Assembly: GCA_013112585.1 (NCBI GenBank)
Contig: JABFGH010000006.1
Coordinates: 62,001 to 126,000 of the forward strand
Reading direction: 5' to 3'
DNA: 64,000 nt
Origin: Ignavibacteriota bacterium
GTDB taxonomy: Bacteria; Bacteroidota; Ignavibacteria; Ignavibacteriales; Melioribacteraceae
In this document: positions 1 through 64,000 of the stretch, piece after piece
Position numbering within the stretch: the first letter of the stretch is position 1
Layout of the letters: the number at the start of each line of letters is the position of its first letter
Made by a program: the position numbers and the translations under genes
The notes under the pieces: model-generated
What the model saw: the letters and a program-made list of their open reading frames with translations, nothing else
The model's database searches: none
What the model was told of the DNA's origin: nothing

Positions 1-83
1 CGGCTTGCGCAAGTTTTGATATGTTCAAAAATTATGAACATAGGGGAAACGTATTTAAAGAAAAGGTGAACTCACTTAACTGA
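1..83 (+). CDS. murD: UDP-N-acetylmuramoylalanine--D-glutamate ligase (MurD), C-terminal end only
   Basis: Reading from base 3 gives 26 codons ending at a TGA that overlaps the ftsW start codon (TGATG). The peptide contains CASFDMFKNYEHRGNVFKE, which matches the extreme C-terminus of MurD, where the conserved SPAxASFDxFxxxExRG block lies. MurD adds D-glutamate to UDP-MurNAc-L-Ala in the cytoplasm. The rest of the gene lies before the window. The position directly before ftsW and murG is the usual dcw order, which supports the call. Confidence 0.85.
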   Translation, partial: ACASFDMFKNYEHRGNVFKEKVNSLN

Positions 84-1147
84 TGAAAATATTAACCAAA
101 ATATTAATTGCAACCGTTCTTCTGCTTATAGTGGTAGGCTCAATTTTAGTTTACAGTGCAAGCGGGGATATGACTCTATTCCGTTCGCATATTGCAAATG
201 TGGTTTTTGCGCTTATAGCATTTTTTGTTTTTCTGGTAATGCCCTACGAATATTACCGGGGTGTAACTAAGTATGCGTTAATGGGTGTGATTGTTCTGCT
301 GGCTGCAACTCTATTTATTGGAATTGAAAAAAACGGAGCAACACGCTGGATAAGTCTCGGCTTCTTCTCATTTCAGCCTTCCGAGATTGCAAAGTTTTTA
401 TTAGTCATCCATCTGGCAAACTTAATTGAAAGTAAAGGCGAATTGATTGGAGACTTTAAAAAAGGTTACGTGTTTGCAATTACATGGATTGTAATGGTTG
501 CGTTCTTCGTTGTCATTCAGCCGAATGTTAGTACCACTATTATAATTACGATAGTTTCATTTACAATTTTATATGTAGGCGGTGCAAAGCTTAAACACTT
601 ATTTGTAACTGCAGGTTCGGCTGCTGCTTTAGTAGCAATTGCAGCGGCATTACTGCCCCATGCACGCTACAGGTTAGATAAATTTTTATTTGGTGAAACT
701 CTGCAGGTAACTCAAGCTAAAATTGCACTCGGCAGCGGAGGCTTAACAGGATTGGGGTTTGGGCATAGCAGGCAAAGTGATTTGTTTGTGCCTTATCCCT
801 ACGGCGACTTTATCTATTCAATTCTTGGTGAAGAGTTGGGCTTTATCGGTGCGTTAACTGTATTGTTTCTTTATCTAACAATATTTGTTATTTGTTTAAT
901 AATTGCCAAACGATCCACTGATACATTTGGGCAGTTAACAGCATTTGGTTTGGGATTTATGATTGTGATAAGCGCATTTATCAATGCAGGTGTGGTTATG
1001 GGAGTATTGCCAACAACAGGTATAACTCTGCCGTTCATAAGTTTCGGAGGTACTTCGTTAATTGTTTTCAGCGTTTCAATTGCTGTGGTATTAAACATAG
1101 CAGTACGCAATAATAAAAGAAGGGAATTAAATTTAGCGCGAGCATGA
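83..1147 (+). CDS. ftsW: Cell division peptidoglycan polymerase FtsW (SEDS family)
   Basis: This is a 354-residue, highly hydrophobic protein with about ten predicted membrane segments. SEDS-family signatures are present: NGATRWISLG with QPSEIAK at about 84-104, the PYPYGDFIYSILGEELGFIG block in the second half, and GITLPFISFGGTS near the C-terminus. FtsW is the septal glycosyltransferase that polymerises lipid II together with a class B penicillin-binding protein. RodA shares these motifs, but the position between murD and murG and the downstream ftsQAZ genes point to FtsW. The start ATG overlaps the murD stop and the stop overlaps the murG start, so translation is probably coupled. Confidence 0.93.
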   Translation: MKILTKILIATVLLLIVVGSILVYSASGDMTLFRSHIANVVFALIAFFVFLVMPYEYYRGVTKYALMGVIVLLAATLFIGIEKNGATRWISLGFFSFQPSEIAKFLLVIHLANLIESKGELIGDFKKGYVFAITWIVMVAFFVVIQPNVSTTIIITIVSFTILYVGGAKLKHLFVTAGSAAALVAIAAALLPHARYRLDKFLFGETLQVTQAKIALGSGGLTGLGFGHSRQSDLFVPYPYGDFIYSILGEELGFIGALTVLFLYLTIFVICLIIAKRSTDTFGQLTAFGLGFMIVISAFINAGVVMGVLPTTGITLPFISFGGTSLIVFSVSIAVVLNIAVRNNKRRELNLARA

Positions 1148-2247
1148 GTAAACGAAAAAACATATATCGCTTTATTTTTGCCGGCGGCGGAACAGGCGGG
1201 CATCTTTATCCCGCAATTGCTGTGGCTGAACAGATAAGATTATTAAAGCCCGAAGCTGAAATTTTATTCGTTGGAACAAAGCATAAAATTGAAGCCCGTG
1301 TTGTGCCCCAATATAAATTTGATTTTAAAACTATTTGGATAAGCGGATTCGCGAGAAAATTAAATCTTAAAAATTTATTATTCCCTATTAAATTATTTGT
1401 TGCTCTCATTCAATCATTGATAATTAATATTAAGTTCAAGCCGAGAACAGCAATAGGAACAGGAGCTTATGTTGCCGGTCCAATTATATGGGCAGCCTCG
1501 GTGTTAGGTTCAAAAATAATTTTGCTTGAACAGAACTCCTACCCGGGAGTTACAAATAGATTATTAGAAAAGCGAGCTGATGAAATTCACATTTCTTTTG
1601 AAGACTCAAGAGAATATTTCCGTGAAAAAGATAAACTTATGCTTACAGGTAATCCGTTAAGAATAAATTTAAAATTGACTGATAAAAAAGTAAGCCGCGA
1701 ATCATTAGGATTGCAGGCAGATAAAAAAACACTGCTGGTCTTCGGCGGCAGTCTTGGTGCCCGCTCATTAAATGAAGCACTAAAAAATAATTACGAAAAA
1801 TTACTCCGTGCCGATATTCAAATTGTATGGCAGGCAGGTGAGTTATACTTTGATGAATATCGTTCTTTTAATTCGAGCAAGGTAAAGGTGGTACCGTTTT
1901 TTGATAACATGTCCGAAGCGTTATCGGCGGCAGACCTTATTGTTGCGCGAGCCGGAGCTACTTCAATTGCAGAGCTTAGTTATTTGGGATTGCCCGTTGT
2001 GTTTGTGCCTTCAACCAATGTTTCGGCAGATCATCAATATAAAAATGCACATTCACTTGAAGTTGAAAATGCGGCAGTGATTTTACGTGATAATGAAGTA
2101 TCGGATAAACTTTATGAAACTGTTACAACATTAATTAAAGATGAAGAAAAATTAAAATTACTTTCGGAGAATATTAAAAAATTTTCAAAACCTGATGCAG
2201 CTAAAATTATTGCAGGTAATGCAATTAAACTTGCAGAGAGAATTTAG
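1144..2247 (+). CDS. murG: UDP-N-acetylglucosamine--undecaprenyl-pyrophosphoryl-MurNAc-pentapeptide GlcNAc transferase (MurG)
   Basis: This protein converts lipid I to lipid II at the inner face of the membrane, using UDP-GlcNAc. It is 367 residues long, the usual size. Visible GT28 motifs are GGGTGGHLYPAIAVAE (14-29) in the N-terminal acceptor domain, LLEQNSYPG near 127, GGSLGARSLN (201-210) and ARAGATSIAELSYLGLPVV (268 onward) in the UDP-GlcNAc-binding C-terminal domain. The ATG overlaps the ftsW stop by four bases (ATGA), which suggests coupled translation. Order and spacing match a conventional dcw operon. Confidence 0.96.
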   Translation: MSKRKNIYRFIFAGGGTGGHLYPAIAVAEQIRLLKPEAEILFVGTKHKIEARVVPQYKFDFKTIWISGFARKLNLKNLLFPIKLFVALIQSLIINIKFKPRTAIGTGAYVAGPIIWAASVLGSKIILLEQNSYPGVTNRLLEKRADEIHISFEDSREYFREKDKLMLTGNPLRINLKLTDKKVSRESLGLQADKKTLLVFGGSLGARSLNEALKNNYEKLLRADIQIVWQAGELYFDEYRSFNSSKVKVVPFFDNMSEALSAADLIVARAGATSIAELSYLGLPVVFVPSTNVSADHQYKNAHSLEVENAAVILRDNEVSDKLYETVTTLIKDEEKLKLLSENIKKFSKPDAAKIIAGNAIKLAERI

Positions 2248-2264
2248 ATTAAGGATATAAGTTT

Positions 2265-3650
2265 ATGACCATGATGATGAACACCATAAAGAAAGTACAT
2301 TTTGTCGGGATCGGCGGAATAGGAATGAGCGGAATTGCTGAAATATTGCTCAATGAAGGTTTTGAAGTCTCCGGTTCCGATATGGCTTCGACAGATATTA
2401 CAAAAAGACTTTCCGATTTAGGTGCTAAAATCTTTGTAGATCATTCGGAAGAAAATGTTGAGGATGCCGATGTGCTCGTTTATTCCTCTGCTGTTAGTAT
2501 TGAAAACCCTGAGGTAAGACGGGCATTGCAGAACAAAATTCCTGTAATCAAGCGTTCGGAAATGTTAGCAGAATGTATGCACATGAAATATGGAATTGCT
2601 ATTGCCGGAACACATGGCAAAACTACAACTACTTCTATGGTTGGACTTGTTCTTACAGAAGGCGGCATTGACCCTACTATTATTGTGGGCGGTAAGTTAA
2701 GCGGACTGGGCGGAACCAATGCCCGGTTAGGCAACAGCGATTATATTGTAGTTGAGGCAGATGAGTTTGACCGTACATTTTTGAAATTGACTCCGACTAT
2801 TGGAGCAATAACAACTTTGGAAAAAGAACATTTAGATATTTACAAAGATCTGGATGATATAAAATCAGCGTTTGTTGAATTCGCAAATAAAGTTCCTTTC
2901 TATGGATTCGTGCTGCTCTGCTTAGATGAACCGGCGCTTCAGGATATTATGCCGCTGATAAATAAAAAAGTGTTCACTTACGGATTAGCAACTCAAGCTG
3001 ATATTAGAGCCGTGGATATTGAGTTTGATGAATACTCAAGTACATATACTGTAATTTATTTAGGCGAAGAACTTGGACGAATAAAATTAAATATGCCCGG
3101 TATGCACTTCGTTAAAAATTCATTGGTTGCTGTTTCTATTGCTAAGGAATTAGGTGTTGAATTTTCGAGCATTAAAAATTCATTAGAGTCTTTTACCGGA
3201 GTTTATAGAAGATTTGAAACAAAGTATGATAATAAAATTTTAGTAATTGATGATTATGCACATCATCCAACAGAGATTAAAGCAACATTAGCCGGTATTA
3301 GAGGCGGATGGAAACGCAGACTGATAGCTGTATTTCAGCCTCATCTCTATTCACGCACTTTAGATTTCCACACTGAATTCGGCAGAGAATTTTTGAATAG
3401 CGACGTTTTTATCTGTACCGATGTTTATCCCGCTCGTGAAAAACCAATTGAGGGAGTAACAGGAAAAATAGTTGCCGAAGCTGCGGAAAATTTTGGTCAT
3501 AAAAATGTTATTTATGAACCGGACAAAAATAAAATTCCGGCTTTTCTAAAAGAGATAGTAGAAGAAGATGATATAATCGTAACACTCGGAGCCGGTGATA
3601 TTTGGAAATACGGTGAAAAATTTATAGAACTAATTAAAGCAGAAAAGTAA
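2265..3650 (+). CDS. murC: UDP-N-acetylmuramate--L-alanine ligase (MurC)
   Basis: MurC ligates L-alanine to UDP-MurNAc with ATP, the first peptide-adding step in peptidoglycan synthesis. The 461-residue protein has the N-terminal Rossmann motif HFVGIGGIGMSGIAE (12-26), the ATP loop GTHGKTTTTS (115-124), and the C-terminal DDYAHHPTEI and FQPHLYSRT blocks that are typical of MurC within the Mur ligases. An AAGGAT motif eight bases before the first ATG supports the chosen start, although two further ATGs follow within five codons. MurB and Ddl, which often follow murC in dcw clusters, are absent here. Confidence 0.95.
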   Translation: MTMMMNTIKKVHFVGIGGIGMSGIAEILLNEGFEVSGSDMASTDITKRLSDLGAKIFVDHSEENVEDADVLVYSSAVSIENPEVRRALQNKIPVIKRSEMLAECMHMKYGIAIAGTHGKTTTTSMVGLVLTEGGIDPTIIVGGKLSGLGGTNARLGNSDYIVVEADEFDRTFLKLTPTIGAITTLEKEHLDIYKDLDDIKSAFVEFANKVPFYGFVLLCLDEPALQDIMPLINKKVFTYGLATQADIRAVDIEFDEYSSTYTVIYLGEELGRIKLNMPGMHFVKNSLVAVSIAKELGVEFSSIKNSLESFTGVYRRFETKYDNKILVIDDYAHHPTEIKATLAGIRGGWKRRLIAVFQPHLYSRTLDFHTEFGREFLNSDVFICTDVYPAREKPIEGVTGKIVAEAAENFGHKNVIYEPDKNKIPAFLKEIVEEDDIIVTLGAGDIWKYGEKFIELIKAEK

Positions 3651-3655
3651 TTCAG

Positions 3656-4429
3656 ATGAAAAGTAATTCACAAATATTCAACATAGGTATAGCAGTTATA
3701 ATTTCAATACTGCTGCTTATTCTTGCTCTTGGCATTGATGATAATGAGCCATTTGAATTTGTTGAAATTGAAATTACCGGCAATCATTATCAAAGCAGTG
3801 AACAATATTTTGAATTTGCAAATTTACAGCAATGTATCGATCAGAACTTATCGGTACAAATAATAAGAGATAGACTAGAGAAACACCCGTATATAAAAAG
3901 AGCGGAAATAATTTTTGAAGGTGACGGATTAATTTCTGCAAATATAATTGAGAAAAAGTTTAAAGCAATAATAATCAGCGAGAGCAAGCAATATTACTTA
4001 ACGGAAAATTTTGAAGCACTTCCGATTATTGGAAAAATTCAAAGAACAGATTACCCGCTGATCAGCAATATTAAATTGTATGACAATAATAGCTTGATTT
4101 CATCAGTGAAGTATAGTGATGACTTAAAAAATGCAGTAAAAATTATTGATGCCGTAAAGTTTATGAATCCCGAAATGCACAGCCAAATCTCGGAAGTCGA
4201 TTTGTGCTTTGGAAAAAATATAGCGCTCTACTTTAATTCGCTTAACTATCCGGTTGTGTTCGGCAAAACTAACGGATCGGAAAAAGTTGTCTATCTAAAT
4301 AAACTATGGAAGCAGTTAAACAGAAAAAAAATGGGAAAGATGATAAACTACATTGATTTAAGTTTTGATGAAAAAGTTTATCTCGGCTTAACCGAAGAGT
4401 ACCTTGAAGAGAAGGATAAAAGATCATGA
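3656..4429 (+). CDS. ftsQ: Cell division protein FtsQ/DivIB-like
   Basis: This 257-residue protein has a short cytoplasmic N-terminus, one membrane helix at about 11-27 and a periplasmic remainder. The first part after the helix (FVEIEITGNHYQSS through PYIKRAEI) has the strand-helix pattern of a POTRA domain. FtsQ links early and late divisome proteins. Sequence conservation in this family is low, so the call depends on topology, the POTRA-like start and the position between murC and ftsA. The stop overlaps the ftsA start by four bases. Confidence 0.8.
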   Translation: MKSNSQIFNIGIAVIISILLLILALGIDDNEPFEFVEIEITGNHYQSSEQYFEFANLQQCIDQNLSVQIIRDRLEKHPYIKRAEIIFEGDGLISANIIEKKFKAIIISESKQYYLTENFEALPIIGKIQRTDYPLISNIKLYDNNSLISSVKYSDDLKNAVKIIDAVKFMNPEMHSQISEVDLCFGKNIALYFNSLNYPVVFGKTNGSEKVVYLNKLWKQLNRKKMGKMINYIDLSFDEKVYLGLTEEYLEEKDKRS

Positions 4430-5670
4430 AGAAAAATATTATAGCCGGATTGGATTTAGGTACAACTAAGGTTTGTGCTGTTATAGCAGAACGAAACGGG
4501 GATGAGTTAAACATACTCGGTTTCGGAGTTGCTCCCTCGGAGGGATTGAATAGAGGTCTTGTTGCCAATATTTCTAAAACTGCCGAAGCAATAAAAGAAG
4601 CAATGGAAATAGCATCAAACAGAGCCGGTCTTGTAATCAAAAACTTAAATGTTGGTGTTGCCGGTGAACATATAAAAAGTCTGCGTCATAGAAATTATGT
4701 AACAATCACAAATACCGATCACGAAATTACTAAAGCTGATTTAGACAGGCTGAACCGTGATGTTAGAACAATTCGGATTCCATCGGATATGCAGATACTG
4801 CACGTTATACCGGAAGAATTTTATGTTGATAACCAGGAAGGAATAGAAAACCCTGTTGGAATTAGCGGAACAAAATTAGAAGCTGTAAATCATGTGGTGC
4901 TGGCGGCTCTGCCGGCAATTCAAAATATTAAACGTTCCGTTACAAAAGCCGGTTTTAATGTTCGCGAGCTTACACTTCAGCCTATCGCTTCAAGTATTTC
5001 CGTGCTGGATGAAAACGAAATGGATTTAGGCGTTGCATTAATTGATATCGGCGGCGGCACTACTGACGTTGCTGTTTATCATCAAAAAAGTATTAAACAT
5101 ACAAAGGTGATTGGAGTTGCCGGAAACAGAGTTACAAACGACATCAGGCAATATCTCGGAATAATTACAGACGAAGCCGAAAAACTTAAAAAGGAATACG
5201 GCTATGCAACCGAGGAAGCAATTATTAAAGATGAAGATATTTATATAAAAAGAGTCGGTGCAAGGGGAGATGTAAAAATTCCGCTCACTCTTCTTACTCA
5301 AATAATTGGCGCAAGAATGAGAGAATTATTTACAATTATTGATAAAGATTTAAGAACAGCAGGATTTAAACAAAAATTAAAAGCCGGTGTTGTACTTACC
5401 GGAGGCGGTTCTTTGCTGCGGGGAACAACAGAGTTGGCTGAAGAGATATTAGGACTGCCAACCAGAATTGGTGTTCCGTTAGAATTAGGTTCCGGGTTAT
5501 CGAATGAAATTGAAAGTCCCGAATTTGCCACCGTTGCAGGACTGATCAAAGGTATTCCGGGTACATTTTCTGCCGATCAGCTATCTACAGGAAAAATTAA
5601 AAAGCCGGCAAGTAAAGTAAGTTTGAAACAAGCAATAAAAAAAATACAAGAATTTTTTGATGAACTATAA
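4426..5670 (+). CDS. ftsA: Cell division protein FtsA
   Basis: FtsA is an actin-like ATPase that tethers FtsZ filaments to the membrane and recruits later division proteins. The 414-residue sequence shows actin-fold nucleotide motifs: GLDLGTTKVCAVI at 8-20, DIGGGTTDVAV near 205-215 and LTGGGSLLRGTTELAEEI near 325. The last residues (LKQAIKKIQEFFDEL) can form the amphipathic membrane-targeting helix expected at the FtsA C-terminus. The start overlaps ftsQ by four bases and ftsZ follows 24 bases downstream, the standard arrangement. Confidence 0.95.
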   Translation: MKKNIIAGLDLGTTKVCAVIAERNGDELNILGFGVAPSEGLNRGLVANISKTAEAIKEAMEIASNRAGLVIKNLNVGVAGEHIKSLRHRNYVTITNTDHEITKADLDRLNRDVRTIRIPSDMQILHVIPEEFYVDNQEGIENPVGISGTKLEAVNHVVLAALPAIQNIKRSVTKAGFNVRELTLQPIASSISVLDENEMDLGVALIDIGGGTTDVAVYHQKSIKHTKVIGVAGNRVTNDIRQYLGIITDEAEKLKKEYGYATEEAIIKDEDIYIKRVGARGDVKIPLTLLTQIIGARMRELFTIIDKDLRTAGFKQKLKAGVVLTGGGSLLRGTTELAEEILGLPTRIGVPLELGSGLSNEIESPEFATVAGLIKGIPGTFSADQLSTGKIKKPASKVSLKQAIKKIQEFFDEL

Positions 5671-5694
5671 AAATATCACAACAGGGAGGATACT

Positions 5695-6984
5695 ATGCCT
5701 CAAGTAATTACACTTGATCTGGAAGCCCAAAGTCCAATAATTAACCAGGATGAAAGCGCACCTGCAAAACTAAAGGTTATTGGTGTGGGCGGCGGCGGCT
5801 GCAACGCAATTGAAAGTATGTATAAACGCGGACTTAACGGAGTTGAGTATGTAGCAATTAATACCGACTTACAAGTTCTTAAACACAATAGTGCAAACCA
5901 TAAAATTCATGTGGGCAACACCCGTGGTTTAGGTGCTGGTGCCGACCCCCGGATTGGAAGGAATGCTATTGAAGAGGATGGAGATAAGATTGAAGAAATA
6001 ATTCAAGGCAGCGATATGGTTTTTGTAACCGCCGGTATGGGCGGAGGAACAGGAACCGGCGGCGCGCCGATGGTTGCTAAAATTGCTAAAAGCTTCGGAG
6101 CTTTGGTTGTCGGCATCGTTACAAAACCTTTTAAGTGGGAAGGCAAAAAACGAATGCTTAATGCCGAAGAAGGTATTAATGAATTGCAGAAGCACGTTGA
6201 TAGCTTAATTGTAATTCCAAACGAGCGTTTGCTTAACATTTTAGATAAATCTGTTTCTGCATCCGAAGCTTTTGATAAACCGAACGAGGTTCTATACGAA
6301 GCTACAAGAGGTATCGCGGATATTATAACTATTACAGGAATTATTAATGTTGACTTTGCAGATGTACGCGCAGTAATGAAAGAGAGCGGCGAAGCCCTTA
6401 TGGGCAGCGGTTCTTCATCAGGTGAGCATCGTGCGGTTGAAGCTGCACAAAGTGCAATTTCATCTCCTCTGCTTGAAGGCGTAAATATAAAAGGTGCTAA
6501 AAATATTCTGCTTAATGTTACAGGCTCCGATGATTTAACTATGCAGGAAATAAATGAAGGCAATCAAATTATTTATGATGCTGCCGGTGAAGATGCAAAT
6601 GTTATTTTCGGCTGGGTTAACAAACCTGAAATGGGTGATAGTGTATCATATACAGTTATTGCAACCGGGTTCCATTCCGCCACAAGCAAACCGGCTGATA
6701 AAGAAGAGGACCATGTTTTTGAAGAAAAGAAAACTTCACCCAACGTCGGCGGATTTTCACCGCAGGATTATGAAATTGGCGAGGATGAAAATATTGACAT
6801 CCCGACAATTGATAGAGTTAGAGCAAAGCAAATGAACAATATGAATTCCGATCCGATTTCTCAATCAGGATTTCAATTCGATGCTTTTAATCCGGGTATT
6901 GATGATACAGAAAAAGAGAAAGAAGAAAAGAAAAATAAAAGAGATGATGACAGTTCGTCATTCTTAAAGATGATGATGGATTAA
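5695..6984 (+). CDS. ftsZ: Cell division GTPase FtsZ
   Basis: FtsZ is the tubulin homologue that forms the Z ring. The 429-residue protein carries GVGGGGCNAIESM (30-42), the tubulin signature GGGTGTG (116-122) and the T7-loop region. A strong GGGAGGA lies eight bases before the ATG. The globular domain ends near residue 325 and a charged, low-complexity tail follows. The tail contains DIPTIDRVRA, which resembles the start of the usual conserved C-terminal peptide, but it continues for about 60 residues and ends in SSSFLKMMMD. A hairpin terminator follows near 7120, so ftsZ is probably the last gene of the dcw transcript. Confidence 0.97.
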   Translation: MPQVITLDLEAQSPIINQDESAPAKLKVIGVGGGGCNAIESMYKRGLNGVEYVAINTDLQVLKHNSANHKIHVGNTRGLGAGADPRIGRNAIEEDGDKIEEIIQGSDMVFVTAGMGGGTGTGGAPMVAKIAKSFGALVVGIVTKPFKWEGKKRMLNAEEGINELQKHVDSLIVIPNERLLNILDKSVSASEAFDKPNEVLYEATRGIADIITITGIINVDFADVRAVMKESGEALMGSGSSSGEHRAVEAAQSAISSPLLEGVNIKGAKNILLNVTGSDDLTMQEINEGNQIIYDAAGEDANVIFGWVNKPEMGDSVSYTVIATGFHSATSKPADKEEDHVFEEKKTSPNVGGFSPQDYEIGEDENIDIPTIDRVRAKQMNNMNSDPISQSGFQFDAFNPGIDDTEKEKEEKKNKRDDDSSSFLKMMMD

Positions 6985-7060
6985 AGATTAATGTTTTAAT
7001 GGTTTAATTGTCAAATTGATATAAGATTAAATCATTTTTAAAACATTCATGTTTGCTTTT

Positions 7061-7092
7061 AACCATGCAACCATGCAACCATGCAACCATGC
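7061..7092. repeat. Tandem repeat, AACCATGC x4
   Basis: Four perfect back-to-back copies of the octamer AACCATGC lie about 75 bases after the ftsZ stop. The repeat is upstream of the terminator hairpin and so is probably transcribed as part of the ftsZ 3' untranslated region. No function is evident, and copy number may vary between strains through replication slippage. Confidence 0.85.
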
Positions 7093-7116
7093 GCATTTTT
7101 TGTTTTACCTCATCCG

Positions 7117-7181
7117 AAAAGGCTGGACCGGAAATTCCTGTTGTGATAAACTGAACCGGTTCAGCCTTTACTTTTTTTTTT
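7117..7181 (+). terminator. Rho-independent terminator of the dcw operon
   Basis: An 11-bp stem (GGCTGGACCGG at 7121-7131 with CCGGTTCAGCC at 7156-7166, one G-U pair) is preceded by AAAA and followed by TTTAC and a run of ten T. The loop is 24 nt. The right arm is itself part of a perfect palindrome, CTGAACCGGTTCAG at 7151-7164, so an alternative fold is possible. Confidence 0.8.
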
Positions 7182-7230
7182 GAGGCAGAAGCTAGAATTC
7201 AGAATCCAGAATTCAGAAAAAACTTAGCGG

Positions 7231-7310
7231 CTTTGCGTCTTAGCGTGCAATGCTTTTAGAAGAAGAGAAAACAGAAACAGCTAATCACGCAAAGGCGCAG
7301 AGACGCAAAG
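7231..7310. repeat. CGCAAAG-type inverted repeat, copy 1
   Basis: The left arm CTTTGCGTCTTAGCGTG (7231-7247) is an imperfect inverted match to the right arm CACGCAAAG-GCGCAGAGACGCAAAG (7286-7310), with about 38 bases between them. A diverged relative sits at 28231-28307. It looks like a dispersed intergenic repeat. No transposase or coding content is seen in it. Confidence 0.6.
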
Positions 7311-7440
7311 GAAATAAAATATTAGAAAAAGCAGTAAATAATTTAGAAGACAGCAGCAAGCATCCAGAATCATCTTTTATTTAGTTTTATATTAAGACTT
7401 AAATTTATATTTTTACAAGCTATATTATTAAATGTGGATA

Positions 7441-8166
7441 ATGAAGAAATTTAGTTTCATAATAATTATTACAGCTTTACTTTCCGATTCAGTAAATGCA
7501 CAACAGCCAATTGGCTTGGTCTCTAAATTTGGTTTAGCGGCGGGTTTTACTCCTACTTTTATGATGCCGAATATTGAACCCCTAAATAATATTTTACCCG
7601 GTCTTGGAATTGATAATTTACCGTCATCGGGAATACTTGGATTTGGCGGGGGCGGGTATGCTTACATTTTAGTCGTAGATAATATGAGAATAGGGGGAGT
7701 AGGATTCGGCGGCTCGGTCACTGAAAATGCTGTTATCGGCAGTAATGAAAACGAAGTGATATATTCAACGGGGGCAGGGGCATTAACTATCGAATATACC
7801 CTGCCGTTCATAAAAAAAATTGCTGTCTCAATTGGTACTATGATTGGCAAAGGATACCGCGAAATTGAAATTTATCAAAATAGTACCGGGTTTAGCTGGG
7901 ATGGAATTTTAAATGAGTTTGATAATTCAACTTCAAATATCAGCAGAAGATTAGAAAATGACTTTTTTACTGTTAGTCCAACTATTAATATTGACTACCC
8001 ATTAAATAGATTTATTGCATTCAGATTTGGTGCGGGATATATAATTTCATTTAGTGATAAATGGACTGCCGCAAATGGAAAAGAGATAACCGGAATGCCG
8101 GAAGGTTTGAGTGACAATAACTTTTTTATTCAAACAGGAATTTTTATAGGATTTTTTGTTTTATAG
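7441..8166 (+). CDS. Predicted exported protein, possible small outer-membrane beta-barrel
   Basis: I do not recognise this family. The protein starts with a clear signal peptide (MKKFSFIIIITALLS, cleavage plausible after VNA before QQPIG). The rest, about 220 residues, is rich in glycine and in alternating hydrophobic/polar segments such as RIGGVGFGGSVT and FIAFRFGAGYIISF, and it ends in a hydrophobic phenylalanine-rich strand. That pattern fits an outer-membrane barrel, but no family motif was found and no T9SS domain is present. The ATG at 7441 is preferred over an upstream in-frame ATG at 7432 because it places the signal peptide at the N-terminus. The next gene, rfbB, follows within nine bases, so the two are probably cotranscribed. 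Confidence 0.6.
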   Translation: MKKFSFIIIITALLSDSVNAQQPIGLVSKFGLAAGFTPTFMMPNIEPLNNILPGLGIDNLPSSGILGFGGGGYAYILVVDNMRIGGVGFGGSVTENAVIGSNENEVIYSTGAGALTIEYTLPFIKKIAVSIGTMIGKGYREIEIYQNSTGFSWDGILNEFDNSTSNISRRLENDFFTVSPTINIDYPLNRFIAFRFGAGYIISFSDKWTAANGKEITGMPEGLSDNNFFIQTGIFIGFFVL

Positions 8167-8174
8167 GAGTTTTT

Positions 8175-9191
8175 TTGAAAAACATTTTAGTAACCGGCGG
8201 TGCCGGATTTATAGGCAGCAACTTCATTAATTATTATCTAAAAAATAATGATGATGTTAAAATTATTAATTTAGACAAATTAACCTACGCAGGTAATTTA
8301 GAAAATCTTAAACCCTCAGAAGACAAAAAGAATTACACTTTTGTAAAGGGTGATATTACAAATACCGAATTAGTTAATTATTTATTTGCGAAATATGAAA
8401 TCAATCAAGTGATAAACTTCGCTGCCGAATCCCACGTGGATAGAAGCATTTTAGGTTCGGAAGTATTTTTTAGAACAAATGTTATCGGGACAAATGTTCT
8501 GCTTGAAGCAGCGCGGCGATTTGAAATAGAAAAATTTCTGCAAGTTTCAACAGATGAAGTTTATGGAAGTTTAGGACCAACAGGGTTATTTTCTGAGCAG
8601 ACACCAATTTCACCCAACAGTCCATACTCTGCAAGCAAAGCCTCGGCGGATATGATGGCATTGGCTTTTTACCATACTTATGGGCTGCCGGTTTTAATCA
8701 CACGGTGCTCAAATAATTACGGTCAGCTTCAGTTCCCGGAAAAACTAATTCCACTAATGATAATTAATGCTATGCACGATAAAAAGCTTCCCGTTTACGG
8801 CGACGGCTTAAACGTTCGAGATTGGATTTACGTAATTGATCATAACCGTGCTGTTGAAAAAGTTTTAAACAAAGGCAAGTTTGGTGAAGTATATAATATC
8901 GGCGCCGATCAAGAAATGAAAAACATAGAAATTGTTAAATTGATTTTGGAAAGATTAGGTAAATCTGAAAGCTTAATTGAATATGTTAAGGACAGACCGG
9001 GACATGATAAACGATATGCAATTGATGCATCAAAAATTAAAAATGAATTAGGTTGGGAGCCGCAATTTAAATTTGAAGATGCAATTTCAGAAACAATTGA
9101 GTGGTATCAAGCTAATTCAGATTGGTGGAATAGAATACTTAACAAAGAATATCAAAATTATTATTTGCAGCAGTACGGCAGCACTATTTAA
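8175..9191 (+). CDS. rfbB: dTDP-glucose 4,6-dehydratase
   Basis: This is a short-chain dehydrogenase/reductase of the extended type that converts dTDP-glucose to dTDP-4-keto-6-deoxyglucose, a precursor of rhamnose and other deoxysugars. In its 338 residues one sees the NAD motif TGGAGFIGSN (7-16), STDEVYG near 131-137 and the catalytic YSASK near 157. The start is TTG, five bases after a good AGGAG; no ATG fits the Rossmann start. rfbA, rfbC and rfbD are not in the window, so the rest of the dTDP-sugar pathway must be elsewhere. It heads the polysaccharide locus. Confidence 0.92.
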   Translation: MKNILVTGGAGFIGSNFINYYLKNNDDVKIINLDKLTYAGNLENLKPSEDKKNYTFVKGDITNTELVNYLFAKYEINQVINFAAESHVDRSILGSEVFFRTNVIGTNVLLEAARRFEIEKFLQVSTDEVYGSLGPTGLFSEQTPISPNSPYSASKASADMMALAFYHTYGLPVLITRCSNNYGQLQFPEKLIPLMIINAMHDKKLPVYGDGLNVRDWIYVIDHNRAVEKVLNKGKFGEVYNIGADQEMKNIEIVKLILERLGKSESLIEYVKDRPGHDKRYAIDASKIKNELGWEPQFKFEDAISETIEWYQANSDWWNRILNKEYQNYYLQQYGSTI

Positions 9192-9214
9192 TTTGTAAAA
9201 AATTTAGAGAAAAA

Positions 9215-10627
9215 ATGAAAATAATTAAATCAGTATTTGTACTTTTATTCATAAGTCAATTCAGCATAGCTCAATCTATTGATCTGAATTCAAGCAATAG
9301 CTCGGCAATGGCAGCGCTGAATATTATTAGTGTAACCGTTGGCGGAGACTTTATTGTTAACGGAACTTTCCCGGCATCACAGACCGAGCGCGTTGATCAA
9401 TTTATTACCAGAATTTATAACGAAGCAAAAGTAGCAACCTTAACTGCGGTAAAAGACCCAAACACTTTTAACAGATTGAAACTCGAAATGGAATCATTTG
9501 CCAAACGTGATATACTATTGAAAAGATTTGATGGAGAAGAAATTAAAATTGACTTAGCCAGATTCCGTTTGACCGGTAACTTTGAATTGAATCCATACCT
9601 TAAAAACGGTGATGTAATTATTTTTCCTGTATTAGACCTTGATAAAAACTTTATTGAAATAACCGGTGCAGTTAACAAAGATATCGTAGTGAATGAAGAT
9701 TTGACAATCCCTCTTAAAATACAATTTGTTGAGGGAGACATGCTCTCGGATGCAATCTTGTTTGCGCAGGGAATTAATCCCGCATACAAAGATGTTACGA
9801 AAGCAGAAATTTCGCGATTAAGTTATGACGGCGGAACTGAAGAAATTATTGTAGTTGAAATTGCAGATGATTTCAAATTGAAAATTGGTGACAGAATTAG
9901 AGTGATTGCCGATGAAACACAAAAAAGAAATTTTAGGGTAAGAATAGAAGGTGAAGTTAATAAGCCGGGTTACATTTATATAACAAAAGACAACACAACT
10001 ATTAAAGAAGTAATTGAAAAAGCCGGCGGATTTAAGGCGAATGCAGGATTGAAAAGAGCTGAACTGATTAGAGGTTCTAATGTTTATAACTCACCTATTT
10101 TTTCGCAGGAGTTTGAAACACTAATGATGCAGAGGATGTCTGATATTCAGCTTGAAGACTCACTCTCATTTTTAATTGACAATAAACTAAGATATTCCCG
10201 AGGCAACCTAACATTAGATTTTACTAAAATATTTGATGATGAATATAATGATGGAAAATTTATTGTAAAAGATGATGATTACATATTTATTCCGGAAAAA
10301 ATAGATCTTGTTTATGTTTACGGACAAGTAGCTAATCCGGGTTATTTAGAGTACGCTGAAGATGAAGATGTATTTTATTATTTAGATAAAGCCGGCGGCA
10401 TTGGAAATACAGCAAAAGATGAAATCTATCTGATTGAAGGAAATACAAGAGCATGGATTGAAGTTGATGAGGATGAGAATTACAGCATTGCCCCGGGTGA
10501 TTTTATTTGGATACCAAAAGACCCGCCAAGAACATTTGATTACTACTTAAATAGAATAGGTAATATTGCCGGAATTGTGGGCGGTATTGCTACGGTTGTT
10601 TTATTGTTAATACAGGTTGGAAAGTAA
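9215..10627 (+). CDS. Polysaccharide export protein with SLBB domains (Wza-like)
   Basis: This 470-residue protein has a cleavable signal peptide (MKIIKSVFVLLFISQFSIA). A polysaccharide-export-like first domain (SVTVGGDFIVNGTFPA) is followed by SLBB-type modules recognisable by NKPGYI, FKANAGLKRAELIRG and VANPGYLEYAEDEDVFYYLDKAGG. A hydrophobic helix lies at the very C-terminus (IAGIVGGIATVVLLLIQV). Wza-type proteins form the outer-membrane channel for capsule and exopolysaccharide, using such a C-terminal helix. No lipobox cysteine is seen after the signal peptide, unlike E. coli Wza. The downstream wzz-like and wzy-like genes support an export role. Confidence 0.82.
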   Translation: MKIIKSVFVLLFISQFSIAQSIDLNSSNSSAMAALNIISVTVGGDFIVNGTFPASQTERVDQFITRIYNEAKVATLTAVKDPNTFNRLKLEMESFAKRDILLKRFDGEEIKIDLARFRLTGNFELNPYLKNGDVIIFPVLDLDKNFIEITGAVNKDIVVNEDLTIPLKIQFVEGDMLSDAILFAQGINPAYKDVTKAEISRLSYDGGTEEIIVVEIADDFKLKIGDRIRVIADETQKRNFRVRIEGEVNKPGYIYITKDNTTIKEVIEKAGGFKANAGLKRAELIRGSNVYNSPIFSQEFETLMMQRMSDIQLEDSLSFLIDNKLRYSRGNLTLDFTKIFDDEYNDGKFIVKDDDYIFIPEKIDLVYVYGQVANPGYLEYAEDEDVFYYLDKAGGIGNTAKDEIYLIEGNTRAWIEVDEDENYSIAPGDFIWIPKDPPRTFDYYLNRIGNIAGIVGGIATVVLLLIQVGK

Positions 10628-10664
10628 AAAATTAAAAATATTGAGTTTTATTTTAAGGTAAATT

Positions 10665-11876
10665 ATGAGTGAAGAAAAGAAAGTAACTTTTTCAGATTAT
10701 TTATATGTTCTTTATAAATGGAAAAAGTTTTTTATCGTCAATATGCTGATCATACTTATAATAACAGCATCTCTAACCTTAATAATTGACAATAAATATA
10801 AGGCTAAAGCTGTTGTTATGATACCAACTGAAAATAACATTGGAGGAGCCCTTGGAGGGTTATTGTCAGATGCTACATCTTTTCTTGGAGGCGGACTTTT
10901 GGGCTCATCCGGTGAAGCAATTGATAAAATGTTGGGAATTTTAGATAGTAGAACTGTCATGCAGAATGTTGTGCAGAAATTTAACTTAGTTGAATATTAT
11001 GAAATAAAAGATGAACAACGTGATAAAAGCACAAAAGCACTTAGAGAGGATAGTAGCTTCGATCTCAATCAAAATGGAATGATTGAAATTACAATGATTC
11101 ATAAAGATTCAGTGATTAGTGCGCAGATTGTAAACTATTTCGTTCAGATTCTTGATAGTTTAAATAGATCAATTAGTTCTATTGAGGCAAAAAATTACAG
11201 AATTTTTGTTGAAAACAGATATTACAAAAACTTGAAAGAATTGGCACAAGCGGAAGATGCTTTTGAAAAATTTCAGGCAGAACACGGTATTTATGTCATT
11301 CCCGACCAAGTTCAATTTGCTGTTGAATCAGTTGGAAAATTTGAAGCACAACTTTTCGAAATGGAAATGAGAGCTTATCTTTTGGAATCCTCGGTAGGAA
11401 AAAGTGCACCAGCATATAAAGAATTACAACTTCAAATTACACTTCTTAGGGAAAAATTAAGAGGATTTAAGGAAGGCGATGATTTTATCGATGAATCAAT
11501 TGTATTTTTTCCATTTGATAAAGCTCCGGAAATTCAAAAAACATATTTGAGACTTTTTAGAGAGATTGAAATTCAGAGTAAGATATTGGAATTAACATTA
11601 CCAATGTATGAACATGCGGTAATGGAAGAACAAAAAAGCATTCCAACAATTATGATACTTGACAGTGCTCTACCACCTCAACATAAATATTCTCCTAAAA
11701 GATCATTTATCGTTATTGGTATTGGGTTGCTCTTTGGATTTTTACATATCATTTTTATATTCATTGGAGAAAAATTAGTGATGAATGATCGTATTAAAAA
11801 TCCGCTCGAGTTCAAAGGAGCTAATTTTTATAAAAAATTAGCTAAGATTTATCGATTAAAAATAGAATCTGTTTAA
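10665..11876 (+). CDS. Polysaccharide chain-length determinant (Wzz/GumC-like)
   Basis: The protein has 403 residues with a membrane helix at each end (FFIVNMLIILIITASLTLII near 24-43 and SFIVIGIGLLFGFLHIIFIF near 350-370) and a large periplasmic, partly coiled-coil middle. A proline-rich segment (ALPPQHKYSPKR) lies just before the second helix, the hallmark of Wzz-family co-polymerases. No C-terminal BY-kinase domain is present. It probably sets chain length together with the polymerase encoded next; the two genes overlap by one base (TAATG). A glycine-rich stretch (GGALGGLLSDATSFLGGG) follows the first domain. Confidence 0.85.
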   Translation: MSEEKKVTFSDYLYVLYKWKKFFIVNMLIILIITASLTLIIDNKYKAKAVVMIPTENNIGGALGGLLSDATSFLGGGLLGSSGEAIDKMLGILDSRTVMQNVVQKFNLVEYYEIKDEQRDKSTKALREDSSFDLNQNGMIEITMIHKDSVISAQIVNYFVQILDSLNRSISSIEAKNYRIFVENRYYKNLKELAQAEDAFEKFQAEHGIYVIPDQVQFAVESVGKFEAQLFEMEMRAYLLESSVGKSAPAYKELQLQITLLREKLRGFKEGDDFIDESIVFFPFDKAPEIQKTYLRLFREIEIQSKILELTLPMYEHAVMEEQKSIPTIMILDSALPPQHKYSPKRSFIVIGIGLLFGFLHIIFIFIGEKLVMNDRIKNPLEFKGANFYKKLAKIYRLKIESV

Positions 11877-13189
11877 TGATATTTTTATTATTATTGGTTT
11901 CTGCTCTTCCGGGCATTCTACTTGGTAAGTATATTTTTACAAAATGGTTCAACCCCGTCACAATTTATACTTTAATTTGGTATTCAATGTTAAATTTATA
12001 CCATCTTAAATTATTAAGATATTATGATCTCAACGTTGAAACCTGGCTATACATCAGCGGGGCCTATCTATCACTTTTAATAGGTTCAGCAACTGTATAT
12101 ACTGCTCGTAGAATATTTAATATAAAACCATCGAACAATGTTAATAATGATCTTAAAATTTTGTTAGATGGTGGCAAAATTATAAAAATTGCAATTGTTG
12201 TATTTTCGATAATTGGGTTTATATCAGCATTTCAACATTGGTCAGTTCTAATTGCAAAATATGGAGGCATTTTAGAAGTACTACTTAAATCAAATGAAAT
12301 TTATAGATTACGTGTTGCTGGTAAATTGGAGGGTGTTTTACCATATCTCCATTCATTTGCTTTTATCGGGGTAGTACTTTCAGGCATTTATGCGGCTTAT
12401 TTTAATAAATTTCCTATCATTATATTTCTTCCAATGTTTGCAATATTGATTAAGGAAGTTGCAAATGTTGGTCGATCCAATATTTTATTAGCTGCCATTA
12501 TGTTTGTTACTACTTTTTTTATTATTAAGTATTTTTATTTAGCGAAGGATAAATTTTACGAAAAAAAAATATTTAGAACTGTAACTCTCGTTATTTTAAT
12601 ATTCGGGTTTTTTATTGGTTCTTCCATTATTACAAGATTATTCAGAGGGACAATAGAATCTTATACTGGAACATCAAATGCATTAAGTAGTTTTGAAGAT
12701 AATGTTCTCATTTCTCCTTCAATATATTTATATCTTTCAGCCCATGTTGGGGTATTTAATAAATATCTAGAATTTGATTCTGAGGAATCTGAAATCGGTC
12801 AGTATACTTTTACACCGATTTATAATCTGATGTCTAAATTTGGGGCTCATGAAAAAATCGATTTTTATCATAGAGGATATTTTATTCCTATGTGGGTAAA
12901 TACTGGAACTTTTCTGAGAGAGATGCATGCAGATTATGGAATTTGGGGTGTTTTCTTAGTCCCTTATATATTAGGTTTAATGATTACTTTTTTTTGGTTT
13001 AGATTTTTAGAATCAGGGAGTTCATTTTCATTAATTTTTATAGTGTATTTATTTTCAATCATAACTTTTTCATTTTCACTTTCAGTTACTCGATTCGGAA
13101 TCTGGTATATCAGTTTAGTATTGCAACTCATTGCATTTAAATCACTCGAGATAATTATTAATAAAAATCTTAGGAAGCAGCAAAATTAG
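11876..13189 (+). CDS. Putative O-antigen/exopolysaccharide repeat-unit polymerase (Wzy-like)
   Basis: This 437-residue integral membrane protein has about ten to twelve hydrophobic segments and a long extracytoplasmic loop in the second half (SSFEDNVLISPSIYLY through HRGYFIPMWVNTGTFLREM). Polymerases of this group are very diverse and have no reliable short motif. The call rests on topology, the large loop and the position between a chain-length protein and a flippase. The protein would join lipid-linked repeat units on the periplasmic side. It could instead be an O-antigen ligase, but the context favours a polymerase. Confidence 0.65.
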   Translation: MIFLLLLVSALPGILLGKYIFTKWFNPVTIYTLIWYSMLNLYHLKLLRYYDLNVETWLYISGAYLSLLIGSATVYTARRIFNIKPSNNVNNDLKILLDGGKIIKIAIVVFSIIGFISAFQHWSVLIAKYGGILEVLLKSNEIYRLRVAGKLEGVLPYLHSFAFIGVVLSGIYAAYFNKFPIIIFLPMFAILIKEVANVGRSNILLAAIMFVTTFFIIKYFYLAKDKFYEKKIFRTVTLVILIFGFFIGSSIITRLFRGTIESYTGTSNALSSFEDNVLISPSIYLYLSAHVGVFNKYLEFDSEESEIGQYTFTPIYNLMSKFGAHEKIDFYHRGYFIPMWVNTGTFLREMHADYGIWGVFLVPYILGLMITFFWFRFLESGSSFSLIFIVYLFSIITFSFSLSVTRFGIWYISLVLQLIAFKSLEIIINKNLRKQQN

Positions 13190-13209
13190 ACAAACATGAT
13201 ATCCAATCA

Positions 13210-14649
13210 ATGATTCCAACTCAAAAAAATATAACATCGAACTTCTTTTCAATTTCTTTCAGCCAAGTAATAAATCTTATATTTAATTTGCTTTCCTTTG
13301 CCCTTATTGCGCGTTATTTACTTATAGAAGATTTTGGTAATTTTTCAATATTGATTGCAGTTGTTGGAATCATCTCAAAAGTTATTGATTTCGGAATTAG
13401 TCCAATCGTTTTTAGAGAGACCTCAAAAGAGGGATCGTCATTCAATTTAGTTAATACTGCTTTCACTTTAAGATTATTATTTTTCGTTTTCACAGCCTTA
13501 AGTACCAATATATTTTTAATTTTGACATCATCTAGTCAAAATGAAATTATAATGCTCAATATTTTATTGCTGAGTATAATAATTTCATCAAGAATGGCTA
13601 ATTTTCGAGATTTATTATCGAACCCATTCAAGGTTCATTTACAAATGCACCTACCCTCGCTTCTTAATGTTTTAGATACAATTTTATTTTTCATACTTGT
13701 TTTATTTATGCCCCACGTAAATGGAGGACTTCTATATTTAACTTTTGCTTACGTTTTTTCGAACGTACCTGGTTTTCTGATCCTGGTATTTCTTCTTTAC
13801 AAAAAATTTAATTTTAAATTGAAATTGAATATAGATAACTATAAATGGTTATTAAAAGAATCGGCACCAATTGCTGGTTTTGTAATATTGATGGCTATCT
13901 TTCAACAAATTGATATTTTATTAATTAAATTATTTGAGAATTCATACTCAGCGGGAATTTATGCCTCAGCTCAGAGGTTAGTCATTCCACTAAGCATTAT
14001 TCCAACAGCAATTGTTACAACAGTTTTTCCAATTATTATGAGGGAAGAAGTTAACAGGGAGGTTTTAATACAAGTTGTTTATAAGGTTTTATTATTTATA
14101 TCGATTGTTATTGCAACAATTTTTACATTCAAATCTACTTTTTTCATAAGTTTAATTTACAGTCCAAAATATAATTCCGCTGATATTCCAACTGTAATTT
14201 TATTATGGTCTCAAGTTTTTATTTTTTTTAATGCATTTTCATTAGCATTATTTACCGCCGAACGAAAGCAAATTTTACACCTTTACTACTCTATTTTGTT
14301 AGTTTTAATAAATGTAATTTTAGGTATAATATTGATATTGGAGTATTCTTATCTCGGTGCTGTTATTGCAAAAACATCTGCGAGCCTAATAGGATTTCTT
14401 TATATAATTTTTTCAATAAAAATAATTAATGTCAAAATTCGATTAATTAATTGGCATTCCATTACTTGGTTTCTAGGTATTATTCTATCGGCATACTTGT
14501 TATCTAATTATAACATTATTATATATGCAGTATCCCTCAGTCTTGTGTTTATGTTGCTAACCATAATCACAGGTTATTTTAATAAAGTTGAATTGAATTA
14601 CTTTTTACGAGCGTTCAATATGAATAATTTGGCAAAATATTTTGAGTGA
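13210..14649 (+). CDS. Polysaccharide flippase (Wzx-like, MOP superfamily)
   Basis: The 479-residue protein has roughly twelve to fourteen membrane segments spread over its length. The N-terminus, NFFSISFSQVINLIFNLLSFALIARYLLIEDFGNF, reads like the start of Wzx/PST transporters, which typically have a GxxxFGxF-like motif after the first helix. Such proteins flip undecaprenyl-pyrophosphate-linked oligosaccharides across the inner membrane. The start ATG lies 20 bases after the polymerase gene. Function is inferred from family resemblance and context; the transported glycan is unknown. Confidence 0.82.
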   Translation: MIPTQKNITSNFFSISFSQVINLIFNLLSFALIARYLLIEDFGNFSILIAVVGIISKVIDFGISPIVFRETSKEGSSFNLVNTAFTLRLLFFVFTALSTNIFLILTSSSQNEIIMLNILLLSIIISSRMANFRDLLSNPFKVHLQMHLPSLLNVLDTILFFILVLFMPHVNGGLLYLTFAYVFSNVPGFLILVFLLYKKFNFKLKLNIDNYKWLLKESAPIAGFVILMAIFQQIDILLIKLFENSYSAGIYASAQRLVIPLSIIPTAIVTTVFPIIMREEVNREVLIQVVYKVLLFISIVIATIFTFKSTFFISLIYSPKYNSADIPTVILLWSQVFIFFNAFSLALFTAERKQILHLYYSILLVLINVILGIILILEYSYLGAVIAKTSASLIGFLYIIFSIKIINVKIRLINWHSITWFLGIILSAYLLSNYNIIIYAVSLSLVFMLLTIITGYFNKVELNYFLRAFNMNNLAKYFE

Positions 14650-14793
14650 ACACTAATTCGTTTTTTGAATCAAAATTTTATTAATGTTTATAAACGGTTG
14701 TTCGTTAATATTTATCTGATTTACTTGTGGTTTCTTGAAAATCCCTTTTGCGTTGCCGTTGTACTAATAATTATTATGAAATATGGGGTTTAT

Positions 14794-15347
14794 ATGCAGA
14801 ACAAAAAAATTGTGAAATTAAATATTGGTGCTTGGCAAACTTATATACTTGGCTTTATTAACTTAGATATTTCTCCAACGGCCGATATAAGTGTTAATCT
14901 TAATAAAGATAAACTATCATTTGATGATAGTAGTGTTGATTTGATAGTTTCTTATCGCACTTTAGAACATATTCCAGAATATTTATTCGATTCCGAATGT
15001 TACCGTGTGTTAAAAAATGGAGGAATATTTTTACTTGGTTTACCATACGTGTCGTTAACTGAATATCATTTAGTTAATCCATACCATTTTCATAATTTTA
15101 ATGAATATTCATTTGATTTTTTTGATGAAAATCAATTAAAAGGCAGTGCAGCTGAAGAAAATCGAATTGCATTTAAGAAAATTTTTCACAGGTTTCACTA
15201 TATTGGAATATTTAATATAATCCCCCCCTCAGATCATGGTGTCGGCGTCATTTATTTAATGTTGTACGAAAAATTGATTTTGGTCTTATTGCGGTAAAAG
15301 ATGATAAAAGAATTAAAAATGCACTGAAAATCGCGTATAGCTTATGA
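14794..15347 (+). pseudogene. SAM-dependent methyltransferase-like gene with a single-base frameshift
   Basis: The ATG at 14794, five bases after GGGG, begins MQNKKIVKLNIGAWQ, the usual start of class I methyltransferases in polysaccharide loci. A TTG at 14665 would add 43 hydrophobic residues and is less likely. SFDDSSVDLIVSYRTLEHIP and YRVLKNGGIFLLGLPY are further family blocks. In its first frame the ORF ends at 15297 with an unusual tail. The next frame continues after a run of seven C (15222-15228) with WCRRHLFNVVRKIDFG and on to a stop at 15345-15347. One more C in the run would restore a single ORF. Motif I reads NIGAW instead of the usual GxGxG form. The gene is broken here, or the run is miscounted. 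Confidence 0.75.
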
Positions 15348-15550
15348 TCAAAAAAAATAGGACTGAAAGAAATACTATTCGAAATGTAGTAAAAAAATGC
15401 ATATGTGGTGGACAGGAGACAGTTTAAAAAATTATTTTACCCTAAAAAAATCATTTATTTTTGTAATTTAAATTAAGAAAACCAAATGTGATATTAAAAA
15501 AATCGAATTATATTTATTATTGTAAATCATTCAAATAAAATTGGAATCAA

Positions 15551-16177
15551 TTGGATTCAAAAAAAAGACAACATATAGTTATCACTGGTACTGGTAGGGC
15601 CGGAACTACTTTTTTAGTTCAAATCTTAACTCATTTGGGACTAGATACTGGCTTTACACCGGACAATATGGTGATTGATAAAAATGCCCGTGCTGGACTT
15701 GAGCATGATATTAGAAATAATGATGTACCTTATATCGTAAAAAGCCCATGGTTCTGTGATTATGTCGGGGAAGTATTAAATCGTGAAGATATAGATATTG
15801 AACATATTTTTATACCTATAAGAGATTCGAAATCCGCTGCTGCAAGTCGATACAATGTATTTAAAAATACACCGTTCTTTAAAAGAATTATTACAAAGTC
15901 CGCATATATAAACGGTGGAACATGGGGTACAAAACGGAAAAACAAGCAAGAGGTAATACTTATCCAAAAACTTTATGACTTACTACTTTCACTGTCTAAT
16001 ACGAACATTCCAGTCACATTGTTAAAATTTCCAAGAATAGTTAATGACAGCGAGTATTTATTTGAAAAATTGAAAAATATACTCCATGATATTGAATATC
16101 ATGATTTTAAGTTAGCTTTCGAAAAAACCGCAAGACCTGACTTAGTTCATAGTTTTAATAAAAATGATTCCATTTAA
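15551..16177 (+). CDS. Sulfotransferase family protein
   Basis: The 208-residue protein begins with a P-loop-like PAPS-binding segment, HIVITGTGRAGTTFLVQIL (8-26). It later has IFIPIRDSKSAAASRYNVF, which fits the 3'-phosphate-binding RDxxxSAxSR motif of sulfotransferases. Such enzymes move sulfate from PAPS to a hydroxyl or amino group. In this locus the likely acceptor is a sugar of the repeat unit, so the product may be a sulfated polysaccharide. The start is TTG at 15551, because the first ATG would cut off the P-loop; the ribosome-binding signal is weak. The gene sits between the broken methyltransferase and a GT2 gene. Confidence 0.78.
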   Translation: MDSKKRQHIVITGTGRAGTTFLVQILTHLGLDTGFTPDNMVIDKNARAGLEHDIRNNDVPYIVKSPWFCDYVGEVLNREDIDIEHIFIPIRDSKSAAASRYNVFKNTPFFKRIITKSAYINGGTWGTKRKNKQEVILIQKLYDLLLSLSNTNIPVTLLKFPRIVNDSEYLFEKLKNILHDIEYHDFKLAFEKTARPDLVHSFNKNDSI

Positions 16178-16269
16178 TTCCCTTGATGAATTATATTTTG
16201 TATGTTTTATCAATTAGAGATTAACTGAATTTATAGGTCAATAACAATTTTATAATCTTGATTTAATTA

Positions 16270-17205
16270 ATGCTGAATGTTTCAATAATCATAATAAACT
16301 ATAATTCTTTTGGGCTTTTAAAAGATTGTCTGGAATCCATTTTTAATTTTACGGTTGATTTCAATTATGAAATTATTCTCATCGACAACGCTTCAACCGA
16401 AGGTGATGTTGAAGAAGTTACTAAGAAATTTGAGAACATTAAATTAATTAAAAATAAAAAAAATTTGGGTTTTGCCGCCGCCAATAACCAGGGAATTAAA
16501 ATAGCAAAGGGAAAATATATCTTATTGCTGAATAACGATACTGAATTTCAAGAGGATTCAATTTCAAAAGTGTATGACTTTGCAGAATCGACAAGTGAAA
16601 AATTATTTATCGGTTGTAAACTCTTAAATAAGGACGGCAGTCATCAAGAATCCGTTGCTGATTTTCCAACTTTACTGAATACCTTTATGGAGTCTTTTTT
16701 CCTATATAAGCTTTTTCCTAAAAAAAAGAATTTTAACAAATTTCATTTGAACTACAAAAGTACCTATACTCCAACTGAGACAGATGTTATTAAAGGTGCT
16801 TTTATGTTCTGTGATACTAAAAGTATAAAAAAGCTAGGCGGTTTTGATGAACGGTTTTTCTTTTATTCTGAGGAAGTTGATTTATGTAAAAGATTTAAAG
16901 ATGAGGGTGGTAAAGTTATTTATTACCCCAAAACAAGTATTTATCATTTTGAAGGTTCCGGAAGTTCAAATAATTTGTGGTTCCGATTTAAGAATTTAGG
17001 TATAGCCAAAATTCAATATTTTCAGAAACATTTTAAAGGTATAAAGTTTTTTCTTATTGTCGCAATTCATTATATAGGAATAATTTTAAGAATACCCTTT
17101 TATTTAATTACTGGTTTATTTGGGTTAAATAAATTTCAAATATTAAAATCATTTTATTTTTTCCGTCAATTATTTGTCTATCCTAAAAATATTTTTAATG
17201 ACTAA
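16270..17205 (+). CDS. Family 2 glycosyltransferase (rhamnosyltransferase-like)
   Basis: This 311-residue GT-A fold enzyme has SIIIINYNSFGLLKDCL at the N-terminus, the nucleotide-binding ILIDNASTEGD, the metal-binding LLNNDTEF (DxD-like) and the acceptor-side block KLGGFDERFFFYSEEVDLCKRF. These are typical of the GT2 branch that contains rhamnosyl and related transferases (WcaA/GT2 with a C-terminal ED catalytic motif). A hydrophobic stretch near 250-285 could associate with the membrane. It would add one sugar to the lipid-linked repeat unit in the cytoplasm. Donor and linkage cannot be read from the sequence. Confidence 0.85.
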   Translation: MLNVSIIIINYNSFGLLKDCLESIFNFTVDFNYEIILIDNASTEGDVEEVTKKFENIKLIKNKKNLGFAAANNQGIKIAKGKYILLLNNDTEFQEDSISKVYDFAESTSEKLFIGCKLLNKDGSHQESVADFPTLLNTFMESFFLYKLFPKKKNFNKFHLNYKSTYTPTETDVIKGAFMFCDTKSIKKLGGFDERFFFYSEEVDLCKRFKDEGGKVIYYPKTSIYHFEGSGSSNNLWFRFKNLGIAKIQYFQKHFKGIKFFLIVAIHYIGIILRIPFYLITGLFGLNKFQILKSFYFFRQLFVYPKNIFND

Positions 17206-18433
17206 ATCAAAACTTAATATTCTGTTTATTTCCCCAATTATTCCTATACCGGCAAATGATGGTGGAAAATTGAGTCTATTTGGTTTGCTTAAAGGGCTCG
17301 CTTCAAATGGACATAAAATAGATTTCTTTTGTTACCTCCAAAATAAAGATTATGATAAATCAATTGATACTTTGTCAAAGTATTGTAAGCCATTTATAAT
17401 TCTACACTCAACTGAAAATAAAATCAGCAAGGCTATAATTAATTTTTTTAATCCCTTACCCTACAATTTAACAAAGTATCTTTCATCTGATCTTAAAAAA
17501 GAATTAAAAAAATATTTCGAAGAAAATACACCTGATGTTATTCATGTTGCAACTTTATCAATGGCATGGGTAGTAGATGAAATTAAAAAATATTCAAATG
17601 CCCCAATTGTTTTACGTCAGGAAAATTTTGAATCAATGATATTTAAGCGAAGATTTGAAAGAGAAAGAAGTTTTGTATTAAAACACTATTTGAAGTATCA
17701 ATACAAAAAGTATATAAAATATGAACCGGAAATTTGCGGAAAATTCAATAAGTGCATTATGATCAGTAATGTAGATACAAAACGATTACTGGAATTAAAT
17801 AATAGAATTAGAACTGTTTCAATACCCGTTGGAGTGGATGAAATTGCAAATAATTATGATTCTAATGTTGAGCCTTATTCTCTTGTTCACATTGGTAGTT
17901 TAAATTGGTATCCAAATAAAGATGGCATTGAATGGTTCATCAACTATGTTTTTACTTTGGTTGTAGCTAAATACCCTGAAGCAAAACTTTACCTTTATGG
18001 TGGTGGAATAAACAACGATTTCAAAATTTCCGGTAAACTAAAAAACAACATTGTTATTAAAGGATTTGTTGAAAATATATGGCAAGAATTGGCTTCAAAA
18101 TCCATTGGGATAATTCCTTTAAGAATTGGAGGAGGAATAAGAGTCAAAATTTTAGAGATGATGTCATTTGGTATCCCATTAGTCACAACAGAAATTGGAA
18201 AGGAAGGAATTGATGCGGAACCTAACAAACATTTATTGGTTGCAAATACTCCAAAAGAATTTACTGATTCTATAGAAAAAATTTGGTTAGATGAGAGTGT
18301 GGGCAAATATTTAACTCAAAACTCAAAGAAAAAAATTAACGAAAAATATACGTGGAGTGCAGTAATTAAAAAATTTGAAACTACATATTTTGAACAATTG
18401 AAAAGTAATCAAAAGAATTCGAGGTTAAATTAA
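17198..18433 (+). CDS. Family 4-type glycosyltransferase (GT-B fold)
   Basis: The start is placed at the ATG at 17198, which overlaps the upstream gene by eight bases. An upstream in-frame TTG at 17174 would lie inside that gene and has no ribosome-binding signal. The protein, about 411 residues, has the N-terminal GT-B pattern NILFISPIIPIPANDGGKLS, and in the C-terminal domain VHIGSLNWYPNKDGIEWF and ILEMMSFGIPLVTTEIGKEGID. The latter corresponds to the nucleotide-sugar-binding EAMAxGxPVV block. It is likely to add a sugar in repeat-unit assembly. The closest functional type cannot be decided. Confidence 0.85.
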   Translation: MTKSKLNILFISPIIPIPANDGGKLSLFGLLKGLASNGHKIDFFCYLQNKDYDKSIDTLSKYCKPFIILHSTENKISKAIINFFNPLPYNLTKYLSSDLKKELKKYFEENTPDVIHVATLSMAWVVDEIKKYSNAPIVLRQENFESMIFKRRFERERSFVLKHYLKYQYKKYIKYEPEICGKFNKCIMISNVDTKRLLELNNRIRTVSIPVGVDEIANNYDSNVEPYSLVHIGSLNWYPNKDGIEWFINYVFTLVVAKYPEAKLYLYGGGINNDFKISGKLKNNIVIKGFVENIWQELASKSIGIIPLRIGGGIRVKILEMMSFGIPLVTTEIGKEGIDAEPNKHLLVANTPKEFTDSIEKIWLDESVGKYLTQNSKKKINEKYTWSAVIKKFETTYFEQLKSNQKNSRLN

Positions 18434-18437
18434 TTAA

Positions 18438-19568
18438 ATGAAAAAAATTCTTGTAATTTTCGGTACACGCCCCGAAGCAATTAAGTTAGCTCCCGTTATT
18501 GCCGAACTTAAAAAACAAAAGACCCTAATAACAAAGGTTTACTCAACAGGTCAGCACCGCGAAATGCTTAAGCAGGTATTGGATATTTTTAATTTATCAA
18601 TTGATAAAGATTTGAAGTTGATGAAGCCTAATCAAGATTTATTTGATATAACGATGAATGCGATGGGTGCTCTTAAAAAAGTATACCTAAAAGAAAAACC
18701 TGATCTGGTAATTGTTCAAGGTGATACTTCAACAGCATTTATTTCAGCACTGGCTGCATTTTATCTTAAAATTAAAGTAGCGCATGTTGAAGCAGGATTG
18801 AGAAGCTACAATATTTATAGCCCGTTCCCGGAAGAAGCGAATAGAAGGTTTATTTCTGTAGTTGCAGAGTATAACTTTGCTCCTACTCATGATGCTGAGA
18901 AACAGCTTCTGAAAGAAGGATTCCCAAAATCAAAAATATTTTACACCGGCAATACGGTTGTTGATGCATTATTACAAATGAAAAAAGTGTTTAAGTCAAA
19001 TGAATTAAAGACTAAACTTAAAGATGATTATACCAAAGCATTGGGTAAAGATTTTTTCGATAAAAAATATATTCTTATTACAATGCACCGCAGAGAAAAA
19101 TTTGGTGATGAACTAAAATCAGTTCTGCAAACGATTAAATCTTTAGCTGAAAAATATTCAGATTACAATTTTGTGTATCCCGTTCACTTAAATCCAAATG
19201 TTAAAAAACCTGTTGAACAAATCCTCGGCAAGTGCAGCAATATAAAACTAATTCCGCCGCAGGATTACATTAAATTTATTTATTTGATGAGTAACTGCTG
19301 GTTTATTATGAGTGATTCAGGCGGAGTGCAGGAAGAATGTTTTGTTTTCAAAAAACCAATATTAGTTTTAAGAGATACTACCGAAAGAATGGAAGCTGTA
19401 AAAGCAGGTTACGCATTTATGGTCGGCAGCGACCCTAAAAAAATAAAAAATAAATTTTCATTTGTTGATAATAAACTTAAATCTAAGTTTGATTTTTTTA
19501 ATGTTAAAAATCCATTTGGTGATGGTAAGGCGTCGCAAAGAATTACAAAATTACTTAAGTCAATGTGA
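18438..19568 (+). CDS. wecB: UDP-N-acetylglucosamine 2-epimerase (non-hydrolysing)
   Basis: This enzyme interconverts UDP-GlcNAc and UDP-ManNAc, supplying ManNAc-derived sugars for surface glycans. The 376-residue sequence has all the family blocks: FGTRPEAIKLAPVI (8-21), YSTGQHREML, VQGDTSTAF, AHVEAGLRS, PFPEEANRRF, YTGNTVVDAL, MHRREKFG and SDSGGVQEE. The active-site region appears intact. It starts five bases after the preceding glycosyltransferase gene. No UDP-ManNAc dehydrogenase (wecC) is in the window, so the fate of ManNAc is open. Confidence 0.95.
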   Translation: MKKILVIFGTRPEAIKLAPVIAELKKQKTLITKVYSTGQHREMLKQVLDIFNLSIDKDLKLMKPNQDLFDITMNAMGALKKVYLKEKPDLVIVQGDTSTAFISALAAFYLKIKVAHVEAGLRSYNIYSPFPEEANRRFISVVAEYNFAPTHDAEKQLLKEGFPKSKIFYTGNTVVDALLQMKKVFKSNELKTKLKDDYTKALGKDFFDKKYILITMHRREKFGDELKSVLQTIKSLAEKYSDYNFVYPVHLNPNVKKPVEQILGKCSNIKLIPPQDYIKFIYLMSNCWFIMSDSGGVQEECFVFKKPILVLRDTTERMEAVKAGYAFMVGSDPKKIKNKFSFVDNKLKSKFDFFNVKNPFGDGKASQRITKLLKSM

Positions 19569-19614
19569 TAATTTTTAATTACTTTGATAAGTTAAAATTC
19601 TAGAATTTTTGTTA

Positions 19615-20847
19615 ATGAAAAAACTACTACTTATAACACAATATTTTCCTCCCGAAATTGGAGGCGGTTCACAGCGGAGTTTTGGTTTCGCAAAGGAACT
19701 CTCCGATCTGGGCGTTGATGTAACTGTTGTTACTCCCTACCCAACTTACTTGATGAAAAAAGAGGAAGTAAAAACCAAGTTTAAGTTGTATGAAAAGGTT
19801 GAACAGGATGGAATTAAAGTATATCAAACCTTTGTAATCGCAACTGATAGGGGAGGATTTTTTCGTAGAATTTTATACTATCTCTCATTCACAGTTTCCG
19901 CAATCATCGTTGTATTATCAAAAATTAAAAATGTCGATTTCATAATTACTATCTCCCCGCCTTTATTTACCGGCATTGCAGGAGTAATACTTAAAAAATT
20001 TAAGTCGGCTAAACTTGTTTTTGATATTGGCGATCTCTGGCCCGAATCTGCAGTTCAATTAGGATTCTTGAAGAATAAAACGGCAATTAAACTTTCAGAA
20101 AAATTAGAAAAGTGGATTTATAAAAACAGTGATTTAATTAATGTTGTTACCCGTGATACCTTTGATAAGGTTAGATCCCGTTTTGGCGAATCCTTACCAT
20201 TAGCCTATGTACCCAACTTTGTAAATACAAAAATTATTAATAATGCAGCTAAAGATATAGATTTATTGAGTAAGTATAATTTAAATGGCAAAAAAGTTTT
20301 TGGTTACGCCGGCAACATCGGCAGTGCACAAGGAGTTAAAATAATCACAGACGCAGCAAAATTAACTCTTGATCGAAAAGATATTGCCTACCTAATAATT
20401 GGTGATGGTGTTGATAAGGATGAGTTAGTGAAAGACATAAAAAATAACAATTTAGATAATGTTGTTCTCGTTCCTCCCGTTGATAAGGATGAGATTGTTA
20501 AATACATTTCACTTTTTGACGCGATGATAATTCCTTTAGTAAAAAATGATCTTTTTAAAATTACCATTCCTTCAAAACTTTATGAAAGTATGGCGGCAAA
20601 AATTCCGGTACTTTTATGTGTTGATGGAGAGGCAAGAAGAATAGTTGAAGAAGCTAACTGCGGAATTTATATTGAACCGGAAAACTCTGTTATGCTTGCT
20701 GAAAAAGTAAAATACTTTAATGACAATGCACAGCTTGCCGAACAGTTTGGCGAAAACGGTGTTGCAGTTGCTAAGGAAAAGTTTGATAGAAATGTTGTAA
20801 TAAATAGTTTTTTTGAAGAACACTTAAATGGCAGTATAAATATTTAA
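19615..20847 (+). CDS. Family 4 glycosyltransferase (WcaI/colanic-acid type)
   Basis: The protein has about 410 residues and a GT-B fold. The N-terminus MKKLLLITQYFPPEIGGGSQR is typical of GT4 enzymes, and KVFGYAGNIGSAQG and the C-terminal KLYESMAAKIPVLLCVDGEARRI form the donor-binding domain. DIGDLWPESAVQLGFL near 140 is characteristic of the WcaI-like group. The ATG at 19615 is chosen over a TTG at 19609 two codons earlier. The gene is preceded by a palindromic AT-rich spacer of 46 bases. Sugar specificity is unknown. Confidence 0.87.
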   Translation: MKKLLLITQYFPPEIGGGSQRSFGFAKELSDLGVDVTVVTPYPTYLMKKEEVKTKFKLYEKVEQDGIKVYQTFVIATDRGGFFRRILYYLSFTVSAIIVVLSKIKNVDFIITISPPLFTGIAGVILKKFKSAKLVFDIGDLWPESAVQLGFLKNKTAIKLSEKLEKWIYKNSDLINVVTRDTFDKVRSRFGESLPLAYVPNFVNTKIINNAAKDIDLLSKYNLNGKKVFGYAGNIGSAQGVKIITDAAKLTLDRKDIAYLIIGDGVDKDELVKDIKNNNLDNVVLVPPVDKDEIVKYISLFDAMIIPLVKNDLFKITIPSKLYESMAAKIPVLLCVDGEARRIVEEANCGIYIEPENSVMLAEKVKYFNDNAQLAEQFGENGVAVAKEKFDRNVVINSFFEEHLNGSINI

Positions 20848-20959
20848 GGCAGTCTTAATTGAGTTTTTGTCCCTTTTGATTTTTATTCCTTCCATTGTAA
20901 ATTTATTTTAACTTTAAGTTTATGTTTTTGATTATTCTAATAATATTAACTGCTACTTA

Positions 20960-22162
20960 ATGAAACACGACACAATAATAATCGGTGCCGGAATTGTAGG
21001 ACTGGCAGCGGCATTAAAAATACTTGAAAAAAATCCCGATAGAAAATTATTAATTCTCGAAAAAGAAGATACTATCGCCAAGCACCAAACAGGTAATAAC
21101 AGCGGCGTAATTCATTCGGGTATTTACTACAAGCCGGGCAGTCTAAAAGCTGTTAACTGCCGTAAGGGTTACAAGCAGCTAATAAGTTTTTGTGATGAAC
21201 AGAATATTAAATATGAAATTTGCGGAAAAGTTATTGTCGCTGCTTCTGAAGATCAGCATCAGCAGCTTGATAAACTTTTTGAAAGAGGAACGGCAAACGG
21301 ACTTGAAAATTTAAGACGACTTAGCGGTGAGGAAGTAAATGAAATTGAACCTCACGTAAATGCAACAGGGGGAATATTTGTACCGCAAACGGGTATAATT
21401 GACTACAAAGATGTTTGCGAAAAGTTAAAGGCTATTATTGAATCTAAAGGCGGTGAAATAATCTTTAATGAAAAGATTAAAAATATTATTAAGGGCAATG
21501 ACGAATTAACAATCGAATCGGAAAGAAATCAATATCGTTCAAAATATTTAATTTCATGTGCAGGGCTTCAATCAGATAGAGTGGCGAAGCTTACTGAAAG
21601 TGGACTTGATATTCGCATTGTTCCTTTCCGCGGCGAGTATTATAAATTAGTGCCTGATAAAAGAGAATTAGTTAAATCATTAATTTACCCTGTCCCAGAT
21701 CCGGCATTTCCTTTTCTCGGGGTTCACTTTACACGCATGATTGACGGTGAGGTTGAAGCGGGTCCCAATGCAGTATTAGCGTTTAAGCGCGAGGGATACT
21801 CAAAGTTTTCATTCAATGCAAAAGATACTTTTGATACATTTACTTATCCGGGATTTTTAAAAGTAATGAGCAAACATTTTGCCATGGGGCTGGGTGAATT
21901 TCACAGATCGTTCAGTAAAGATGCTTTTGTTAAAGCGCTTCAAAAATTAATTCCCTCTATTACAAAGGATGATCTTGTTCCAGGTGGAGCAGGCGTAAGA
22001 GCACAAGCTTGTGATAGAAACGGCGGACTTTTAGATGACTTTAGAATTATCGAAAATAAAAATATCTTTCACGTTTGTAATGCTCCTTCTCCGGCTGCAA
22101 CTTCATCGTTATCAATTGGGGAACACATTGCCGGTAGATTATTATCACGAATTAATGATTAA
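20960..22162 (+). CDS. lhgO: L-2-hydroxyglutarate oxidase (LhgO-type FAD oxidoreductase)
   Basis: This 400-residue member of the DAO/GlpA flavoprotein superfamily has the FAD motif IIIGAGIVGLAAALKIL (5-21), then NNSGVIHSGIYYKPGSLKA, a strong LhgO-family block, and GGAGVRAQACDRNGGLLDDF near the C-terminus. It would oxidise L-2-hydroxyglutarate to 2-oxoglutarate, a metabolite-repair step linked to the respiratory chain. It has no evident role in polysaccharide synthesis, although it lies between two glycan genes. A 112-base gap upstream could hold a promoter, but I see no convincing one. Confidence 0.88.
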   Translation: MKHDTIIIGAGIVGLAAALKILEKNPDRKLLILEKEDTIAKHQTGNNSGVIHSGIYYKPGSLKAVNCRKGYKQLISFCDEQNIKYEICGKVIVAASEDQHQQLDKLFERGTANGLENLRRLSGEEVNEIEPHVNATGGIFVPQTGIIDYKDVCEKLKAIIESKGGEIIFNEKIKNIIKGNDELTIESERNQYRSKYLISCAGLQSDRVAKLTESGLDIRIVPFRGEYYKLVPDKRELVKSLIYPVPDPAFPFLGVHFTRMIDGEVEAGPNAVLAFKREGYSKFSFNAKDTFDTFTYPGFLKVMSKHFAMGLGEFHRSFSKDAFVKALQKLIPSITKDDLVPGGAGVRAQACDRNGGLLDDFRIIENKNIFHVCNAPSPAATSSLSIGEHIAGRLLSRIND

Positions 22163-22176
22163 GGTTTTTTAGTAAT

Positions 22177-23577
22177 TTGGAAAAAAGAATAGAAAGATTA
22201 TTAGTAGTTGGAATGGATTTCCTGATGATAAATTTTGCAGGATTTCTTTTCTTTTATTTAAGAGTTAGTTCAGGCTGGTTCGAGCTATTAACTCAGCCCG
22301 ATATTTTTATACCGCTGCTTGTAGTTTATTTTTACTGGATTATAATTTTTACATTTGTTGGAATGTACCGCACATGGTTTGCTGCTTCACGTTTTGATGA
22401 ACTTTCAACTCTGTTTAAAGCTTCTTTCGTAGGCATATTCATTCTTTTCTTTTTGATAATGTATGATGATTATGTGCATGATGTCCAGTCATCCAGCAGG
22501 TTTATTATTTTTATTTATTGGGGATTCTTCCTCTTCTTTGTCAGCATCGGCAGATTAATAATCAGGGCATTCCAGCGCAGACTTCTTGTAAAAGGTATTG
22601 GCAGGCGAAACGCAGTTATAGTAGGGTTTAATCAAAAGTCCAACAGCATACACAATACAATTGATAAATACAAAGTACTTGGATTAGACCTTAAAGCATA
22701 CGTTGCAGTCCGAGAGGAAAATGTGGGTAAATTTTACAAAGATATTAAAGTGGTTGACACTGTTGAAAATGTTGTTCAAGTAGTAAAAGATTATAACGCC
22801 AAGGAATTAATTATTGCGCTTGAAAAACATGAAGATGACGTGATGATGAATCTTATTTCAAAATTTGATAATGGTGTTAACTTAAAAATTGTGCCCGACC
22901 TTTACGAAATTATAAGCGGTCAAGCCCGCACAGCGCAAATTTACGGTTTCCCATTAATTGATATTATGCCGCAGCTTATGCCCGAATGGGAGAAAAAAGT
23001 TAAGCGCATTATGGATTTAATAATTTCATTTGTAATTATTGTTCTTACACTGCCGGTAACACTTGGTACGGCAATAGCAATAAAGCTGAACAGTAAGGGA
23101 CCAATTTTATACAAGCAGGAAAGATCGGGACTAAAAGGTAAGGTTTTTAATATCTATAAATTCAGATCGATGTATCAAGATGCGGAATCTAAAACGGGTC
23201 CGATTTGGTCAACTAAAAATGATCCGCGAATTACAAGTGTGGGAAGGTTTATTAGGAAGGTACGTATTGATGAAATTCCGCAAATGATAAATATATTTAA
23301 AGGCGAAATGAGTCTGGTTGGTCCGCGACCTGAAAGACCATTTTTCGTAGAACAGCTTTCTAAGGATATTCCGCTTTATAAAAGAAGATTAACATTACGC
23401 CCGGGACTAACAGGCTGGGCGCAGGTAAAACATAAGTATGATGAAAATGTTGAGGATGTAAAAGTTAAACTGAGATACGACCTGTTTTATATCGAAAATA
23501 TTTCAATTAGGCTCGATCTCAAAATTCTGTTCAGAACTGTTTTTGTTGTACTTTTTGGTAAAGGACATTTTGAATAG
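22177..23577 (+). CDS. Polyprenyl-phosphate sugar-1-phosphate transferase (PHPT, WcaJ/WbaP-like)
   Basis: This protein probably starts repeat-unit synthesis by moving a sugar-1-phosphate to undecaprenyl phosphate. Its 466 residues comprise four N-terminal membrane helices, a Rossmann-like middle domain (RNAVIVGFNQKS) and a complete C-terminal catalytic domain: a reentrant membrane helix near 280-300, then KGPILYKQERSG, YKFRSMYQDAE, RIDEIPQMINIFKGEMSLVGPRPE and RPGLTGWAQV. The Arg/Asp-Glu active-site blocks are intact. The start is TTG at 22177; ATG codons further in would remove the first helix. The sugar substrate cannot be read directly. Confidence 0.92.
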   Translation: MEKRIERLLVVGMDFLMINFAGFLFFYLRVSSGWFELLTQPDIFIPLLVVYFYWIIIFTFVGMYRTWFAASRFDELSTLFKASFVGIFILFFLIMYDDYVHDVQSSSRFIIFIYWGFFLFFVSIGRLIIRAFQRRLLVKGIGRRNAVIVGFNQKSNSIHNTIDKYKVLGLDLKAYVAVREENVGKFYKDIKVVDTVENVVQVVKDYNAKELIIALEKHEDDVMMNLISKFDNGVNLKIVPDLYEIISGQARTAQIYGFPLIDIMPQLMPEWEKKVKRIMDLIISFVIIVLTLPVTLGTAIAIKLNSKGPILYKQERSGLKGKVFNIYKFRSMYQDAESKTGPIWSTKNDPRITSVGRFIRKVRIDEIPQMINIFKGEMSLVGPRPERPFFVEQLSKDIPLYKRRLTLRPGLTGWAQVKHKYDENVEDVKVKLRYDLFYIENISIRLDLKILFRTVFVVLFGKGHFE

Positions 23578-23646
23578 AGCAAAGAGCTTTTTGTTGTAAC
23601 TTGCAGTTCAAATTTAATTAAGCAGTATAAATCAAAATTTTATATT

Positions 23647-23654
23647 TATATTTG
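23647..23654 (+). promoter_or_regulatory. Possible Bacteroidota-type -7 element before the GT2 gene
   Basis: TATATTTG matches the TAnnTTTG -7 consensus exactly and lies 40 bases before the start of the next gene, in a 116-base gap. No TTG is present at the expected -33 position, so this is weaker than the other promoter candidates and may be a chance match in AT-rich DNA. Confidence 0.3.
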
Positions 23655-23693
23655 ATAAAAAAATAAGTACTAGTTATAGTTGGAGAACTAAGA

Positions 23694-24410
23694 TTGAAAT
23701 CAATAATTATTATTCCTACTTACGATGAATTAAACAATATTCAGAAGATGATACCAATTTTATTATCAACTTATGAGGAAACTGATATTCTCGTTGTTGA
23801 TGATAACTCACCCGATGGAACCGGTAATTATGTTAAAAAATTATCGGAAGAAAATAACAGGGTGCATGTAATTCAGCGGGCAGCTAAATCGGGCTTAGGT
23901 ACTGCCTACGTTGCCGGATTTAAACATATGCTTAAAAATGGTTATGATATTGCATTTCAGATGGATGCCGATTTTTCGCACGACCCGAAAGAGATAGGTA
24001 ATTTCATTAAACAATTAGATGATTATGATTTGATTATCGGCAGCAGATATATTCAAGGAGTTAATGTTGTAAACTGGCCCATGCGCCGGCTGTTGTTAAG
24101 TTACTTTGCAAATAAGTACACCAAAATTGTTACCGGTCTGCCTATGCATGATAGTACAGGCGGATTCAAGTGCTTTAAGAGAGAAGTTTTGGAATCAATA
24201 AATTTAGATAACATTCATTCCAACGGTTATGCATTTCAGATTGAAATGAATTTTAAAGCATGGAAAAAAGGATTTAGGCTGAAGGAAATTCCAATCATTT
24301 TTATTGATAGAATTGAAGGCACTTCAAAAATGTCGAAAAAAATTGTACGCGAAGCGGTTTTTATGGTTTGGAAACTCCGCTTTCAAAGTATATTCGGATT
24401 ATTAAAATAA
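23694..24410 (+). CDS. Polyprenol-phosphate mannosyltransferase-like GT2 enzyme (DPM1 family)
   Basis: The 238-residue protein matches the dolichol-phosphate-mannose synthase branch of GT2: IIIPTYDELNNIQKMI at the N-terminus, VVDDNSPDGTGNYV, FQMDADFSHDP (metal-binding DAD), IIGSRYIQGVNVVNWP, and near the C-terminus IFIDRIEGTSKMS. It has no C-terminal membrane helices, as in the soluble bacterial type. The enzyme would make a polyprenyl-phosphate-linked hexose used by membrane glycosyltransferases or for glycan modification. The start is TTG with TGGAG nine bases upstream. Sugar identity is an inference from the family. Confidence 0.87.
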   Translation: MKSIIIIPTYDELNNIQKMIPILLSTYEETDILVVDDNSPDGTGNYVKKLSEENNRVHVIQRAAKSGLGTAYVAGFKHMLKNGYDIAFQMDADFSHDPKEIGNFIKQLDDYDLIIGSRYIQGVNVVNWPMRRLLLSYFANKYTKIVTGLPMHDSTGGFKCFKREVLESINLDNIHSNGYAFQIEMNFKAWKKGFRLKEIPIIFIDRIEGTSKMSKKIVREAVFMVWKLRFQSIFGLLK

Positions 24411-24419
24411 CCGGAAATT

Positions 24420-26399
24420 ATGATTGATCTTTCAATAATAATTGTAAACTATAACGTAAAAGAGTTTCTCCAAAACCTGCTTGATTCACTGAAAAAGGCA
24501 GCTCAAAATATCTCACATGAAATAATAATTGTTGATAACGCATCCGACGACGGTAGTGTTGAAGTTATTGAAGAACGATACCCGCATGTAAAATTAATTA
24601 AGAATGAAAAAAATATCGGCTTTGGTAAAGCTAATAATATTGCGCTAAGCAAAGCTGAAGGTAAGTTTCTTCTTTTGATCAATCCCGATACAATTGTGAA
24701 AGAAGATACATTTGAAAAACTTATCGACTTCATAAATAAAACAGATGATGCGGGAATAGTTGGCTGTAAAGTTCTTAATCCCGATGGAACTTTACAACTG
24801 CCATGCAGAAGAGGCTTTCCCGGTCCATGGACTTCCTTCACAAAGATTACCGGCTTAAGTAAACTTTTTCCTAAGAGTAAACTATTTGCACGTTACCATT
24901 TAACATATTTAGATGAAAATGAAACTTATGAAGTAGATGCTATTTCCGGTGCGTTCATGTTTATCAAAAGGGAAGCGTATGAAAAAGTTGGCGGCTTTGA
25001 CCCTGACTTTTTTATGTACGGCGAAGATTTGGATTTGTGTTACAGGGCTCAGAAGTCAGGCTTCAAAGTATATTACTTTCACGAAACGGAAATTATTCAT
25101 TACAAAGGTGAAAGCACCAAGCGCAGCCGAATTGATGAGACAAAAGTATTTTATAATGCTATGCATCTATTTGTTAAAAAACATTTCTCTGCATCTTTCC
25201 TTGTTCAGCTAATATTGCGGGCGGCTATCGGATTAAGAACAATGCTGGCATTTGCAAATTTATATCGTTTAATAATTTTTGCTGCTGCGGCAGATTTTAT
25301 TTTTGTTGCAGCCGCACTTTACTTAGCGGAAGAAATTTATTCTGTCGGATACTGGAAAGGCTTTCCGGCTGAAGTTAAACCATGGATTTATATTGTACCT
25401 GCTTTTGCTCAAGTTTTAATTTCGGGATTTGTTGGAGCTTACAAAAAAAACTCAATTTCAGTTTTAAAATGTTTGGCTGCGTTAGGAGTCGGAGTTGTTT
25501 TAATTTCTGCGAGTACATTTTTCTTAAAGCAGTATGCATTCAGCAGGGCAGTTGTTTTAATAACTTATGCAATTCTATTTATCGCTCTGCCATTGTGGCG
25601 CGTAGTATTTAAAATATTTAAGCGTGCCGGTCAAACAGCAGAATCGCGAAAACGCCGAACTCTGGTGGTGGGTACTGGGGAAACAGGGTCTGAACTGGCG
25701 AGAAAATTGAAATCATCAATTACTAATATTCATCACATAATTGGTTTGATTGGCAATACGAGAAAAACAATTGGTGAACAGAGAAGCGGATTTAAAGTAA
25801 TTGGAAGTTTAGAAAACATTAGCAAAATAATTGCCGAGCATAGAATTGACAAAGTAATTTTTGTTTCCAATGAAATATCATTTGAGCAGCAATTTGCGGC
25901 AGTATCCGAATGCCAGGGTACAAATGTGGAATTTGTAGTAGCCGGAAGCGAGCAGGAATTTTTAGTCGGTAAATCTGCTATAACAATGCTTGATGATATA
26001 CCCCTTTTAAAAGTGAGTTATAATATATCATCGCTCCCCCATAAAATTGCTAAAGGAATATTAGATTTTATTTTATCTGTGCCAATTTTACTTTTTGTTT
26101 ATCCTTTCATATATTTTTTTAATAAACTATCGAAAAAAGAAAATCAGTTTATTAATTTTATTTTAAGTGTACCAAAAGTGTTTTTAAGAAAAAAAAGTTT
26201 TGTAGGACCCGATTCCGGCTCGATGATAGAAAATCTTTATATAGGTAAAATTGGTTTAACCGGCTTATGGTTTACAGAGCATTATGATAAAACAGATTTT
26301 GAAGAGACGAATAAACTAAATATTTATTATGCAAAGAATCAGAACATTTGGATGGATCTTGAAATTTTAGGTAAAACATTTGCAAAGATGTTTGATTAA
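24420..26399 (+). CDS. GT2 glycosyltransferase fused to a degenerate polyprenyl-phosphate sugar-transferase module
   Basis: This 659-residue protein has two parts. Residues 1 to about 270 form a GT2 domain: LSIIIVNYNVKEFL, IIIVDNASDDGS, LLINPDTIV, and GGFDPDFFMYGEDLDLCYRA. From about 280 there are four membrane helices, then a Rossmann-like domain beginning RTLVVGTGETGSELARKL. The final segment resembles the ends of PHPT enzymes (KIGLTGLWFTEHY, then IYYAKNQNIWMDLEILGKTF). The catalytic middle of PHPT is missing: no KFRSM and no DELPQ/SLVGPRP block, and the region between is shortened. The second half is therefore likely non-catalytic, perhaps a membrane anchor or partner module. The fusion is in one uninterrupted frame. 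Confidence 0.82.
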   Translation: MIDLSIIIVNYNVKEFLQNLLDSLKKAAQNISHEIIIVDNASDDGSVEVIEERYPHVKLIKNEKNIGFGKANNIALSKAEGKFLLLINPDTIVKEDTFEKLIDFINKTDDAGIVGCKVLNPDGTLQLPCRRGFPGPWTSFTKITGLSKLFPKSKLFARYHLTYLDENETYEVDAISGAFMFIKREAYEKVGGFDPDFFMYGEDLDLCYRAQKSGFKVYYFHETEIIHYKGESTKRSRIDETKVFYNAMHLFVKKHFSASFLVQLILRAAIGLRTMLAFANLYRLIIFAAAADFIFVAAALYLAEEIYSVGYWKGFPAEVKPWIYIVPAFAQVLISGFVGAYKKNSISVLKCLAALGVGVVLISASTFFLKQYAFSRAVVLITYAILFIALPLWRVVFKIFKRAGQTAESRKRRTLVVGTGETGSELARKLKSSITNIHHIIGLIGNTRKTIGEQRSGFKVIGSLENISKIIAEHRIDKVIFVSNEISFEQQFAAVSECQGTNVEFVVAGSEQEFLVGKSAITMLDDIPLLKVSYNISSLPHKIAKGILDFILSVPILLFVYPFIYFFNKLSKKENQFINFILSVPKVFLRKKSFVGPDSGSMIENLYIGKIGLTGLWFTEHYDKTDFEETNKLNIYYAKNQNIWMDLEILGKTFAKMFD

Positions 26400-26411
26400 T
26401 TAGGAGTGAAA

Positions 26412-27362
26412 ATGGTTAATAATATTTTGGAATTTGAAAAACCGGTTGCCGAACTTGAAAAAAAAATAGAAGAAATGAGAAAGTTTGGCGACAGTTACGA
26501 TATTGCAGATGAAATAAATAAACTCGAAGAAAAAGTAATTAAATTAAAACATAATATTTACGATAACCTAACCCGCTGGCAGCGTGTACAATTAGCCCGC
26601 CATCCTGCAAGACCTTACACATTGGATTATATTCAAATGATCTGTACTGATTTTGTTGAGCTTCATGGCGATAGATTATATAAAGACGACAAAGCAATAG
26701 TTGGGGGATTTGCAAAAATTGATAATCAAAAAGTTATGATTATAGGGCATCAAAAAGGGCGCGATACTAAAAGCAATCTTTATAGAAATTTTGGAATGCC
26801 GAACCCGGAAGGTTACCGGAAAGCACTACGGCTGATGAAACTTGCAGAAAAATTTAATATCCCCGTTGTTACATTGCTCGATACACCGGGCGCATTCCCC
26901 GGTTTGGAAGCTGAAGAGAATGGACAAGCTGAAGCAATTGCCAGAAATTTATTGGAGATGAGCAGGCTAAAAGTTCCAATTATTGTTACCATTATTGGTG
27001 AAGGCGCAAGCGGGGGTGCACTTGGTATTGGAGTAGGTGATAGAATTTTAATGCTGCAGAATACATGGTATTCAGTTATCAGCCCGGAATCATGTTCAAG
27101 CATATTGTGGCGCAGTTGGGATTATAAAGAGCAAGCCGCTGAATCATTAAAACTCACCGCCAATGATTTGCTGGAACAAAAAATTATAGATAGAATTGTT
27201 CCCGAACCGCTGGGCGGCGCCCATAAAGATCCCCTTTACATGGCTGAAACGCTTAAGAAAATTTTAAAGGAAGAATTGAATAAACTGATCAAAATTCGAC
27301 CCGAAAGATTAGTAAAAACAAGATTAGAAAAATTTGGAAGCATGGGCGTGTATGAGGAATGA
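26412..27362 (+). CDS. accA: Acetyl-CoA carboxylase carboxyltransferase, alpha subunit
   Basis: AccA pairs with AccD to move carboxyl from carboxybiotin to acetyl-CoA, giving malonyl-CoA for fatty-acid synthesis. The protein has about 316 residues. It starts with a helical region ([15 protein letters not shown]), then [53 protein letters not shown] and [15 protein letters not shown], the crotonase-fold oxyanion glycines. AGGAG at 26402-26406 is five bases before the ATG at 26412; the GTG at 26406 overlaps it and is less likely. accD is not nearby. The gene starts 12 bases after the fused glycosyltransferase. Confidence 0.96.
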
Positions 27363-27386
27363 TTATTTTAGGAGTTAGGAGCTAGT

Positions 27387-27444
27387 ATCCAGAATCCAGA
27401 ATCCAGAATCCAGAATCCAGAATCAAGAATCAAGAATCCAGAAT
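27387..27444. repeat. Heptanucleotide tandem repeat (ATCCAGA type)
   Basis: About eight head-to-tail copies of a 7-bp unit (ATCCAGA, with some ATCAAGA) fill the gap between accA and the thioesterase gene. A short relative of the same unit lies at about 7192-7218; both arrays begin with AGCTAG. The repeat is between genes and does not seem to encode anything. Confidence 0.85.
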
Positions 27445-27469
27445 AAACTAAGTATCAAAAATTTATATA

Positions 27470-27883
27470 ATGATCTCAAACAAAACAACTATACGTGTAC
27501 GATATGCCGATACCGACAAAATGCAATTTGTTTATAACGGAAAATATTTAGAATATTTTGAAGTCGGGAGAGCTGAATTATTGAGAAGCAAAGGACTTGC
27601 TTACAGCGAAGTTGAAAAACGTGGTTATCAGCTTCCGTTAATTGAAGCAGGACTAAAATATAAGCAGCCTGCAATGTATGATGAATTATTAGAAGTTGAA
27701 GCTGTCAACCGGGAGCTATACTCGGCAAAAGTGCACATTGAATATGTTGTAAGTAAAAAAAATACCGGCGTAATTGTAGCAGAAGGATTCACAACACACA
27801 TGTTCATTAAATCCGATAGCAAAAAGCCGACCCGCCCACCGCAGTTTTATATTGATGCACTCAAAGAATTTTTCCCGAAATAA
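27470..27883 (+). CDS. Acyl-CoA thioesterase, YbgC/4-hydroxybenzoyl-CoA thioesterase type
   Basis: The 137-residue protein has the single hotdog-fold signature RVRYADTDKMQFVYNGKYLEYFE near the N-terminus. The aspartate of the YADTD block is the expected catalytic residue in the YbgC group. Such enzymes hydrolyse acyl-CoA or acyl-ACP thioesters; in many bacteria ybgC lies near tol-pal genes, which is not the case here. Substrate length cannot be inferred. It follows a heptamer repeat and is followed by a long non-coding region. Confidence 0.85.
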   Translation: MISNKTTIRVRYADTDKMQFVYNGKYLEYFEVGRAELLRSKGLAYSEVEKRGYQLPLIEAGLKYKQPAMYDELLEVEAVNRELYSAKVHIEYVVSKKNTGVIVAEGFTTHMFIKSDSKKPTRPPQFYIDALKEFFPK

Positions 27884-27974
27884 AATTAACCACAAGATAA
27901 ATTAATCCATTTTCTCTTAACGGCATTTGACATTAAACTACTAAGGTGGTTTTTTAATAATGAATATCGGGTCA

Positions 27975-28042
27975 TTACAAACATTTATACATGTGATGGT
28001 TAAATGCAGTTCTAAAACCCCGGCGGGGTTCAATGTTTGTAA
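27975..28042. repeat. Inverted repeat with nested GC-rich hairpin
   Basis: TTACAAACATT and its exact reverse complement AATGTTTGTAA frame about 46 bases, which include AACCCCGGCGGGGTT, a 7-bp GC-rich stem. There is no T-run after it, so it is not an obvious terminator for the thioesterase gene. It may be a structured RNA or a small mobile element. Confidence 0.65.
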
Positions 28043-28087
28043 GAAGATAAAAATAATAATAACCGGAACTGCGTTAGCAGTTCAACT
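28041..28087. repeat. Direct repeat element, copy 1 (AACCGGAACTGC element)
   Basis: This copy contains GAACTGC-GTTA-GCAGTTC (28066-28083), a perfect 7-bp hairpin. The element reappears at 28342-28387 with the hairpin partly decayed. The flanking AAGAAGATAAAAATAATAAT is also shared between the copies. Confidence 0.7.
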
Positions 28088-28230
28088 AAAAGTTATTTGA
28101 ATTACTGTTTTCATCTAATTACGAAAAAACAAATTAATTTTTTAAGCTAGGTGCCTCGATGGGGAAAACAGGTGAATTAGAAACGGGTGTGCCGGTCATC
28201 TTTAGCTTTCTACAATCTTCTCACTGCGCT

Positions 28231-28307
28231 CTTTGCGTATTTTTATCTCTGCGAACTCTGCGTTAAAAGCCTTTAACGCAAAGACCGCTAAGCAGAAATA
28301 CACAAAG
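28231..28307. repeat. CGCAAAG-type inverted repeat, copy 2
   Basis: The left arm 28231-28269 (starting CTTTGCGTATTTTTATC) and the right arm 28271-28307 (ending AGAAATACACAAAG) are imperfect reverse complements that meet almost without a loop, around CGTTAAAAGCCTTTAACG. The sequence is related to the element at 7231-7310. Confidence 0.6.
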
Positions 28308-28341
28308 TACACAAAGAAAGAACTACTTTTCAGCCCCCAGT

Positions 28342-28387
28342 AGGAAGATGAAAATAATAAAAACCGGAACTGCATCAGCATTTCAAC
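28342..28387. repeat. Direct repeat element, copy 2 (AACCGGAACTGC element)
   Basis: This is a second, diverged copy of the element at 28041-28087. It keeps GGAAGATGAAAATAATAA, AACCGGAACTGC and TTCAAC, but the hairpin arm reads GCATTTC instead of GCAGTTC. Confidence 0.7.
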
Positions 28388-28466
28388 TACATGCCGTTTG
28401 AACTAAATCATTTCGCAAATTTGTTATTTAATTTCATCAATTTCTCACTTCTAAATTTGATTTCAA

Positions 28467-28495
28467 TTGATTACAATTTCTAAAAAGATTATGTT
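28467..28495 (+). promoter_or_regulatory. Possible promoter of the aminotransferase gene
   Basis: TTGATT at 28467-28472 is followed after 17 bases by TATGTT at 28490-28495, about 40 bases before the ATG. TATCTTTA at 28495-28502 resembles a TAnnTTTG -7 element but is 25 bases from the TTG. The exact start cannot be settled by reading. Confidence 0.35.
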
Positions 28496-28536
28496 ATCTT
28501 TAATAAAAATTAATACAATATAATTGGAGAAAAAAG

Positions 28537-29757
28537 ATGTCAAACTTTATAATCAAGCCTGCGGTTCGTACAAAAAATATAACCTATGCAGTAAGAGATA
28601 TCGTTGTATTGGCTAATGAAGTTGCGAAAACAGGTAAAGAAATGCTATACCTAAACATTGGTGATCCTAACCTTTATGATTTTGAACCTCCCCGCCACAT
28701 GATTGAAGCTACTTATAAAGCAATGATCGACAACAAGAACGGTTATTCACCTTCATCAGGAATCAAACAAGCTGTTGATGCAATTGAAAGAGAGGCGGAG
28801 CGTAAAGGCATTTCAAATATTCATGATATTTTTGTAAGCACCGGCGCAAGTGAAGCAATAGAATTAGCGGTAACTGCTTTAGTAAACGAAGGTGAAAATG
28901 TTCTTACACCTTCACCCGGCTACCCGCTCTACACTGCTATTGCAAGCAAGCTCCAGGCTTTTGAAAATCCATACTACTTAAATGAAGAAAACGGATGGCA
29001 GCCGGATATTGAAGATATCAAAAGTAAAATTAACGATAAGACGAAAGGGATAATAATTATCAATCCGAACAACCCTACAGGCTCAAATTGCAGTAAGGAA
29101 ACATTAAAGCAGCTTATTGATTTAGCAGTTGAAAAAAACCTTGTAATTTTTGCAGATGAAATTTATGATAAACTTTTATTTGACGGCAAAGAGCATATAT
29201 CTTTAGCTTCAGTTAATCCCGATGCACCGGTTGTTACTTTTGGCGGACTCTCAAAAAATTATATGGTGCCCGGATTTAGAATTGGCTGGGGAGTTGTAAG
29301 CGGACAAAAAGAAATGCTAAAAGATTACATTGAAGCAATTAACAAAATGCTCCGCGCTCGATTATCGGCAAATCATCCTGAGCAGTATGGTATTCCGCCG
29401 GCGCTTGAAGGAAGCCAGGAACATTTAACTATTGCTATGGAAAAACTAACACGCCGAAGAGACATGACTTATGAAATGCTGAATGCTGTTCCCGGAATTT
29501 CATGCGTTAAACCTGAGGGTTCATTTTACGCATTCCCTAAATTAGAAATAAATAACACCGATAACCATTTTGTTGCTGAACTAATTAAGGAAACCGGAGT
29601 TGTTGTTGTTCCGGGTACCGGGTTCGGTCAAGTACCGGGCACCAAACATTTTAGAGTTGTATTTTTACCGCAGGATGATGTGCTTGAAAAAGCTTACAAA
29701 AATATTGCAGCGTTTTACGAGAAGTATGTTGATAAATTTGAAAAGATTGTAGAATAA
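28537..29757 (+). CDS. PLP-dependent class I aminotransferase (alanine/aspartate type)
   Basis: This 406-residue fold-type I aminotransferase has YLNIGDPNLYDF near 43, SPGYPLYTAIAS, INPNNPTGS near 181 and GGLSKNYMVPGFRIGWG near 235. The lysine in SKNY is the expected PLP Schiff-base residue and the arginine in GFRIGWG is a conserved substrate-site residue. The overall pattern resembles AlaA-like alanine transaminases more than AspC, but specificity is uncertain. A GGAG lies nine bases before the ATG. A terminator follows directly, so this gene is probably transcribed alone. Confidence 0.9.
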   Translation: MSNFIIKPAVRTKNITYAVRDIVVLANEVAKTGKEMLYLNIGDPNLYDFEPPRHMIEATYKAMIDNKNGYSPSSGIKQAVDAIEREAERKGISNIHDIFVSTGASEAIELAVTALVNEGENVLTPSPGYPLYTAIASKLQAFENPYYLNEENGWQPDIEDIKSKINDKTKGIIIINPNNPTGSNCSKETLKQLIDLAVEKNLVIFADEIYDKLLFDGKEHISLASVNPDAPVVTFGGLSKNYMVPGFRIGWGVVSGQKEMLKDYIEAINKMLRARLSANHPEQYGIPPALEGSQEHLTIAMEKLTRRRDMTYEMLNAVPGISCVKPEGSFYAFPKLEINNTDNHFVAELIKETGVVVVPGTGFGQVPGTKHFRVVFLPQDDVLEKAYKNIAAFYEKYVDKFEKIVE

Positions 29758-29762
29758 ATTGC

Positions 29763-29802
29763 AAACCTCCGAGGTTTTGAAAACCTCGGAGGTTTCTGTT
29801 TT
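29763..29802 (+). terminator. Terminator after the aminotransferase gene
   Basis: A perfect 15-bp inverted repeat, AAACCTCCGAGGTTT (29763-29777) with AAACCTCGGAGGTTT (29781-29795), with a three-base loop, is followed by CTGTTTT. It lies a few bases after the stop codon. Confidence 0.85.
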
Positions 29803-29824
29803 AATCCCCACCAATATTGTTTAA

Positions 29825-29855
29825 TTGCTTCCACATTTCCATTTCTCTATATTTG
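29825..29855 (+). promoter_or_regulatory. Promoter, Bacteroidota-type, before the M16 peptidase gene
   Basis: TTG at 29825-29827, 20 bases, then TATATTTG at 29848-29855: an exact match to TAnnTTTG with the expected -33 TTG. It lies 32 bases before the TTG start of the peptidase gene and just after the upstream terminator. Confidence 0.65.
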
Positions 29856-29886
29856 AAATCCTTTTTTAAAAAAAAACGATAATACT

Positions 29887-31128
29887 TTGAACAGATTTAA
29901 TATTACAAAATTAGATAACGGAATTAAGGTAATAACCGAGCATATTCCTTATGTGGAGTCATTTTCTCTCGGCTTTTGGCTTAATGTAGGTTCGCGCGAC
30001 GAGTTGAAAAAAAATAATGGGATATCTCATTTTATAGAACACATGCTTTTTAAAGGCACAAAAAAACGTAACGCAAAAAAAATTGCAGATGATATCGAAT
30101 CACTCGGCGGATACTTAAACGCATTTACATCAAAAGAACATACTTGTTTTTATGGAAGAGGATTAAATAAGCACCTTAAAAAAACATTTGAAGTTTTAGC
30201 CGATATGCTGCAAAATCCTCTTTTGAAATCAAGAGATATTAAAAAAGAAGCAAGTGTAATTATTGATGAACTGAATGATATTAAAGATTCACCCGAAGAA
30301 TTAATTTTTGATGAATTTGAAAATAATATCTATCATAAAAATAGTTTAGGCAGACCAATAATCGGAAATGAAAAAAATATAAGTTCGTTTACGGCAGAGG
30401 ACTTAGTCAAATTTATTGATGAGCAATACGGGTTTAATAAACTATTTATAGTTGCATCCGGAAATATCAATCATCTTGATATTATCAAACTTACCGAAAA
30501 ATATATAACTAAAAACTTTGGACATAAAAAAAATAATAGACGACCGATAAAATTTAATGGTCATGAAAATAAGTTTTTACAAAAAGAAATTCAGCAATCG
30601 CATGTTATACTTGGGCTTCCTACCTATGGTGTAAAAGATAAAGAACGAATACCAATGAGTTTAATCTCCCATATTTTAGGCGAGGGAAGCAGCAGCAGGC
30701 TATTTCAGTCACTTCGCGAACGTAATGGAATTGCATACCAAATCAACACTTTTCTAAATTCGTTTTTTGATGTTTCATCTTTTGGAATTTATTATTCAAC
30801 CAATGATAGAAATGTTAATAAAGCCCAGCACCTAATTGGAAAAGAATTTGCAAAACTAAAAACTAAAAGGATTTCGGATAAAGAATTAAAACGAGCAAAA
30901 GAATATCTTAAAGGAAATATAATTTTAAGTTTAGAAAGCACAACCAATAGAATGCTTCGTATTGCTCAATCAATGATTTATCTTAACAGAATTAAATCTC
31001 TTGAAGAAACAATTTTTGAAATTGATTCCGTTACACCGGATAACATTTTAGATTACGCAAATCGATCTCTAAATTTTGAAAAATTTAATAAAGTTGAAAT
31101 CAGTTCAAAAAATGGAATTCTTAACTAA
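29887..31128 (+). CDS. M16 family zinc metallopeptidase
   Basis: The 413-residue protein has the inverted zinc motif HxxEH as HFIEHMLFKGTKKR near 47-60, with the downstream glutamate expected in the EASVIIDELNDIKDSPEEL segment. The C-terminal half holds the second M16 lobe (LGLPTYGVKDKERI, LGEGSSSRLFQSLRERNGIAY). Proteins of this length act as small processing or peptide-degrading proteases; no signal peptide is seen, so a cytoplasmic location is likely. The start is TTG at 29887; no ATG lies upstream in frame and the first residues NRFNITKLDNGIKVI match the family start. Confidence 0.92.
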   Translation: MNRFNITKLDNGIKVITEHIPYVESFSLGFWLNVGSRDELKKNNGISHFIEHMLFKGTKKRNAKKIADDIESLGGYLNAFTSKEHTCFYGRGLNKHLKKTFEVLADMLQNPLLKSRDIKKEASVIIDELNDIKDSPEELIFDEFENNIYHKNSLGRPIIGNEKNISSFTAEDLVKFIDEQYGFNKLFIVASGNINHLDIIKLTEKYITKNFGHKKNNRRPIKFNGHENKFLQKEIQQSHVILGLPTYGVKDKERIPMSLISHILGEGSSSRLFQSLRERNGIAYQINTFLNSFFDVSSFGIYYSTNDRNVNKAQHLIGKEFAKLKTKRISDKELKRAKEYLKGNIILSLESTTNRMLRIAQSMIYLNRIKSLEETIFEIDSVTPDNILDYANRSLNFEKFNKVEISSKNGILN

Positions 31129-31178
31129 ATTGTTATAGAATCTTTGTTTTTTGAATAAAACCGCATTTTAAGTACTGA

Positions 31179-31208
31179 TTGGTTAACTGGATTTTTATAA
31201 TAACTTTA
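31179..31208 (+). promoter_or_regulatory. Promoter candidate before the T9SS-exported protein gene
   Basis: TTG at 31179-31181, 19 bases, then TAACTTTA (7 of 8 to TAnnTTTG) at 31201-31208. It is 40 bases before the ATG in a 120-base intergenic gap. Confidence 0.45.
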
Positions 31209-31248
31209 AGTACATTCACAACAGAAAGCGCACTATTTAAAAAAATAT

Positions 31249-32904
31249 ATGAAAAAACTTTTACTGATTCTAATCATATTATCTTCAAGTATTTTTAGTC
31301 AAGAAAAAGAATTGTACTTTAAGACTTTTAAGCCTAACTACGTTAATATAGGCAGCACTTTTGAAGTAAGTACAGTTATTAGTTTTCTTGATGATAAAAT
31401 TGATAAAGCTGAGTTTTATATTCTGCCCGGAGATGATGCCGTACTTAAAAGTGCGATAGTAAACAACAACGGTAAAAAGTTTAAACTTCCCATTCAGAAA
31501 AAATCATTCGGCGAATTTTTAGATAAATCTTTTTTACTTTCATTAAAAGATTCCCTAATGACGTTCAATTCACCTTTCCAAATTATATTAACTTTTGCAG
31601 CAGAAAAGGAGAAAGAAATTGATATTCATTTTGGTTTGATTTATAAAATGAATGACCGACGATCAGCCGTGTATTCTTCCTTTGAACCTGCTGATTCACC
31701 ATATTATTTAGAGGAACTGCGAATCACACCCTATAAAGTTCAGCAAATTGCAGGTAAAGCGCTGCAGTTTAACCAACGCGGTAAAATCAATTTTCACATT
31801 GATAATGATAGTTGGCAAAAAAATATTTTGATAGAATTTTGGGCAAATTTTAATTCATCTAATTTAAAATTTTTATCAATTGTAGGCAGCGAATTTTCCG
31901 ATACTTTACTCAGTTTAAATTATGATGATTATCAAATGATAATTACAGATGATATAAATAAATTATCAAATTTTAATGAGAACTTTTTCGGGTTAAAAAA
32001 TTGGAATCATTTTTCGATTCTCATTTCAAAAGAAACTCGTAATGCCGCAGTTTATGGTAATGGTGCTAAGTTATTCGAAATACCTATTTTACTTTCTCAA
32101 TCGGATATTGAACTTGAGTTTTTAAACCCTGCAAACAAAAAGCCTTTCATTATTGATCTGTTAAAAGTTTGGTCATTCGAAAATGATATTGAAAAATCAT
32201 TTTCCAACAGGCACTATATTTCATACCAGGCTGATAGCAGCAGCAATTTATTTACTTATAGTTTTGATGAAGATGACGTATTGGAAAATTTTGAATTGAG
32301 TAAAATTGATTTTAATAACTTGAGTCTTGTAGAATCTGATGCACCAATTTACTCAAGAGCACCTGAACTAAATGTAAAAGTGTATGAAAAATTCTTCTCA
32401 ATAGATTGGGTTAGCAAAGATGTAATTCATGCTTTAAAATTCGATCTTGAAAAATCCACTGACGGAAGAACATTTAATACAATATTTGAAAAAGATGCCG
32501 AAGAAGATGAAGAAAAAATTTACTTTTATTCAGATGAAAAGAATCCGAAAGATGAAATAGTTTACTACAGACTTACACAAATTAACAAAGATGGGTCAAA
32601 GGTTTTTTCAGCACCAATAAAAATCGGGCTCGGTTTAAAAGATATATTTTCACTCGACCAAAATTATCCAAATCCATTTAACCCGGTTACCAACATCACT
32701 GTTGAAATGTTTGAGACCGCTGAAGTTGAAATTTATGTTTACGATATAGTGGGCAACAAAATTCAAAAGCTTCATACCGGTTCACTTAGTCAAGGTACAC
32801 ACACATTTTCATTTGACGGCACCGAACTGCCATCCGGAATTTATTTTTATGAAATAAAATCTCCGTTTTCTACACTTGTAAGAAAAATGATTTTAGCAAA
32901 ATAA
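31249..32904 (+). CDS. Secreted protein with LamG-like region and type IX secretion C-terminal domain
   Basis: The 551-residue protein begins with a signal peptide (MKKLLLILIILSSSIFSQ). Residues about 150-320 include GKALQFNQRGKINFHI and IEFWANFNSSNLKF, the pattern of a LamG-like concanavalin fold. The last 85 residues form a type A T9SS domain: LDQNYPNPFNPVTNITVEM, VYDIVGNKIQKL, LPSGIYFYEI and a terminal LVRKMILAK. The protein is thus probably exported across the outer membrane by the type IX system and anchored or released. The binding target is unknown. No T9SS machinery genes are in the window. Confidence 0.82.
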   Translation: MKKLLLILIILSSSIFSQEKELYFKTFKPNYVNIGSTFEVSTVISFLDDKIDKAEFYILPGDDAVLKSAIVNNNGKKFKLPIQKKSFGEFLDKSFLLSLKDSLMTFNSPFQIILTFAAEKEKEIDIHFGLIYKMNDRRSAVYSSFEPADSPYYLEELRITPYKVQQIAGKALQFNQRGKINFHIDNDSWQKNILIEFWANFNSSNLKFLSIVGSEFSDTLLSLNYDDYQMIITDDINKLSNFNENFFGLKNWNHFSILISKETRNAAVYGNGAKLFEIPILLSQSDIELEFLNPANKKPFIIDLLKVWSFENDIEKSFSNRHYISYQADSSSNLFTYSFDEDDVLENFELSKIDFNNLSLVESDAPIYSRAPELNVKVYEKFFSIDWVSKDVIHALKFDLEKSTDGRTFNTIFEKDAEEDEEKIYFYSDEKNPKDEIVYYRLTQINKDGSKVFSAPIKIGLGLKDIFSLDQNYPNPFNPVTNITVEMFETAEVEIYVYDIVGNKIQKLHTGSLSQGTHTFSFDGTELPSGIYFYEIKSPFSTLVRKMILAK

Positions 32905-32952
32905 CAGGCACAGTACAATTTTGTAAATCTAATTAAGGGCTGATTGTAAAAC

Positions 32953-34491
32953 ATGCTATCCAAAGTTTATTCAAGTTCCACCTACGGCATCGATGCATTT
33001 ATTGTAGAAGTAGAAACACATTGCGAAAAACAAATTCCATCATTTACCATTGTAGGCTTACCCGATAGCGCAGTAAAAGAAAGTAGGGAACGAGTAACTG
33101 CTGCAATTAAAAACTGCGGATTTGATTTTCCATTGAAAAAAATTACAGTAAACTTAGCTCCTGCCGATATAAAAAAAGAGGGAAGTGCTTTCGACCTGCC
33201 TATTGCGATTGGATTATTAGCATCCGGTGAAACCATAAGTGATGAATTTTTAAGTGATACAATATTTCTCGGCGAGTTATCACTTGACGGAACATTGCGA
33301 AGAATTAAGGGCGGATTACCGGTAGCAGTTGAAGCAAAAAAGAGAGGACTTAAAAGAGTAATACTTCCTCTCGATTCATCAAAAGAAGCCTCAATTGTTG
33401 ACGGCATTGAAGTCTACGGAATGGAAAATCTTACACAGGTTGTTCAATTTTTATCGGGTGATTCTGAGATAAAACCAATTAAAACAAACCGGAATGAAAT
33501 TTTTTCAGCAGTGAATAAATATCATTTAGATTTTTCAGATGTGAAAGGTCAAGAGAATGTTAAACGAGCATTGGAAATTGCAGCGGCAGGCGGTCATAAT
33601 ATTCTAATGATCGGTCCGCCGGGTTCGGGTAAAACTATGCTGGCAAAACGGTTCCCAACAATATTGCCTCCTCTAACTTTTGATGAAGCTTTAGAAACAA
33701 CAAAAATTCATTCAGTTGCCGGAATACTATCGAAAGATAAAGCACTAATTACCGAACGACCATTTAGGAGCCCTCATCATACTGTTTCGGATGCGGCACT
33801 AATTGGCGGGGGTTCTTTTCCGCGCCCGGGGGAGGTTTCATTTGCTCATCACGGAGTATTATTTTTAGATGAACTGCCGGAATTCAAAAAAAATGTTTTG
33901 GAAGTAATGCGCCAGCCGATGGAAGATTTTAAAGTAACAATCAGCCGCTCTAAAATGTCATTAGAATTCCCCGCCAACTTTATGTTAGCTGCCGCTATGA
34001 ATCCTTGTCCCTGCGGATATTTTACAGACCCGAATAAAGAGTGTACTTGCAACGTAGGACAAATTCAAAAATATATGGCTAAAATATCAGGTCCGCTTTT
34101 GGATAGAATTGATATTCATATTGAAGTACCTGCAGTAAAATATAAAGAACTATCCTCTGAAGTTAAAAGTGAAAATTCCGACAGCATAAGAAAAAGAGTA
34201 ATTACAGCGCGGGAAACCCAGCAGTCAAGATATTCTGAAATAGACCACATTTATAATAATGCCGATATTGGGACCAAGGAGGTTAGAGTATTTTGCAGGT
34301 TAGATAGCGCTGGTGCTGAGTTATTAAAAATGGCAATGACAAAACTCGGCTTATCTGCACGTGCTTACGATAGAATTTTAAAAGTTAGCCGAACAATTGC
34401 TGATTTGGAACTATCTGAAAGTATCCAGCCTCAGCATATCAGCGAGGCAATTCAATACCGCAGTTTAGATAGGGAATTGTGGAATCACTAA
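32953..34491 (+). CDS. comM: YifB/ComM family Mg-chelatase-like AAA ATPase
   Basis: The 512-residue protein has an N-terminal ChlI-like domain (SSSTYGIDAFIVEVE, FDLPIAIGLL), the Walker A motif GPPGSGKTMLAKR near 221-233, the family block FRSPHHTVSDAALIGGG, Walker B LFLDELPEF, and a cysteine cluster NPCPCGYFTDPNKECTC. The C-terminal Mg-chelatase domain has RAYDRILKVSRTIADL. ComM is a hexameric helicase that aids branch migration in natural transformation in some species; here that role is an inference from family. The following DNA is repeat-rich without genes until the tRNA cluster. Confidence 0.92.
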   Translation: MLSKVYSSSTYGIDAFIVEVETHCEKQIPSFTIVGLPDSAVKESRERVTAAIKNCGFDFPLKKITVNLAPADIKKEGSAFDLPIAIGLLASGETISDEFLSDTIFLGELSLDGTLRRIKGGLPVAVEAKKRGLKRVILPLDSSKEASIVDGIEVYGMENLTQVVQFLSGDSEIKPIKTNRNEIFSAVNKYHLDFSDVKGQENVKRALEIAAAGGHNILMIGPPGSGKTMLAKRFPTILPPLTFDEALETTKIHSVAGILSKDKALITERPFRSPHHTVSDAALIGGGSFPRPGEVSFAHHGVLFLDELPEFKKNVLEVMRQPMEDFKVTISRSKMSLEFPANFMLAAAMNPCPCGYFTDPNKECTCNVGQIQKYMAKISGPLLDRIDIHIEVPAVKYKELSSEVKSENSDSIRKRVITARETQQSRYSEIDHIYNNADIGTKEVRVFCRLDSAGAELLKMAMTKLGLSARAYDRILKVSRTIADLELSESIQPQHISEAIQYRSLDRELWNH

Positions 34492-34513
34492 AGGTGGAGC
34501 CTGTCTGCCGGTG

Positions 34514-34555
34514 GTAGAGGTAAGAGGTGAAAGGTGAAAAGTCAAAAGTGAAAGG
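34514..34555. repeat. Degenerate heptamer array (TGAAAGG type)
   Basis: Six degenerate 7-base units in register: GTAGAGG, TAAGAGG, TGAAAGG, TGAAAAG, TCAAAAG, TGAAAGG. The unit differs from the other two heptamer families, but the period is the same. Confidence 0.65.
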
Positions 34556-34574
34556 AAAAAATTAAAAAGTAAAA

Positions 34575-34616
34575 CCTGCCTGCTGCAAAGGGATACCTAT
34601 GGTACCGGTAGGCAGG
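34575..34616. repeat. Short palindromic element with nested hairpins
   Basis: CCTGCCT (34575-34581) pairs with AGGCAGG (34610-34616), enclosing a second palindromic segment with GATACC-TAT-GGTACC. A related GCCTGTCTGCCGG lies just upstream at about 34499. No T-run follows, so it does not look like a terminator. Confidence 0.55.
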
Positions 34617-34744
34617 AGGAAAAATTAAAAGTTAGATGAGAGAGGCAAGTAATTTGTAATATAAAGTTTTGTTTTACGGATTATTTTTTCATAAAGGCAA
34701 AAATATGATTTCTTAGTTGCACAATAAATCCAAAATTATATTTT

Positions 34745-34788
34745 CGACTACCGACTACCGACTACCGACTACCGACTACCGACTACCG
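34745..34788. repeat. Heptanucleotide tandem repeat (CGACTAC x6)
   Basis: Six perfect copies of CGACTAC plus two bases, in the non-coding region upstream of the tRNA operon promoter. The repeat ends about 27 bases before the promoter -33 element. Confidence 0.88.
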
Positions 34789-34814
34789 AAAATTATTTTT
34801 CTTCACAACTTCTC

Positions 34815-34845
34815 TTGCATTAAAAAAAAAATCATTCTATATTTG
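34815..34845 (+). promoter_or_regulatory. Promoter of the tRNA-rpmG-secE region, Bacteroidota-type
   Basis: TTG at 34815-34817, 20 bases, then TATATTTG at 34838-34845. This is the same arrangement and spacing as before the M16 peptidase gene. The predicted start is about 60 bases before tRNA-Tyr. Confidence 0.65.
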
Positions 34846-34909
34846 TAGCTCGATTATTTTAGATCGAAGTTCTTACAGTATTTAAAGACGCATTATAATG
34901 CGTTATCGC

Positions 34910-34992
34910 GGGCAGGCGCCAAAGCTGGAGAGTTGGGGCGGACTGTAAATCCGTTGGCTAAGCCTGAGGGGGTTCGATTCCCTCCCTGCCCA
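34910..34992 (+). tRNA. tRNA-Tyr (anticodon GTA)
   Basis: Acceptor arms GGGCAGG (34910-34916) and CCTGCCC (34985-34991), anticodon stem-loop CGGA-CTGTAAA-TCCG giving anticodon GTA, a long variable arm (TTGGCTAAGCC region) as expected for bacterial tRNA-Tyr, and T arm GAGGG/CCCTC around GGTTCGATT. Discriminator A. CCA is not encoded (ACA follows). It heads a Tyr-Gly-Thr tRNA cluster. Confidence 0.93.
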
Positions 34993-35266
34993 CATTACTC
35001 AAACCGATGAAGGAGAGTATGGAGCCTTCTCTATTCGTTTACTTCGTTGGTTTTTTCACGAAAATACTTTTAAATATATAAATGCTGATTAGATCAGCAT
35101 GCAAGTTCTTTTTGTGTTGAAATAGATTTTATTATGCGGGAGTAACCCACCAAAGGTGGACAAGCTCAGTTGGCAAAAGTTCTCCCGCTAAGCGGGATTG
35201 GTCGTAACTGTAAAATAGATTAAAGACTGATCTCTAATAGTTCCTTTTATGATGATAATAGTTTTC
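34993..35266. other. Spacer with small palindromes between tRNA-Tyr and tRNA-Gly
   Basis: Besides the broken tRNA-Gly copy listed separately, this stretch contains a perfect 8-bp hairpin ATGCTGAT-TAG-ATCAGCAT at 35082-35100 followed by CAAGTTCTTTTTG, which could act as a terminator or processing site. No coding content is seen. Confidence 0.55.
35136..35204 (+). pseudogene. Broken tRNA-Gly copy with palindrome in place of the anticodon arm
   Basis: The sequence starts GCGGGAGTAAC like the intact tRNA-Gly at 35267. It then has a 13-nt palindrome CCACCAAAGGTGG (35147-35159) and resumes the tRNA with GCTCAGTTGGC. Where the anticodon arm should be it has TCCCGCTAAGCGGGA (35183-35197), followed by TTGGTCG as in the intact gene. 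The T arm and 3' acceptor strand are absent. It cannot be a functional tRNA. Confidence 0.7.
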
Positions 35267-35340
35267 GCGGGAGTAACTCAGTTGGCTAGAGTCACAGCCT
35301 TCCAAGCTGTTGGTCGCGGGTTCGAGTCCCGTCTCCCGCT
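35267..35340 (+). tRNA. tRNA-Gly (anticodon TCC)
   Basis: Acceptor GCGGGAG (35267-35273) with CTCCCGC (35333-35339), D arm ACTC/GAGT, anticodon arm ACAGC-CTTCCAA-GCTGT (anticodon TCC), T arm GCGGG-TTCGAGT-CCCGT, discriminator T. CCA is not encoded. The cloverleaf is complete. Confidence 0.95.
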
Positions 35341-35354
35341 CAAAGATTAAAAAT

Positions 35355-35427
35355 GCTGACGTAGCTCAGTCGGTAGAGCACATCCTTGGTAAGGATGAGG
35401 TCACCGGTTCAATCCCGGTCGTCAGCT
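35355..35427 (+). tRNA. tRNA-Thr (anticodon GGT)
   Basis: Acceptor GCTGACG (35355-35361) with CGTCAGC (35420-35426), D arm GCTC/GAGC, anticodon arm CATCC-TTGGTAA-GGATG (anticodon GGT), T arm ACCGG-TTCAATC-CCGGT, discriminator T. CCA is not encoded. Two partial copies of its 3' part follow at an 86-bp period. Confidence 0.95.
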
Positions 35428-35615
35428 CAAAAAAAGTTCTTTACGTTTTGAAAAGAAAAATCAGAGCATCCCGCTGAGCGGGAAGGTCACCGGTTGAATC
35501 CCGGTCGTCAGCTCAAAAAAAGTTCTTTACGTTTTGAAAAGAAAATTCAGAGCATCCCGCTGAGCGGGAAGGTCACCGGTTCAATCCCGGTCGTCAGCTC
35601 AAAAAAAGTTCTTTA
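35401..35615 (+). repeat. 86-bp tandem repeat of the tRNA-Thr 3' part with spacer
   Basis: The segment from TCACCGG to the spacer after the tRNA recurs at 35401 (within the intact tRNA), 35487 and 35573, with an exact 86-base step. Each downstream copy has AGAGCA, then the 15-nt palindrome TCCCGCTGAGCGGGA (35469-35483 and 35555-35569), then AGGTCACCGG and the rest of the T arm and acceptor 3' strand, then AAAAAAAGTTCTTTAC. The 5' half of the tRNA is missing and the palindrome replaces the 17-nt anticodon arm. Confidence 0.88.
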
Positions 35616-35724
35616 CAGATTTTAAAAATATTTTAAGCCGATAGTTTTCGGCTTTGATTCAGATATAAGATTTAACTAATTGAAAAGTTTGAAATAGTCC
35701 AATGAAATTTTTTGGAGTTTTGGA

Positions 35725-35892
35725 ATGGCTAAAGCTAAAAATGCAAGACAAATAATTATTCTCGAAAGTACAGCAGGTACCGGTTACAGATACACAACCA
35801 AAAAGAATAAAAGAAATCACCCTGCGCGAGTTGAATATAAAAAATACGATCCAGTTGCAAGAAAGCACGTAATTTTTAAGGAAACTAAATAA
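35725..35892 (+). CDS. rpmG: 50S ribosomal protein bL33
   Basis: This 55-residue basic protein starts [18 protein letters not shown] and contains [23 protein letters not shown], the usual L33 core. It has no cysteines, so it is the zinc-free (C-) form. GGAG lies eight bases before the ATG. It sits between tRNA-Thr and tRNA-Trp and upstream of secE, a common bacterial order. Confidence 0.93.
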
Positions 35893-35895
35893 AAT

Positions 35896-35968
<73 letters not shown>

Positions 35969-35993
35969 CAACTTAATTTACCGGTAAAATGAA

Positions 35994-36179
35994 ATGAAAG
36001 AAAAAATAGTTAATTTTTTTAACGACGTTGTAAAAGAAATGAAAAAAGTAACATGGCCTACGAAGGATGAACTTAAAGAATCCACAATGGTTGTTATTGT
36101 TGTTTGCCTTATTATAGCTGCTTTTACCTACGTTATTGATATGGGAGTATCATACATAATAAAAGGAATTTTTCAGTAA
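35994..36179 (+). CDS. secE: Preprotein translocase subunit SecE
   Basis: The 61-residue protein has an amphipathic N-terminal helix with FFNDVVKEMKKVTWPTKDEL, the signature of bacterial SecE, then a single membrane helix (TMVVIVVCLIIAAFTYVI). SecE clamps SecY in the translocon. It overlaps nusG by one base (TAATG), so the two are probably translated together. Confidence 0.95.
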   Translation: MKEKIVNFFNDVVKEMKKVTWPTKDELKESTMVVIVVCLIIAAFTYVIDMGVSYIIKGIFQ

Positions 36180-36742
36180 TGGAAAATGAAAACACAAATA
36201 AAAACACAAATGCAAGCTGGTATGTAGTTCGTGTTTTTTCAGGTCACGAAAATAAGGTTAAAAACCTTATCGAGGCTGAAATGCGTGATGATGAGGCTCT
36301 CAGTTCAAGAATTTTTGAAGTTTTAGTACCTACTGAAAAGGTTTTTGAGGTGAAGGATGGGAAGAAGAAAACAAAAATAAAAAATTTTTTCCCGGGTTAT
36401 ATTCTCATTCAAGCTGATTTAGACAATAAGGTTAAAGATTTTATTGTTAACTCAGTTTCAGTAATGGGGTTTTTGGGTGATAAAACAAAACCAAATCCTC
36501 TTCAGCCGGATGAAGTAAAAAGAATTGTCGGTAGAATTTCAAAAAGTGATGAATCTGAAAGGACAGAAACAATATTCAGAGCGGGTGATTACGTTAAAAT
36601 TATTGATGGTCCTTTTAATAACTTCTCGGGTCATGTTCAGGAAGTTAATGAAGAAAAAATGAAAATTAAAGTTATGGTCTCTGTATTCGGCAGAAAAACA
36701 CCTGTTGAAATAGATTTCGTACAAGCAGAATTAGAAAAGTAA
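36179..36742 (+). CDS. nusG: Transcription termination/antitermination protein NusG
   Basis: The 187-residue protein has the NGN domain (SWYVVRVFSGHENKVKNLIE, FPGYILIQADL) and a C-terminal KOW domain (FRAGDYVKIIDGPFNNFSG). NusG binds the RNA polymerase clamp and links to NusE/S10 or Rho. It follows secE directly and precedes rplK, the standard order. Confidence 0.96.
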   Translation: MENENTNKNTNASWYVVRVFSGHENKVKNLIEAEMRDDEALSSRIFEVLVPTEKVFEVKDGKKKTKIKNFFPGYILIQADLDNKVKDFIVNSVSVMGFLGDKTKPNPLQPDEVKRIVGRISKSDESERTETIFRAGDYVKIIDGPFNNFSGHVQEVNEEKMKIKVMVSVFGRKTPVEIDFVQAELEK

Positions 36743-36767
36743 TAGAAATTAAAAACTAGGTTAAATT

Positions 36768-37193
36768 ATGGCTAAGAAAATTGCAGGTTATATAAAGCTT
36801 CAAATTCCGGCTGGTCAAGCAAATCCATCACCTCCCGTTGGTCCAGCTTTAGGTCAGCGTGGTGTAAATATTATGGAGTTTTGTAAACAGTTTAATGCAA
36901 AAACTGCAGATAAAGGTGGATTAATAATACCCGTTGTTATTACAGTTTATGCTGATAAGTCTTTTACATTTATTACAAAAACACCACCGGCAGCAGTATT
37001 GCTTAGAAAAGCGGTTAATATTGAAAAAGGTTCAGCAGAACCAAACAAAACAAAAGTAGCAGAAGTAACTCAAGCTCAGCTTCAGGAAATAGCAGAATTA
37101 AAAATGCCTGACCTGAATGCAAATGATATTGAACATGCAAAAAATATGATTGCAGGTACAGCCAGAAGCATGGGTATAACAGTAGTTAATTAA
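36768..37193 (+). CDS. rplK: 50S ribosomal protein uL11
   Basis: 141 residues, beginning [20 protein letters not shown] and continuing [17 protein letters not shown], the GTPase-centre-binding N-terminal domain; the C-terminal rRNA-binding domain ends [10 protein letters not shown]11 forms the factor-binding stalk base. Confidence 0.97.
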
Positions 37194-37219
37194 GTTTAAA
37201 ACTTTAAAATGATTGAGCA

Positions 37220-37921
37220 ATGAAAATTACGAAAAAGAAAAAAGCGCAAATAGAAAAAGTTGATACTAAAAAAGAGTATTCCTTAGAAGATGCCGTTAAA
37301 GTTTTAAAGGAAAGTTCAACTGTAAAGTTTAATGAATCATTAGACTGCGCCATTAAATTGGGTGTTGACCCAAGGCATGCCGATCAAATGGTAAGAGGCA
37401 CAGTCTCACTTCCGCACGGTACAGGTAAAGAAGTTAAGGTGCTTGTAATTACTAAAAGCGGTAAAGCCGAAGAAGCACTTGATGCAGGAGCCGATTACGC
37501 CGGATTTGAAGAATACCTTGAAAAAATAAAAGGCGGCTGGGCTGATGTTGATGTTATTATTGCAACGCCCGATTCCATGGCTGATTTAGGAAAACTTGGT
37601 AGAATTTTAGGACCGAGAGGATTAATGCCTAACCCTAAAAGCGGTACGGTAACTAACGATGTTGTATCTGCAGTACAGGAAGTTAAAGCAGGTAAAATTG
37701 AATTTAGAGTAGATAAAACCGGTATAGTACATGCATCATTAGGCAAACTTTCCTTTAATGAAGATCAGCTGTTAGATAACGCAAAAGCCTTTTTAAAGAC
37801 AATAATTAAAATGAAACCTGCCTCATCTAAAGGACAATATGTTCGAAGCTTGTTCTTATCCAGTACCATGGGTCCTGGTTTGAAGATAGCTAAAGAAGAA
37901 GCAACTACATTTGCTAAATAA
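37220..37921 (+). CDS. rplA: 50S ribosomal protein uL1
   Basis: 233 residues, with DPRHADQMVRGTVSLPHGTG and LGRILGPRGLMPNPKSGTV, the two conserved L1 blocks. L1 forms the mobile L1 stalk and in many bacteria represses its own operon (rplK-rplA). No clear L1-binding mimic was identified upstream of rplK. Confidence 0.97.
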   Translation: MKITKKKKAQIEKVDTKKEYSLEDAVKVLKESSTVKFNESLDCAIKLGVDPRHADQMVRGTVSLPHGTGKEVKVLVITKSGKAEEALDAGADYAGFEEYLEKIKGGWADVDVIIATPDSMADLGKLGRILGPRGLMPNPKSGTVTNDVVSAVQEVKAGKIEFRVDKTGIVHASLGKLSFNEDQLLDNAKAFLKTIIKMKPASSKGQYVRSLFLSSTMGPGLKIAKEEATTFAK

Positions 37922-37989
37922 GTTTACGCACTCATTATAAATAAATGCTTCAATAATTCGTAAACCAATAAAACTAAGTTGGGAAAAGA
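37922..37989 (+). promoter_or_regulatory. rplA-rplJ spacer with a weak hairpin, possible L10 leader
   Basis: GTTTACG (37922-37928) and CGTAAAC (37959-37965) form a 7-bp stem with a 30-nt loop directly before rplJ. In many bacteria the L10(L12)4 complex represses rplJ through a leader; this spacer is shorter than the E. coli leader and the K-turn elements were not recognised, so the role is speculative. Confidence 0.3.
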
Positions 37990-38511
37990 ATGAATAAGAC
38001 TGAAAAAGAAGAAATTGTCGCAGAAATAAGCGAACATCTAAATCAGTCAACAGCCGTATTTTTAGTTGATTATAACGGAATAAATGTATCCGACATAAGT
38101 CAGCTGAGAAGAGAATTTCTTAAGGAAGGATTGACATATAAGGTTTATAAAAACACCTTATTTAAAAAATCAATTACTGACTTGGGTAAATTTGAAAAGT
38201 TTGAAGATATTCTACAAGGTATGAATGGTTTTATTTTTACCGGCGAAAATTACGTAGCACCGGCAAAAATAATTAAAAAATATTTTGATAAAGAGAAAAA
38301 ATTCATTCTTAAAGGTTGTTACATCGATGATCAGTATTTCGGTGGCGACAAGTTGGATGTACTCGCTTCTATGCCTACAAAAGAAGAAGTGATGTCAAGT
38401 ATAGTAGGCAGCATCGCAGCACCTGCTTCGGGTATTGTTGGTGCAATTAACGCTGTTATGCGCGATGTTGTTGGTGTCGTTGATGCCATCAGCAAAAAGG
38501 AAGCAGCTTAA
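37990..38511 (+). CDS. rplJ: 50S ribosomal protein uL10
   Basis: 173 residues with AVFLVDYNGINVSDISQLRR near the N-terminus and KVYKNTLFKKSI, typical of L10. The C-terminal helix binds L7/L12 dimers, forming the stalk. rplL follows, as usual. Confidence 0.96.
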   Translation: MNKTEKEEIVAEISEHLNQSTAVFLVDYNGINVSDISQLRREFLKEGLTYKVYKNTLFKKSITDLGKFEKFEDILQGMNGFIFTGENYVAPAKIIKKYFDKEKKFILKGCYIDDQYFGGDKLDVLASMPTKEEVMSSIVGSIAAPASGIVGAINAVMRDVVGVVDAISKKEAA

Positions 38512-38564
38512 TATTTTAACTTAAAATGAAATTATAAATTAAAAGATAAACCAAGGAGTATTAA

Positions 38565-38945
38565 ATGTCAGAGAAAATAGCTGAAATAGTCGAAAAGATT
38601 AAAGGCTTAACACTCGTTGAAGCATCGGAACTTAAAACTGCTTTAGAGGATGAATTTGGTGTAACCGCAGCTGCCCCGGTAGTTATGGGTGGTGCTGTTG
38701 CCGGCGGCGGAGAAGCTGCAGCAGCTGAAGAAAAAACTGAATTTGATGTTGTAATGACCAGTTTTGGTGACAAGAAAATTAATGTTATTAAAGTAGTAAG
38801 AGCTCACACAGGTTTAGGCTTAAAAGAAGCTAAGGACTTAGTTGACGGAGCACCTAGTACTGTTAAAGAAGCCGCGCCTAAAGATGAAGCCGAAAAGCTT
38901 AAGAAAGAGCTTGAAGAAGCAGGCGCTACAATAGAATTAAAATAA
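38565..38945 (+). CDS. rplL: 50S ribosomal protein bL12 (L7/L12)
   Basis: 126 residues: an N-terminal dimerisation helix ([19 protein letters not shown]), a flexible Ala/Gly-rich hinge ([17 protein letters not shown]) and the factor-binding C-terminal domain ([19 protein letters not shown]). AAGGAG lies six bases before the ATG, a strong signal in keeping with its higher stoichiometry. Confidence 0.97.
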
Positions 38946-38975
38946 ACATTTTTACCAATTATTTACACTTTGCTC

Positions 38976-39013
38976 AAGTGGTAGGAAGGTTAAATTCCAT
39001 CTTACCACTTTTG
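38976..39013 (+). terminator. Hairpin between rplL and rpoB, possible attenuator
   Basis: AAGTGGTAGGA (38976-38986) pairs with TCTTACCACTT (39000-39010), an 11-bp stem with one G-U pair and a 13-nt loop, followed by TTG. In E. coli a partial terminator between rplL and rpoB lowers polymerase gene expression relative to ribosomal proteins; this hairpin is in the same place. Confidence 0.6.
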
Positions 39014-39067
39014 TTTGATATAAATAGCCCAAAAAACTTAAACGTTAATACTTAACGGAGGTAAGGG

Positions 39068-42000
39068 TTGGATAACTATAAAAAGAATAAAGTTACTGAC
39101 AGAATTACTTTTTCACAAATTGACCCGGCAATTGATGTTCCGGACCTTTTAAACATTCAATTGGAGTCTTTCGAAGACTTCCTTCAGCTTAGAGCTAAAT
39201 TTGATGAAAGAGAAAACAAAGGATTGGAAGGAGTTTTTGCTTCTAACTTTCCTATTTTAGATAATAAAGAGTTTTATCGCCTCGATTATATTGGCTACAA
39301 TATTGAAAAACCCCGTTTTTCTATTGCTGAATGTGAAGAGAGGGGATTGACTTATAATGCGCCGCTTAAAGCTAAGCTTAGATTATCAACACGTGATGAT
39401 GAGACAGGCGAATATGTTAATACGGTTGAACAGGAAGTCTATTTAGGCAACTTGCCCTTTATGACTGAAAGAGGAACCTTTATTATAAATGGTGCTGAAA
39501 GAGTTATTGTAAGTCAGCTTCATCGGTCTCCCGGTGTTGCATTTGCACAAACTGTTCACCCTAACGGAACTCCTATTTACTCGGCAAGGATTATTCCTTT
39601 CCGCGGTTCATGGGTTGAGTTTGCCACTGATATTAATCATATAATGTATGTTTATATCGATAGAAGAAAAAAGTTTCCGGCAACAACATTACTTAGAGCA
39701 TTAGACTATACTACTGATGATGAAATCTTAAACTTGTTCTCATTAATTGAAGAAGTAAAAGTTAAAAAATTAGATGAGAAAGAACATGCAGGCAGAGTTG
39801 CCGCTAATGATGTAATTGATACTTCAAGCGGTGAAATTTTTGTTGCCAAAGATGAAGAACTGACTGAAGAAATTGTATTGAATATTAAAGGTTCATCGGT
39901 AAATTCTATTCAGCTGATAAGTTCCGATACATCGTATGATCAAGACTTAGTAATAAATACAATCAGAAAAGATACATCAAAAACCAAAGAAGAAGCACTA
40001 TTTGCAATTTACAGGCAATTACGATCAGGTGAAGCCCCGGATGTTGATACTGCACAATCACTGATAGATAAATTATTCTTCAATGAAAAAAGATATGATC
40101 TTGGTGATGTAGGCAGATTTAGAATGAATGATAAGTTAGGACTAAAGATTCCAATGGAAACAAAGGTTCTAACAATAGAAGATATTATTGCAATTATGAA
40201 AAGTATTATCAAACTGAAAAACGGAAACGTTGCAGTAGATGATATTGATCACCTTGGAAATAGAAGAGTAAGAACAGTTGGCGAACAGCTAATGCAGCAA
40301 TATAATGTTGGATTAGCCCGAATGTCCCGCACAATTAAAGAACGTATGAATATGCGTGATCAGGAAAACATGCAGCCGCATGATTTAGTTAATGCCAGAA
40401 CAATCAGCAGTGTCATTAATGCCTTCTTCGGAACAAATCAGCTTTCACAGTTTATGGATCAAACTAATCCGCTGGCTGAACTGACCCACAAGAGAAGAGT
40501 TTCTGCATTAGGACCGGGTGGATTAACCAGAGAAAGAGCCGGATTTGAGGTACGTGACGTTCACCATTCTCATTACGGCAGATTGTGCCCGATTGAAACT
40601 CCTGAAGGTCCGAACATTGGTCTTATTTCCTCACTAACAATATTTTCTACAGTAAACCATTTTGGATTTTTAGAAACTCCATATAGAAAAGTTGTTAAAG
40701 GTAAGGTGTCATCCAGTGTTGATTATTTAAGTGCTGATCAAGAGGATGAATACACAATTGCTCAGGCAAATGCACCAATAGATAAGAAAGGTAACTACGA
40801 ATTAGAAAGAGTAAAATGCCGTTATAAAGGTGAGTTCCCAGTTGTGACTCCCGAAAATGTGCATTATATGGATGTTGCCCCCTCGCAAATAGTTAGTGCT
40901 GCAGCAGCTCTAATTCCTTTTCTAGAGCATGATGATGCTAACCGTGCATTGATGGGATCGAATATGCAGCGCCAGGCTGTTCCGTTGATGGTGCCTGAAG
41001 CTCCGCTTGTTGGTACGGGTATGGAAAGTAAAATTGCCCGTGATTCAAGATCAATTATTATTGCGGAAGATAATGGTGTGATTGAATATTCAGACGCAAA
41101 AAAAATTATTATTAAATATGATTTAGACCCGAATAGTGAAGAAGCTCTTACTAATTTTCATGATGAAAGAAGAGTGACTTACGATTTGATTAAGTTTTCC
41201 GGCACAAACCAGGAAACTTGCTTCAATCAAAAGCCTATAGTTAAGACCGGACAAAAAATCAAAAAAGGTGATATTCTTGCCGATGGTCCATCAATAGATA
41301 ATGGTGAATTAGCACTCGGTAAAAATGTGTCGGTTGCGTTTATGCCCTGGCGAGGTTACAACTTTGAGGATGCTATTGTATTAAGTGAAAGAATAGTTGC
41401 CGAAGATGTCTACACCTCAATTCACATTGAAGAGTTTGAACTTCAAGTGCGTGAAACAAAACGCGGTGAAGAAGAACTGACACGAGATATACCTAATGTT
41501 AGTGAAGAAGCAACTAAAGATCTTGATGAGAATGGAATTATAAGAGAAGGTGCCGAAGTAAGGGAAGGCGATATACTAATTGGTAAAATAACACCAAAAG
41601 GTGAAACAGACCCGACACCGGAAGAAAAACTTCTTAAAGCTATTTTCGGCGATAAAGCCGGCGATGTAAAAGATGCATCATTAAAAGCGCCGCCCGGATT
41701 AAAAGGTATTGTAATCAAAACAAGGCTTTTTAGTAGAAAAAGAAGAGATACCGATTCCAAAAAAATTGAGAAAAAGCAGCTTGAATCTTTAGAGCAAAGT
41801 TTTGATAGGAAGAAAGCCGCTCATTATAAATCTTTAGTTGAAAAAATAACTAGGATTTGTGAAAATAAAAAGACTGTAATTGTAAGAGACCTTGACGGCT
41901 CTGTTGTATTTAGAACCGGAACTGTACTAAATGAAAATACTTTTGCAAATATGGAAGATATTACCAAACTAGATTATACCCAAAACTGGTTTGATGATGA

Positions 42001-42847
42001 AAAGTCTTCAGAGATGATAACTAAACTTTACACAAACTATTTTGATTTCCTATCCGATTTGAGTGAAGAAAACAAGAGAGAGAAACTTAAAATACAAAGT
42101 GGTGATGAGCTTTCACCGGGAATCGTTCAGTTGGCTAAAGTTTATGTTGCTAAAAAACGTAAACTTTCGGTTGGTGATAAAATGGCAGGGCGACACGGAA
42201 ATAAAGGTGTTGTTGCAAAAATAGTTCCGGTTGAAGATATGCCTTATCACGAAGATGGTACTCCCGTTGATATAATACTTAATCCGCTTGGTGTGCCATC
42301 GCGTATGAATTTAGGTCAGATTTATGAAACAGCATTAGGCTGGGTAGGAAAAATACTCGGTTTAAAATTTGAAACACCTATTTTTGATGGTGCCAATTTA
42401 TCCGACGTTGAAGGCTGGCTTGAAAAAGCCGGATTAGCCGAAGGCAGCAAAACAACATTGTATGATGGTAGAACTGGAGATAAATTCCACCAAAAAGTTA
42501 CCTGCGGATTTATATATATGCTTAAATTAGGGCATATGGTTGATGATAAAATACATGCAAGATCAATTGGTCCATACTCATTAATTACACAGCAGCCATT
42601 GGGCGGTAAAGCTCAATTCGGTGGTCAGCGTTTTGGTGAAATGGAAGTATGGGCACTTGAAGGATATGGCGCTGCTAATATTCTACAAGAGATTCTTACA
42701 GTTAAGAGTGACGATGTAACAGGCAGAGCAAAGACATACGAAGCTATTGTTAAAGGCGAAAATCTGGTTCGACCAAGTATTCCCGAATCATTTAACGTTC
42801 TTATTAAAGAGCTTCAAGGATTAGGATTAGATATTAAAATTAATTAG
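39068..42847 (+). CDS. rpoB: DNA-directed RNA polymerase subunit beta
   Basis: The 1259-residue protein is complete. It has NGAERVIVSQLHRSPGV in the N-terminal region, the rifampicin-pocket stretch GTNQLSQFMDQTNPLAELTH, RRVSALGPGGLTRERAGFEV, and GRHGNKGVVAKIVPVEDMPY near the C-terminus. No intein or large insertion is apparent. The start is TTG with GGAGG six bases upstream. The rifampicin-region residues (SQFMDQ, HKRR-like, SALGPGG) look wild-type. Confidence 0.97.
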   Translation: MDNYKKNKVTDRITFSQIDPAIDVPDLLNIQLESFEDFLQLRAKFDERENKGLEGVFASNFPILDNKEFYRLDYIGYNIEKPRFSIAECEERGLTYNAPLKAKLRLSTRDDETGEYVNTVEQEVYLGNLPFMTERGTFIINGAERVIVSQLHRSPGVAFAQTVHPNGTPIYSARIIPFRGSWVEFATDINHIMYVYIDRRKKFPATTLLRALDYTTDDEILNLFSLIEEVKVKKLDEKEHAGRVAANDVIDTSSGEIFVAKDEELTEEIVLNIKGSSVNSIQLISSDTSYDQDLVINTIRKDTSKTKEEALFAIYRQLRSGEAPDVDTAQSLIDKLFFNEKRYDLGDVGRFRMNDKLGLKIPMETKVLTIEDIIAIMKSIIKLKNGNVAVDDIDHLGNRRVRTVGEQLMQQYNVGLARMSRTIKERMNMRDQENMQPHDLVNARTISSVINAFFGTNQLSQFMDQTNPLAELTHKRRVSALGPGGLTRERAGFEVRDVHHSHYGRLCPIETPEGPNIGLISSLTIFSTVNHFGFLETPYRKVVKGKVSSSVDYLSADQEDEYTIAQANAPIDKKGNYELERVKCRYKGEFPVVTPENVHYMDVAPSQIVSAAAALIPFLEHDDANRALMGSNMQRQAVPLMVPEAPLVGTGMESKIARDSRSIIIAEDNGVIEYSDAKKIIIKYDLDPNSEEALTNFHDERRVTYDLIKFSGTNQETCFNQKPIVKTGQKIKKGDILADGPSIDNGELALGKNVSVAFMPWRGYNFEDAIVLSERIVAEDVYTSIHIEEFELQVRETKRGEEELTRDIPNVSEEATKDLDENGIIREGAEVREGDILIGKITPKGETDPTPEEKLLKAIFGDKAGDVKDASLKAPPGLKGIVIKTRLFSRKRRDTDSKKIEKKQLESLEQSFDRKKAAHYKSLVEKITRICENKKTVIVRDLDGSVVFRTGTVLNENTFANMEDITKLDYTQNWFDDEKSSEMITKLYTNYFDFLSDLSEENKREKLKIQSGDELSPGIVQLAKVYVAKKRKLSVGDKMAGRHGNKGVVAKIVPVEDMPYHEDGTPVDIILNPLGVPSRMNLGQIYETALGWVGKILGLKFETPIFDGANLSDVEGWLEKAGLAEGSKTTLYDGRTGDKFHQKVTCGFIYMLKLGHMVDDKIHARSIGPYSLITQQPLGGKAQFGGQRFGEMEVWALEGYGAANILQEILTVKSDDVTGRAKTYEAIVKGENLVRPSIPESFNVLIKELQGLGLDIKIN

Positions 42848-42885
42848 TGAAGAAATTAACTTAAAGTTTTTAAAGGGGATAACTT

Positions 42886-45800
42886 ATGAGACTCAAATCG
42901 AGAGAATCAAAAGTTCAACATATTGATAAACTTACTATTAGTCTTGCAAGTCCGGATGATATCCTTTCAAGATCTCATGGCGAGGTTACAAAACCGGAAA
43001 CTATAAACTACAGATCGTTTAGACCTGAAAAAGATGGTTTATTCTGCGAGAAAATATTCGGTCCTGTTAAGGACTGGGAATGTGCGTGCGGTAAATACAA
43101 AGGCATTAGATATAAAGGAATTGTTTGTGACAGATGCGGTGTTGAAGTTACACTTAAAAGTGTTCGCCGTGAAAGAATGGGTCACATTTATCTAGCGGTT
43201 CCTGTTGTTCACATCTGGTTCTTTAAAGCACTGCCTTCTAAAATTGGCAATATTATCGGTATGACGACTAAGCAGCTTGAAAAGGTAATCTATTATGAAT
43301 CTTATGTTGTTATTAATCCGGGTCCAACCGGACTTACCCCAAAAGATTTAATATCGGAAGACCAGTATTTTGAAATACTAAATTCATTACCACATGATAA
43401 TGATTCATTGGAAAATGATGACCCGAATAAATTTATTGCAAAAATAGGCGGCGATGCCGTTAAAGAATTACTAAAAAGTACTCCTGTTGAAGAAACATTT
43501 CAAACATTAAAAGCTCGTTTGAAAGTTGAAACTTCGCAGCAGAAGAGAAATGATCTACTAAAAAGATTAAGAGTTCTCGAAGCATTCAGAGAGCACGAAG
43601 GCAAACTTGCCAATAAACCCGAATGGATGATTCAAAGCGTTGTGCCTGTTATTCCTCCGGAACTAAGACCATTGGTTCCACTTGAAGGCGGACGTTTTGC
43701 AACCAGTGATTTGAATGATCTTTACAGAAGAGTAATAATTAGAAACAACAGATTAAAAAGACTGATTGATATTAAAGCTCCAGAAGTAATTCTGCGTAAC
43801 GAAAAAAGAATGCTCCAGGAGGCAGTTGATGCACTATTTGATAACAGCCGCCGTGCAAGCGCTGTTAGAAGCGACGGCAACAGACCATTAAAATCATTGA
43901 GCGATATGCTTAAGGGTAAGCAGGGAAGATTCCGTCAGAACTTGCTTGGTAAACGTGTTGACTATTCCGGTCGTTCAGTAATTGTTGTCGGACCTGAACT
44001 TAAACTGCATCAATGCGGCTTGCCCAAGGATATGGCGGTTGAATTGTTCAAACCGTTTATTATAAGAAAGTTAATTGAACGCGGATATTATAAAACTGTT
44101 AAAAGCGCTAGAAAAGCAGTCGATAGAAAAGACCCTGTTATTTGGGATATTTTAACCAAACTAATTGAAGGTCATCCTGTAATGCTTAACCGTGCACCAA
44201 CCCTTCACAGGCTTGGTATTCAGGCATTTCAGCCTGTATTAATCGATGGAAAAGCAATTCAGCTTCACCCAATGGTTTGTACTGCTTTTAATGCCGACTT
44301 TGACGGCGACCAAATGGCAGTGCACGTTCCGCTATCATACGAAGCACAATTAGAAGCATCCTTGTTAATGCTTTCAAGTCATAATATTCTTTCACCTCAA
44401 AACGGTACACCTATTGTGGTACCAACGCAGGATATAGTTTTAGGATGTTATTATTTGACGAAAGTATTAGCCGACGCAAAGGGAACCGGTATGAGGTTCA
44501 ACTCACCGGAAGAGGTTATAATCGCGTATGATAACGAAATTATTGATCTTCATGCAAAAATTAAAGTTAAAATTAAAGATGATTTAATTGAGACTACAAC
44601 AGGTAGAATTCTATTCAATAAAATTGTGCCCGATGAATTAGGTTTCTTCAATGAACTCTTGATAAAGAAAATCTTTAGTGGTTTTATCTATAAAATGTTT
44701 ATCCGTTTAGGTAATGCAAGAACTGCACAATTTTTAGATGATTTGAAGAAGCTTGGTTATACATATGCTACCGCAGCAGGTGTATCTATCAGTTTCAGCG
44801 ATATGATTATTCCCGATGAAAAAGTTGAGTTAATAAATTCATCTAACGAAAAAGTTTCGCAAATTTTAAATGAACATGAGCAAGGATTAATTACCGACGC
44901 TGAGCGTTACAATAAAATTATTGACGTTTGGACACATACGACCAACAATGTTAGTAAATCTTTAATGAATAAAATTAAAACTGATAAAGCAGGTTTTAAT
45001 TCATTACATATGATGGTCGATTCCGGTGCGAGAGGTTCGCAGGAACAGGTGCGCCAGTTAGCCGGTATGCGCGGATTGATGATGAAGCCTCAAAAAAGTT
45101 TAAGCGGTCAGTCAGGTGAAATTATTGAAAACCCGATTGTTGCTAACTTTAAAGAAGGTCTTTCAGTGCTTGAGTACTTTATCTCAACACACGGTGCCCG
45201 TAAAGGTTTAGCCGATACTGCCCTAAAAACTGCCGATGCCGGTTATTTAACTAGACGGCTTTGCGATGTTGCGCAGGATGTTATTGTTTCTGAAACGGAT
45301 TGTGGTACAATTAGAGGTGTTTACATTTCAGCTCTTAAAGATATTGAACTTGAAAGAGAACCTTTGGCTGAACGTATAACTGGTCGTGTAGCTCAAGAAG
45401 ATATTTATGATCCAAGAACAGATGAACTGCTGATTGAAGCAGGTGAAATGATTAATGAGGAAATTGCCGATACTATTGACGACGCAAGTATTGATTCAGT
45501 TTATATCCGTACAGTGTTAACATGTGAATCTAAACGAGGTGTTTGCGCTAAATGTTACGGAAGAAATTTAACTACCGGCAACATAGTTGAAGGCGGCGAA
45601 GCTATTGGAATTATTGCCGCACAGTCAATTGGCGAACCGGGAACACAGCTTACTCTTAGAACTTTCCACCTTGGCGGTACTTCATCCCGTATTGCAAGTC
45701 AATCTCAAGTTGAAGCAAGTGTGCCGGGTAAAATTATATATGATAAAATAAATTTTGTCGAAAAAACTGATTGGCTGGGGACAGTTAAGGTAGTTATCGG

Positions 45801-47130
45801 CAGAAGAGGTTCGTTAGGAATCTATGATAATGATGACCGTCAAATAAAAAAATACGACATTCCTTACGGAGCCGAACTTTTAATACCCGATGAAACAGAA
45901 ATTAAAAAAGGTCAGCCCCTCTATAACCATGACCCCTACAATGCCGTAATATTAACAGATACTGCAGGTAAGGTTTCATTTATTGATTTGATAGATAAAG
46001 TTACAATGGAGCAAATAGCCGATGAACAAACCGGTCACGTTCAAAAAGTTGTTATCGAATCTAAGGAAAAATCATTAACGCCAAGTATTGTTATAACAGA
46101 TGAAAATGGTAAAGAGAAGATATTTAATATACCTACAAGGTCTTACCTTTCTGTTGAAGAAGGCGAGACAGTTCAAGCAGGTACAATCTTAGCAAAAATT
46201 TCTAAGTCAGCTTCAAAATCAAAAGATATTACCGGTGGTTTGCCGAGAGTAACTGAGTTGTTTGAAGCGCGAAGTCCTCATGATCCTGCAGTTGTTTCTG
46301 AGATTGAAGGCGTTGTTAAATTTGGTGTCAGAAAAAAAGGTTCAAGAGAAATTATAGTTGAATCTTTTGATCAATCAATTCAAAAAGTTTATAACGTACC
46401 TTACGGAAAGCACATTTTGGTTCATGAAAATGATGAAATTCCTGCAGGTGAAAAAATAACCGACGGACCGATTGACCCCCATGACATCCTTAAAATTAAA
46501 GGAACAAACGCCGTTCAGGAATATCTTGTAAATGAAATTCAGGATGTTTACCGTTTGCAGGGTGTTAAAATAAATGATAAACATATTGAAGCAATAGTAA
46601 AACAGATGCTTCAAAAACTTAGAGTAATTTCAGCAGGTGACACTAAGTTTATTGAAGAGGATTTGGTAAACAGAATTAAGTTTATTGAAGAAAATGAAAA
46701 GATAAGTAACTTAGTTTATGTTGAAGATCCCGGTCAATCAAAACTTAAAGAAGGTCAGTTAATTACAGGTGCTAAATTCAGAGAAATAAATGCTGACTTA
46801 GCCAGAAAAGAAAAAGACAAATTGAAAGTAAGAGATGCAGAACCTGCAACATTCGAAAACATTTTACTTGGAATTACACAAGCAGCACTTTCAACAGAAA
46901 GTTTCATATCAGCTGCCTCATTCCAGGAAACCACTAAGGTACTTACCAATGCAGCTACAGAAGCAAGGGTAGATAACCTTGTTGGACTGAAAGAAAATGT
47001 TGTTATGGGACACTTAATTCCTGCGGGAACGGGAGTTAAAAAATACAAATCTTTAATTGTTGAAACCCCTGAATCTGAATTGCCGGTTGAAGAGGAAGAA
47101 ACAACTGAAGAAACGAAAGAAACTGTTTAA
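42886..47130 (+). CDS. rpoC: DNA-directed RNA polymerase subunit beta'
   Basis: The 1414-residue protein has the N-terminal zinc site ([20 protein letters not shown] near 66-85), the absolutely conserved catalytic block [14 protein letters not shown] near 469, the bridge-helix and trigger-loop region, and a second zinc site ([13 protein letters not shown]). The C-terminus is acidic ([13 protein letters not shown]). The gene follows rpoB after 38 bases; the two are cotranscribed. Confidence 0.97.
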
Positions 47131-47158
47131 AAAATACATTATTTCTTGTATCAGTTTC

Positions 47159-47189
47159 TTGACAATAATTTTAAATATGACTACATTTT
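47159..47189 (+). promoter_or_regulatory. Promoter candidate before rpsL (str operon)
   Basis: TTGACA starts at 47159 and TACATTTT at 47182, with 20 bases between TTG and TA. This fits the TTG-N20-TAnnTTTG pattern (7 of 8) and also gives a near-consensus sigma70 -35. It lies in the 101-base gap after rpoC. Confidence 0.5.
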
Positions 47190-47231
47190 GAGTCTGAATT
47201 TTTTGAAATGATAATTTTGTGGAGATAATAA

Positions 47232-47609
47232 ATGCCAACAATAAGTCAGTTGGTCAGAAAAGGTCGTAAGGTAATTAAATCGACAAGTAAATCAAGAGCA
47301 ATGCAGAACTGCCCTCAGAAAAGAGGTGTCTGCACTAGGGTTTACACGACAACACCTAAAAAACCTAATTCAGCTTTGAGAAAAGTTGCAAGGGTTAGAT
47401 TGACAAACGGAATAGAAGTATCAGCATACATTCCGGGAGAAGGTCATAACTTGCAGGAGCACTCTATAGTTTTAATAAGAGGCGGAAGAGTTAAAGATTT
47501 GCCGGGTGTACGTTACCATATTATCAGAGGAACATTGGATACCAGCGGTGTTGAAGAAAGACAGCAAAGCAGATCAAAATACGGCACTAAAAAACCTAAG
47601 AAGAAATAA
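47232..47609 (+). CDS. rpsL: 30S ribosomal protein uS12
   Basis: 125 residues starting [13 protein letters not shown], with [18 protein letters not shown]; the lysine linked to streptomycin sensitivity (KKPNSA block) is present, so no resistance change is visible there. First gene of the str operon. GGAGA lies before the ATG. Confidence 0.97.
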
Positions 47610-47614
47610 CTGAT

Positions 47615-48082
47615 ATGAGAAAGAGAAGAGCAGAAAAAAGATTTTTAAAACCTGACCCAAAATTTAATGATGTTCAGGTATCAAAATTTATAAATTATAT
47701 AATGATCGGCGGAAAGAAAACTGCTGCAAGAAAAGCATTGTATGATAGTTTTGAAATAATAGAACAACGTACTAAAACTCCTGCACTAGATGTTTTTAAA
47801 AAAGCAGTTAGTAATGTTCAGCCGGTTGTTGAGGTAAAGAGCAGAAGAGTTGGCGGTGCAACATATCAAGTGCCGGTTGAAGTAAGAACGGATAGAAGAT
47901 TTGCGCTTGCATTTAGATGGATTAGAACTTATGCCAGAGCCAGAGGTGATAAATCGATGGCGGAAAAATTAGCGGCTGAATTTATTGCAGCTTCTAAAGG
48001 AGAAGGTTCTTCAGTTAAAAAGAAAGATGATACTCATAGAATGGCAGAAGCAAATAAAGCCTTTGCTCATTTCAAATGGTAA
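47615..48082 (+). CDS. rpsG: 30S ribosomal protein uS7
   Basis: 155 residues, with MRKRRAEKRFLKPDPKFND and the helical rRNA-binding core VEVKSRRVGGATYQVPVEV. S7 starts assembly of the 30S head. It begins five bases after rpsL and precedes fusA, as usual. Confidence 0.96.
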   Translation: MRKRRAEKRFLKPDPKFNDVQVSKFINYIMIGGKKTAARKALYDSFEIIEQRTKTPALDVFKKAVSNVQPVVEVKSRRVGGATYQVPVEVRTDRRFALAFRWIRTYARARGDKSMAEKLAAEFIAASKGEGSSVKKKDDTHRMAEANKAFAHFKW

Positions 48083-48099
48083 ATATGTTAGGATAATGA

Positions 48100-50202
48100 A
48101 TGTCTAATAAGTTGATAAATATAGAAAAGATTCGAAATATTGGGATAATGGCGCACATTGATGCAGGTAAAACTACTACAACAGAACGTATTCTGTTTTA
48201 TACCGGCAAAGTGCACAGGCTTGGCGAAGTTCATGACGGCGCCGCTACAATGGATTGGATGGAGCAGGAAAAAGAACGCGGTATAACAATTACCAGCGCT
48301 GCTACTACTGCTTACTGGAACGATCACCAGATAAATATAATTGATACCCCCGGTCACGTTGATTTTACAGTTGAAGTTGAAAGATCATTAAGAGTGCTCG
48401 ATGGTGCAGTTGCTTTGTTTTGTGCTGTAGGCGGTGTTGAACCGCAATCAGAAACAGTATGGCGTCAGGCTGATAAATATAAAGTTCCTCGAATAGCCTT
48501 TGTAAATAAAATGGATAGAGTTGGTGCTGATTTTTATAACGCCATCGAAATGATGAGAGAAAGATTAGGCGCTAATGCAATACCAATTTCGCTGCCTATC
48601 GGTGAAGGCGATATGTTTACCGGCGTTATTGATTTGATGACAATGACTGCAAGAATGTACAACGACGATAGTTTTGGAACTACATTTGAAGATGTGGAAA
48701 TTCCAGCCGACTTAATGCCGATAGCTAACAAGTATAGAACAATTATGCTTGAAGCTGTGTCGGATGTTGATGATACATTACTGGAAAAATATTTAGACGG
48801 CGAAGAAATTACTGAAGATGAAGTTAAAAAAGTTTTGCGCGAAGCTACACTTAAATTGAAAATTACCCCGGTACTTTGCGGTTCATCCTTTAAGAATAAA
48901 GGTATACAAAAACTTTTAGATACAATTGTTGAAGTTCTTCCGGCACCTAATGATATTGGAGAACTGGAGCTTCATCATATTCATCAAAATGATAAAATAT
49001 TAAGAAATATTTCTGCTGACGAAAAATTTACAGCCCTGGCTTTCAAAATTATGACCGACCCTTATGTTGGTAAACTCACATTTATGAGAGTCTATTCGGG
49101 CATGGTCAAAGCAGGCTCATATGTTTATAACTCTGTTTCAGGTAAAAAAGAAAGAGTTGGAAGAATATTAAGAATGCATGCAAATCACCGCGAGGATTTA
49201 CAAGAAATTAAAGCTGGTGAAATTGTTGGTGTAGTTGGTCTTAAACATACTAAAACAGGCGACACGCTTTGTACGCAAGATGATCAAGTATTGCTTGAGA
49301 AAATGGCTTTTCCCGAACCTGTAATTCAGATTGCTATTGAACCTAAAACCAAAGCGGATGAAGAAAAACTTTCTGAAGCACTAATAAAATTAGCAGAAGA
49401 AGACCCAACATTCAAAATTAAAGTTGATGATGAAACAGGTCAAACCTTAATTAGCGGAATGGGCGAACTTCATTTAGAGATTTTAGTTGAAAGAATGAAG
49501 CGTGAATTTAATGTTGAAGCTAATGTTGGTAAACCTCAGGTTGCTTACCGAGAAACGATTACTAAAACTGTTCAAACAGAAGGTAAATTTGTTAAGCAAT
49601 CAGGCGGAAGAGGTAAGTATGGACATGTATGGCTGGAAATTGCACCAAATGAACCTGGTAAAGGATTTGAGTTTGAGAATGCAATAGTTGGAGGATCTGT
49701 ACCTAAGGAGTATATAACTCCGGTTTCTAAAGGTGTTGAAGATTCGATGCGTAACGGTGTTATTGCCGGGTTCCCGGTTGTAGATGTTAAGGTTAAACTT
49801 TATGACGGTTCTTACCATGATGTCGATTCTGATGAATTATCATTTAAAGTCGCCGGTTCAATGGCGTTTAAGTCTGGTGCTTCAAAAGCTTCACCTGTAT
49901 TGCTCGAGCCGATGATGAGCATAGAAGTAATTACACCGGAAGAATATCTTGGTGATGTTATGGGTCACATAAACTCACGAAGAGGAAAGATTGAAGGTTT
50001 TACAGCACGAAAAGATGCTCAAGTAATTAGAGCACTTGTTCCGTTGGCTGAAATGTTCGGGTATGCTACAGTACTGCGTTCAATGACTCAAGGACGAGCA
50101 ATTTATTCAATGCAGTTCGACCATTATTCGCCAGTGCCCAAAAATGTTTCTGAAGAAATAACAGAAAAAACACAATTTAAAAAATCCGCAATTACAGAAT
50201 AG
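48100..50202 (+). CDS. fusA: Elongation factor G
   Basis: The 700-residue translocase has the GTPase motifs [19 protein letters not shown] (G1), [11 protein letters not shown] (G2), [15 protein letters not shown] (G3) and NKMDRVG (G4), plus the C-terminal domains IV-V. It is full length for a standard EF-G. It sits between rpsG and tuf in the str operon. Confidence 0.97.
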
Positions 50203-50238
50203 AATAAAGTAAATATTAAGAAAATATAGGAGTGATCG

Positions 50239-51447
50239 ATGGCCAAAGAAAAATTTGATAGGAGTAAACCTCACGTAAATATCGGAACGATTGGACACGT
50301 GGACCATGGTAAGACAACACTTACAGCTGCTATCACTATGGCGTTGAGCAAAAAAGGCTTATCTGCACAAAGAAGTTTTGATAGTATTGATAACGCGCCC
50401 GAAGAAAGAGAGCGTGGTATCACAATTGCAACCGCACATGTTGAATACTCTACTGCCGAAAGACATTATGCACACGTTGACTGTCCTGGTCACGCTGACT
50501 ACGTAAAAAATATGATTACCGGTGCCGCACAGATGGACGGTGCTATTTTAGTAGTTGCGGCTTCTGACGGTCCTATGCCTCAAACAAGAGAGCATATACT
50601 TTTAGCTCGTCAGGTTGGTGTGCCTAAAATAGTTGTATTCATGAACAAAGTTGATATGGTTGATGATCCGGAACTTTTAGAATTAGTGGAAATGGAATTA
50701 AGGGAATTGTTAACAGAATATGAATTCCCCGGTGATGATATTCCAATAATCAAAGGTTCTGCTTTACATGCTCTTGAAGCTGCTTCAAGTGATGATAGTC
50801 CTGTTGACGACGAAAGATTAAATTGCATTTGGGAACTTATGGATTCTGTTGACTCTTATATTCCAATTCCTGAAAGAGAAGTTGACAAACCATTCCTAAT
50901 GCCTGTTGAGGACGTATTCTCAATTACCGGTAGGGGTACTGTTGCTACTGGTAGAGTTGAAAGAGGATCAGTGAAAATTTCTGATGAGGTTGAATTGATC
51001 GGACTTGGTCTTCATAAAAAGACAGTTATTACAGGTGTTGAAATGTTTAGAAAAGAATTAGACTCTGCAATGGCTGGCGACAATGCCGGTATTCTATTAC
51101 GCGGTGTTGATAAAAATGAAATTCAGAGAGGAATGGTATTAGCTAAAACCGGTTCTATTACGCCACATACAGAATTTGAAGGCGAAGTTTATATCCTTTC
51201 AAAATCTGAAGGCGGACGCCATACACCATTCTTTAATGGTTACAGACCACAGTTCTATTTTAGAACAACAGATGTTACCGGTGTATCTACACTACCTGAA
51301 GGAACAGAAATGGTAATGCCCGGCGATAACGTTAAGCTGTCTGTAAAACTTATTTCAGAAATTGCAATGGAAGATGGTTTGAGATTTGCTATCCGTGAAG
51401 GCGGAAGAACTGTTGGAGCAGGCGTAGTAACAAAAATTGTTGAATAA
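50239..51447 (+). CDS. tuf: Elongation factor Tu
   Basis: 402 residues with [20 protein letters not shown] (G1), [12 protein letters not shown] (G2), [16 protein letters not shown] (G3) and NKVDMVDD (G4). EF-Tu delivers aminoacyl-tRNA to the ribosome. It is the only tuf copy in the window; the second site often used by bacteria, after tRNA-Thr, is empty here. AGGAG lies nine bases before the ATG. Confidence 0.97.
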
Positions 51448-51456
51448 AATAATTTA

Positions 51457-51485
51457 GGGATGACTTTGAAAGTCATCCCGGTTTT
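51457..51485 (+). terminator. Hairpin after tuf, possible weak terminator or attenuator
   Basis: GGGATGACTT (51457-51466) pairs with AAGTCATCCC (51470-51479), followed by GGTTTT. The T-run is short, so read-through into rpsJ is likely. Confidence 0.55.
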
Positions 51486-51506
51486 GAGTTATGAGGAGAA
51501 TATAAA

Positions 51507-51815
51507 TTGCCCGGTCAAAAGATAAGAATAAAATTAAAGTCGTACGATCACATACTGATTGACAAATCTACAGAAAAGATTATTAAAACCGTTAAAAGTA
51601 CGGGTGCAGTTGTATCCGGACCAATTCCGCTGCCGACTAAACGCTCAGTCTTTACTGTATTAAGATCACCTCATGTTGATAAAAAATCACGCGAACAATT
51701 TGAAATAAGAGCTCATAAAAGAATTATTGATATTCATAACACAAATAATAAAACCGTCGATTCATTAAGTAAATTAGAGATACCGGCGGGCGTAGATATT
51801 GAGATAAAGTTATAA
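51507..51815 (+). CDS. rpsJ: 30S ribosomal protein uS10
   Basis: 102 residues, with [18 protein letters not shown] at the N-terminus and [21 protein letters not shown], the S10 core. S10 also acts as NusE in antitermination. The start is TTG at 51507 behind GAGGAGA; no ATG gives the expected start. First gene of the S10 operon. Confidence 0.96.
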
Positions 51816-51827
51816 GGATTTATAAAG

Positions 51828-52445
51828 ATGCCAGGACTTTTAGGTAAAAAAATAGGAATGACAAGCATTTTCAGTGAAGAAGGGAATAGTATTCCTGTAA
51901 CTGCCGTAAAGCTGGGTCCATGTGTAGTTTTAGAAGTTAAAACTAATGATAAAGATGGATATGATTCAGTTAAGTTGGGCTTTGGTGAAAAGAAAGAAAA
52001 ACAGCTTAATAAACCTGAACTCGGTTTCTATAAAAAAAGCGGTTTAAACCCTGCTGAAGTTGTTAAAGAATTTAGAAATTTTGATGAAGAATATAAAGTA
52101 GGCGACGTAATAAATCTTGAAATCTTTGATATTGGAGATGAAATCAGCGTTTCAGGTAAAAGTATCGGAAAAGGTTTTCAAGGTGTAATGAGAAGACATG
52201 GTTTTGGCGGTGTCGGCGGTACAACTCACGGTCAAAAAGATAGACTAAGAGCGCCCGGTTCCATTGGTCAAAGTTCATGGCCTTCAAAAGTTTTTAAAGG
52301 TACAAGAATGGCTGGCAGAACTGGCGGTAAAAGAATTACAACGAAGAATCTTAAAGTTGTTAAAATGGATGCCGAAAATAATATAATATTTATTAAAGGC
52401 GCTGTTCCGGGTTCAATTAATTCAATTGTAGAAATAAATAAGTAA
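51828..52445 (+). CDS. rplC: 50S ribosomal protein uL3
   Basis: 205 residues, beginning GLLGKKIGMTSIFSEEGN, with the tentacle block GFQGVMRRHGFGGVGGTTHG and AGRTGGKRITTKNLKVV. L3 starts large-subunit assembly next to the peptidyl transferase centre. Confidence 0.97.
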   Translation: MPGLLGKKIGMTSIFSEEGNSIPVTAVKLGPCVVLEVKTNDKDGYDSVKLGFGEKKEKQLNKPELGFYKKSGLNPAEVVKEFRNFDEEYKVGDVINLEIFDIGDEISVSGKSIGKGFQGVMRRHGFGGVGGTTHGQKDRLRAPGSIGQSSWPSKVFKGTRMAGRTGGKRITTKNLKVVKMDAENNIIFIKGAVPGSINSIVEINK

Positions 52446-52452
52446 TGGTTTG

Positions 52453-53082
52453 ATGATGAAGTTAGATGTATTAAAAATAGACGGTTCTAAATCTGGTGAT
52501 TCAGTTGAATTATCCGATGAAATATTTGGAATTGAACCAAATGATCATGTTATATACTTGGCAGTTAAAGCATATCTTGCAAATCAGCGACAAGGAACGC
52601 ATAAAACTAAAGAGCGAAATGAAGTTAGAGGCGGCGGAAGAAAACCTTGGAGACAAAAAGGACGCGGAGTAGCGAGAGCCGGTACAATCAGGTCACCTTT
52701 ATGGGTTGGCGGCGGTAAAATCTTTGGACCTAAACCAAGAAATTATAGACAAAAATTAAATAAAAAAGTTAAAAGTTTAGCAAGAAAATCCGCACTTTCA
52801 TATAAAGCTAAAGCAGAACAGATTTTTATTGTAGAAGATTTTAATTTTGAAACCCCTAAGTCGAAAGAATTAAACGCAATATTAAATGCTTTGAAAGTAT
52901 CGGGAAAGAAAACATTAATTCTTACTTCTGTTGACGGTGAAAATGTTTACAAGTCCGGCAGAAATATCGAGAAAGTTAATGTTTTAGAAGCTAATAAAGC
53001 ATCAGCATACGAAATATTAAATTCACAAATTTTGCTGCTCCAAAAAGGTGCGCTTGAGAAATTAGAAAGTACATTAAACTAA
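52453..53082 (+). CDS. rplD: 50S ribosomal protein uL4
   Basis: About 209 residues, with the exit-tunnel loop block RNEVRGGGRKPWRQKGRGVA and AGTIRSPLWVGGG. The ATG at 52453 or the next one at 52456 is the start; a TTG at 52450 is less likely. No clear ribosome-binding motif precedes it, so translation may be coupled to rplC, which ends seven bases upstream. Confidence 0.93.
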   Translation: MMKLDVLKIDGSKSGDSVELSDEIFGIEPNDHVIYLAVKAYLANQRQGTHKTKERNEVRGGGRKPWRQKGRGVARAGTIRSPLWVGGGKIFGPKPRNYRQKLNKKVKSLARKSALSYKAKAEQIFIVEDFNFETPKSKELNAILNALKVSGKKTLILTSVDGENVYKSGRNIEKVNVLEANKASAYEILNSQILLLQKGALEKLESTLN

Positions 53083-53096
53083 ATTTTAGGCTTGAG

Positions 53097-53390
53097 ATGA
53101 GAAACGTATTAATTAGACCATTAGTAACTGAAAAAATGACAGAGCTTAACGAAAGCACAGCTCAGTATGGTTTTATAGTTGACGTAAATGCAAATAAAAT
53201 TGAAATAAAAAGAGCCATTAAAGAAAAATTTAATGTTGATGCAGTTGATGTGAATACTATAAAATATAAAGGTAAATTAAAAACACAGTTGACCAGAAAG
53301 GGAAGATTTTCCGGCAAAACAGCTCAGTACAAAAAAGCCGTTGTAACTCTTAAAGAAGGTCAAACAATAGATATATTCGGAGAAGTTTAG
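53097..53390 (+). CDS. rplW: 50S ribosomal protein uL23
   Basis: 97 residues, starting MRNVLIRPLVTEKMTELNES, with GFIVDVNANKIEIKRAIKE. L23 lies at the tunnel exit and is a docking site for trigger factor and SRP. Confidence 0.95.
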   Translation: MRNVLIRPLVTEKMTELNESTAQYGFIVDVNANKIEIKRAIKEKFNVDAVDVNTIKYKGKLKTQLTRKGRFSGKTAQYKKAVVTLKEGQTIDIFGEV

Positions 53391-53417
53391 CAGTAATAGG
53401 AACTGGAGTAATTATCA

Positions 53418-54245
53418 ATGGCTATTAGAAAATTTAAACCAAATACACCCGGAACGCGATACATGTCGGTTTCAACATTCGGCGAAATTACAAAAACCGA
53501 ACCTGAAAAATCGTTAACTGTAAAGTTAAGCAAATCAGGCGGCAGAAATAATTTAGGCAGAATAACCACCAGGCATAGAGGCGGCGGTCATAAACGTAAA
53601 TACAGAATTATTGATTTCAAACGTAATAAGCATGGTATTCCTGCTAAAGTTCATTCAATTGAATATGATCCGAATAGAACAGCCAGAATTGCCTTGTTAC
53701 ATTATGCTGATGGTGAAAAAAGATATATTTTAGCTCCGGATGGATTAAAAGTAGGCGATAAATTACTATCCGGTACAGATATTGAAATTAAGGTTGGTAA
53801 TGCATTAAAATTAAAAGAAATTCCTTTAGGCAGTTTTGTTCACAATGTTGAATTGAAGCCAGGTAAAGGGGGACAAATTGGTCGCTCTGCAGGAACCGCA
53901 ATTCAATTAGTTGCTAAAGAAGGTAAAAACGCTCAACTTAAACTGCCTTCGGGTGAAGTTAGATTATGCAGCCTTGAATGCATGGCAACTTACGGAAGTG
54001 TCGGCAACACTGATCATGAAAATATTAGTCTTGGCAAAGCGGGCAGAGCACGTTGGTTAGGTCGAAGACCAAAAGTAAGAGGTGTTGTAATGAACCCGGT
54101 AGATCACCCAATGGGCGGCGGGGAAGGCAGATCCTCCGGCGGCGGTCATCCGGTATCACCTTGGGGACAAGCAGCAAAGGGATTAAAAACGCGTAAAAAG
54201 AAGAAACAATCAAATACGAATATTATTAAAAGAAGAAAAAGCTAG
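53418..54245 (+). CDS. rplB: 50S ribosomal protein uL2
   Basis: 275 residues, with [15 protein letters not shown] at the N-terminus, [20 protein letters not shown], and the peptidyl-transferase-proximal block [16 protein letters not shown] including the conserved histidine. The C-terminus is basic ([16 protein letters not shown]). Confidence 0.97.
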
Positions 54246-54253
54246 AGTAAATT

Positions 54254-54541
54254 ATGCCAAGATCAGTTAAAAAAGGTCCATTTATTGATTATAAACTTTT
54301 AGCTAAAATTGATAAGCTGAATGAAACTAATCAGAAAAAAATAGTAAAGACCTGGTCACGTGCCAGTACAATTTCACCGGAATTTGTTGGTCATACCATT
54401 GCAGTGCACAATGGAAACAAAATGATACCGGTTTATATATCTGAAAATATGGTTGGTCATAAATTAGGTGAATTTTCTCCAACGAGAATATTCAGAGGTC
54501 ATCCGGGAACTAAAGCAGAAAAAGCTGCGAGAAGTAAGTAA
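54254..54541 (+). CDS. rpsS: 30S ribosomal protein uS19
   Basis: 95 residues, [19 protein letters not shown] at the start and [19 protein letters not shown] near the end, both typical of S19. It lies nine bases after rplB. Confidence 0.96.
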
Positions 54542-54559
54542 AGATTGAGGTTATTATAA

Positions 54560-54910
54560 ATGGAAGCTGTAGCAAAACATAGGTATTTAGGAACATCACC
54601 ACGCAAAATGCGTTTAGTGATTGATTTGATAAGAGGTAAAAGTGTAGATCATGCAATGAATATTTTGCACTTTAGCCAAAAACATGCTGCACGTGATGCA
54701 GAAAAAGTTTTAAGATCAGCTATCTCAAATATATATAATAAAGATGAAGAAACTAGAATAGAGACATCTGATATGTATGTGAAAGAAGCTTTTGTAAATC
54801 AAGGTCCTACATTAAAAAGATTACTGCCTGCACCAATGGGCAGGGCTTTTAGAGTTAGGAAAAGAAGTAATCATTTAACAATTGTTGTTGCAACAAAAAG
54901 TAAAAATTAG
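54560..54910 (+). CDS. rplV: 50S ribosomal protein uL22
   Basis: 116 residues, KHRYLGTSPRKMRLVIDLIR at the N-terminus and the tunnel beta-hairpin region KRLLPAPMGRAFRVRKRSNH. Its stop codon overlaps the ribosome-binding site of rpsC. Confidence 0.96.
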   Translation: MEAVAKHRYLGTSPRKMRLVIDLIRGKSVDHAMNILHFSQKHAARDAEKVLRSAISNIYNKDEETRIETSDMYVKEAFVNQGPTLKRLLPAPMGRAFRVRKRSNHLTIVVATKSKN

Positions 54911-54915
54911 GAGGA
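54909..54915 (+). promoter_or_regulatory. Ribosome-binding site that fixes the rpsC start
   Basis: AGGAGGA lies five bases before the TTG at 54921. The open frame continues upstream to 54882 inside rplV, but the strong site and the family N-terminus (GQKTHPIGFRVG) place the start at the TTG. Confidence 0.8.
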
Positions 54916-54920
54916 TACAC

Positions 54921-55562
54921 TTGGGTCAGAAAACACATCCAATAGGTTTTAGAGTTGGTGTCATCCGAGGATGGGAATCGAATTGGTATGAAGGTAAAAG
55001 TTATGCTAATAAGTTGGTAGAAGATAAAAAACTTAGGATGTATATAAGGAACAGATTGAAGAAAGCCGGTATATCGAGAATTATTATTGACCGTACTTCT
55101 AAAAATATCATCCTTACAATTCACACATCACGCCCCGGTGTTGTAATTGGTAAAAGCGGAAAAGAAATTTCGCAGCTTGAAGAAGAATTGAAAAAAGTTA
55201 CCTCCAAAGATGTTAAAGTTCAGATTACCGAAATTAAAAGACCGGAGTTAGATTCATACTTAGTTGCAGAAAATATAGCCCAGCAGCTTAAAGGCAGAAT
55301 GTCTTTTAGAAGAGCTATGAAATCGGCAATTACATCGGCAATGCGTATGGGTGCCGAAGGCGTTAAAGTTATGTGCGCCGGAAGATTGGGCGGAGCTGAA
55401 ATGGCTCGTACCGAACAATATAGAGAAGGAAGAATTCCTTTGCATACAATTAGAGCTGATATTGATTATGCAACTGCAACTTCACAAACAATTTACGGCT
55501 CAATCGGCATAAAAGTATGGATTTGCCGTGGTGAGATTTTAGGAAAAAGATTATCTGAATAA
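54921..55562 (+). CDS. rpsC: 30S ribosomal protein uS3
   Basis: 213 residues from a TTG start. It has GQKTHPIGFRVGVIRGWESN at the N-terminus, a KH domain with GVVIGKSGKEISQLEEEL, and ISGRLGGAEMAR-like AGRLGGAEMARTEQYREGRI in the C-terminal half. S3 is part of the mRNA entry site and helicase activity of the 30S. Confidence 0.96.
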   Translation: MGQKTHPIGFRVGVIRGWESNWYEGKSYANKLVEDKKLRMYIRNRLKKAGISRIIIDRTSKNIILTIHTSRPGVVIGKSGKEISQLEEELKKVTSKDVKVQITEIKRPELDSYLVAENIAQQLKGRMSFRRAMKSAITSAMRMGAEGVKVMCAGRLGGAEMARTEQYREGRIPLHTIRADIDYATATSQTIYGSIGIKVWICRGEILGKRLSE

Positions 55563-55583
55563 GTTTTAAGGGAGTTTTCGAAA

Positions 55584-56000
55584 ATGTTAATGCCAAAAAG
55601 AGTTAAGTTTAGAAAATCGCAAAGAGGTAGAAGACGCGGAAAAGCACATCGCGGAAGCACCGTTGCATTTGGCGATTTTGGTATAAAAGCTTTACAAGCC
55701 GGTTGGATTACCAGCAGGCAAATAGAAGCATGCAGAATTGCGATCACAAGAACAATGAAGAGAGACGGTCAAGTTTGGATTAGAATTTTTCCTGATAAAC
55801 CTGTTTCAAAAAAGCCGCTTGAAACTAGAATGGGTAAAGGTAAAGGCGCCCCTGAGTTTTGGGTAGCAGTAGTAAAACCCGGTAGAATTATGTTTGAGGT
55901 TTCAGGTGTTTCTAAAGAAATTGCTTTGGAAGCCTTAAGACTTGCTTCACATAAATTACCTATTAAAACAAAAGTAACTGTTCGTCCCGATTACGAATAA
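55584..56000 (+). CDS. rplP: 50S ribosomal protein uL16
   Basis: 138 residues, starting [20 protein letters not shown], with [21 protein letters not shown]16 helps position tRNAs in the A site. The ATG two codons before the MPKR start is kept because many L16 proteins begin MLMPKR. Confidence 0.96.
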
Positions 56001-56014
56001 ATAGGATTAAAGAA

Positions 56015-56233
56015 ATGAAGATTTACGAAATTAGAGAAATGAATACAGAAGAAATTGTAAAAAGAATCAACGAAGAAGAATCTAACATAGTTGATTTGCG
56101 ATTCCAGCATGAATTGAAAAATTTAACCAATACTGCTAAGCTAAATTTAGCACGTAAAGATATAGCTAGAATGAAAACTGTTCTTAGAGAAAGAGAACTG
56201 GAATCCATAAATCAATTAGAAGAAAATAAATAA
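56015..56233 (+). CDS. rpmC: 50S ribosomal protein uL29
   Basis: 72 residues, two-helix protein with [20 protein letters not shown] and [15 protein letters not shown], the L29 pattern. Located next to L23 at the tunnel exit. GGATT lies before the ATG. Confidence 0.93.
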
Positions 56234-56241
56234 GGAGCAAT

Positions 56242-56508
56242 TTGCGAGAAATGGAAAAACGCACTTTAAGAAAAACTAGAACAGGTGTTATTGTAAGTGA
56301 TAAAATGGACAGAAGTATTTTAGTAGCTATCGAACGTAAAGTCGCTCATCCTATTTATAGAAAATATTTTAAGAAAACGACCAAGCTGATGGCACACGAT
56401 GAAAAAAACGAGTGCAAAGTTGGTGATAAAGTTAAAATTATGGAATGCCGACCATTAAGTAAACGCAAAAAATGGCGTTTAGTTGAAATAGTTGAAAAAG
56501 CCAAGTAA
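56242..56508 (+). CDS. rpsQ: 30S ribosomal protein uS17
   Basis: 88 residues, with [20 protein letters not shown] and [19 protein letters not shown], typical of S17. The TTG at 56242 is four bases after AGGAG; the ATG at 56251 would be 13 bases away and is less likely. Confidence 0.93.
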
Positions 56509-56539
56509 TATAGACAGCGTCGATAAGGAGTATTGATAA

Positions 56540-56908
56540 ATGGTTCAAGAAGAAACAAATTTAGTAGTTGCCGATAACTCGGGTGCAAAAAAAATTAGAT
56601 GCATTAGAGTTTTAGGCGGAAGTAATAAAAGATACGCTAGTATTGGTGACTTAATTGTTGTTAGTGTTAAAGCAGCAATGCCGGGCGGCGGCGTAAAAAA
56701 AGGCGAGGTTTCTAGAGCTGTTGTTGTTAGAACTAAAAAAGAAATTAGAAGAACCGATGGTTCATACATTAGATTTGATGAAAATGCCGCTGTATTATTA
56801 AATCCTCAGAACGAACCTAGAGGAACCAGAATTTTTGGGCCTGTTGCCCGAGAACTAAGAGATAAAAAATTTATGAAAATTATTTCTCTTGCACCCGAAG
56901 TGCTTTAA
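56540..56908 (+). CDS. rplN: 50S ribosomal protein uL14
   Basis: 122 residues, starting [20 protein letters not shown], with [20 protein letters not shown] and [16 protein letters not shown]-like [20 protein letters not shown]. It is one of the most conserved large-subunit proteins. Confidence 0.97.
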
Positions 56909-56923
56909 GAAGGATTTATAATT

Positions 56924-57250
56924 ATGAAAATTAAAAAAGAAGATTCAGTAGTTGTTATAGCAGGAAACTTTAGAGGTAAAACAGGTAAAGTTCTTAAAGT
57001 TTTTCCTAAAGAAAATAGACTTATTGTTGAAGGTGTTAATATTAGAAAAAGACACTCAAAACCGACACAGCAAAATCCGCAAGGCGGAATTATAGAAAAA
57101 GAAGCGCCTATTCATGTTTCTAACGTTATGCTGTTAGACCCTAAAACTAACGAGCCGACTAGATTAGGATCGAAACTGCTTATCGATGATAAAACCGGTA
57201 AGAAAAAACATGTTAGAGTCAGCAAAGTTAGCGGCGAAATGATTCAATAA
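56924..57250 (+). CDS. rplX: 50S ribosomal protein uL24
   Basis: 108 residues with the KOW motif [20 protein letters not shown] and [21 protein letters not shown]24 is an assembly initiator near the tunnel exit. Confidence 0.96.
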
Positions 57251-57277
57251 AATTATTATTAAGGATTGATTTCAATA

Positions 57278-57922
57278 ATGGCAAAGCAAGATAATAAAGA
57301 AAAAGAAGTTAAAAAGACGAAAACTAAAAAAACAAAGAAAGCAGAACCAGCTAAGGCAGCAGTTAAAGTAAAACCGAGGCTTATTGAAAAGTATGCGAAA
57401 GAGGTTGCACCTAAGCTGCATGAAAAATTTGCTTATAGCAATGTAATGCAGATCCCTAAACTTTCAAAAATTGTTGTTAATATGGGTGTTGGCGGTGCTG
57501 TTCAAGATTCTAAATTAATTGACGAAGCAGTTAACGAACTCGAATTAATCACAGGTCAAAAAGCAAGCGTTCAAATTGCTAAACAGTCTATATCGAACTT
57601 TAAGCTTCGCGAAGGTATGAAGATTGGAGCTAAGGTAACTCTTAGACGTGAAAGAATGTATGAATTTTTGGATAGACTAATTACTATTGCATTACCGCGA
57701 GTAAGAGACTTTAGGGGAGTGCCCGACAAATCTTTTGACGGAAGAGGTAATTATACTTTGGGAATTAAAGAGCAATTTATTTTTCCTGAAATAAATGTAG
57801 ATAAAGTTAGTAAAGTTTTAGGTATGGATATAACATTTGTTACCACTGCAGAAACCGATAAGGAAGCCTATGAACTGCTTACTGCATTTGGTGTACCATT
57901 TAGAAAAAAGGAAATTAACTAA
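57278..57922 (+). CDS. rplE: 50S ribosomal protein uL5 with a lysine-rich N-terminal extension
   Basis: From the ATG at 57278 the protein has about 214 residues. The usual L5 (about 180 residues) begins near [19 protein letters not shown]; before it lie about 33 residues made mainly of Lys, Thr, Glu and Ala. Core blocks [17 protein letters not shown] and [20 protein letters not shown] are intact. L5 binds 5S rRNA. The TTG at 57266 abuts AAGGA and is unlikely to be used. The extension may be real, since the frame is open and in register and the ATG is the only one before the conserved core. Confidence 0.93.
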
Positions 57923-57930
57923 GGTAAAAA

Positions 57931-58200
57931 ATGGCTAGAAAAAGTTTAATAGCAAGAGAAGAAAAAAGAAGAAAGTTAGTTGCTAAGTATGCTGACTTAA
58001 GAAAAGAGTTGAAGGAAAATGGAGATTACGAAGCTTTACAAAAACTTCCTAAAAACTCTTCAAAAGTTAGATTAAACAATAGATGTATGATGACCGGCAG
58101 AGTAAGGTCATACTACAGAAAATTTGGCGTGTCAAGACTTGTTTTTAGAGAAATGGCATTAAAGGGTGAAATACCCGGAATTAAAAAAGCTAGCTGGTAA
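57931..58200 (+). CDS. rpsN: 30S ribosomal protein uS14
   Basis: 89 residues, the longer type: [20 protein letters not shown] at the start and [20 protein letters not shown] near the end. The four zinc cysteines of the short form are absent (only one Cys, in NNRCMMTGR), so this is the zinc-independent form. Confidence 0.96.
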
Positions 58201-58218
58201 AAGTTAAGGAGAATATAA

Positions 58219-58614
58219 ATGTCATTAGTTGATCCTATTGCAGATTATTTGACAAGAGTAAGAAATGCAATTCATGCAAAGAAAAAATATGTAGAAATGC
58301 CTTCTTCAAATATGAAAGTTGGAATTTCGAAGTTATTAAAAGAAAATAATTTTGTTAAAGATTATAATGTAATTGAAGATGATAAACAGAATATTTTAAG
58401 AGTTCACTTGCAATACGTCGATGGTGAATCTTCAATTAGCGGTTTGAAAAGAATAAGTAAACAAGGATTAAGGCAGTTTGTTGATAAAGATAATCTTCCG
58501 AGAGTATTAAATGGATTAGGAATTGCAGTAATCTCAACTTCGAAAGGATTATTAACAAATCAGCAGGCAAAAAAAGAGCAAATTGGCGGCGAAGTTATTT
58601 GTCATATTTGGTAA
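58219..58614 (+). CDS. rpsH: 30S ribosomal protein uS8
   Basis: 131 residues, VDPIADYLTRVRNAIHAKKK at the N-terminus and GIAVISTSKGLLTNQQAKKE at the end. S8 is a central-domain assembly protein and in E. coli represses the spc operon. Confidence 0.96.
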   Translation: MSLVDPIADYLTRVRNAIHAKKKYVEMPSSNMKVGISKLLKENNFVKDYNVIEDDKQNILRVHLQYVDGESSISGLKRISKQGLRQFVDKDNLPRVLNGLGIAVISTSKGLLTNQQAKKEQIGGEVICHIW

Positions 58615-58634
58615 CATTTGAATGGAGTATGTAA

Positions 58635-59168
58635 GTGTCACGAGTTGGTAAAAAACCTATAAATATTAAAGACGTTACAGTAACGCAAAAAGATCAGTTG
58701 GTTAAAGTAAAAGGTAAACTTGGTGAATTAGAATTAGAAGTTCATCCAAATATTTCTGTAACTGTTGAAGGTGATGAAATATTAGTAAACAGACCAAATG
58801 ATCAAAAAGAAAACAGAGCCTTACACGGTTTAACAAGAGCTTTAATTCAAAATTTAGTAACCGGAGTAAGCGAAGGATATACGAAAGTGCTGGACATTGT
58901 TGGTGTAGGATATAGAGCAGAATTAAAAGGAAAAAATCTTCTTCTAAATATCGGCTATTCTCACCCAATATATTTTGCTCCGCCCGAAGAAATAACTTTG
59001 GAAGTGCCGACGGCAACTCAAATTAAAATTAGCGGAATCGATAAAGAGTTAGTAGGTTTAGTTGCTGCAAAAATAAGATCATTTAAGAAGCCCGAACCTT
59101 ATAAAGGTAAAGGTATAAAGTATTCAGACGAAACAATAATCAAAAAGGCTGGTAAAACAGCAGGTTAA
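58635..59168 (+). CDS. rplF: 50S ribosomal protein uL6
   Basis: 177 residues from a GTG start (SRVGKKPINIKDVTV), with KVLDIVGVGYRAELKGKNL and KPEPYKGKGIKYSDE, both L6 signatures. GGAG lies upstream. Confidence 0.96.
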   Translation: MSRVGKKPINIKDVTVTQKDQLVKVKGKLGELELEVHPNISVTVEGDEILVNRPNDQKENRALHGLTRALIQNLVTGVSEGYTKVLDIVGVGYRAELKGKNLLLNIGYSHPIYFAPPEEITLEVPTATQIKISGIDKELVGLVAAKIRSFKKPEPYKGKGIKYSDETIIKKAGKTAG

Positions 59169-59191
59169 TTAAGGCTGGAGTAATAACAGGT

Positions 59192-59557
59192 ATGTTTAAG
59201 AAAGATTATAAAAAAAGAGCTAAGAAAAAGTTTAGAACAAGAAAGAAAATTTCAGGTACTGCCCAAAAACCGCGTATATCGGTTTTTCGCAGTGCTAATC
59301 AAATCTATGCTCAAATGATTGATGATTCTACTGGTAAAACATTAGCTGCTGCATCATCTAAATCGAAGGAAGTGTTAGATGAAATTAAAAACACGCAAGG
59401 TAAAGTAGAAAAAAGCAAGGCAGTTGGTAAATTGCTGGCAAAAAAAGCGGCTGATAACGGTATAACTACAGCCGTATTTGATAAAAGCGGTTATAATTTT
59501 CATGGCAGAGTAAAAGCGTTAGCTGACGGTGCCAGAGAAGGTGGAATAAAGTTTTAA
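59192..59557 (+). CDS. rplR: 50S ribosomal protein uL18
   Basis: 121 residues with a basic N-terminus and KPRISVFRSANQIYAQMIDD, ending GYNFHGRVKALADGAREGG, the 5S rRNA-binding L18 pattern. A tRNA-Gln gene follows four bases after the stop. Confidence 0.96.
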   Translation: MFKKDYKKRAKKKFRTRKKISGTAQKPRISVFRSANQIYAQMIDDSTGKTLAAASSKSKEVLDEIKNTQGKVEKSKAVGKLLAKKAADNGITTAVFDKSGYNFHGRVKALADGAREGGIKF

Positions 59558-59561
59558 TAAT

Positions 59562-59635
59562 TGCCGGATCGTCTAATGGTAGGACTACGCCCTTTGGAGG
59601 CGTCTGTAGAGGTTCGAATCCTCTTCCGGCAACCA
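59562..59635 (+). tRNA. tRNA-Gln (anticodon TTG), within the spc operon
   Basis: Acceptor TGCCGGA (59562-59568) with TCCGGCA (59625-59631), anticodon arm ACGCC-CTTTGGA-GGCGT (anticodon TTG), T arm AGAGG-TTCGAAT-CCTCT, discriminator A and an encoded CCA (59633-59635). It sits between rplR and rpsE in the same orientation, so it is probably cut from the ribosomal-protein transcript. Confidence 0.93.
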
Positions 59636-59674
59636 AAGTTGCAGTTCTAAATTCCGTAAATATAGGAGAAGAAA

Positions 59675-60181
59675 TTGAAGAGTAAGAAAGTATCAGGACT
59701 CGAAAACTTAAAAGAAAAAGTTGTTCATATAAATCGAGTTGCAAAAGTTGTTAAAGGTGGTAGAAGATTTAGCTTTAATGCTATTGTTGTAGTTGGCGAT
59801 GGTGCAGGGCACGTTGGTGTTGGTTTAGGTAAAGCTAATGAAGTTACTGATGCTATTTCCAAAGGAATTGATGACGCTAAAAAAAGTGTTTACAAAATTT
59901 CAATAATCAAAGGTACAATCTCGCACACGATAATTGGTAAATATGGTGCAGGTAAAGTATTACTTAAGCCTGCTTCACCGGGTACTGGTGTAATTGCCGG
60001 CGGTGCTGTTAGAGCCGTATTAGAATCTGCAGGCATACAAGATATTTTAACAAAATCTTTAGGTTCTAGTAACCCTCATAACCAAGTAAAAGCAACTTTG
60101 CAGGGATTGCTTGATTTGATTGATGCACAGAAAATGGCTGCAAAAAGAAAAATGTCAGTTAGTGAATTATTTAATGCCTAA
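59675..60181 (+). CDS. rpsE: 30S ribosomal protein uS5
   Basis: 168 residues with [20 protein letters not shown] and [20 protein letters not shown], typical of S5, a part of the decoding centre and mRNA entry. The start is TTG at 59675 behind AGGAGA. It follows the tRNA-Gln gene. Confidence 0.96.
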
Positions 60182-60192
60182 ATGAGGATACA

Positions 60193-60381
60193 ATGGCTAA
60201 GAAATTAAAAATTACGCAAACAAAAAGTATTATTGACAGACCTAAAAAACAAAAATTAACAATTGATGCTTTGAAATTAGGAAGACCAAATTACAGTGTT
60301 GTACATACTGATACACCACAAATAAGGGGAATGATAAACGTGGTTTCCCATCTTGTTAAAGTTGAAGAAATTGAAGAATAA
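60193..60381 (+). CDS. rpmD: 50S ribosomal protein uL30
   Basis: 62 residues, [19 protein letters not shown] and [20 protein letters not shown], the L30 pattern. Position between rpsE and rplO is standard. Confidence 0.94.
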
Positions 60382-60390
60382 GGTGAATAA

Positions 60391-60855
60391 ATGGATATTT
60401 TAAGTAATCTTAAATACGCAGCAGGATCTCGCAAAAAGAGAAAAAGAATTGCTCGTGGTGAAGGATCAGGTTATGGTGGAACAGCAACAAGGGGTTCTAA
60501 CGGTCAAAGATCCCGCTCCGGTGCAAAAAGAAGAGCATGGTTCGAAGGCGGGCAAATGCCGCTTCAGAGAAGAGTACCCAAAAAAGGTTTTACAAATATT
60601 TTTAAAATTAAATACCAGGTTGTTAACGTTGCTGATTTACAAAAATTAGTTGATGATAAAAAAATTGAAGATGGAATTATTAATCCGGTAGTTCTATATA
60701 AAAATGGAGTTATTTCAAAAGCCGGTGCACCATTTAAAATTTTAGGCAACGGTGAATTGAAAGCCAAACTTGAAGTTGAAGCTAACTCATTTAGCGAATC
60801 TGCTAAAAATAAAATTGAATCTGCTAAAGGAACTATTAAAGAGATTAATAACTAA
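60391..60855 (+). CDS. rplO: 50S ribosomal protein uL15
   Basis: 154 residues with RKKRKRIARGEGSGYGGTAT near the start and FEGGQMPLQRRVPKKGFTNI, typical of L15. The stop overlaps the secY start by one base. Confidence 0.95.
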   Translation: MDILSNLKYAAGSRKKRKRIARGEGSGYGGTATRGSNGQRSRSGAKRRAWFEGGQMPLQRRVPKKGFTNIFKIKYQVVNVADLQKLVDDKKIEDGIINPVVLYKNGVISKAGAPFKILGNGELKAKLEVEANSFSESAKNKIESAKGTIKEINN

Positions 60856-62198
60856 TGGGTAAAGTACAAGATACATTCAGAAATATTTTCAAAATTCACG
60901 AGCTGAGGCAAAGAATACTTTACACCTTAGCATTATTGGTGATTGTAAGACTTGGTGCGCATATAACTCTGCCCGGTATCGATGCCCGTTTGTTGGCGGA
61001 AGCAATGTCAAGCAAAACTTCGGATAATTTGTTCGGACTTTATGATTTATTTGTCGGCGGCGCATTTTCTAACGCAGCCATTTTTGCGCTTGGTATTATG
61101 CCTTATATTAGTGCCTCAATTATCATTCAGCTTGGCGGAGCAGTTATTCCTTATTTTCAAAAACTTCAGCGCGAAGGTGAAGAAGGAAGAAAGAAAATAA
61201 CCCAGCTTACCCGTTACGGTACCGTTCTCATTTCGGCTTTTCAGGCTACCGGTATTGTAACCGGCTACATTATGAACTTAACAGTTTCGGGCGGTATTCC
61301 TGTGGTACCTTCAGAGGTTCAAGGAATTGGATTTATATTCTCTTCGGTAGTTCTATTAGTTGCCGGCACTGTCTTTATGATGTGGATGGTTGAACAGATT
61401 ACAGATAAAGGAATTGGTAACGGTATATCACTAATTATTTTTATCGGTATTATTAATAGATTTCCGTTTGCACTGCTTGATGAATATAGACTTATTGCTG
61501 CCGGAACAAGAAATATTGTTATTGAAATTGTAATTTTAGCTTTTATGGTTTTAATTATTGCAGGAATTGTTTTAGTTACACAAGGAACAAGAAGAATTCC
61601 GGTTCAATATGCAAAACGAGTTGTAGGCAGAAAAGTTTACGGCGGAGTTACTCAATATATTCCGTTGCGTGTTAATACTGCAGGTGTAATGCCAATTATT
61701 TTTGCGCAGTCAATTATGTTTATTCCTAATACTGTTTTATCATTTTTCCCAAATAGCGAATTCATGCAGTCAATGGCTGGATATTTTCAATATACATCAT
61801 TTACTTATTCTTTTATTTATGCATTAATGATTGTATTCTTTACATATTTTTATACTGCAATTGCATTTAATCCGCAGGATGTTGCAGAAAATATGAAAAA
61901 ACAAGGCGGGTTTGTACCGGGTATAAGACCGGGGAAACAGACGTCTGAATTTATTGATAATATTCTAACCAAAATTACTTTACCCGGTTCAATATTTTTA
62001 GCAATAGTAGCAATACTGCCGGCGTTTGTAAGCAGGTTTGGTGTTTCGCAAACATTTGCATCATTTTTTGGCGGTACAAGTTTGCTGATTATGGTTGGAG
62101 TAGCACTTGATACTTTGCAGCAGATTGAATCTCATCTATTGATGAGGCATTACGATGGATTTATGAAATCCGGGAAAATGAAAGGAAGAAGATTTTAA
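60855..62198 (+). CDS. secY: Preprotein translocase subunit SecY
   Basis: The 447-residue channel protein has about ten membrane helices, with TLALLVIVRLGAHITLPGID in the first helix, GIMPYISASIIIQLGGAVIP, and GFVPGIRPGKQTSEFIDNIL in a late cytoplasmic loop. It forms the SecYEG channel with SecE encoded earlier in the window. TAATG overlap with rplO suggests coupled translation. Confidence 0.97.
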   Translation: MGKVQDTFRNIFKIHELRQRILYTLALLVIVRLGAHITLPGIDARLLAEAMSSKTSDNLFGLYDLFVGGAFSNAAIFALGIMPYISASIIIQLGGAVIPYFQKLQREGEEGRKKITQLTRYGTVLISAFQATGIVTGYIMNLTVSGGIPVVPSEVQGIGFIFSSVVLLVAGTVFMMWMVEQITDKGIGNGISLIIFIGIINRFPFALLDEYRLIAAGTRNIVIEIVILAFMVLIIAGIVLVTQGTRRIPVQYAKRVVGRKVYGGVTQYIPLRVNTAGVMPIIFAQSIMFIPNTVLSFFPNSEFMQSMAGYFQYTSFTYSFIYALMIVFFTYFYTAIAFNPQDVAENMKKQGGFVPGIRPGKQTSEFIDNILTKITLPGSIFLAIVAILPAFVSRFGVSQTFASFFGGTSLLIMVGVALDTLQQIESHLLMRHYDGFMKSGKMKGRRF

Positions 62199-62226
62199 TA
62201 ATTTAATTAATAAGATTTACTGAGAT

Positions 62227-62445
62227 ATGGCTAAACAAGGACCAATAAAAGTTGACGGAGTAGTAACCGAAACATTACCAAATGCAAATTTCAAAGTGCA
62301 GTTGGATAACGGGCATAATATACTTGCTCATATATCCGGCAAAATGAGAATGCATTTTATTAAAATTTTGGTCGGTGACAAAGTGGCAATAGAATTATCG
62401 CCATATGATCTCAACAAAGGTAGAATTACCTACAGATACAAATAG
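62227..62445 (+). CDS. infA: Translation initiation factor IF-1
   Basis: 72 residues forming one S1-like OB fold: [20 protein letters not shown] and [20 protein letters not shown]-type end. IF-1 blocks the A site during initiation. Placement after secY and before rpmJ is common. Confidence 0.96.
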
Positions 62446-62458
62446 CGGAGATATTAAA

Positions 62459-62572
62459 ATGAAGGTTCGTGCTTCAGTTAAAAAGATTTGTGATAATTGT
62501 AAAATAATTAAAAGAAAAGGCGTTGTAAGAGTTATCTGTAAAAATCCAAAACACAAACAACGTCAAGGTTAA
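62459..62572 (+). CDS. rpmJ: 50S ribosomal protein bL36
   Basis: 37 residues, [20 protein letters not shown] then [15 protein letters not shown]. The Cys-Cys-Cys-His zinc ribbon (C11, C14, C27, H32) is intact, so this is the zinc-binding form. GGAG lies upstream. Confidence 0.96.
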
Positions 62573-62596
62573 ACGTAAAATTAGGAGGCTAATAGC

Positions 62597-62977
62597 TTGG
62601 CTCGTATAGCTGGAATCGATTTACCAAAACAGAAAAAAGCTTATATCGGATTAACATACATCTACGGCATAGGTCAAACCTCTGCTAAATTAATTTTGGA
62701 AAAATCCGGAATTGATCCGAATAAGAAAGTTCAAGAATTAACTGAAGAAGAAGTTGCAAAAATAAGATCAGTTATGACCTCTGATTTTAAAGTTGAAGGT
62801 TCATTGCGAAGTGAAGTGCAGCAGAACATTAAAAGGTTAATGGACATTGGATGTTATCGTGGATTAAGACATAGACGAGGATTGCCGGTTAGGGGACAAA
62901 GAACCCGAACAAATTCCAGAACCCGAAAAGGTAAAAAACGTACGGTTGCTGGAAAGAAAAAAGCACCCGGCAAGTAA
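62597..62977 (+). CDS. rpsM: 30S ribosomal protein uS13
   Basis: 126 residues, [20 protein letters not shown] at the N-terminus and [20 protein letters not shown], typical of S13, which contacts tRNA and S19. The start is TTG at 62597 after AGGAGG. Confidence 0.96.
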
Positions 62978-63006
62978 TAAGTAGTTAATTTAACAGGAGT
63001 ATAACT

Positions 63007-63393
63007 TTGGCTAAAACAGCAAGAAAAACAAAAAAGAAAGTACATGTTGATTCGGTTGGTGTTGCCCATATAAAAGCATCTTTTAACAATGTAATTGTTA
63101 CAATTACAGATGTTTACGGCAATACAATATCTTGGTCATCTGCCGGTAAAAACGGTTTTAAAGGATCGAGAAAAAATACACCTTATGCTTCTCAAGTATC
63201 GGCAGAAGCTGCTGCTAAAGAAGCTTATGGTTTGGGATTGCGACGTGTAGAAGTATTTGTAAAAGGACCCGGTTCAGGTAGAGAAGCTGCAATTAGAGCT
63301 TTAAATACCGCAGGTTTATCAATTACTTCAATCAAAGACATTACCCCAATTCCGCATAATGGATGCAGACCACCGAAACGTAGAAGAGTTTAA
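63007..63393 (+). CDS. rpsK: 30S ribosomal protein uS11
   Basis: 128 residues, with [20 protein letters not shown] and a C-terminal [14 protein letters not shown], the S11 ending. The start is TTG at 63007 with AGGAG upstream. Confidence 0.96.
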
Positions 63394-63409
63394 TAGGAGA
63401 AAATGATAG

Positions 63410-64000
63410 ATGGCTAGATATATTGGACCAAATTGTAAACTGTGCAGAAGGGAAAAACAGAAGTTGTTTCTAAAAGGCAGCAAGTGTCATTCAGATAAAT
63501 GCCCTATAGAATCAAAAAACTATCCTCCCGGTGAGCATGGTCTAAGCAGAAGAGTTAAGTTTTCTGAATATGGTTTGCAGCTTAGAGAAAAACAAAAAGT
63601 GAAAAGAATGTATGGATTGCTCGAAGCTCAATTCCATTCTTACTATGTTAAAGCGAACAGACAAAAAGGTGTTCCCGGTGAAAACTTAATTAAAATTCTT
63701 GAAAGAAGATTAGACAATACCGTGTTTAGATTAGGTTTTGCTTCATCAAGAAAAGAAGCACGTCAATTGCTTCTTCACAGGCACTTTTTAGTAAATGGTA
63801 AAATTGTAAATATACCTTCCTACTTACTAAAACCCGGTGACGTTATTAGTGTGAGAGACAAAAGTAAAAAATTAGATGTAGTTCATAATTCATTGAGAAA
63901 AACTAAAGATAATCTTTATAGCTGGCTGCAAGTTGATAAGGCATTACTTTCGGGTACGTTTTTACAAATACCGGAAAGGGATGAAGTACCGCTTACAGCT
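63410..64000 (+). CDS. rpsD: 30S ribosomal protein uS4, truncated by the window end
   Basis: 197 codons are present and no stop is reached; S4 usually has about 200-210 residues, so only the last few are missing. The start MARYIGPNCKLCRREKQK and KCHSDKCPIESKNYPPGEHG carry four cysteines (9, 12, 26, 31) expected for the zinc-binding form. The S4 RNA-binding domain (LDNTVFRLGFASSRKEARQL) follows. S4 is an assembly initiator and represses the alpha operon in E. coli. Confidence 0.95.
   Translation, partial: MARYIGPNCKLCRREKQKLFLKGSKCHSDKCPIESKNYPPGEHGLSRRVKFSEYGLQLREKQKVKRMYGLLEAQFHSYYVKANRQKGVPGENLIKILERRLDNTVFRLGFASSRKEARQLLLHRHFLVNGKIVNIPSYLLKPGDVISVRDKSKKLDVVHNSLRKTKDNLYSWLQVDKALLSGTFLQIPERDEVPLTA

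What the first reader, a model, noticed from the sequence alone, without database searches (positions are those of the whole stretch)
35136..35204. Broken tRNA-Gly copy carrying the same palindrome at its anticodon-arm position plus a second palindrome
A partial tRNA-Gly precedes the intact gene. Its anticodon arm is replaced by TCCCGCTAAGCGGGA, one base different from the palindrome in the tRNA-Thr copies, and an extra CCACCAAAGGTGG palindrome interrupts it after the acceptor strand. Replacement of the same structural element in a different tRNA makes coincidence less likely and points to site preference.
Basis: partly seen in the sequence, partly recalled or inferred. Interest (0 to 1): 0.7.

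Follow-up and report, generated by a model that had tools for sequence, protein, structure and literature searches.

The report
Hairpin-swapped tRNA copies beside tRNA genes
Beside the normal tRNA genes of this uncultured bacterium lie broken tRNA copies in which one arm has been neatly exchanged for a hairpin; the same recurs across its whole class, often with a small nuclease gene that is specific for the type of tRNA it sits next to, which points to a little-known selfish genetic element living in tRNA genes.

Summary
Window 35136-35204 is a truncated tRNA-Gly copy whose anticodon arm is TCCCGCTAAGCGGGA and whose D arm carries CCACCAAAGGTGG. Two tRNA-Thr copies carry the sister palindrome. 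The 15-mer occurs three times in the 4.94-Mb genome, all here. It is no oddity: at least ten other tRNAs of this genome have partial copies with a hairpin inserted in, or swapped for, the D, anticodon or T arm. In relatives and this genome I found 104 distinct events (stem of 5 or more bp in 75%, shuffled 10.5%; none in the acceptor stem). The stems covary between species. Many copies flank a ~85-aa GIY-YIG nuclease ORF on the same strand, sometimes in 3-5 tandem units. These nucleases cluster by tRNA isotype, and a written prediction (Asp-type beside tRNA-Asp) held in new genomes. Best reading: isotype-specific, tRNA-regenerating GIY-YIG homing-type elements, whose duplicated tRNA arm carries a hairpin at the presumed cut site; the window holds nuclease-less remnants. 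Cutting and homing are inferred. The closest known parallel is phage SegB, which cuts tRNA genes at a T-loop motif. Why the insert is always a palindrome is unexplained.

The parts
34910..34993 (+). tRNA-Tyr (gta), upstream member of the conserved Tyr-Gly-Thr-rpmG-Trp-secE-nusG cluster
   Evidence: ARAGORN; cluster conserved in relatives
35136..35204 (+). partial tRNA-Gly copy: acceptor 5' strand to start of T arm, two palindromes inside
35147..35159 (.). palindrome CCACCAAAGGTGG inserted in the D-arm region of the tRNA-Gly copy
35183..35197 (.). palindrome TCCCGCTAAGCGGGA in place of the anticodon arm of the tRNA-Gly copy
35267..35341 (+). intact tRNA-Gly (tcc)
35355..35428 (+). intact tRNA-Thr (ggt)
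35463..35514 (+). partial tRNA-Thr copy 1 (positions 21-26 and 44-74), anticodon arm replaced by the palindrome at 35469-35483
35549..35600 (+). partial tRNA-Thr copy 2, 86 bp after copy 1, palindrome at 35555-35569
35896..35969 (+). tRNA-Trp (cca), downstream member of the cluster

Best explanation
The broken copies are parts of tRNA-dwelling homing-type elements. A small free-standing GIY-YIG nuclease, specific for one tRNA isotype, is inferred to cut the intact tRNA gene at one arm (T loop, anticodon arm or D loop, depending on isotype). Repair from an occupied locus copies in the nuclease gene and leaves an intact tRNA gene on one side and, on the other, a partial copy of the same tRNA that supplies homology to the other break end. 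In that copy the presumed cut site is replaced by a hairpin, which would make it resistant. Unequal repair amplifies the unit into tandem arrays. In the window the nuclease gene is absent and the three copies are nuclease-less derivatives; in seven relatives a Gly-type nuclease sits right after tRNA-Gly at this same locus. Shown here: the copies, hairpins, positions, linkage, isotype specificity, purifying selection and arrays. Inferred: cutting, site, repair, resistance and mobility. Not explained: why the insert is always a palindrome.
For: 104 distinct internal replacements or insertions; stem of 5+ bp in 75% vs 10.5% of shuffles; acceptor never hit. 101 of 126 partial copies beside tRNAs carry such an insert. 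GIY-YIG: of 80 loci taken in score order, 38 have an intact tRNA within about 1 kb, and every ORF found there is on the tRNA's strand. tRNA-linked ORFs fall on one side of the tree and cluster by isotype: 15 changes vs 33.8 shuffled, 0 of 200. Prediction written before the search: 16 of the best 30 Asp-profile loci lie beside tRNA-Asp, 14 of them in genomes not used for the profile; 7 of the 8 best Asn-profile loci lie beside tRNA-Asn. Asp copies lose positions 51/52-58/59 in nearly every species. All 31 T-arm events in tRNAs with GTTCRANT break that motif, 20 exactly after GTTC; phage SegB's motif RAWTSGAAC is the reverse complement of GTTCSAWTY, and SegB is needed for amplification of a tRNA segment (PMC13096335). 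dN/dS mostly 0.1-0.3. Tandem arrays in single-contig genomes. Gly-type nuclease at this locus in relatives.
Against: The intact tRNA beside the nuclease carries the presumed cut site, and no protection is seen. Any base change would give resistance, so a perfect covarying hairpin is more than the model needs. No nuclease ORF is in the window, and most partial copies in this genome lack one (Thr, Pro, Gly, fMet, Arg). The ORFs have no evident separate DNA-binding domain. No biochemistry.
Confidence: 0.58

Rival explanations
1. Two unrelated processes: tandem duplication of tRNA genes makes spare copies, and short REP- or MITE-like palindromes that prefer hairpin-forming DNA insert into them; GIY-YIG genes merely collect near tRNAs.
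For: Similar palindromes exist in dispersed non-tRNA repeats of the genome; many copies have no nuclease; mobile hairpin elements are known from mitochondria (PMC2800124, listed).
Against: TCCCG...CGGGA is 10 in 28.7 kb near tRNAs vs 0.4 expected; insert position depends on isotype; nuclease clades follow isotype; hairpins at one and the same place differ in sequence between species, which a single mobile family does not explain.
Confidence: 0.2
2. The hairpin copies act as RNA: transcribed tRNA-like pieces that bind or regulate the GIY-YIG protein (antitoxin-like decoy or cis-regulator), or that answer an RNA-cutting GIY-YIG enzyme.
For: Stems covary across species with changes on both sides, as for a selected structure; arrays of a repeated RNA plus a nuclease ORF recall RNA-antitoxin arrays (own knowledge); hairpins control translation of T4 homing nucleases including segB (PMC2988022).
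Against: Folding of the window copies is not clearly better than shuffles (z -1.1 and -2.1); copies lie upstream of the ORF in some loci and downstream in others; many copies have no ORF.
Confidence: 0.14
3. Ordinary attachment-site scars: tRNA fragments left by tyrosine-recombinase islands or prophages.
For: A partial tRNA beside an intact one is the usual sign (PMC9897764); one Lys fragment in this genome appears to lie next to an integrase (L205).
Against: No ORF of 100 aa or more at the window locus between 34491 and 36179; 5' fragments occur as well as 3' ones; internal hairpin swaps and tandem arrays are not produced by attachment-site recombination.
Confidence: 0.04
4. Neutral decay or chance resemblance.
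For: The tRNA-Gly copy of the window taken alone matches in pieces of only about 10 bases.
Against: Recurrence, perfect stems, boundaries and covariation.
Confidence: 0.02

Closest known systems
SegB of phages T4/T6 (free-standing GIY-YIG homing endonuclease of the phage tRNA region)
   Same: GIY-YIG nuclease gene among tRNA genes; cuts tRNA genes, with a motif that is the T loop read on the other strand; needed for tandem amplification of the tRNA segment (PMC13096335; PMC2988022).
   Different: SegB is a phage protein serving a whole tRNA region. Here the ORFs are ~85 aa, chromosomal, one or a few subfamilies per isotype, and come with partial tRNA copies whose arm is a hairpin. No match of the Asn-type protein in phage records.
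tRNA-integrating islands and prophages (intact tRNA at one end, fragment at the other)
   Same: Target tRNA is regenerated and a fragment remains.
   Different: Units are 65-450 bp, carry no integrase, occur on either side of the tRNA, are often tandem, and the fragment has a swapped arm.
Double-hairpin and other hairpin elements of fungal and sponge mitochondria
   Same: Short GC-rich (double) hairpins that invade genomes (PMC2800124 as listed; Allomyces elements from own knowledge).
   Different: Here replacement of tRNA arms in spare copies of bacterial tRNA genes, linked to a nuclease family.
Neisseria dRS3 and bacterial REP/RAYT palindromes
   Same: Short dispersed palindromes of similar form (own knowledge).
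   Different: No transposase link examined; sequence not fixed; concentrated in tRNA copies.

Membership tests
Free-standing GIY-YIG homing endonuclease element | encodes a protein with a GIY-YIG domain | tested here: met
   PF01541 over cut-off in this genome and 38 of 38 relatives; but no such ORF inside the window locus itself
Free-standing GIY-YIG homing endonuclease element | gene sits at or next to its target | tested here: inconclusive
   same-strand, isotype-specific neighbour of tRNA genes; counts as met only if the tRNA gene is the target
Free-standing GIY-YIG homing endonuclease element | insertion destroys the recognition site in the occupied allele | tested here: inconclusive
   the partial copy's arm is replaced, but an intact tRNA with the same arm remains
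Free-standing GIY-YIG homing endonuclease element | protein makes a site-specific double-strand break and is inherited in excess | not testable with these tools
   needs biochemistry and crosses
SegB family proper | sequence membership | tested here: not met
   no NCBIfam model passed its cut-off for three proteins; no tblastn match of one of them in phage records
Tyrosine-recombinase integrative element | integrase gene next to the attachment scar | tested here: not met
   no ORF of 100 aa or more between 34491 and 36179
REP/RAYT system | REP-associated tyrosine transposase adjacent to REPs | not tested
   not searched for
Functional tRNA gene | complete cloverleaf with anticodon | tested here: not met
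   copies not called by ARAGORN or Rfam tRNA

The most novel reading that the evidence does not exclude
A new class of minimal bacterial mobile element that persists by regenerating the tRNA gene it attacks: nuclease subfamilies matched to tRNA isotypes, and a hairpin-swapped tRNA half-copy that is a required, structure-selected part (as DNA hairpin or RNA) and not just a scar.
Probability: 0.35. Interest if true: 0.9.

Novelty: new variant of a known kind. Interest (0 to 1): 0.8.

Why it matters
It would explain many tRNA pseudogenes and orphan GIY-YIG genes of this bacterial lineage as one selfish system, extend the recently described phage SegB amplification of tRNA genes to bacterial chromosomes, and give a ready set of isotype-specific candidate tRNA-gene-cutting enzymes with predicted targets. 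The covarying hairpin makes a further question testable: how palindromes are made or kept at presumed break sites.

Tried and rejected
Dispersed copies of the same palindrome: none in the genome. A general excess of TCCCG...CGGGA hairpins (69 vs 5 in the backwards control) lies partly in unrelated intergenic repeats; I do not claim these as the same thing. Search of phage records for the Asn-type nuclease: no match. A phage-contig scan for the 22-bp T-loop insert gave 2 tRNA-like cases and 2 chance coding matches. NCBIfam gave no useful name. RNA folding of the window copies was not decisive. Literature searches found no description of hairpin-swapped tRNA copies or of this nuclease-tRNA pairing in bacteria, but only open-licence papers are held.

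Full report
What was checked. The window is part of a 4.94-Mb genome (G000, contig C6:62001-126000) of the class Ignavibacteria; its best-named relatives are Melioribacteraceae. The region 34910-36160 is the cluster tRNA-Tyr, tRNA-Gly, tRNA-Thr, rpmG, tRNA-Trp, secE, nusG, conserved with variable spacers in relatives. The finding is exact: 35136-35204 reads as tRNA-Gly from its first base to the start of the T arm, with CCACCAAAGGTGG in the D-arm region and TCCCGCTAAGCGGGA in place of the anticodon arm. Downstream of tRNA-Thr are two 86-bp units that repeat the 3' half of tRNA-Thr, again with TCCCGCTGAGCGGGA for the anticodon arm. The 15-mer is found three times in the genome, only here; the 13-mer once.

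It is a genome-wide habit of tRNA loci. I fetched the surroundings of the tRNA genes of this genome and compared each tRNA with its flanks. Besides Gly and Thr, partial copies with a hairpin lie beside Pro-tgg (two), Cys, Arg-tct, Thr-cgt, the Ser-gga/Ser-cga pair (three fragments), Asn (two), Ser-gct, Lys (three tandem), an initiator-type Met (four tandem), Thr-tgt and Phe; beside Leu-caa a partial copy occurs with a nuclease ORF. TCCCGN0-12CGGGA hairpins occur 10 times within 400 bp of tRNAs against 0.4 expected, and once in 260 kb of background stretches.

It is a habit of the lineage. At the same locus in relatives, copies of Gly or Thr with swapped arms are seen in, among others, L007, L011, L031, L044, L046, L052, L069, L076, L083, L089, L094, L097, L109 and L111; by a strict automatic criterion in 15 of 80 distinct loci. 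A search of 296 genomes of the phylum with the specific T-loop insert GTTCTGCCNNAGGCATCCC gave 25 hits in 11 genomes, and every one reads as the T loop of a tRNA or partial tRNA copy: GGTTC|TGCCnnAGGCATCCCTTCGGGA|GAATCC, a clean 22-bp double-hairpin insertion. The pattern's GTTC start favours T loops, so this exclusivity is partly built in; the tRNA context on both sides is not.

Rules. An automatic comparison of the loci in hand gave 104 distinct internal replacements or insertions. The longest perfect stem averages 5.9 bp against 3.4 in shuffles. Positions: anticodon arm 43, T arm 39, D arm 15, variable region 7, acceptor stem 0. In 18 of 40 anticodon-arm events both ends lie within 2 bases of the stem's base. 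Position depends on isotype; part of this may be shared ancestry. In tRNA-Asp copies, positions 51/52-58/59 are replaced in species after species by TCCCG-n-CGGGA with a different interior but a perfect stem. Among 15 genomes pair 7 is C-G, T-A or A-T (13 of 15 paired, shuffled 5.1, 0 of 10000 as many); among 31 anticodon-arm hairpins pairs 1, 2, 5, 6 and 7 behave alike. The hairpins for this count were picked by hand, and picking palindromes favours pairing. So the stem is either selected or made afresh each time; it does not look like a frozen relic.

The linked nuclease. Seven small GIY-YIG ORFs exist in this genome; five adjoin a tRNA or tRNA fragment. In 38 relatives I took 80 GIY-YIG loci in order of score; 38 have an intact tRNA within about 1 kb (about 2% expected, my estimate), and each ORF found there is on the tRNA's strand. 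In single-contig genomes there are tandem arrays of nuclease plus partial tRNA: five units of 450 bp beside tRNA-Leu (L310), five of 315 bp beside tRNA-Asp (L337), three beside tRNA-Pro (L277; here the copies precede the intact gene). In a tree of 94 domains the tRNA-linked ones all fall on one side, and isotypes cluster: 15 changes, least possible 11, shuffled mean 33.8. The alignment is short, so single branches are weak. I then wrote down a prediction and searched 245 genomes of the class: 16 of the best 30 Asp-profile loci lie beside tRNA-Asp, 14 of them in genomes not used for the profile, and five beside tRNA-Ala; seven of the eight best Asn-profile loci lie beside tRNA-Asn, three of them not used for the profile, followed by a score gap to Met, Ser, Arg and other types. 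dN/dS is mostly 0.1-0.3, many pairs being saturated. At the locus of the finding itself a Gly-type nuclease follows tRNA-Gly in L011, L041, L046, L052, L063, L309 and L329.

Mechanism. The phage T6 enzyme SegB, a GIY-YIG homing endonuclease, cuts inside tRNA genes, prefers RAWTSGAAC, and is needed for tandem amplification of its tRNA segment through homologous recombination (PMC13096335). The reverse complement of that motif, GTTCSAWTY, fits the T loop GTTCGAATC. All 31 T-arm events in tRNAs with GTTCRANT break it, 20 of them exactly after GTTC. I therefore propose that the linked proteins cut their cognate tRNA gene and that the partial copy is the far homology arm, made resistant at the cut site, with unequal repair giving arrays. 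The window copies are then nuclease-less derivatives. This is inference: no cutting has been shown, the intact tRNA next to the nuclease keeps the presumed site, and a palindrome is more than resistance needs. An RNA role of the hairpin and an independent hairpin-insertion process remain open.

Novelty. No paper found in the open library describes hairpin-swapped tRNA copies or isotype-specific GIY-YIG/tRNA pairs in bacteria. The 2006 survey of the GIY-YIG superfamily (PMC1564403) mentions tRNA only for an enzyme fusion. I rate it a new variant of a known kind (free-standing homing nuclease elements in tRNA regions), with a fair chance that the hairpin half-copy makes it something categorically new.

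Noticed in passing
L205 (G000 C33:39191-42400): A tRNA-Lys 3' fragment, a GIY-YIG ORF, a hairpin-carrying Lys copy and what reads like a tyrosine integrase lie together: a homing-type unit apparently split by an integrative element that used the same tRNA.
   Followed up: partly
L221, L223, L231 (genomes G210, G177): Upstream of the T-loop insert the tRNA strand is preceded by its own reverse complement (AACCAGC-G-GCTGGTT, CCCTCG-ATAC-CGAGGG, CCAACGACCGATC-CGATCGGTCGGCGG), as if made by fold-back synthesis. A possible clue to how the hairpins arise.
   Followed up: no
L348 and L349 (IMG/VR contigs): Phage contigs carry tRNA-like sequences with the same 22-bp double-hairpin insert in the T loop.
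   Followed up: no
L123, L124, L125 (G000 C2, C3): Dispersed intergenic repeats (GTCATTGCGA...GGCAATCTC and GGTAGCTTCGATA...AGCTACC) carry exchangeable inner hairpins of the same types (TCCCG...CGGGA, CCGTCAGCCGACGG), so hairpin exchange may be wider than tRNA copies.
   Followed up: no
window 34579-34602: CTGCAAAGGGATACCTATGGTACC inside CCTGCCTGC...GGTAGGCAGG, after the ORF ending at 34491, looks like a degenerate relative of the 22-bp double hairpin nested in another palindrome.
   Followed up: no
window 29763-29795: Perfect 16-bp-stem hairpin AAACCTCCGAGGTTTTGAAAACCTCGGAGGTTT between ORFs; another, GGGATGACTTTGAAAGTCATCCC, at 51457-51479.
   Followed up: no
window 34748-34790: Short tandem array of GACTACC units upstream of tRNA-Tyr.
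   Followed up: no
GIY-YIG tree, 35-row side: A second GIY-YIG clade of the same genomes has no tRNA neighbour; in this genome two of its members (L203, L206) lie among dispersed intergenic repeats, which hints at a different target.
   Followed up: no
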